Source: a virus
Length of the DNA stretch: 20,013 nucleotides
Reading direction: 5' to 3' (one strand)
Virus record (IMG/VR): IMGVR_UViG_3300034987_000007
Location: 1-20,013 of that record
Shown piece after piece: positions 1-20,013 of this stretch. The notes under the pieces were generated by a model. That model searched no databases, had not been told where the DNA came from, and worked only from the letters and a program-made list of their open reading frames with translations. Position 1 is the first letter of the stretch; each line of letters begins with the position of its first letter. The position numbers and the translations under genes were made by a program.

Positions 1-1043
1 ATTCAGATAAAGATGGTCTCATTGCTAGACTTGGTGACGGTATTGGTGCATTCTTAGGAGACTTTATTGGTGCGCCATTTGACCTGCTTAAGTCTGGTGT
101 GTCTTGGATCGTTAAAAAGCTATTTGGTGTTGAAGTAAATGATGATGGGACAATACCAGAGGGTCAAGGTCTTCCAGGTTGGATTGTTTCAAAGTTAAAC
201 TCATTCTCATTTGAAGAAACGATTGGAAGCATTGTATCCGGACTGTTCGGTGTTGTGCAAAAAGCAGTAGACTGGGTGAAGACATTGTTCACTGACCCTA
301 AAGAAGCACTGAGTCAATTATGGACAGGTCTTGTCGGTGCAGGCGGGTTATTGGACATTTTATGGACACCAGTAAGTCTAGCCATCGATTGGGTCACTAA
401 AAAGTTTGGTTGGCGTGATGAAGATGCACCAACATTCAATCTATTAGAATTTTTAAAAATTAGTTTAACAAATGCCGCATTCTTTATCAGAGAGAAGTTT
501 CTTGAAGTAACAGACTTCTTCAAATCCATTCCTGACCGCATTTTATTTGCCGCAGAAGAGTTTTGGACTAATCTGAGTGCAGACATTCGTATTGGATTGA
601 TTGAACTATCAGACTGGTTTGCTAGACTACCAGCAAAGCTTCTTGCCATGATTGTCAATGCTGTTGGTACAGTCAGTATTGAGATTCCAAGTTGGGTGCC
701 ACGCTATGGTGGGCGTGTGTTTAGTCTAATGGATCAAGAAGAGATTGATGCCGCCAATGCTGCCGCTAACGCACCTAATGCAGACTCAGCCGCACGTGTG
801 GCAGAGATTGAAGGTGATCGTGAGAGAGCGTTGCAAGGTATTGAAGATAGACGTGCTACTGCAGAACGTGCTAGAATGGGTGAGTTAGATGCACTTCGTA
901 CTGACCTAAGACGTGAACGTGATGCATCTATTGCAAGCATTACAAACAATGGCGGTAACACTACAAACAACACGACAAACAATTATTACACAACAACATT
1001 ACCAGGCGGTGGAGGCGATCCAGCGGCACCTGGACCAAGATAA
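1..1043 (+). CDS. Large virion protein, tape-measure-like, C-terminal part (5' end outside window)
   Basis: The frame is open from base 3 to the TAA at 1041-1043, so 346 codons are visible and the start lies outside the window; a GTG at 99 is internal. The protein repeats short amphipathic segments built on W-I/V-x-K-x-hydrophobic (SWIVKKLFG, GWIVSKL, DWVKTLF, DWVTKKFGW) with glycine-rich hydrophobic stretches between them. A charged helical, probably coiled-coil, region with many Ala, Glu and Arg follows, then an Asn/Thr-rich tail ending in PGGGGDPAAPGPR. Long repetitive amphipathic proteins like this in marine myophages are usually tape-measure or other tail/virion proteins. That role is inferred; I recognise no specific T4 gene product. 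It is the only plus-strand gene and converges on gene 32. Confidence 0.6.
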   Translation, partial: SDKDGLIARLGDGIGAFLGDFIGAPFDLLKSGVSWIVKKLFGVEVNDDGTIPEGQGLPGWIVSKLNSFSFEETIGSIVSGLFGVVQKAVDWVKTLFTDPKEALSQLWTGLVGAGGLLDILWTPVSLAIDWVTKKFGWRDEDAPTFNLLEFLKISLTNAAFFIREKFLEVTDFFKSIPDRILFAAEEFWTNLSADIRIGLIELSDWFARLPAKLLAMIVNAVGTVSIEIPSWVPRYGGRVFSLMDQEEIDAANAAANAPNADSAARVAEIEGDRERALQGIEDRRATAERARMGELDALRTDLRRERDASIASITNNGGNTTNNTTNNYYTTTLPGGGGDPAAPGPR

Positions 1044-1049
1044 AAAAAA

Positions 1050-1071
1050 GGGGCGATTGACGCCCCTTTTT
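1050..1071. terminator. Bidirectional intrinsic terminator between convergent genes
   Basis: Stem GGGGCG / CGCCCC with loop ATTGA. It is followed by TTTTT on the plus strand and preceded by a run of eight A on the same strand, which reads as a U-tract for the minus strand. It lies 6 nt after the stop of the plus-strand virion gene and about 20 nt after the stop of gene 32, so it can end both transcripts. Confidence 0.9.
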
Positions 1072-1091
1072 CACTTCAACTTACGATTTAA

Positions 1092-2030
1092 TTAATCGTC
1101 TGCCAAAGACTTGAAGAAGTCAAGATCGTCATCGTCGTCAGAGGAAGACGAACCAAACGAAGACTCATCAAGAGATGGAGATGGAGCTTCATCCATAGCT
1201 GGAGCTGAACGCTCTTTGAACTTAGGAGTGAAGTCCATCTCCGGGGCATCATCGTCCTCAGCCTTAGTTGTGGGTGCGTGTCGGCTGCCATCAAGGCCTA
1301 GAACTTTGTAAAGCTTCGCTTTCAGTTCATCATAGCTCTTGAAGTTTTTAGGATCGACGATTTCTTGTAGCGAATGCTGGCTGGACCAGATACGCTCAAG
1401 CTCTGCGTCATCATCAAGCAATACACTAGGTGCATCGAAAGATGAAGGTTCGTAAGTGCGATACCCACCATCGCCATTACGTGCTTTGAGTTTGAAGTTT
1501 GCGCCTTCCCAAAAATCGAAAGGATTGATAGGGGTCTCATCTTCGAACTCAGGGTTCATCGCTTGATTTAGCTTGTCAAAGATTTTCTTACCAAACTTAT
1601 ACTTGAAGACTTTGCCTTCGTTCTGAGGATTGGCAGGGTCTTTCACAACATAAATGTTTGCGTGATATGACAGACGGCGCTTCTGCTTACGGGCTTCTTC
1701 TTTACCCGCATCGGTGCCGTTATTCCAGAGTTGAGAGTTATACTCTGAAACTGGATCGTCAAGACCAATAGTAGTGAGAGAGTTTTCGATGTACCAGCCG
1801 CCTGGTCCCTGGAAGCCATGATCAAAGACACGCACGAATGGCAAGTCTTCACCTTGAGGGGCAGGCAAGAATCGGATTACAGCATAGCCGTTACCCGCTT
1901 TGTCTACTTCGAGTTTCCAGTAATCATCGTTGTTTGAAGGTCCACTGTTATCAAGCTTTTGTAGCTGTTGATTCAGTTTGTCGAAGCTAGAGGTACGTTG
2001 CTTCTTAAGTGCGGCAAAAGATGTAGTCAT
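1092..2030 (-). CDS. 32: Single-stranded DNA-binding protein, T4 gp32-like
   Basis: 312 aa. Binds single-stranded DNA cooperatively at the phage replication fork and in recombination and repair. The central OB-fold core carries the T4 gp32 signature around YVVKDPANPQNEGKVF, KYKFGKKIFDK and the later WEGANFKLK. The N-terminus (residues 1-20) is basic and polar, as in the cooperativity domain. The C-terminus is very acidic (DDDDDLDFFKSLADD), as in the gp32 tail that recruits partner proteins. There is no cysteine anywhere, so the T4 zinc site (His plus three Cys) is absent; the corresponding stretch is the GFQGPGGWYIEN region. Start ATG at 2030 has AGGAG seven bases upstream. Genes 33 and 59 lie just upstream in the T4 order. 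A sigma70-type promoter (2076-2104) precedes it, with a late element further up inside gene 59. Confidence 0.95.
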   Translation of the reverse strand: MTTSFAALKKQRTSSFDKLNQQLQKLDNSGPSNNDDYWKLEVDKAGNGYAVIRFLPAPQGEDLPFVRVFDHGFQGPGGWYIENSLTTIGLDDPVSEYNSQLWNNGTDAGKEEARKQKRRLSYHANIYVVKDPANPQNEGKVFKYKFGKKIFDKLNQAMNPEFEDETPINPFDFWEGANFKLKARNGDGGYRTYEPSSFDAPSVLLDDDAELERIWSSQHSLQEIVDPKNFKSYDELKAKLYKVLGLDGSRHAPTTKAEDDDAPEMDFTPKFKERSAPAMDEAPSPSLDESSFGSSSSDDDDDLDFFKSLADD

Positions 2031-2075
2031 ATCATTTCTCCTGTATGTGCGATATGTTGCGATTTGTAAGTTTGT

Positions 2076-2104
2076 ATTTTACGATATATTTTTGTATTTG
2101 TCAA
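2076..2104 (-). promoter_or_regulatory. Sigma70-type promoter upstream of gene 32
   Basis: On the minus strand TTGACA (2104-2099) is followed by exactly 17 nt and TAAAAT (2081-2076). It lies in the last codons of gene 59, giving a leader of roughly 40 nt before the gene 32 start. It is one of eight sites in the window with the same 6-17-6 layout. Confidence 0.75.
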
Positions 2105-2684
2105 GTAGGATTCTCTTCATTTTTGGTTTATCATACTGTAAGAAAGGTGAATACTTCCCGACTAATCTATTTATATCAGGAAACACAATGGTGTCAGAAA
2201 TATTTTTCTCCCAATGCTTTAAACAACCAGTCAAGTCACAGAGGATAACCAAAGTCTCAAGACTAACCCTATTCATCATATACAATTTGAGCAAGCGTGG
2301 GTGCTGCCCATCTTCGACAATAAAGTTCTTATTGAACTCATCATCAAGCTCCACTATATCAGATTTGAACTGATATGTCAAGCTCTGTTTGCGCTTTAGC
2401 CAAGAAGAATATATGGCTTCAGCTTTCTCATCTACTAAGTCTCCCGCCCATACGTTTGGGTTCTTCAGCATATTTGCTAAGATGTACTCTTTAGCATCTT
2501 TCTTTTTAGATAGTTTGTAAAAGAAGAACTTGTCTTTGCGGTTTTCGAAAGACATAGCATTCGCTTTTACTTTTCCGTTGTATTTAAAATAGTCGTAACT
2601 ATTTGTGGTGAAGTGGCGCTTCAGCGCAAGATAATAAACGTAAATGTCATAAGCATCTCTAGTGCTGTATAACTGTCCTGTCAT
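2079..2684 (-). CDS. 59: DNA helicase loader, T4 gp59-like
   Basis: 201 aa (T4 gp59 is 217 aa). Loads the replicative helicase onto gp32-covered fork DNA. The N-terminal part contains the pattern ALKRHFTTNSYDYFKYNGKV, which I recognise from T4 gp59, followed by a basic helical region (KLSKKKDAKEYI). The C-terminal half is helical and ends in KPKMKRILLDKYKN. The ATG shares one base with the TAA of gene 33 (TAATG), so translation is probably coupled. Position between 33 and 32 supports the call. Two promoter-like sites lie inside this gene, at 2168-2175 (late type) and 2353-2381 (sigma70 type). Confidence 0.9.
   Translation of the reverse strand: MTGQLYSTRDAYDIYVYYLALKRHFTTNSYDYFKYNGKVKANAMSFENRKDKFFFYKLSKKKDAKEYILANMLKNPNVWAGDLVDEKAEAIYSSWLKRKQSLTYQFKSDIVELDDEFNKNFIVEDGQHPRLLKLYMMNRVSLETLVILCDLTGCLKHWEKNISDTIVFPDINRLVGKYSPFLQYDKPKMKRILLDKYKNIS
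2168..2175 (-). promoter_or_regulatory. T4-type late promoter element inside gene 59
   Basis: Minus-strand TATAAATA, an exact match to the T4 late consensus. Expected start is near 2162, about 130 nt before gene 32. T4 itself has a late start for gene 32 within the upstream gene, which makes this more than a chance match, but eight bases inside an AT-rich codon stretch could still be coincidence. Confidence 0.5.
2353..2381 (-). promoter_or_regulatory. Candidate intragenic sigma70 promoter in gene 59
   Basis: Minus-strand TTGACA (2381-2376), 17 nt, TATAGT (2358-2353). It has the same geometry as the intergenic promoters. It would give an extra transcript for the end of gene 59 and for gene 32. 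No other evidence. Confidence 0.4.
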
Positions 2685-2905
2685 TATACTGGCAACCTCG
2701 CTGTTCGTTCTACCATATTTAGCTCTTCGGCTTCATCATAAATCTTTGATTTCAACACTGGTGAGCGTCTAATAATCTCACCGACTACCTCAATTTCAAC
2801 TTGATTCCTATCTGCATATTCGAGAATAGCATCCATGTACGGAACGCCATTCTCTACCATGCTTTGTATTTCACGCATGATAGTTTCAGTTGTCAATTCT
2901 TTCAT
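2684..2905 (-). CDS. 33: Late transcription co-activator, T4 gp33-like
   Basis: 73 aa (T4 gp33 is 112 aa, so this is a short form). In T4, gp33 bridges host RNA polymerase and the sliding clamp gp45 and is needed for late promoters read with sigma factor gp55. The recognisable core is the helix pattern around YMDAILEYADRNQVEIEVVG followed by EIIRRSPVLKSKIYDEAEELNM. T4 order 33-59-32 is kept. The start overlaps the upstream stop as ATGA, with no clear Shine-Dalgarno sequence, so it is probably translationally coupled. The presence of TATAAATA late promoters in the window fits a working gp33/gp55 system; gp55 is not in the window. Confidence 0.85.
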   Translation of the reverse strand: MKELTTETIMREIQSMVENGVPYMDAILEYADRNQVEIEVVGEIIRRSPVLKSKIYDEAEELNMVERTARLPV

Positions 2906-3090
2906 ATGCTTAGTGCGTTCCTGATTTCTGTTTTTTTGTGATTGCGACCCATCTTATACGCCATTAGAAACAGTCTAGTTTCTGCTCTATCAGTAGTGAT
3001 GTATTGGTCACCGATTCTCACATACGAATCACCATTAACTTTGATTTCTAAGTCGTATGTGTTACCTTGTACTTCTGGAACATTACCCAT
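2902..3090 (-). CDS. Small phage protein of unknown function (62 aa)
   Basis: I do not recognise a family. The protein begins MGNVPEVQGNTYDLEIKVNG and looks like a short beta-strand region (EIKVNGDSYVRIGDQYITT) followed by a basic helix (RLFLMAYKMGRNHKKTEIRNAL). It overlaps the preceding gene by 8 nt and gene 33 by 4 nt (ATGA). Tight coupling on both sides argues that it is a real gene co-expressed with the gp33-gp59 replication/late-transcription set. Position alone suggests an early or middle accessory protein. Confidence 0.65.
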   Translation of the reverse strand: MGNVPEVQGNTYDLEIKVNGDSYVRIGDQYITTDRAETRLFLMAYKMGRNHKKTEIRNALSI

Positions 3091-3289
3091 TTAACACCTG
3101 AAATCCCATAGCCCAGTTTTCTGCCGCACTCTCTACGTAATGAACTGATTTACCAGGAAAAGATTTCTCAGTAACGTAATCACCGTTGTTGTCATAAACA
3201 ACCATCTTGTACTCGTTACCTTCTTTAACAACATCGGCTTTTGCTTTAAAGCCGCCTTCTTCTTTGAAATAAGTTGATATTACTGTCAT
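3083..3289 (-). CDS. Small phage protein of unknown function (68 aa)
   Basis: Starts with ATG at 3289 behind a good GGAG six bases upstream. Alternating beta-like segments (KAKADVVKEGNEYKMVVYD, then NNGDYVTEKSF) end in a short helix with two tryptophan-flanking residues (AAENWAMGFQVLNG). No signal peptide or membrane segment. It overlaps the next gene by 8 nt. The sigma70-type site at 3368-3396, inside the upstream gene, would start transcription about 70 nt before it. Family unknown to me. Confidence 0.65.
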   Translation of the reverse strand: MTVISTYFKEEGGFKAKADVVKEGNEYKMVVYDNNGDYVTEKSFPGKSVHYVESAAENWAMGFQVLNG

Positions 3290-3298
3290 GGTTACTCC

Positions 3299-3937
3299 TC
3301 ACTTAATCATGAACCCCACTCTGGGAGTGTCCAAAAAGCCATCTGCATCATCGTATGACTGAATATAAGTATAGCCCATTTCCTCGTAAATGTCAACCCC
3401 TTTTTCAAGGTCATCTGCCCAAACTGGAATGATTTCGTCATAATCTGGATCGGGACTATCTCTTAGATGAACTTCAATTGGGCTATCACCTTTGAACTCT
3501 ATGTTGATACGTTTTACGTCAGACAACTCATTAAATATACGTGGCACTGGCGGATAATAATCTGTTCTCTGCCATGCACTGAATCTATACATCTCTGGTC
3601 TTACTCTAACGCCTTGAAAACATGATATTGGTTTCCAGTAAGGATTAACGTCATGTTGAAACTCAAATGTAGCAGAAAAATGGTGACCTGTCAAGACCTC
3701 ACACCAAAAATAACCTGGCGGAACTTGTGAGTAATCATCGGGTGTAAGATTTTTGAATGATGCACCGATACCCATGCCAGACAGATTGTAAATAGGTCTA
3801 ACAATATACGTGCCTTCTTCTTTGGGCGTAGTTCCACATGGTCCACAATTATAGCCGAGTCTTTCAGATAGCCAGAGTTTATTGAACCAGTTGTGATGTT
3901 GGGGATACTTTTCCCATGCTTCGAAGTCATGTAACAT
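3299..3937 (-). CDS. Conserved phage protein of unknown function (212 aa)
   Basis: ATG at 3937 with GGGAG nine bases upstream. The protein starts MLHDFEAWEKYPQHHNWFNK and contains CGPCGTTPKEEGTYIVRPI followed by YNLSGMGIGA. The run of arginine and glycine-rich turn after a beta strand recalls nucleotide-grasp proteins, but this is only a resemblance. A Cys-Gly-Pro-Cys pair (near residues 32-35) could bind metal or act as a redox pair. The rest is rich in Tyr, Trp and Pro. No signal peptide. It is the first gene after the pstS hairpin and probably heads the run leading to gene 33. I believe similar proteins occur in other marine T4-like phages, but cannot name a function. Confidence 0.6.
   Translation of the reverse strand: MLHDFEAWEKYPQHHNWFNKLWLSERLGYNCGPCGTTPKEEGTYIVRPIYNLSGMGIGASFKNLTPDDYSQVPPGYFWCEVLTGHHFSATFEFQHDVNPYWKPISCFQGVRVRPEMYRFSAWQRTDYYPPVPRIFNELSDVKRINIEFKGDSPIEVHLRDSPDPDYDEIIPVWADDLEKGVDIYEEMGYTYIQSYDDADGFLDTPRVGFMIK
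3368..3396 (-). promoter_or_regulatory. Candidate sigma70 promoter inside the 212-aa gene
   Basis: Minus-strand TTGACA (3396-3391), exactly 17 nt, TATACT (3373-3368). Near-consensus at both boxes, and it points at the small genes and 33-59-32 downstream. It lies in the coding sequence for the last 40 or so residues of the upstream gene. Confidence 0.55.
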
Positions 3938-3981
3938 TAATTTTGCTCCCTAACACTGGTAATGTTATTTAGCAAAATAAA

Positions 3982-4004
3982 GGGCGACTCGAAAGCCGCC
4001 CATG
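3982..4004 (-). terminator. Hairpin terminator after pstS (copy 1 of a repeated hairpin)
   Basis: Minus-strand GGGCGGCT-TTCG-AGTCGCCC forms an 8-bp stem (one G-U pair) with a TTCG tetraloop, followed by TTTATTTT. It lies about 20 nt after the pstS stop. The 23-nt sequence is identical to the one at 5101-5123. Confidence 0.75.
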
Positions 4005-4024
4005 GTATTCTTATTTAATATTGA

Positions 4025-4990
4025 TTAGAATCCAGCGACCATCTCTTGGGTCTTTGCTAGTTCTGGATCGCTCACTAAGCCATATTGTGCTAGTGGACCA
4101 TCTGGACCAGCAATGTCATCTGATACGAAGAATTCGATGTATTCACGCATACCAGGAATAACGTCAAGGTGTGCATTCTTCACATAGAACTGTAGTGGAC
4201 GTGAAATTGGATACTCACCAGAAGCGATTGTTTCAGTGCTTGCTTCAACACCTCTAATCTTGGCTGCATAGATAACGTCTGTGTTGTTCATCAAGAATGA
4301 TAGACCAAACACACCAATGCCACTTTCATTAGATTGCATTGACGCTAATGTTTCTGTGTAGTCACCATCAATGTCAACACTACGTCCATCTCTACGAACT
4401 TCATAACACTTTCTTTCTGCCGCTTTTTTATCAAGCGTTTTATCAAACTCACCTGCCATTTTACAGCCAGCAATCATCACCTTCTTTTCAAACACTTCAC
4501 GTGTGCCGTGTTTAGTGCCTGGTAGAAATACGAGAATGTCTGTGCCTGGTAGACTCGAATCAATCTGACTCCAGTTTGTGTATTCACTGTCTGCTTTAAG
4601 TGCATGATACAAATGCTCTTCAGTCATATCTTCAAAGCCTTTGTTGGTTTGTTGAGCCGCAAATACGATTCCATCATAACCAATGCGAACTTCTGTGAAT
4701 TTACCAATTGCTTCTTCACACATTTTTGCAGTCTCGGGCTTCATAATAGAAGAAGAGTTTGCAATGTCGATTGTGTTTGTGCCAATGCCTTCGCATAGAC
4801 GTTTTTGACCTGCACCTGAGCCACCTGATTCTACAACTGGAGTTGGGAAGTCAAAGTTCTCACCAAATGCTTCGGCAACGATTGATGCATATGGTAGAAC
4901 AGTAGAAGAGCCAGCGATTTGAATATTATCTCTGGCGTATGCTGTTGTAGCAAGCCCCATTGCCGCTACGATTGCTAGAAGTTTTTTCAT
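4025..4990 (-). CDS. pstS: Phosphate-binding periplasmic protein PstS
   Basis: 321 aa. Periplasmic protein that captures phosphate for the host PstCAB ABC transporter. Residues 1-19 are a signal peptide (MKKLLAIVAAMGLATTAYA), cleaved before RDNIQIAG. Phosphate-loop motifs of the family follow: IAGSSTVLPYA near the N-terminus, the glycine-rich GGSGAGQKRLCEG, and IDIANSSSIMK. Length and order fit the family, with no truncation. SD AAGGA lies seven bases before ATG 4990. A possible Pho box and -10 lie upstream (5043-5076), and an identical-sequence hairpin terminator lies on each side. pstS is a known auxiliary gene of marine cyanophages and other ocean phages, where it is thought to raise phosphate supply during infection. 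No transporter subunits are present, so it must work with the host system. Confidence 0.93.
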   Translation of the reverse strand: MKKLLAIVAAMGLATTAYARDNIQIAGSSTVLPYASIVAEAFGENFDFPTPVVESGGSGAGQKRLCEGIGTNTIDIANSSSIMKPETAKMCEEAIGKFTEVRIGYDGIVFAAQQTNKGFEDMTEEHLYHALKADSEYTNWSQIDSSLPGTDILVFLPGTKHGTREVFEKKVMIAGCKMAGEFDKTLDKKAAERKCYEVRRDGRSVDIDGDYTETLASMQSNESGIGVFGLSFLMNNTDVIYAAKIRGVEASTETIASGEYPISRPLQFYVKNAHLDVIPGMREYIEFFVSDDIAGPDGPLAQYGLVSDPELAKTQEMVAGF

Positions 4991-5042
4991 ATAGGAATTC
5001 CTTTTTCATTTCATCCGAGTGACCATCCATGTCACACGCACT

Positions 5043-5076
5043 TATATAGCATAGTAATGTAACAATTCAGTAAAAG
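5043..5076 (-). promoter_or_regulatory. Candidate Pho box and -10 of pstS
   Basis: On the minus strand two imperfect 7-nt half-sites, CTTTTAC and TTGTTAC, are separated by 4 nt (5076-5059), i.e. an 11-bp period. They are followed by 10 nt and a -10-like TATATA (5048-5043). This is the layout of a PhoB-activated promoter, in which the box replaces the -35. Each half matches only about 4 of 7 bases of the CTGTCAT consensus, so the case rests mainly on spacing and on the gene it precedes. Confidence 0.35.
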
Positions 5077-5100
5077 TTTTGTGAAACCTTAATGAATAAT

Positions 5101-5123
5101 GGGCGACTCGAAAGCCGCCCATG
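5101..5123 (-). terminator. Hairpin after the porin-like gene (copy 2 of a repeated hairpin)
   Basis: Same 23-nt hairpin with TTCG loop as at 3982-4004, placed 24 nt after the stop of the porin-like gene. The following minus-strand bases (ATTATTCATT) are a poorer U-tract than in copy 1, so termination may be partial, or the hairpin may mainly stabilise the mRNA 3' end. Confidence 0.6.
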
Positions 5124-5146
5124 TATATCAGTATCAGATATAATTC

Positions 5147-5926
5147 TTAGAATTTGAATGAGATGCCAGCCGCTGGCGTGAACTCTTCAGTATCAATGTT
5201 ATACGCACCCTCTGCGTAGTAACCCATACCGTTCACAGCACCGTAGTAACCTGCACCAACATTCTGTAGCATATCGTCTTTGTCACCGTTTAAGAAACCA
5301 GTGATACCAAACGCTGTTACATCGGCTTCAAATCCAAGTGCTTCAGCTTCGACTTGATATGTAGTTGTTACACCAAGACCAATGCCATTGTATGCATAGC
5401 CAGCAGTCGATAGAAGAGTAAACTCTTCTGTGTTTAGGTTGTAGTCAACACCACCACCTACTTCGATACCGCTTGTCGCCATGCTATAAGTGGCTTGAAT
5501 GTTCTCAACATCAGTAATGTCTTCTGAGATATCAGTCAAGCCGATTTGTGTTGATACGCCTGCTACAGCAACACGTAGGCTTTCACCTGCGTCATCAACG
5601 TTAGCAAGAGTAGAGCCACCCACTGCTTCTGTCTTGCCTTCAAAACCATCTAGTATGTCACCTTGATCGCCAAACGCAACAGCAACACCGCTCACTGTTG
5701 TGCCTAGAGAGTAACTATCAACTTCAACAGCACCTTCGTTAGAAGTCAAACCAAGAGATGCTACACCAACTGGCGAACCAAGAGTCACATCAATTGTTGA
5801 CTCTGCAACAATCTTATCAGTTGCACTCTGTGCAAAGTCTAGTCCCACTTCAACACCAATGTCGGCTGCATTTACTGCGCTTGCCATTGCAACTGTGGCT
5901 ACTGTTGCTAAAAGAATCTGTTTCAT
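5147..5926 (-). CDS. Porin-like outer-membrane beta-barrel protein
   Basis: 259 aa. Residues 1-20 are a signal peptide (MKQILLATVATVAMASAVNA), cleaved before ADIGVEVG. The mature protein is low in charge and rich in Gly, Ala, Val and Thr. It has alternating short beta strands and turns (for example GIEVGGGVDYNLNTEEF, GIGLGVTTTYQVEAEAL, MGYYAEGAYNIDTEEF). It ends with AGISFKF, i.e. a C-terminal Phe as in the signal recognised by the BAM machinery. This fits a small outer-membrane barrel. It lies directly after the tmRNA terminator and upstream of pstS, with SD AAGG before ATG 5926. Pairing with pstS suggests a role in solute uptake; alternatives are a receptor-masking or superinfection-exclusion protein. 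The family is not identified further. Confidence 0.75.
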   Translation of the reverse strand: MKQILLATVATVAMASAVNAADIGVEVGLDFAQSATDKIVAESTIDVTLGSPVGVASLGLTSNEGAVEVDSYSLGTTVSGVAVAFGDQGDILDGFEGKTEAVGGSTLANVDDAGESLRVAVAGVSTQIGLTDISEDITDVENIQATYSMATSGIEVGGGVDYNLNTEEFTLLSTAGYAYNGIGLGVTTTYQVEAEALGFEADVTAFGITGFLNGDKDDMLQNVGAGYYGAVNGMGYYAEGAYNIDTEEFTPAAGISFKF

Positions 5927-5952
5927 TATCTCTAACCTTTCCTTGTTCCAAT

Positions 5953-5983
5953 AAAAAAAGGGGCTTCTGTTCCTAGGTGCCCC
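5953..5983 (-). terminator. Terminator of the tmRNA gene
   Basis: Minus-strand GGGGC (5983-5979), 14-nt loop, GCCCC (5964-5960), then seven T. The stem may double as the 3' boundary of the tmRNA coding piece. Confidence 0.8.
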
Positions 5984-5998
5984 TCGAACCCGACAGCA

Positions 5999-6043
5999 TT
6001 ATGCCGCTAGAGCATAACCTGTAGGTGCAAAATTATCGTTTGC
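5999..6043 (-). other. tmRNA tag reading frame (tag ANDNFAPTGYALAA)
   Basis: From resume codon GCA at 6043-6041 to TAA at 6001-5999 the frame encodes A-N-D-N-F-A-P-T-G-Y-A-L-A-A. ANDN at the start is typical of alphaproteobacterial tags, and ALAA at the end matches the tail recognised by ClpXP/ClpAP-type proteases. TTATGC and GCATAA around the last codons can form the hairpin usually found at the tag end. Confidence 0.93.
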
Positions 6044-6127
6044 ATTTAGTTTGTTTGACCGAATAACGTAGGTCAACACGGTAATCTACTCTCTACTATC
6101 CCATCCTGTCGAACCTAATTCACCCCC

Positions 6128-6218
6128 ATCAAAAACGCCCAGTTCTCTCCACACGATCCAGTAGCTACTTCTTTACGTGCTTCATAGAGATTAAGACCCG
6201 GAATCAACTAGGCGCTTA
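6128..6218 (-). other. tmRNA internal transcribed spacer, removed during maturation
   Basis: The stretch between the CCA end of the acceptor piece and the 5' end of the coding piece. Its ends can pair (AAGCGCC, 6217-6211, with GGCGTTT, 6139-6133; seven pairs, one G-U), continuing the acceptor stem as expected for a permuted precursor. It also contains a perfect palindrome AGTAGCTACT at 6160-6169. I found no protein-coding content. Confidence 0.75.
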
Positions 6219-6285
6219 TGGTGGAGGTGGGGGGAATCGCACCCCCGTCCAGAATGTATTCGCTTTGGATCAACGATTACAGGCT

Positions 6286-6316
6286 TATTTATAACATAAG
6301 TTGGTTATTTTGTCAA
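6286..6316 (-). promoter_or_regulatory. Overlapping sigma70 and T4-type late promoter of the tmRNA
   Basis: TTGACA (6316-6311), exactly 17 nt, TATAAA (6293-6288) forms a near-consensus sigma70 promoter. The same -10 is the first six bases of TATAAATA (6293-6286), the T4 late element. Both predict a start near 6280-6281, right at the acceptor-piece strand that pairs with the coding piece, so no leader is left. The stop TGA of the upstream bilin reductase lies inside the -35 box. Confidence 0.8.
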
Positions 6317-7008
6317 GTCTTAATTTCAGGAAATAAACAGTGTTGCACAAATGCATCAACATCATCTTCATTAAGACCGAGAGACTTCATCACACGTGGT
6401 GTGTGAGGGTTTTGTTTTTGAAAATGTGCATAGCGGTTCTGTGCAGAAATCGTTAGTTCGTCTTCTGCGTTACCAAGATAGTGACCGACATGATTAACAT
6501 AGTACGATAGAGATTCGATTGCAGTATGTATCACTTGTTTAATCTCATGCTCTTCCTTGACTGCGCTGGCAGCCATCATATGGTCAGTGAAGATTGCTTG
6601 CGCCCACTCTGGTAGTTGACGTTCACGTTTCCACTGTAGAGGTTCAACAATCTTAGCGAACACATCAATCATTGGATGCTCTTCATTGACTGTTGCAGAG
6701 AAGTCGTGAAACGCACCTGTCATCAGCTTTTTACCTGCTATAACATCGAACCCATATATGGGTGCATCAGACCCAATGTGAGGAAAGATGCAAACGTGCA
6801 TCATCCAAAGACCTTTAGTCTCACGTGCGTCTACTACGTCTACGTGCGCTCTTCGAAATTCGTTTGAAGCCCAGACACGGTTGATCCAACCAGGTTGATT
6901 GAATCGATCCATGCCTTCTTCTTGTATCTCTTCACCATACTCATCAAAGGTTTCGATAAACGCATCTTTGAGTGTTATCAGACTGTCCCAGACTTTACTG
7001 CTTTCCAT
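6313..7008 (-). CDS. pcyX: Ferredoxin-dependent bilin reductase (PcyX/PcyA/PebS family)
   Basis: 231 aa from ATG 7008, chosen because AGGAG lies seven bases upstream; the longer frame to 7074 runs inside heme oxygenase and has no such site. Family members reduce biliverdin to phycobilins with electrons from ferredoxin. Family motifs: FRRAHVDVV near residue 52, then MMHVCIFPH and APIYGFDVIAG, and near the C-terminus QNRYAHFQKQNPHTPRVM. His71 and Asp88 are 17 residues apart, matching the His88/Asp105 spacing of PcyA catalytic residues. Overlaps heme oxygenase by 14 nt. Because the tmRNA points to an alphaproteobacterial host, the best match is PcyX, the reductase described from marine phage metagenomes and reported to make phycoerythrobilin. 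The subfamily is inferred; PebS or PcyA activity is not excluded. Confidence 0.85.
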   Translation of the reverse strand: MESSKVWDSLITLKDAFIETFDEYGEEIQEEGMDRFNQPGWINRVWASNEFRRAHVDVVDARETKGLWMMHVCIFPHIGSDAPIYGFDVIAGKKLMTGAFHDFSATVNEEHPMIDVFAKIVEPLQWKRERQLPEWAQAIFTDHMMAASAVKEEHEIKQVIHTAIESLSYYVNHVGHYLGNAEDELTISAQNRYAHFQKQNPHTPRVMKSLGLNEDDVDAFVQHCLFPEIKT

Positions 7009-7549
7009 TACAAAGCTCCTCAAACAACATGATAGCATATTCAAAGCAGTAGTTTGCTTCTGTAGCCATGTCATCGTTCAACAAGCCACGAAGAGTTTCT
7101 TTCAGTTCTTCTTTATTGTCAAACTGATACATACGACCAGAGCCAGGCACTTTCTTTGCAATCATAGCACCGCCGTACATATCACCAAAGTGGCGCACGT
7201 ACATGTGTGCGATTAGACTGTCAAGATCACCTTTCTTCTGAAGATTCTCTACGTGTGTGACATACATTGATGTGCATCTACAGAGAATATTTGGATCGTA
7301 GACAAAGCCATTCTCTTCTTCAATCTCTTGCATATCTTCACGCATTCGTTCTGCACGAAACACAGACCAGTATTCTTTCGGAAAGCCACAGATTCGTAGA
7401 CTTTCTTCAAGCATTACGTACATGTAATATTGATTGGTTAGATACTTGTAATAAAGAAATTGATCTATATTACCACTCATAAGAATACTTGCAAACTCTT
7501 TGCGTTCTGCTTTCTTATGATTATCCCATGTTAATTCTTTCAAGTTCAT
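6995..7549 (-). CDS. ho1: Heme oxygenase
   Basis: 184 aa, shorter than most bacterial HO1 proteins (about 210-240), as usual for phage forms. Opens heme to biliverdin, iron and CO. The proximal heme ligand is probably His11 in TWDNHKKAERKEF. The distal helix reads AHMYVRHFGDMYGGAMIAKK, with the flexible G122-D-x-x-G126-G127 motif of the family intact. ATG 7549 overlaps the stop of the upstream membrane-protein gene (ATGA), with AAGAGG eight bases before it. The downstream bilin reductase overlaps by 14 nt and would use the biliverdin made here. The pair therefore forms a complete heme-to-bilin route, assuming host ferredoxin supplies electrons. Confidence 0.93.
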   Translation of the reverse strand: MNLKELTWDNHKKAERKEFASILMSGNIDQFLYYKYLTNQYYMYVMLEESLRICGFPKEYWSVFRAERMREDMQEIEEENGFVYDPNILCRCTSMYVTHVENLQKKGDLDSLIAHMYVRHFGDMYGGAMIAKKVPGSGRMYQFDNKEELKETLRGLLNDDMATEANYCFEYAIMLFEELCNGKQ

Positions 7550-7749
7550 TTTGAAGACCTCTTACGGGTTAACACCCATGTTAAAATAACAAATGTTATC
7601 GGAAACTCCCACAAGTATATAGGGAGTGCATTTTTAATATCTTTCATATCTACAAATGTTGCTAAGAAGCCTAGGCTAAAAAGCATAACAAAATAATTTA
7701 AAAAGACTGAGTAAAAGAAAAAGAGAGGCAGACGTTTAACCACGGTCAT
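7546..7749 (-). CDS. Small two-helix inner-membrane protein (67 aa)
   Basis: Start taken at ATG 7749 (MTVVKRLPLFFFYS), which has AGAGG about ten bases upstream; the longer frame from 7809 has a charged N-terminus fully inside the DUF1289 gene and no good ribosome site. Two hydrophobic stretches, roughly residues 8-32 (LFFFYSVFLNYFVMLFSLGF) and 43-61 (YLWEFPITFVILTWVL), are separated by a short charged loop, and the protein ends in RKRSSK. The positive-inside rule suggests both ends are cytoplasmic. It overlaps DUF1289 by 14 nt and heme oxygenase by 4 nt, so it belongs to the operon. The small size and two helices would also suit a class II holin, but nothing specific supports that. Confidence 0.6.
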   Translation of the reverse strand: MTVVKRLPLFFFYSVFLNYFVMLFSLGFLATFVDMKDIKNALPIYLWEFPITFVILTWVLTRKRSSK

Positions 7750-7948
7750 AACGTCTAATCCTCTCTTCTCTGAATTTGTGTCTGTCTTTTCTTCTTTTAC
7801 CATAACCAAGTTCTTTCATGATATCTAGTCGTTGATCAGAAGTGTAAGAACTCCATTCTTCTACTTGTTGTTTAGTACGACCACACCCTTTACATATTAA
7901 CGTTTGTCTATCAAAAGTACAAACTGATATGCAAGGAGTCACATACAT
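7736..7948 (-). CDS. DUF1289 family Cys4 protein
   Basis: 70 aa. The N-terminal half matches the DUF1289 pattern: PCISVC, a short spacer, LICKGCGRT, then EEWSSYTSDQRLDIM. Four cysteines (C6, C10, C19, C22) could hold an iron-sulfur cluster or zinc; family members are annotated as predicted Fe-S proteins, without proven function. The C-terminus is a strongly basic helix (GKRRKDRHKFREERIRR), which could bind nucleic acid. DUF1289 is common in proteobacteria, notably alphaproteobacteria, and unusual in a phage. It follows the kinase by 9 nt and overlaps the membrane-protein gene. Standing two genes before the electron-requiring bilin reductase, it might help in redox or cluster supply; this is only an inference from position. 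Confidence 0.8.
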   Translation of the reverse strand: MYVTPCISVCTFDRQTLICKGCGRTKQQVEEWSSYTSDQRLDIMKELGYGKRRKDRHKFREERIRRYDRG

Positions 7949-7957
7949 TACATAAAA

Positions 7958-8872
7958 TTATTCGTCTGTCCAGTCAACACTCTTAGGTACGTATGACTGA
8001 ATCTTCATACGAAGGTCTTTTGCAAGCTTGTTCTGTGGAGTAACATCTTTGCCCGCTCTCTTCACGTAGAAGTAATTTGCGTCTTTGATGTACATACCAC
8101 CTTTGCCAGACTTAGCAATTTCACTATCAACACCAACTTTGTTGAATGCAAATACGATATCGCCATCCATATACTTCTTCAGTGTCTTACCCATGTTGAT
8201 AATATCATTCATAGTGTTCGAAGCACCACGGTGAGTGTTCACTAGAATCTCAACTGGCACTGTACGTGAACGCTTCGCATTCTGGTCAATAGCAACCTCA
8301 ATGTCGTTTACGACCCATACAATGTGAATGTTCTTTGGAGCATATCCCAAAGCTTTTGCTTGCGAAGTCAACTTCTCTAACTTACGCAAATCTTTCAGAG
8401 TTACGTCAAAGATGATGTTTGGCTTACGCTCAGGTGCCGAAGATAGAATAGATGTGTAAAGAGTTTTCAATCGTCTATCATCTAGCTTCAGATAGTCACC
8501 AAGAATTTCGTGTAGCTTAGATACGTTCTCTGGTGTCTTCAAGTTGTTTGCTAGATTCTCAAGATCAACACCTAGCTCATCTTTAACACGCTTACGAATA
8601 GCAGGTGTCTTTGCGGCTAGTGTCTTAAGTGCGTCAACGTCGAAAGTAAACCCTTCGATACCGACTAGTTTGTCTTTTACGAATCCTTTACCAGAACCAG
8701 CACCACCTGCCATAATGACAACGTTGCCGAACTTAGGATATGCTTGACCACCAAACGTAATAAGTTTTTCGATTAGCTCTTCGTATTGTTCTGCAATATA
8801 TTCTTCACGAATTACCGAATCGACTAAAGGTTCTACATCTGATTCTTTAAGAAAGTTTTCAAAGGATAACAC
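7958..8872 (-). CDS. P-loop kinase (zeta-toxin/PNK-like) with possible capsid-targeting N-terminus
   Basis: 304 aa from GTG 8872, with GGAG seven bases upstream. Walker A is GGAGSGKG (about residues 55-62) after a beta strand (NVVIMA). A later strand IIFDVTLKDLRKLEKL and the segment IHIVWVVNDIEVAIDQN resemble the zeta-toxin/polynucleotide-kinase group, so ATP- or GTP-dependent phosphotransfer is likely; the substrate is unknown. The first residues, MLSFENFLKES, resemble the T4 capsid-targeting sequence of internal head proteins (MKTYQEFIAE), including an L-x-E site suited to the gp21 protease. An exact late promoter precedes the gene (8911-8918). Together these suggest a late protein packed into the head and injected with DNA. 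It heads the DUF1289-heme oxygenase operon. The packaging idea is inference; the kinase fold is fairly secure. Confidence 0.75.
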   Translation of the reverse strand: MLSFENFLKESDVEPLVDSVIREEYIAEQYEELIEKLITFGGQAYPKFGNVVIMAGGAGSGKGFVKDKLVGIEGFTFDVDALKTLAAKTPAIRKRVKDELGVDLENLANNLKTPENVSKLHEILGDYLKLDDRRLKTLYTSILSSAPERKPNIIFDVTLKDLRKLEKLTSQAKALGYAPKNIHIVWVVNDIEVAIDQNAKRSRTVPVEILVNTHRGASNTMNDIINMGKTLKKYMDGDIVFAFNKVGVDSEIAKSGKGGMYIKDANYFYVKRAGKDVTPQNKLAKDLRMKIQSYVPKSVDWTDE

Positions 8873-8909
8873 AGGTTTACTCCATTAAGATTCATTATTG
8901 TTTCTCTCC

Positions 8910-9434
8910 TTATTTATAAAAAATGTGAGTGTCGATACGAACAGTACGTTCATAAGAATCAGCCCAGTAAGGGTTGACATAAGATGCATGATACATGATT
9001 GCACCTTCAGTAAAGTCATCAACTACACCGTAAGACTCTAACACTTCATAAGCAATATATTGGATCTGCGCCCACATTGCTTCGTCACGAGGTGTATCAG
9101 ACTTACCATCACAGAACCAAGAGAACTGACATTGATTACGACGAGGATTGCCACGTGAATCTAGTCGTGCTTGATAAACAACATCACACACTGTATCGGG
9201 ATAACTATCATGCATTACACGATTCAGTGTAACCCAACCTACAGCTTTCTGACCTAAACGACTATCACCACGTGCTTCGTGATAAATATTCATCGCTAGA
9301 CATTGATGCTGTTCTCGGAAGTCTTCTTGTGCTTGTTGAGTTTTTATATCTTGTACTTCAGCATATGCTACAAGTGCCATTGCACTCATCACAGTAGCAG
9401 ACAACATAGTACTTAAAGCATTGACAAGTTTCAT
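8910..9434 (-). CDS. Secreted cell-wall hydrolase (SleB/Hydrolase_2 type), probable endolysin
   Basis: 174 aa from ATG 9434, chosen because AAAGG lies about nine bases upstream and the promoter at 9471-9499 would start RNA near 9465, making the upstream ATGs unlikely. Residues 1 to about 25 form a Sec signal or signal-anchor (MKLVNALSTMLSATVMSAMA), ending AYA before EVQD. The catalytic domain shows the family pattern AMNIYHEARGDSRLGQKAVG, then VTLNRV, CQFSWFCDG and near the end GAIMYHASYVNPYW. The Glu of YHEARG is the expected acid. Such enzymes cut glycan strands of peptidoglycan. As it carries its own export signal it may not need a pore-forming holin. It is the last gene of the exported-protein block, and its stop overlaps a late promoter for the next operon. 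Confidence 0.9.
   Translation of the reverse strand: MKLVNALSTMLSATVMSAMALVAYAEVQDIKTQQAQEDFREQHQCLAMNIYHEARGDSRLGQKAVGWVTLNRVMHDSYPDTVCDVVYQARLDSRGNPRRNQCQFSWFCDGKSDTPRDEAMWAQIQYIAYEVLESYGVVDDFTEGAIMYHASYVNPYWADSYERTVRIDTHIFYK
8911..8918 (-). promoter_or_regulatory. T4-type late promoter of the kinase-bilin operon
   Basis: Minus-strand TATAAATA, exact consensus, formed by the last codons and stop of the cell-wall hydrolase gene (Tyr-Lys-stop = TAT AAA TAA). Expected start near 8905, about 33 nt before the GTG of the kinase gene. Confidence 0.7.
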
Positions 9435-9470
9435 TAGATTGGACCTTTTCATTCTTAATACCATAATAGG

Positions 9471-9499
9471 ATTATACTGAGGACCAGTCTACTTGTCAA
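9471..9499 (-). promoter_or_regulatory. Consensus sigma70 promoter of the cell-wall hydrolase
   Basis: Minus-strand TTGACA (9499-9494), exactly 17 nt, TATAAT (9476-9471): perfect matches to both boxes. The stop TGA of the upstream 73-aa gene is inside the -35 box. Expected start near 9465. Confidence 0.85.
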
Positions 9500-9717
9500 C
9501 CCCTTTTGCCTAATAATTTGGCTTTTATGTCTGCTAGTTCTCGTTCTTTTTCAGATCGCTGATCGTCATCCTTTCGAACTTCTCTGTCCTTCGGGCGTTC
9601 TGCGACAATCGAAGAATCTTGATTGGATTCTTCTGTCCCTCCGATAACGCTTCTAAGATAGGCGATTCTGGATTTGATTTCAGCAATTCTAATAGAGAAG
9701 TCTTCTTCATCTGTCAT
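9496..9717 (-). CDS. Small charged protein of unknown function (73 aa)
   Basis: No signal peptide or membrane segment. The N-terminus (MTDEEDFSIRIAEIKSRIAY) and C-terminus (KERELADIKAKLLGKRG) are charged helices with heptad-like spacing of hydrophobic residues, joined by a polar segment rich in Asp, Glu, Arg and Lys. It shares one base with the preceding gene (TGATG), so translation is coupled to the coiled-coil membrane protein and the two may act together. Its stop codon is part of the -35 box of the hydrolase promoter. Family unknown. Confidence 0.6.
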   Translation of the reverse strand: MTDEEDFSIRIAEIKSRIAYLRSVIGGTEESNQDSSIVAERPKDREVRKDDDQRSEKERELADIKAKLLGKRG

Positions 9718-10319
9718 CAGTTCGCTAGTGGATTGTCTAACGCTCTTTGCAGGCGCTTGTTAAGATTGTCTTCTAGCTCCTTCATATCACGCTCTATAGT
9801 ATTCTCAAGCTCGGTCATACGTCTATCGCTAGTGCTTCTCAGGTCATTAGCCTTCTGGTCATAGTCGTTCTGTAGTGCGTCACGCTTGTTTTCAAAACGC
9901 TCTTCTGCGTTACGAATCATCTCACGCACTTTCTCTTCAGACTCTCGAACCATGTCTTCTGTGCGGTCGACCTGCTTTTCGATTGACATAATGTCATCAC
10001 GCAGACCTGACTTAATGTCACGTGTGTACTCAATTGCTTGTTCGATGCGAACCATTGCTTCTTCAAGCTTTGCAATCGTCTTTGCGTTCTCTACTGCGAT
10101 TTCGTCAACATCGATATTCTGGACAATCTCTTTCATGTCCATATAGTCTTTGTATACTTCGAACCCACCATACAGTGAGCCACCGATTGCACTAAGTAGA
10201 GCAAACGTTGCACCTATCGTTGTAGGTGTCATTGTAATGCCGAAGAGTTTCATCTTAGTATTCTTAAGATTTTCTACCTCTTCGTCAAACTTATCTAATC
10301 CCTCTCCAAGATCAGCCAT
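9717..10319 (-). CDS. Membrane-anchored coiled-coil protein, spanin-like candidate
   Basis: 200 aa. A cytoplasmic N-terminus of about 30 residues (with NTKMKLFGI) is followed by one hydrophobic segment (about residues 31-52, TIGATFALLSAIGGSLYGG). A long charged helix then runs to the end, with repeated E/K/R-rich heptads (MIRNAEERFENKRDALQNDY and later). This layout, one N-terminal anchor and a long periplasmic coiled coil, resembles the inner-membrane subunit of a spanin, which disrupts the outer membrane at lysis. The gene lies two genes before the cell-wall hydrolase, where a spanin would be expected. No outer-membrane lipoprotein partner with a clear lipobox is visible. ATG 10319 has GGAGA eight bases upstream. 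The role is inferred from topology and place. Confidence 0.6.
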   Translation of the reverse strand: MADLGEGLDKFDEEVENLKNTKMKLFGITMTPTTIGATFALLSAIGGSLYGGFEVYKDYMDMKEIVQNIDVDEIAVENAKTIAKLEEAMVRIEQAIEYTRDIKSGLRDDIMSIEKQVDRTEDMVRESEEKVREMIRNAEERFENKRDALQNDYDQKANDLRSTSDRRMTELENTIERDMKELEDNLNKRLQRALDNPLAN

Positions 10320-10320
10320 T

Positions 10321-10683
10321 TTAATTTCTCCAGTCTAAACCAATTACTAGTCCTATATTTTTACTCACATCACCGTTGTCATAGAATAATGATTCTATAG
10401 CAGGCGCAATGAAAAACTTATCGTAATTAAGTTTGACCATTGGCTTTATCAAAGGATTGCCCGTGTATCCAGATACAGCACCTATTTCAATTGATGCTTT
10501 ATCATTTATTTCTTTGTCATAGCCGATATATAAACTTAAATGTCTTTCGCTGTTATAATAAGCACCGGCTACAATGTTTTTATCGTCATCTAGGTACATC
10601 CCAACATGTGGATGAAATGAGTTATAGTCTAACTCAAAACCTAAGTGTGTAGTGAATAAAAAACCCCAGTAAAAATTCTCCAT
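10321..10683 (-). CDS. Beta-strand-rich, probable membrane-barrel-like phage protein (120 aa)
   Basis: Nearly the whole protein is alternating beta strands with short turns: GFLFTTHLGFELDYNSFHPH, VGMYLDDDKNIVAGAYYNSE, HLSLYIGYDKE, and a final NIGLVIGLDWRN. The spacing of aromatic residues at strand ends resembles an outer-membrane barrel of the PagP size class, and similar YNSE-type proteins occur in other marine phages as far as I recall. There is no clear signal peptide; it starts MENFYWGFLF at ATG 10683, which shares a base with the stop of the preceding exported protein (TGATG). Either it is co-translated and not exported by Sec alone, or it stays in the virion. Function unknown. Confidence 0.55.
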   Translation of the reverse strand: MENFYWGFLFTTHLGFELDYNSFHPHVGMYLDDDKNIVAGAYYNSERHLSLYIGYDKEINDKASIEIGAVSGYTGNPLIKPMVKLNYDKFFIAPAIESLFYDNGDVSKNIGLVIGLDWRN

Positions 10684-11090
10684 CAGTTTTCAAACTGTAA
10701 TGCCCTCAGTTGTTGTATTTCTTGCTCAAGCTTTCTTATCTCAAGTCTTCTTCTATGAAGTTCAAGTTCATACAATGTGTTGCAGTTAATTCTTTCTTTC
10801 GGTCCACCCAATGGTATGACGATACGTCCGTACACGCCAACATTATTTGGGCTGCCATTAAAACTTCTATTTAAAGAATCCAAATCATATGGATTATCTT
10901 TTTCTATTAATCCCATAACACCAAACTCTAAGTTAGCACCAGAGCCTATAGCATTCGAACAGTCCATATCACCTGATCGGAATCTATCTTGCTGATAGTT
11001 CTGCGGTGCATTTGGTATCGATAGGTTTAACGATTCTGCAAATGCCGCTGTCGAACTAAGCAATAAAATAAGTATTGTAAGTATTCTCAC
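10683..11090 (-). CDS. Exported protein with C-terminal coiled coil (135 aa)
   Basis: Starts with GTG at 11090. Residues 1-18 are a signal peptide (MRILTILILLLSSTAAFA), cleaved before ESLNLSIP. The middle contains RFRSGDMDCSNAIGSGANLE, FGVMGL and GVYGRIVIPLGGPKERINC, a strand-rich part with two Cys that may form a disulfide. The end is a helix with regular Leu/Ile spacing (YELELHRRRLEIRKLEQEIQ), probably a coiled coil. I recall the combination of GVY-x-x-IVIPLG and Y-E-L-E-hydrophobic in other marine phage proteins, but no function is known. It is part of the late exported block; the upstream stop is 13 nt away and the downstream start overlaps by one base. Confidence 0.65.
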   Translation of the reverse strand: MRILTILILLLSSTAAFAESLNLSIPNAPQNYQQDRFRSGDMDCSNAIGSGANLEFGVMGLIEKDNPYDLDSLNRSFNGSPNNVGVYGRIVIPLGGPKERINCNTLYELELHRRRLEIRKLEQEIQQLRALQFEN

Positions 11091-11103
11091 GGCTGTTTCA
11101 CTT

Positions 11104-11478
11104 TCATTTTATTTTCGAACAAATCCTAGATGTTACTGAAGTTTCAGTAGCATCCGCTTTCAGTATTTTGGATTCCGTACAAATGTATACAGCACGTTCT
11201 GCATCATTGACTCTAATATAAACATCAAAGTTTTTTGTTTCAAATGGTTTAACGTTTAGAATTCTTTCTCTTGCCGCAAATGGCACAGGTAAGAAATCTT
11301 CGTCATATACTTTAATTGCATAGTATTGCACGTCTTCTCTTTTATTGAATATGCGCATTTCTGCTTTCAAAACATTTTGTAAATGCGACAATTTCAATTC
11401 AGGATACGTCGGTGTTTGTTGGTGGGCAAAAGCCGCTCCACCAACAAACAATAACGCAATAACAATCCATCTCAACAT
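11104..11478 (-). CDS. Exported small protein, possible Ig-like/chaperone-like fold (124 aa)
   Basis: Residues 1-18 are a signal peptide (MLRWIVIALLFVGGAAFA), cleaved before HQQTPTYPEL. The rest alternates strands: LKAEMRIFNKREDVQYYAIK, VYDEDFLPVPF, ILNVKPFETKNFDVYIRV, ending with Cys100 and Cys120 that could form a disulfide. The phrase with asparagine and a following strand (RIFNKREDVQYY) resembles the first domain of periplasmic pilus chaperones, but the protein is half their length and lacks their second domain. It directly precedes nothing but other exported genes, and its neighbour upstream is a pilin-like protein. AAGGTG lies six bases before ATG 11478. The chaperone idea is weak. Confidence 0.6.
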   Translation of the reverse strand: MLRWIVIALLFVGGAAFAHQQTPTYPELKLSHLQNVLKAEMRIFNKREDVQYYAIKVYDEDFLPVPFAARERILNVKPFETKNFDVYIRVNDAERAVYICTESKILKADATETSVTSRICSKIK

Positions 11479-11490
11479 AGCATCACCTTC

Positions 11491-11994
11491 TTACTGAGCA
11501 ATACACTCAGCAGTAACTACAGCACGATATGTACCAGCAGGAAATGCTTTGTTGACTCCATACTCAGCAACTGACTCAATAGCAAACCAGGTAGAACCTG
11601 CAATAGTCAAGTCGTATTCAGTTGTGTTGTTGTATGTGACTTTGTTTGTGTCATAGTCCGACATTAGTGCATCGGTGACTTCAGCAACGCTTACAGAGCC
11701 GGTGAAGGCTACTGTATCGTCTAAAGCAGGCGATGTTGTAAATGAATCGGGATATGAGATTCTCGCTTTGTAATAACTTGCTTGCGCAATGTCAAAGCGA
11801 ATGACAGGCTTCACACCACCATCAGTTGGCGATGTAGTTAGCTTGTCTGGTGTAGGCAACCCATAAACACCTGCAGTATCTGTATAGATTGTGCAGAGCG
11901 ATTGTACGTTGCCTTCGATTGGTGTTTCGTTTGCGTATGCCGAACTCCCTAGCATTGCTAGAAGTGCCACCGCAGTAAGGCTTCGTTTGAACAT
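11491..11994 (-). CDS. Exported pilin-like/adhesin-like protein (167 aa)
   Basis: Residues 1-21 are a signal peptide (MFKRSLTAVALLAMLGSSAYA), cleaved before NETPIEG. The mature protein is strand-rich and low in charge, rich in Thr, Ser, Ala and Val. One cysteine is near each end: Cys34 (SLCTIYTD) and Cys164 (AGTYRAVVTAECIAQ). A first-strand/last-strand disulfide and the ending FPAGTYRAVVTAEC resemble secreted fimbrial subunits of the spore-coat-U or DUF4402 sort. AGGAG lies eight bases before ATG 11994. With the small Ig-like gene after it, this could be a two-part surface appendage or envelope decoration; an alternative is a virion protein exposed on the surface. No function can be stated. 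Confidence 0.6.
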   Translation of the reverse strand: MFKRSLTAVALLAMLGSSAYANETPIEGNVQSLCTIYTDTAGVYGLPTPDKLTTSPTDGGVKPVIRFDIAQASYYKARISYPDSFTTSPALDDTVAFTGSVSVAEVTDALMSDYDTNKVTYNNTTEYDLTIAGSTWFAIESVAEYGVNKAFPAGTYRAVVTAECIAQ

Positions 11995-12022
11995 TTTAGA
12001 CTCCTAATAGTGTTCTGTTAAG

Positions 12023-12940
12023 TTACTCATTATCATACTGTGACTCGACCATTTGCTTATGGAGCAATTGTTGAGCCAGACCGTTTCTCAAACCCCGTTT
12101 ACTATCCGGGACAACGGTCGGTTTATAACTCACACTATCATTATACACGCCACCAGGCAAAGTTGCAGAAAGATAAGCATTGAAGTTTGGTACAAACGTT
12201 AAAGCTTTCATCATCTCTGCCTGTGATATCGCATTAGCTTCTGTGATTGCATTATTCATTGCTTCTAATGCAATCTCAGTCTCTGAATCTTCTTCGTCCT
12301 CTTTTTCTTCTTCTGGCTCAGATACTTCTTCTTCCTCTTCGAAGTATTCGTCTTCGCCATAGCCTTCTCTTTGTAATTGCAATTGAACCCATTCGTCATA
12401 GAACGGATCATTTGGATCAGGCTCATTATTTAGTAAACCGTTGTCTAGTAACCACTGATAAAGTGCGTCTTGATACCCTGGACAACTTGGATCAGACAAC
12501 GGATTAAAACAGTTATCATATCTATATGTATATGTGAGAAGCGGGTCCTCGATTGTACCTGGACCTTCTACGCCCATCTCACCTTGACCCCAAAACTCAA
12601 TTGGCACATTCTGAATTGGTATTGACTTTGTAATAGTATTACCTGGTATTCCCGTCCAGTCATCAACCTCTCTGAACAGATAGCCACCGTCGATAGCGTT
12701 TTCATTTTGAATGTAGACTTTTGTTGGGTCTTCTGGATCCTTGATGATCCTGTATCGATACACTACGCCATTAACAATAAGACTTGCTTGAGGTGGCAAT
12801 ACGCTAAGTGGATCCCAAGTGAAGTAAGTTCCACTAGTTCCACTTATAGCATTAGAAGTTGAACCCGCAGTCTCTTCAGAGTAGCAGTAAGAGGAGGAGA
12901 GCGCCAAGAGCGCCGCCGCCAAGTAAAGTCTTCGTTTCAC
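12023..12940 (-). CDS. Exported acidic protein of unknown function (305 aa)
   Basis: Starts with GTG at 12940. Residues 1-21 are a signal peptide (MKRRLYLAAALLALSSSYCY), with cleavage near CYS/EETAG. The N-terminal 180 residues are strand-rich (SLIVNGVVYRYRIIKDPED, then KSIPIQNVPIEFWGQGEMG). A very acidic stretch follows around residues 195-225 (EDEYFEEEEEVSEPEEEKED). The C-terminus is helical with many Asn and Ala and ends QLLHKQMVESQYDNE. Its first 65 bases lie inside the preceding gene in another frame, so the signal peptide coding overlaps the membrane tail of that gene. SD GAGATGA is close to the GTG. I do not recognise a family; it belongs to the late exported block. Confidence 0.65.
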   Translation of the reverse strand: MKRRLYLAAALLALSSSYCYSEETAGSTSNAISGTSGTYFTWDPLSVLPPQASLIVNGVVYRYRIIKDPEDPTKVYIQNENAIDGGYLFREVDDWTGIPGNTITKSIPIQNVPIEFWGQGEMGVEGPGTIEDPLLTYTYRYDNCFNPLSDPSCPGYQDALYQWLLDNGLLNNEPDPNDPFYDEWVQLQLQREGYGEDEYFEEEEEVSEPEEEKEDEEDSETEIALEAMNNAITEANAISQAEMMKALTFVPNFNAYLSATLPGGVYNDSVSYKPTVVPDSKRGLRNGLAQQLLHKQMVESQYDNE

Positions 12941-13448
12941 TACTCATCTCTCTTTTGTTTTCTTGGTCGCCATTTGGCGCACCACCGTTAACTTCCCACG
13001 CCGCCTTCGCTTGCGGTCCAATCATGCCATCATACGGGCAAGGGGTGCCTGCCATCATCATAGCATCAAAGACACGTTTGTCTTGACACATGGTCGATAC
13101 GGCTGCCACCTTCATTCCCATGTCATAGAGTGTCTTAGATAGCTTTAGCCTCTCACAGTTCATATCTCGAACTGTGGCACCGGCTGATAAGCCGAGGATT
13201 TGTGTTTGAACGGCACCTGCAACTCCAACTGTACACAAATCAGAATTAGCTGTATTGATTTGTGGTGCGATTGCTGAAGGAGGTGGTGATTTGACTGTAG
13301 TTTCCGAAGTTGCGTTTGTGTTAACGTTACTGTTTGTATCGGATTGAGTACAGATGTAGCCTTCAGGACATCCTGCGGCTTCTTGTGCCTGAACGGCAGT
13401 TGCCCATAAAAATAGGGTCAATGCACCTAATAATAATTGTCTGAACAT
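12876..13448 (-). CDS. Exported protein with C-terminal membrane anchor (190 aa)
   Basis: ATG 13448 is chosen because GGAGAG lies six bases upstream; the earlier ATG at 13469 lacks a site. Residues 1-22 are a signal peptide (MFRQLLLGALTLFLWATAVQA), cleaved before QEAAG. A Ser/Thr/Asn linker with polyproline (SPPPSAIAP) follows, then a Cys-containing domain with DLCTVGVAGAVQTQILG, MNCERLKLSKTLYDMGMKVA and AVSTMCQDKRVFDAMMMAGT-PCPY. The last residues are a hydrophobic tail (LLGGGALGALLLLLLL) ending the chain, so it is probably anchored in the inner membrane facing the periplasm. I recall the MCQD/AGTPCP pattern from other T4-like marine phages, without a known role. It is first in the block, 30 nt after a late start. 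Confidence 0.7.
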   Translation of the reverse strand: MFRQLLLGALTLFLWATAVQAQEAAGCPEGYICTQSDTNSNVNTNATSETTVKSPPPSAIAPQINTANSDLCTVGVAGAVQTQILGLSAGATVRDMNCERLKLSKTLYDMGMKVAAVSTMCQDKRVFDAMMMAGTPCPYDGMIGPQAKAAWEVNGGAPNGDQENKREMSSETKTLLGGGALGALLLLLLL

Positions 13449-13485
13449 AACTCTCTCCAAATAGTTCATTTTTTACCCACGACGA

Positions 13486-13493
13486 TATTTATA
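13486..13493 (-). promoter_or_regulatory. T4-type late promoter of the exported-protein block
   Basis: Minus-strand TATAAATA, exact late consensus. Expected start near 13480, about 30 nt before the first gene of the block. Its first base is the last base of the T-tract of the upstream terminator, so terminator and late promoter are fused. Confidence 0.8.
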
Positions 13494-13517
13494 AAAAAAG
13501 GGCGCCCGAAAGCGCCC
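13493..13517 (-). terminator. Intrinsic terminator after the 120-aa membrane gene
   Basis: Stem GGGCGC / GCGCCC (13517-13512 and 13505-13500), loop of six with TTTCGG, then seven T on the minus strand. Lies 24 nt after the stop of the 120-aa membrane protein. Confidence 0.9.
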
Positions 13518-13540
13518 TAAGTTGGAGAGAGAGGTTTTAA

Positions 13541-13903
13541 TTATTCTTCTTTATCTGTTACTTCAAGTATTTCCCACTTGATTAGTGTTGCAAATGCATC
13601 AGTCATAATATTGATAACAATCCAAGGTGCAGACGCAATTGCGATAAACTGATATAACGGGTCGCCTGTAGAATATAACAATGCAGTAGCACCAAACTGA
13701 ATGAAGCGACTAGACCAAGCATCTGCGACCTCAATTTCTGAGTTGACGTTTGAAATGCTTAGACCGCTTAGAAGTGTGAAGCATAACCAGTAGAACATAA
13801 GTGCAAACACAACTTGTACTGCGGCTAGAGTGGGCAATGCCCAAGGTGCATAGTCTGGAATATAGACTGCTATTAGAATTAGTGCTAAGTGAATATAACG
13901 CAA
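13541..13903 (-). CDS. Polytopic inner-membrane protein (120 aa)
   Basis: Starts with TTG at 13903, supported by AGGAG seven bases upstream and by the absence of an in-frame ATG before the first membrane segment. Hydrophobic segments: about residues 3-17 (YIHLALILIAVYI), 23-48 (LPTLAAVQVVFALMFYWLCF and on), 71-80, and 84-104 (YQFIAIASAPWIVINIMTDA). The C-terminus is charged (EILEVTDKEE). Three or four helices are likely. Size and place, directly before the late exported and lysis block, allow a holin or antiholin role, but it lies before a terminator and so belongs to the CobS-side transcript. Function unknown. Confidence 0.65.
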   Translation of the reverse strand: MRYIHLALILIAVYIPDYAPWALPTLAAVQVVFALMFYWLCFTLLSGLSISNVNSEIEVADAWSSRFIQFGATALLYSTGDPLYQFIAIASAPWIVINIMTDAFATLIKWEILEVTDKEE

Positions 13904-13921
13904 AAGTTACTCCTTTTAATA

Positions 13922-13940
13922 AGGGGTCCCGAAGACCCCT
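13922..13940 (-). terminator. Hairpin after the CobS-like gene
   Basis: Stem AGGGGTC / GACCCCT with loop TTCGG on the minus strand, about 20 nt after the stop of the CobS-like gene. The bases that follow (TTATTAAAAGG) are only partly T-rich, so read-through into the 120-aa membrane gene is likely. Confidence 0.65.
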
Positions 13941-13960
13941 CTTTGATTTATTTAGAGTGA

Positions 13961-15124
13961 TTAGAACGGGCTATCATCGCCATCGTTCTCTATATCGTAG
14001 GAGTAGACCCCATCCGTCGCAGTGTTTGCGGCGTCCATGCCAGCATCGATTTTCTCATAGAGGTCGATGAATGCGGCACGGGTATCAGCATCGAAGCGGT
14101 TCACACACAGTTCAATCGCTTTCTTCTTATCTTTGAAGATTGAGAAAGTCTGGACAATGTGACACAGGCGGCGAGTAGAGATGATATCATCAACACCACC
14201 ATCTTCGAAGGTCGAACGAATTGCTTGACCCCACTTCACAAGGTTCTCAGCAAACTCTTCATCATTCGCACCGAACTTGTCCATGTGATTGACGATAATC
14301 TTTTTCTCGACTGAAGCAGATGGGTACGGCTGTTCAAGTGTCACGTTGAAACGCTCAAGGAAAGCTTCATCGATGATGGTAGCCGCAATGAAGCGACCAG
14401 CCTCATCACCTTGACCTTTAGTGTTTGCAGTAGCAATCACGTTGAAGCCAGGGGCAGGGCGAACAACTTCACCAGTCTTCTTAATCAGAACTGGCTTGCC
14501 CTCAAGCACACCTTGCAGAGCCATCAACTTGTTAGAGCCACGGTCAATCTCATCAATCAGCAGGATCGCACCTGCTTCCATCGCTTTGATAACTGGACCC
14601 TTAGCGAAGACAGTCTCACCGTTCAGCAAGCGGAAGCCACCGATCAAATCATCTTCATCAGTCTCAGGTGTAATCTGAACACGCACGTATTCACGCTTTG
14701 CATTCGCACAAGCCTGTTCAATCATCATAGTCTTACCGTTACCAGACAAGCCAGCAACGAACATTGGGAAGAACATGCGAGATTCGATAATCTGCTTTAC
14801 GTCTTTGAAGTAGCCCCAACGGACAAACTCTTTCATTTTCTCAGGAATGTAAACTTCAGAATTCATAGTTGATTGAACCTGTGGTGCTGGTGCGACTGGC
14901 GCAGGTTGCGTTGTAGGCATCTGCACAATTTTTGCAGTGCCGAGCGACATAGCGTAACGACCGTAGCCTGCTTTGTCACACTTCTTCATCAAGCCCGTAG
15001 CAGTGCCACGCTTTGCACCGACAGAAGCGGCAAAGTCATACATCTCTTTACGGGTGAAAGATTCTGCGTTTGGGTTAGCAGATGCGAAAGCTTCGAAAAG
15101 CTGGGTTTGGTTCATAGTAGTCAT
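13961..15124 (-). CDS. cobS: AAA+ ATPase, CobS/MoxR-like
   Basis: 387 aa. Start ATG 15124 (MTTMNQTQLF) has GAGAGAGA about six bases upstream; an in-frame ATG at 15142 is a weaker alternative. An N-terminal helical domain with helix-turn-helix look (FTRKEMYDFAASVGAKRGTA) and a Pro-rich linker precede the ATPase. Walker A is GLSGNGKT (about residue 125), Walker B ILLIDEIDRG (about 187), sensor-1 strand VIATANT (about 228), and the DEAFLERFNV arginine-finger region follows. Related to CobS, the ATPase of aerobic cobaltochelatase, and common in marine T4-like phages as an auxiliary gene. The next gene upstream is a CobT-like partner, so the two probably form an ATPase/VWA pair. Cobalt insertion itself is not shown. 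A promoter lies at 15161-15189. Confidence 0.88.
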   Translation of the reverse strand: MTTMNQTQLFEAFASANPNAESFTRKEMYDFAASVGAKRGTATGLMKKCDKAGYGRYAMSLGTAKIVQMPTTQPAPVAPAPQVQSTMNSEVYIPEKMKEFVRWGYFKDVKQIIESRMFFPMFVAGLSGNGKTMMIEQACANAKREYVRVQITPETDEDDLIGGFRLLNGETVFAKGPVIKAMEAGAILLIDEIDRGSNKLMALQGVLEGKPVLIKKTGEVVRPAPGFNVIATANTKGQGDEAGRFIAATIIDEAFLERFNVTLEQPYPSASVEKKIIVNHMDKFGANDEEFAENLVKWGQAIRSTFEDGGVDDIISTRRLCHIVQTFSIFKDKKKAIELCVNRFDADTRAAFIDLYEKIDAGMDAANTATDGVYSYDIENDGDDSPF

Positions 15125-15160
15125 AACAAATCTCTCTCTCATTTCTCACGTTACATACAT

Positions 15161-15189
15161 AATATAATCGGTAAGTTGGTAGAAGTCAA
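15161..15189 (-). promoter_or_regulatory. Sigma70-type promoter of the CobS-like gene
   Basis: Minus-strand TTGACT (15189-15184), exactly 17 nt, TATATT (15166-15161). Expected start near 15154. The -35 lies in the loop of an inverted repeat (15173-15205). Confidence 0.78.
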
Positions 15190-15210
15190 GGGTTCCTACC
15201 AACTTTTTTT
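15173..15210 (+). repeat. Inverted repeat around the -35 of the CobS-like promoter; terminator-like on plus strand
   Basis: AAGTTGGTAG (15173-15182) and CTACCAACTT (15196-15205) are perfect 10-bp arms with a 13-nt loop that contains the -35 box; the left arm lies in the promoter spacer. On the plus strand the right arm runs into seven T (15204-15210), giving the shape of an intrinsic terminator for transcription against the operon. It could instead be an operator for a dimeric repressor. Confidence 0.65.
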
Positions 15211-15217
15211 GGTTTTT

Positions 15218-17467
15218 TTAGGCAACCAACTCAGCAAACTTTTGAGTCACAACTCGGCTCTTTTTCTTCGAACCGTTAGACTTGCTGAAAGCCTTAGCGA
15301 TTTTCTTTGCAGTCATATCGCTATCAACTTCGAGACCATCGACCTCACCTTTCATCTCTTTAGTGTCGGCTTGCAGGATGAACCGACGCTGGTAGCCAAG
15401 GTGTTCATCAAGAACGATAACACCGTTGTTGCGTAGCTGGCGACGGATGCCGTTACGCTTTGAAGCAAAATCAGGGTCCCACTTGCCTTCATTGATCCAA
15501 GAGATTGCCTGCTTGATAACACCGTTCATGTCATAGTTGTTCTGAGCAATGAAGTAGTTGACAGTTGTACAACCCATCTTTTCAATCGCTTTGATCAAGC
15601 TTGCAGTGATTTGCAGACCGTTCATGCCGTAGGTACGTGTTGGCATTTTAATCATCTTGCCGTTCACCTCAGTCATAACAGCGTTGCCATACAGGCGACC
15701 ATTTTGAGCATCATCACCAGAGCGGTAACAAATGCTATTGCTATCGCCGTCAGTCAGAGTGACAAAGTTCATTTTCTGAACTGGGTGCTTCTGGCGGAAC
15801 TCTTCAATCTTGTACTGCATTGCCATCAGAGCCGTGTTCAGAGGTGTGTTACCAAGCTCTTCAAACTCGGAGCGACCAGAGTAGCGATTGGTTGTCTGCC
15901 AGAACGTCATGCGCATAGCTTCTTCATAGTCACGCTTTGACATTGAAGAGTTGAACAGTTCAAGTAGAGCCAATTCTTCAGAAGAGATATGAGTGACTGT
16001 TGGCTTTGCAATACGCTTTGCTTGCATGTATCGCTGCCAAACACCACCATCGTGCATTGAAGTGAATGCATAAACTTCGAAAGGAATGCCGACACGCTTA
16101 CAGAACATCAACAGAGCCATAGTCTGGCGAAGCACTGAAGGAAGCATGTGGTGCATAGACCCAGAGTAGTCAACTAGCATCATCATGCCGTGGCTCTTGG
16201 CGTCTGCCAATTGACGTGCCTGCTTGAACAGGTTGTCATCATACTTGTAGCGGTGAAGCTTGTTCACGTCTAGGGTACCACGAGTAGACGTGCGAGCCCG
16301 AGCCGAACGATAAGCCGCTTTGCGCATTTCGAATTCTTTGACCATCAGATTCACGACCTGCTTTGTTTCACGCAAGAACTCAGCATACTTGGCTTCTGGA
16401 AACGTTTCATCTTCAGGAACCATACCCCATGAACGCATACGCATAACACGCTCTTCAGTAGAATTGCGGCGAGCCTGAGCAATCACGCTGTAAGGCACTG
16501 TAGAAGCTTTTGCTTCAGCTTTAGTCAGACCCTTAGCATAGATAACACCATCTTCATTCAGAAGCTTGTTGGCGTTCTGAGTGTAGTTCACATCGGTCAA
16601 AGCTTCTTGGTCCATCAGACCGCTCTCAGGTGTCTCAGGATCACCAGCCTCGCCAGCGTCTTCTTCTTCACCGTCTTGAGTTTCGCCTTCACCCTCTTGA
16701 GCGTCTTGACCTTCGCCTTCTTGCTCTTCTTCGCCTTCAGACTGGTCATTTTCTTGACCCTCTTCACGGGCATCGATAATAACGTCAGGCTTCTCGGTCA
16801 TCTCTTCACCGTCTTCTTCACCCTTTTCATCAGTGAGAACACCGACAGTCATAGTCTGACCTTCTTGACCATCGTCGCCGTCTTGACCTTCTTGCTCTTG
16901 CTCTTGCTGGTCTTCAGCTTTCTGCTTGAGCCATGCTTGAATGTCACGGCAGCACTGGACTACATCATCGTAAGTCTCACAAGCTTTTGCTTGCTCAACA
17001 AACTGCAGTTCATCATCTGCGAACGGCACTTCAATCATATCACGTGCTTTTGCGTGAAGATTCAAACGATCCATGAAATGCAGAGTGTGAATCTGGTCAA
17101 GCTTATCTTTGACACCGAACAAGTCTAGCTCATTCATCAACGTGACATAGCCACGCTTGAAGTTACCGACAAGACCGGGATATTTGCGAAGGATCAACTT
17201 TTCAATGCGAACATCTTCAACGATGTTCAACCATGAGTGAGGAATGCCCTCGCTCATGTATTCATGAAAGTTCTCAGGAGTGAATAGTGCGTGAGACACT
17301 TCGTGACCGACAAGCATATCGAACACATCTTTGCCCATGTCTTTCCAGAGCGGAAGACCGAGTGTACGTGTTTTCACGTCAAAGAAGGCAGTCTCATAAT
17401 TGCCTTGTTGCACAGTGATGTTCTCATTAGCGAGAAGACGTGCAAGTGTGGATTTCTGATTTAACAT
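15218..17467 (-). CDS. cobT: CobT-like protein: zincin-like N-terminus and VWA domain
   Basis: 749 aa from ATG 17467 (MLNQKSTLARLL), which has AGAGAGG seven bases upstream; a longer frame to 17536 would begin upstream of the promoter start and is rejected. An N-terminal metallopeptidase-like motif HEVSH (residues 55-59) in GHEVSHALFTPE is followed by NIVEDVRIEKL (81-91), which could give the third zinc ligand. A long acidic Glu/Gln/Asp/Gly linker spans about residues 185-300. The C-terminal VWA domain has MIDAS DYSGSM (433-438) and a later TLTDGDSN (about 570). CobT, the VWA partner of CobS in cobaltochelatase, shares the acidic linker and VWA. Gene order next to the AAA+ gene supports a MoxR/VWA-type complex. 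Whether HEVSH is catalytic is not known. Confidence 0.8.
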   Translation of the reverse strand: MLNQKSTLARLLANENITVQQGNYETAFFDVKTRTLGLPLWKDMGKDVFDMLVGHEVSHALFTPENFHEYMSEGIPHSWLNIVEDVRIEKLILRKYPGLVGNFKRGYVTLMNELDLFGVKDKLDQIHTLHFMDRLNLHAKARDMIEVPFADDELQFVEQAKACETYDDVVQCCRDIQAWLKQKAEDQQEQEQEGQDGDDGQEGQTMTVGVLTDEKGEEDGEEMTEKPDVIIDAREEGQENDQSEGEEEQEGEGQDAQEGEGETQDGEEEDAGEAGDPETPESGLMDQEALTDVNYTQNANKLLNEDGVIYAKGLTKAEAKASTVPYSVIAQARRNSTEERVMRMRSWGMVPEDETFPEAKYAEFLRETKQVVNLMVKEFEMRKAAYRSARARTSTRGTLDVNKLHRYKYDDNLFKQARQLADAKSHGMMMLVDYSGSMHHMLPSVLRQTMALLMFCKRVGIPFEVYAFTSMHDGGVWQRYMQAKRIAKPTVTHISSEELALLELFNSSMSKRDYEEAMRMTFWQTTNRYSGRSEFEELGNTPLNTALMAMQYKIEEFRQKHPVQKMNFVTLTDGDSNSICYRSGDDAQNGRLYGNAVMTEVNGKMIKMPTRTYGMNGLQITASLIKAIEKMGCTTVNYFIAQNNYDMNGVIKQAISWINEGKWDPDFASKRNGIRRQLRNNGVIVLDEHLGYQRRFILQADTKEMKGEVDGLEVDSDMTAKKIAKAFSKSNGSKKKSRVVTQKFAELVA

Positions 17468-17494
17468 ACTGTAACCTCTCTCAATTACAGTTAT

Positions 17495-17523
17495 AGTATA
17501 GGCGGACTGAACGTGTTTGTCAA
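17495..17523 (-). promoter_or_regulatory. Sigma70-type promoter of the CobT-like gene
   Basis: Minus-strand TTGACA (17523-17518), exactly 17 nt, TATACT (17500-17495). Expected start near 17488, giving a leader of about 20 nt that carries the AGAGAGG ribosome site. Confidence 0.83.
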
Positions 17524-17544
17524 GGCTTTCCGCCAAAAAAAGCC
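17524..17544. repeat. Small inverted repeat abutting the CobT-like -35 box
   Basis: GGCTTT (17524-17529) and AAAGCC (17539-17544) with a 9-nt loop, ending one base upstream of the TTGACA. It may be an operator or may be chance in A/T-run sequence. Confidence 0.35.
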
Positions 17545-17576
17545 AAAAAATAACCCCTTAGAAATCAAGGGGTTAT
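17545..17576 (-). terminator. Intrinsic terminator after the 206-aa gene
   Basis: Perfect 10-bp stem ATAACCCCTT / AAGGGGTTAT (17576-17567 and 17559-17550), loop of seven, then TTTTTT on the minus strand. About 14 nt after the stop at 17590. On the plus strand it also runs into a T-tract, so it is bidirectional in form. Confidence 0.92.
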
Positions 17577-17589
17577 CATTTTTTTAAAA

Positions 17590-18210
17590 TTAATTTTCCT
17601 CTTCGAGCGGTGTACCGTGTTCATCACAGGGTACGAGTTTAGGCGGAGAGTGCATCTCAAAGTATGTATCGATGAACTCCCAACCTAGGTTTTCGACACC
17701 TTCTTCATACTCTTCAGAGTACACCTCTTCGACCTCTTCGATGATAGCTTCTTGCTCTTCTTCTGGGATTTCTGTTTGATATGACTCAACAGTCCAATGC
17801 TCCCAACAACCATCCCAAGTTTCAATCATCTCAGCATCAGGATAGTCTTCTGTGATATCTACAAAGTCATCCGTCTCTTGAGGCATCAGTTGGTGCGTGA
17901 CCATAGCCACAACGTCAGGACCCGCTTCTGGATTGCTCTCATCCACGTCTAACGTTTCTTCACCTGTTTCTCGGTTCCATGTAGTGAACCCAAAGTCAGA
18001 CGCCCAATCAAATAGATTGTCATAGCCTTGACCATGAATGAAACTATATGCTTCTTCTTCAGTCTCTGGTACGCTGATTAAAAACGAACCCCAACGCCAA
18101 CCAAGCTCTTTGCGAAGAAAGATGGTATTGCCCTCTTCATCAATGCGCTTGAATGCGGTGAATTCAATAACTGACTTTTTGTATGTCGGCTCAAGTAAGT
18201 AATACTTCAT
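17590..18210 (-). CDS. Acidic phage protein of unknown function (206 aa)
   Basis: ATG 18210 with GGAGAT about eight bases upstream. Starts MKYYLLEPTYKKSVIEFTAF, with a strand-rich N-terminal region containing RKELGWRWGSFLIS and EEEAYSFIHGQGYDNLFDWA. The middle and C-terminus are very acidic with many Glu and Trp (ETWDGCWEHWTVESY and EEEQEAIIEEVEEVYSEEYE). No signal peptide or membrane segment. The strong negative charge could suit a DNA-mimic or a partner of a basic host protein, but nothing specific shows this. It is the last gene of the presumed early run before a strong terminator. Family unknown. Confidence 0.65.
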   Translation of the reverse strand: MKYYLLEPTYKKSVIEFTAFKRIDEEGNTIFLRKELGWRWGSFLISVPETEEEAYSFIHGQGYDNLFDWASDFGFTTWNRETGEETLDVDESNPEAGPDVVAMVTHQLMPQETDDFVDITEDYPDAEMIETWDGCWEHWTVESYQTEIPEEEQEAIIEEVEEVYSEEYEEGVENLGWEFIDTYFEMHSPPKLVPCDEHGTPLEEEN

Positions 18211-18220
18211 TTTATATCTC

Positions 18221-18775
18221 CTATGCTACTTTAAACCATTCTGGGATTTCACGTTTGGTCCAAACCATTTTGAACCGACTCTGTTTAGTTTGATAGAATG
18301 CACGATACGATTTAACAACATCTTCAAACATACATTCTGGATTAGACTTCATCGCCAGAGGCTGTTGAGTCAGATAGCCAACATCAATATTTCGTGGAGG
18401 CGTGGCTAGAATTTTACGCAATTTAGTATCTGTCATATGCTCTTTGCCGTATCGATACTTGTATTCGTCACACAAGGCGGCAAAGTGAACATAGTGCCAG
18501 TTGTAATTGTTATTTGATTGCATTGTCCAGATAGTGCATGGGTGCGCTTGGTGCGCAACACGATACAGCACTTTCTCTAAGTCTGGATCAGGATGAACCC
18601 AATACTTGACATTCGTTTTACCAGACTTCGATGGTCGAAGCTCTACATTACCGTCAAGCATTCTGTGTGCTGTAGAAAGCATTTGACCACTCTCTACAAC
18701 CATCTTCACGACATGTTTATCGCACTGTAACTGTGCGGCTTTGACGGGATCTTTATCTAGTACGAATAAGTTCAT
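18221..18775 (-). CDS. Conserved phage/bacterial protein, CDKHVVK family, function unknown
   Basis: 184 aa. Starts MNLFVLDKDPVKAAQLQCDK and continues HVVKMVVESGQMLSTAHRML. Further on come AHPCTIWTMQSNNNYNWHYV and ALCDEYKYRYGKEH, and near the end YRAFYQTK and WTKREIPEWF. The series of a CDKHVVK helix, an HPC-x-x-W turn, a Trp-containing helix and CDEY-x-x-RYGK-x-H recurs, as I remember, in proteins of many phages and some bacteria. I know of no tested function; the conserved Lys, His, Cys and Asp could form an active site. The start overlaps the upstream stop (ATGA). No signal or membrane segment, so probably cytoplasmic and early. Confidence 0.75.
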   Translation of the reverse strand: MNLFVLDKDPVKAAQLQCDKHVVKMVVESGQMLSTAHRMLDGNVELRPSKSGKTNVKYWVHPDPDLEKVLYRVAHQAHPCTIWTMQSNNNYNWHYVHFAALCDEYKYRYGKEHMTDTKLRKILATPPRNIDVGYLTQQPLAMKSNPECMFEDVVKSYRAFYQTKQSRFKMVWTKREIPEWFKVA

Positions 18776-19008
18776 ACTGGGATCACTTCTATTGTTTCAG
18801 CGGCAAGCTTGCTGTCTTGCAAAATTTGAGTTGCAAGTTCAAGCAAGCAGTCATAACTTTTTGACATGAAGCAGTACACTGGATTTCCACCAGCGGGTCC
18901 GAACTCTTCAACAAGTTCGTATGTACAATTGTGTGACTCAGCAAACTGGCTAACGTCTGCTTCTGTTGCTTCGTGGCTAATATCAAGTTCAATCATAAAC
19001 ATAGTCAT
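18772..19008 (-). CDS. Small protein of unknown function (78 aa)
   Basis: Start ATG 19008 (MTMFMIELDISHEATEADVS) is chosen because GAGAGAGA lies directly upstream and the longer frame to 19092 runs inside the preceding gene. ATG 19002 or 18996 in the same frame are alternatives. Strand-helix-strand pattern: MIELDISHEATE, EADVSQFAESHN, CTYELVEEFGPAGGNPVYCF, LLELATQILQDSK, TIEVIPV, consistent with a small ferredoxin-like or ACT-like alpha/beta fold. The last codons overlap the next gene as ATGA. Family unknown. Confidence 0.65.
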   Translation of the reverse strand: MTMFMIELDISHEATEADVSQFAESHNCTYELVEEFGPAGGNPVYCFMSKSYDCLLELATQILQDSKLAAETIEVIPV

Positions 19009-19015
19009 TTCTCTC

Positions 19016-19288
19016 TCACATTGCATATAGTTTTTTAAGGTAGTCACGATACTTAGCAACTGCTTCGTGATCGCAATGAGGCTTTCGCTCATGATACGCT
19101 ATCTTACGTTCACAAATATCTAACTCTTTAGACGCTTGGGCACGTTCAATGATGCTATCACTACGCAACAATACTAACTTCAAGAGGAAGTAGTTGTCAA
19201 GGTGATTTTTAATCGCTGTTGTAGGATTAATTCGGGCAGCGACGGCTGGATTGAACGCACTGGAATTTGTGTCTGAGTAGAAAAACAT
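19016..19288 (-). CDS. Small helical protein of unknown function (90 aa)
   Basis: ATG 19288 behind AAAGG about nine bases upstream and a near-consensus promoter at 19315-19343. Starts MFFYSDTNSSAFNPAVAARI, then is largely helical and basic: NHLDNYFLLKLVLLRSDSII, ERAQASKELDICERKIAYHE and EAVAKYRDYLKKLYAM. No signal peptide. It is the first gene of a run of four (19016, 18772, 18221, 17590) that ends at the terminator near 17560. Family unknown. Confidence 0.65.
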   Translation of the reverse strand: MFFYSDTNSSAFNPAVAARINPTTAIKNHLDNYFLLKLVLLRSDSIIERAQASKELDICERKIAYHERKPHCDHEAVAKYRDYLKKLYAM

Positions 19289-19314
19289 ATCAAAACCTTT
19301 CTTGTTACATTATT

Positions 19315-19343
19315 AATATAATGCAACTAAAACCATTTGTCAA
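19315..19343 (-). promoter_or_regulatory. Sigma70-type promoter of the 19288-17590 gene run
   Basis: Minus-strand TTGACA (19343-19338), exactly 17 nt, TATATT (19320-19315). Expected start near 19308. The TGA stop of the upstream 50-aa gene lies in the -35 box. Confidence 0.8.
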
Positions 19344-19492
19344 CCCTCTTGACCAAAATTTATGTTCTCAAAGCCAAAAATTTCTGAGTAGTGCATCACC
19401 CACGCCTTCATCTCGGCAGTAGTTAGACCTTCTTGCCTTTCTACCCACCCAGGTTTCTTTTCAACTGTAACCCACCACTTAACTTGTTTCAT
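19340..19492 (-). CDS. Very small protein of unknown function (50 aa)
   Basis: Starts at ATG 19492 (MKQVKWWVTVEKKPGWVERQ) and ends at TGA 19342-19340. A basic, Trp-rich strand region is followed by a helix (TAEMKAWVMHYSEIFGFENI). It overlaps the upstream 82-aa gene by 14 nt, with AAGGG about five bases before the start, and fills what would otherwise be a gap. The tight packing and the stop in the promoter -35, a pattern seen twice more in this window, support it as real. Family unknown. Confidence 0.6.
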   Translation of the reverse strand: MKQVKWWVTVEKKPGWVERQEGLTTAEMKAWVMHYSEIFGFENINFGQEG

Positions 19493-19727
19493 AGCCCTTG
19501 TATTTTGTTATGTACATACCTTCAGGATGATTCATCGCCTCTAGCATATCGTTAAACATTTTTGGCGTCATGCAGATTAAGTCTGCGCCCAAGCCTTGCT
19601 CTTCCATATTGAACTGTCGAATCCAAACCTTCTCATCATCAATGATCAGTTCAACATCGGGCAATTCTGCCGTCTCATCTAACACAGTAGTAACTGTAGC
19701 ATCTAATTTAAACTCATTTGTGAACAT
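19479..19727 (-). CDS. Small acidic protein of unknown function (82 aa)
   Basis: ATG 19727 with a strong GGAGGA about six bases upstream. Starts MFTNEFKLDATVTTVLDETA, then strands VELIIDDEKVWIRQFN and a helix PKMFNDMLEAMNHPEG, ending in MYITKYKGYETS. Acidic N-terminal half, no signal peptide or membrane segment. It overlaps the next small gene by 14 nt. Family unknown. Confidence 0.65.
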   Translation of the reverse strand: MFTNEFKLDATVTTVLDETAELPDVELIIDDEKVWIRQFNMEEQGLGADLICMTPKMFNDMLEAMNHPEGMYITKYKGYETS

Positions 19728-19766
19728 GTCGATTCCTCCGACTAGAGTGATATAATAATACTTATA

Positions 19767-20013
19767 TCAGCTCCAGTCAGCATCAACTTCTTCTGTGCTA
19801 GTCATAGGAGTGAGAACTTCGTCACCGACCTTGATGGTACCTGGTCCACGCCAGAACCAACTTAGAGTGTCACGTGTTGTCACACGCTCAGACATACCTA
19901 CGTCACGGAAGTCGCCGATGCTCAATCGATCAGAACACCAAGAAGCCCAAACGACTTCAACAATCTCACCAGCCTCTAGCCGCTGAACTGCATCAGAGAC
20001 CAGTGCTTCACGT
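19767..20013 (-). CDS. Partial protein of unknown function (3' end only; start outside window)
   Basis: An open frame enters from the right edge (first full codon at 20012) and ends at TGA 19769-19767; 81 codons are visible. The sequence includes REALVSDAVQRLEAGEIVEV, VWASWCSDRLSIGDFRDVGM, SERVTTRDTLSWFWRGPGTI and KVGDEVLTPMTSTEEVDADW. Its codon use and packing match the neighbouring genes. Possibly a helix-strand nucleic-acid or enzyme domain; I do not recognise it. The gap to the next gene is about 40 nt, with an A/T-rich stretch (TATTATTATATC) that has no convincing -35. Confidence 0.6.
   Translation of the reverse strand, partial: REALVSDAVQRLEAGEIVEVVWASWCSDRLSIGDFRDVGMSERVTTRDTLSWFWRGPGTIKVGDEVLTPMTSTEEVDADWS

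Follow-up and report, generated by a model that had tools for sequence, protein, structure and literature searches.

The locus examined here raises two questions: whether a phage carries a complete circularly permuted tmRNA, and what such an RNA would do during infection. We analyzed the window, that is, the whole stretch of 20,013 bases, which is an IMG/VR virus record and a ~20-kb genome fragment.

We found that the window contains a permuted tmRNA gene, a rare, split form. In a cmscan of the window, RF04321 (tmRNA_permuted) matched positions 6281-5999(-) over the full model (positions 1-213) with 127.7 bits against a cut-off of 47 (E 4e-25). The alpha_tmRNA model RF01849, a search proposed in the initial annotation, gave a high-scoring, full-length match at 6320-5956(-) that includes the 3' pseudoknot region (model positions 1-355; 110 bits vs 50; E 1.2e-29). 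In addition, ARAGORN made a tmRNA* call with the tag ANDNFAPTGYALAA. Both Rfam models and ARAGORN agree on an acceptor piece, a spacer and a coding piece and on the two-piece, alphaproteobacterial type, as the initial annotation had read them from the letters. Its other structural claims held as well: the acceptor stem formed between the pieces is perfect (GGGGGUG with CACCUCC, 7/7 pairs including G3.U70) and the CCA is encoded. Together with scores above the Rfam cut-off and a tag frame that ends in a stop, these identify the gene as a permuted tmRNA. The ends placed at 6281, 6219 and 6127 were exact, whereas the 3' end, placed at 5953, is near 5956. Chance origin is excluded because of the E-values and the covariation of the two pieces in relatives. 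The elements of the locus are as follows.

6286..6293 (-): TATAAATA, a late promoter motif of the T4 type immediately before the tmRNA (counts in the window and in relatives)
6219..6281 (-): acceptor (tRNA-like 3') piece, with P2 5' strand, T arm, acceptor 3' strand and encoded CCA (RF04321 and RF01849 alignments, ARAGORN)
6275..6280 (-): P2 5' strand GUAAUC; its partner GAUUAC (6086-6081) is in the coding piece (cmscan alignment, composite pairing)
6230..6246 (-): T arm GGGGG-UGCGAUU-CCCCC (cmscan; the T stem covaries in relatives)
6223..6229 (-): acceptor stem 3' strand CACCUCC, with U70 (cmscan; relatives)
6221-6219 (-): encoded CCA (cmscan)
6128..6218 (-): intervening spacer of 91 nt, with a terminal helix of about 12 bp that prolongs the acceptor stem and a structured interior (fold, helix score, ORF scan)
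5956..6127 (-): coding (mRNA-like) piece, with acceptor 5' strand GGGGGUG (6127-6121) and D-loop analogue (RF01849 match reaching 5956)
5999..6043 (-): tag reading frame, with resume codon GCA, ANDNFAPTGYALAA and stop UAA at 6001-5999 (cmscan, ARAGORN)
5951..5991 (-): 3' GGGGC/GCCCC hairpin and GUUC/GAAC pseudoknot (by inspection), then a U run (sequence, alpha_tmRNA alignment)

The 3' hairpin and U run probably mark the 3' end of the coding piece and a putative terminator; the hairpin loop is longer than our terminator scan could take.

The gene had also been described as phage-borne, and its surroundings bear this out. The window is a fragment of a marine T4-like virus, with gp32, gp59 loader, gp33-like coactivator and CobS/CobT-like genes.

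1092-2030 (-): gp32, on the same strand as the tmRNA
2079-2684 (-): gp59 loader
2684-2905 (-): gp33-like late coactivator
4025-4990 (-): PstS-like phosphate-binding protein (from reading the sequence; Pfam gives a PBP domain only)
5147..5926 (-): porin-like exported protein, the downstream neighbor of the tmRNA (from reading the sequence)
6313..7005 (-): PcyX/PcyA-type ferredoxin-dependent bilin reductase, upstream in the transcript (Pfam Fe_bilin_red 7.9e-16, phrog_7278)
6995-7549 (-): heme oxygenase
beyond the heme oxygenase gene (-): zeta-toxin-like kinase, cell-wall hydrolase, CobS and CobT-like proteins

The gp32 protein is nearest to those of marine cyanophages (about 62%), and the PstS-like protein is nearest to those of pelagic Rhodobacteraceae (68-71%). 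The host is probably an alphaproteobacterium, the PstS similarity being the sole clue to it. The porin-like protein had no Pfam or PHROG match and is kept beside the tmRNA in L098 (64% identity, full length). The bilin reductase and heme oxygenase genes (6313-7549) overlap or abut and directly precede the tmRNA.

Neighbor genes of this kind form the hemO-pcyX cassette described in marine phages (PMC11480375). That paper does not mention tmRNA; the link between pcyX and permuted tmRNA is an observation of the present analysis. We searched IMG/VR with the PcyX protein and retained 80 contigs, many of them fragments. Counted in pcyX-bearing contigs alone, 66 of the 80 had an RF04321 match above the cut-off. 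In one batch of 32 relatives, 27 were positive, Melnitz and Mosig among these 27. In 15 contigs, pcyX is followed on the same strand by the tmRNA at a distance of 36-258 nt (32 nt in the window). Two-piece phage tmRNAs, earlier known from a few dozen genomes, are near-constant companions of the marine hemO-pcyX phages.

We used these relatives to ask how the two pieces vary together. RF04321 coordinates located 69 tmRNAs (66 pcyX contigs, Melnitz, Mosig and the window). The acceptor stem was 7/7 in 68 of the 69, a count that starts from unfiltered Rfam hits. Among 27 distinct combinations of T stem and acceptor stem, obtained with a parser that seeks acceptor pairing, standard pairs occupied 98.8% of the cells, 7 of 12 pairs had changes on both sides, and G3.U70 was unchanged in all 27. 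The covariation score for the two stems was 0.506, compared to 0.105 for shuffled and at most 0.097 for slid controls. P2, whose pairing partner was chosen by fitting, was kept out of this score.

We found that the gene has a phage late promoter motif at its 5' end. TATAAATA starts 12 nt before the acceptor piece. The window contains four such sites vs 0.73 in shuffles, and none of 100 shuffles reached four. Among 45 distinct upstream sequences from relatives, 26 carry the motif at a similar distance, in most cases 11-15 nt ahead of the tmRNA (shuffle rate 0.9%); much of the remainder had a variant such as TTTAAATA at that position. A scan for sigma-70 promoters gave no match ahead of the window tmRNA. 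T4 late transcription begins a few bases past the late promoter box. Given this spacing and the position of TATAAATA, transcription should start at the acceptor piece, giving a leaderless RNA. The window tmRNA is thus probably expressed late; late expression may not extend to all relatives. The authors of the Melnitz paper inferred an early promoter for its tmRNA (PMC9004378); Melnitz too has TATAAATA at the corresponding place upstream. A late promoter makes the timing of phage tmRNA expression a testable question.

The tags vary much more than the stems. A tag could be read in 67 of 68 parsed phage genes, and the relatives' tags were diverse, including ANDNFAHGDYALAA, ANDNIAPSGFALAA, ANDNYTPEMRLAA, ANENFALAA and ANDSNYALAA. 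Some subgroups have tags of 23-24 aa, for example ANAFKPEVTVPVSVFADAELVAA, with ends ELVAA or ELLAA, and other tags end in RLAA. The unusually long 23-aa tags, ANAFKPEVTVPVSVFADAELVAA and its variants, belong to a phage clade (L201-L208, L221, L224-L236, L242, L243); no host copy of the 23-aa tag was found in 385 alphaproteobacterial genomes. In the comparison with host tags that the initial annotation had suggested, the 13 tags parsed from the candidate host group were mostly ANDNRAPVA(L/M/V)AA or close to it, and the window tag ANDNFAPTGYALAA was unlike all 13. A host copy with the same tag was rejected, as the exact tag was absent from genome_contigs (one genome each for 84,980 species). 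Phage tags drift away from bacterial tags while the two pieces covary.

This divergence bears on what the RNA is for. The initial annotation had offered two possible functions, freeing of ribosomes or a phage-specific degradation tag. If the phage tmRNA mainly altered the fate of tagged proteins rather than the capacity for rescue, then diverse tags unlike those of hosts, some long with ELVAA or ELLAA ends and some ending in RLAA, would be expected, as would a window tag absent from the genomes scanned. However, most phage tags, including that of the window, begin with AND or ANE and end in ALAA or a close variant. An ALAA-type end is the usual ClpXP signal. The window tag has the usual AND... 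and ...ALAA ends and therefore gives no sign of a changed degron. We consider tag replacement unlikely as the main role and favor ribosome rescue.

Rescue by this RNA would require a source of SmpB. A search of 18 related records, two of them the complete genomes of Melnitz and Mosig, turned up no SmpB, and therefore the phage RNA presumably uses host SmpB. For the window, a 20-kb fragment of its genome, the tmRNA presumably does the same. The lack of a phage SmpB, and a point from the literature (PMC11915505), would also fit a decoy role, in which competition with host tmRNA or SmpB weakens host quality control. A decoy needs no tag, but the window gene retains an intact tag frame with its resume codon and stop, and a tag was read in nearly all parsed relatives; we regard this role as quite improbable. 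Least probable of all is a host-derived passenger or relic without function in infection: large phages do pick up host genes and ssrA fragments occur in prophages (PMC9004378), but the compensatory changes across both pieces in diverged phages, the nearly always intact tag frame, the late promoter fixed at the 5' end and the lack of a closely similar gene in hosts (Rhodobacterales genes differ in tag, T loop and spacer) speak strongly against it.

We parsed 197 distinct viral permuted tmRNAs, requiring a 7-pair acceptor stem; these loci came from pattern and homology searches and are not a random sample. Their spacers had a median length of 71 nt and reached 332 nt, and they added a median of 10 net pairs to the acceptor stem, vs 4 when shuffled (12 in the window). 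Among 142 sampled alphaproteobacterial genomes, 131 have the gene; it is shorter there, with few long matches. Of six long matches fetched, four had spacers of 105-232 nt, one had 44 nt and one could not be parsed. The four long spacers were palindrome-rich or repetitive and had no spacer-filling ORF led by a Shine-Dalgarno (SD) sequence near the CCA.

Some viral spacers are shared between tmRNAs that are otherwise diverged. Identical 62-nt spacers occur in four tmRNAs whose remaining parts are 63-66% identical in the pairs listed. Families of 79-nt and 74-nt spacers (85-92% identity) and a 149-nt family (up to 98% identity) likewise cut across diverged backbones, so that spacers are 85-100% identical within families. 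The backbones that share a spacer are no more alike than random backbone pairs (median 69% identity). Conservation is thus higher in the excised spacer than in the functional RNA, as would fit a swapping of spacers by recombination, perhaps at the shared flanks CCACCATAAACAC and GTGTTTATGATGGGG. The 79-nt family (L214, L239, L394, L397, L411, L423, L461) and the 74-nt family (L109, L241, L388, L395, L472) are non-coding, with conserved interior motifs, and are possibly novel structured RNAs. The members scanned had no Rfam match, and no known ribozyme or riboswitch was found inside the cassette spacers scanned (Rfam, E up to 2).

Other spacers contain protein genes. Counting related spacers separately, 24 of the 53 spacers of at least 105 nt had an SD-led ORF that starts within 40 nt of the CCA and covers at least 60% of the spacer, compared to 0.4 expected from full shuffles and 4.4 (maximum 9) from shuffles that keep the start context. 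In six families of spacer ORFs dN/dS was 0.11-0.30, the values for four of the families coming from one pair each. A 63-aa product matched Pfam DUF6356 above the cut-off (4e-11), two products of 72-75 aa from diverged phages were 42% identical, and a 68-aa product had a weak DUF2061-like match just below the cut-off (1.8e-4). The 68-aa gene is inside the tmRNA spacer in L498, L499 and L502-L505 and outside it in L506-L510 and L512; the L506 copy stops about 9 nt short of a tmRNA match. In L500 and L501 it has spacer-like flanks only, with no tmRNA in the contigs. It is apparently a cassette that moves into and out of tmRNA spacers. L446 and L464 were also grouped among its loci. Several of the tmRNAs with ORF-bearing spacers have T4-like phage genes nearby. 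In L011, L038, L063 and 12 more loci (159/177-nt spacers), there are two coupled mini-ORFs, one of 19-23 aa (acidic) and one of 26-32 aa (hydrophobic); the stop of the latter is the TGA within TTTTGAT just before G1, and its dN/dS is 0.11. Searches with tblastn for four of the spacer proteins found none in named phages, and a literature search of open papers found no description of exchangeable, ORF-bearing tmRNA spacers.

The spacer of the window is structured and apparently non-coding. Its fold has -27.0 kcal/mol (z -2.2), and its helix score was 12 vs a shuffled median of 4. The ORF scan found no SD-led ORF, only an open TTG frame lacking an SD; with no tblastn match for this frame, we rejected a coding function. 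Membership in a spacer family was also rejected: there was no blastn relative among the related loci compared and no exact core in viral contigs. The window spacer is at most a non-coding cassette of the phage spacer class.

On balance, it seems probable that, in marine T4-like phages, permuted tmRNA genes are split and contain a built-in insertion slot. Spacer cassettes would be swapped between diverged tmRNAs, carrying small protein genes or structured RNAs that are co-transcribed and then freed by the cuts that mature the tmRNA; the 91-nt spacer of the window would be a cassette of the RNA kind. Since a normally discarded stretch often codes for a small protein under selection, a single transcript would give both a ribosome-rescue RNA and an mRNA. 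Phages might exchange tiny genes in this way, which could also explain why they keep the permuted form.

Taken as a whole, the window gene is very likely a complete, phage-encoded, circularly permuted tmRNA, expressed late, made of two pieces, rescuing ribosomes with host SmpB and belonging to the cassette-slot spacer class. The sequence, covarying two-piece structure, tag frame, late-promoter motif and phage context are directly supported, and from them we infer the steps of a mechanism. Late in infection, a gp55/gp33-type late transcription machinery would start at TATAAATA (6286-6293). The spacer would fold back and lengthen the acceptor stem, and host tRNA-processing enzymes would release it by cleavage ahead of G1 (6127) and behind the CCA (6219). 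The two pieces, held together by the acceptor stem and P2, would be charged with alanine via G3.U70 and, with host SmpB, would rescue ribosomes stalled on broken mRNA, appending ANDNFAPTGYALAA. The likely benefit would be ribosome recycling late in infection. In this phage class, the spacer would serve as a site for interchangeable inserts, small protein genes among them.

The initial annotation had named a few marine T4-like phages as carriers of two-piece tmRNAs, and the Melnitz and Mosig records and the Melnitz paper contain them. Of the 133 distinct phage tmRNAs counted in that paper, 53 were two-piece, and marine or aquatic phages accounted for 50 of these (PMC9004378); a tmRNA database of 2025 lists only 79 phage tmRNAs of all forms. 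The ssrA of Methylophilales phage Melnitz (MZ577095-8; PMC9004378) is likewise a two-piece, alphaproteobacterial-type tmRNA of a T4-like marine phage with TATAAATA upstream. In contrast to the window gene, it has the tag ANDNYVPVDYALAA and a 142-nt spacer with an ORF (MFKWLSKTRLVVITRDYF..., its product also given as MFKWLSKTRLVV...), and a glutamine riboswitch is just downstream. The window had no such match near the gene at E up to 5; Melnitz itself matches. The Melnitz riboswitch (L002 6189-6237) lies past the end of the tmRNA match and so may act on the gene that follows, and not on the tmRNA as the publication has it. A weaker glutamine riboswitch match lies upstream of the tmRNA in L218. 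The ssrA of Pelagibacter phage Mosig (MT647606) is also a two-piece phage tmRNA, in a phage with pcyX and heme oxygenase genes, but it has the tag GEDNFALAA, a 44-nt spacer and no TATAAATA at its 5' end, and pcyX is far from it. The chromosomal tmRNA of a Rhodobacterales genome (AG-390-A18, L339) is likewise permuted and of the alpha type, with G3.U70 and an AND... tag; it differs in its tag (ANDNRAPVAMAA), T loop (GGCGGUA) and spacer (12 nt, within a range of 12-47 nt over the 13 parsed genes). Compared with these, the window gene looks like a functional member of the known permuted tmRNA family, with a late promoter at its first base and a long, cassette-type spacer as its variant features, and what appears to be new is the spacer architecture of the phage genes.
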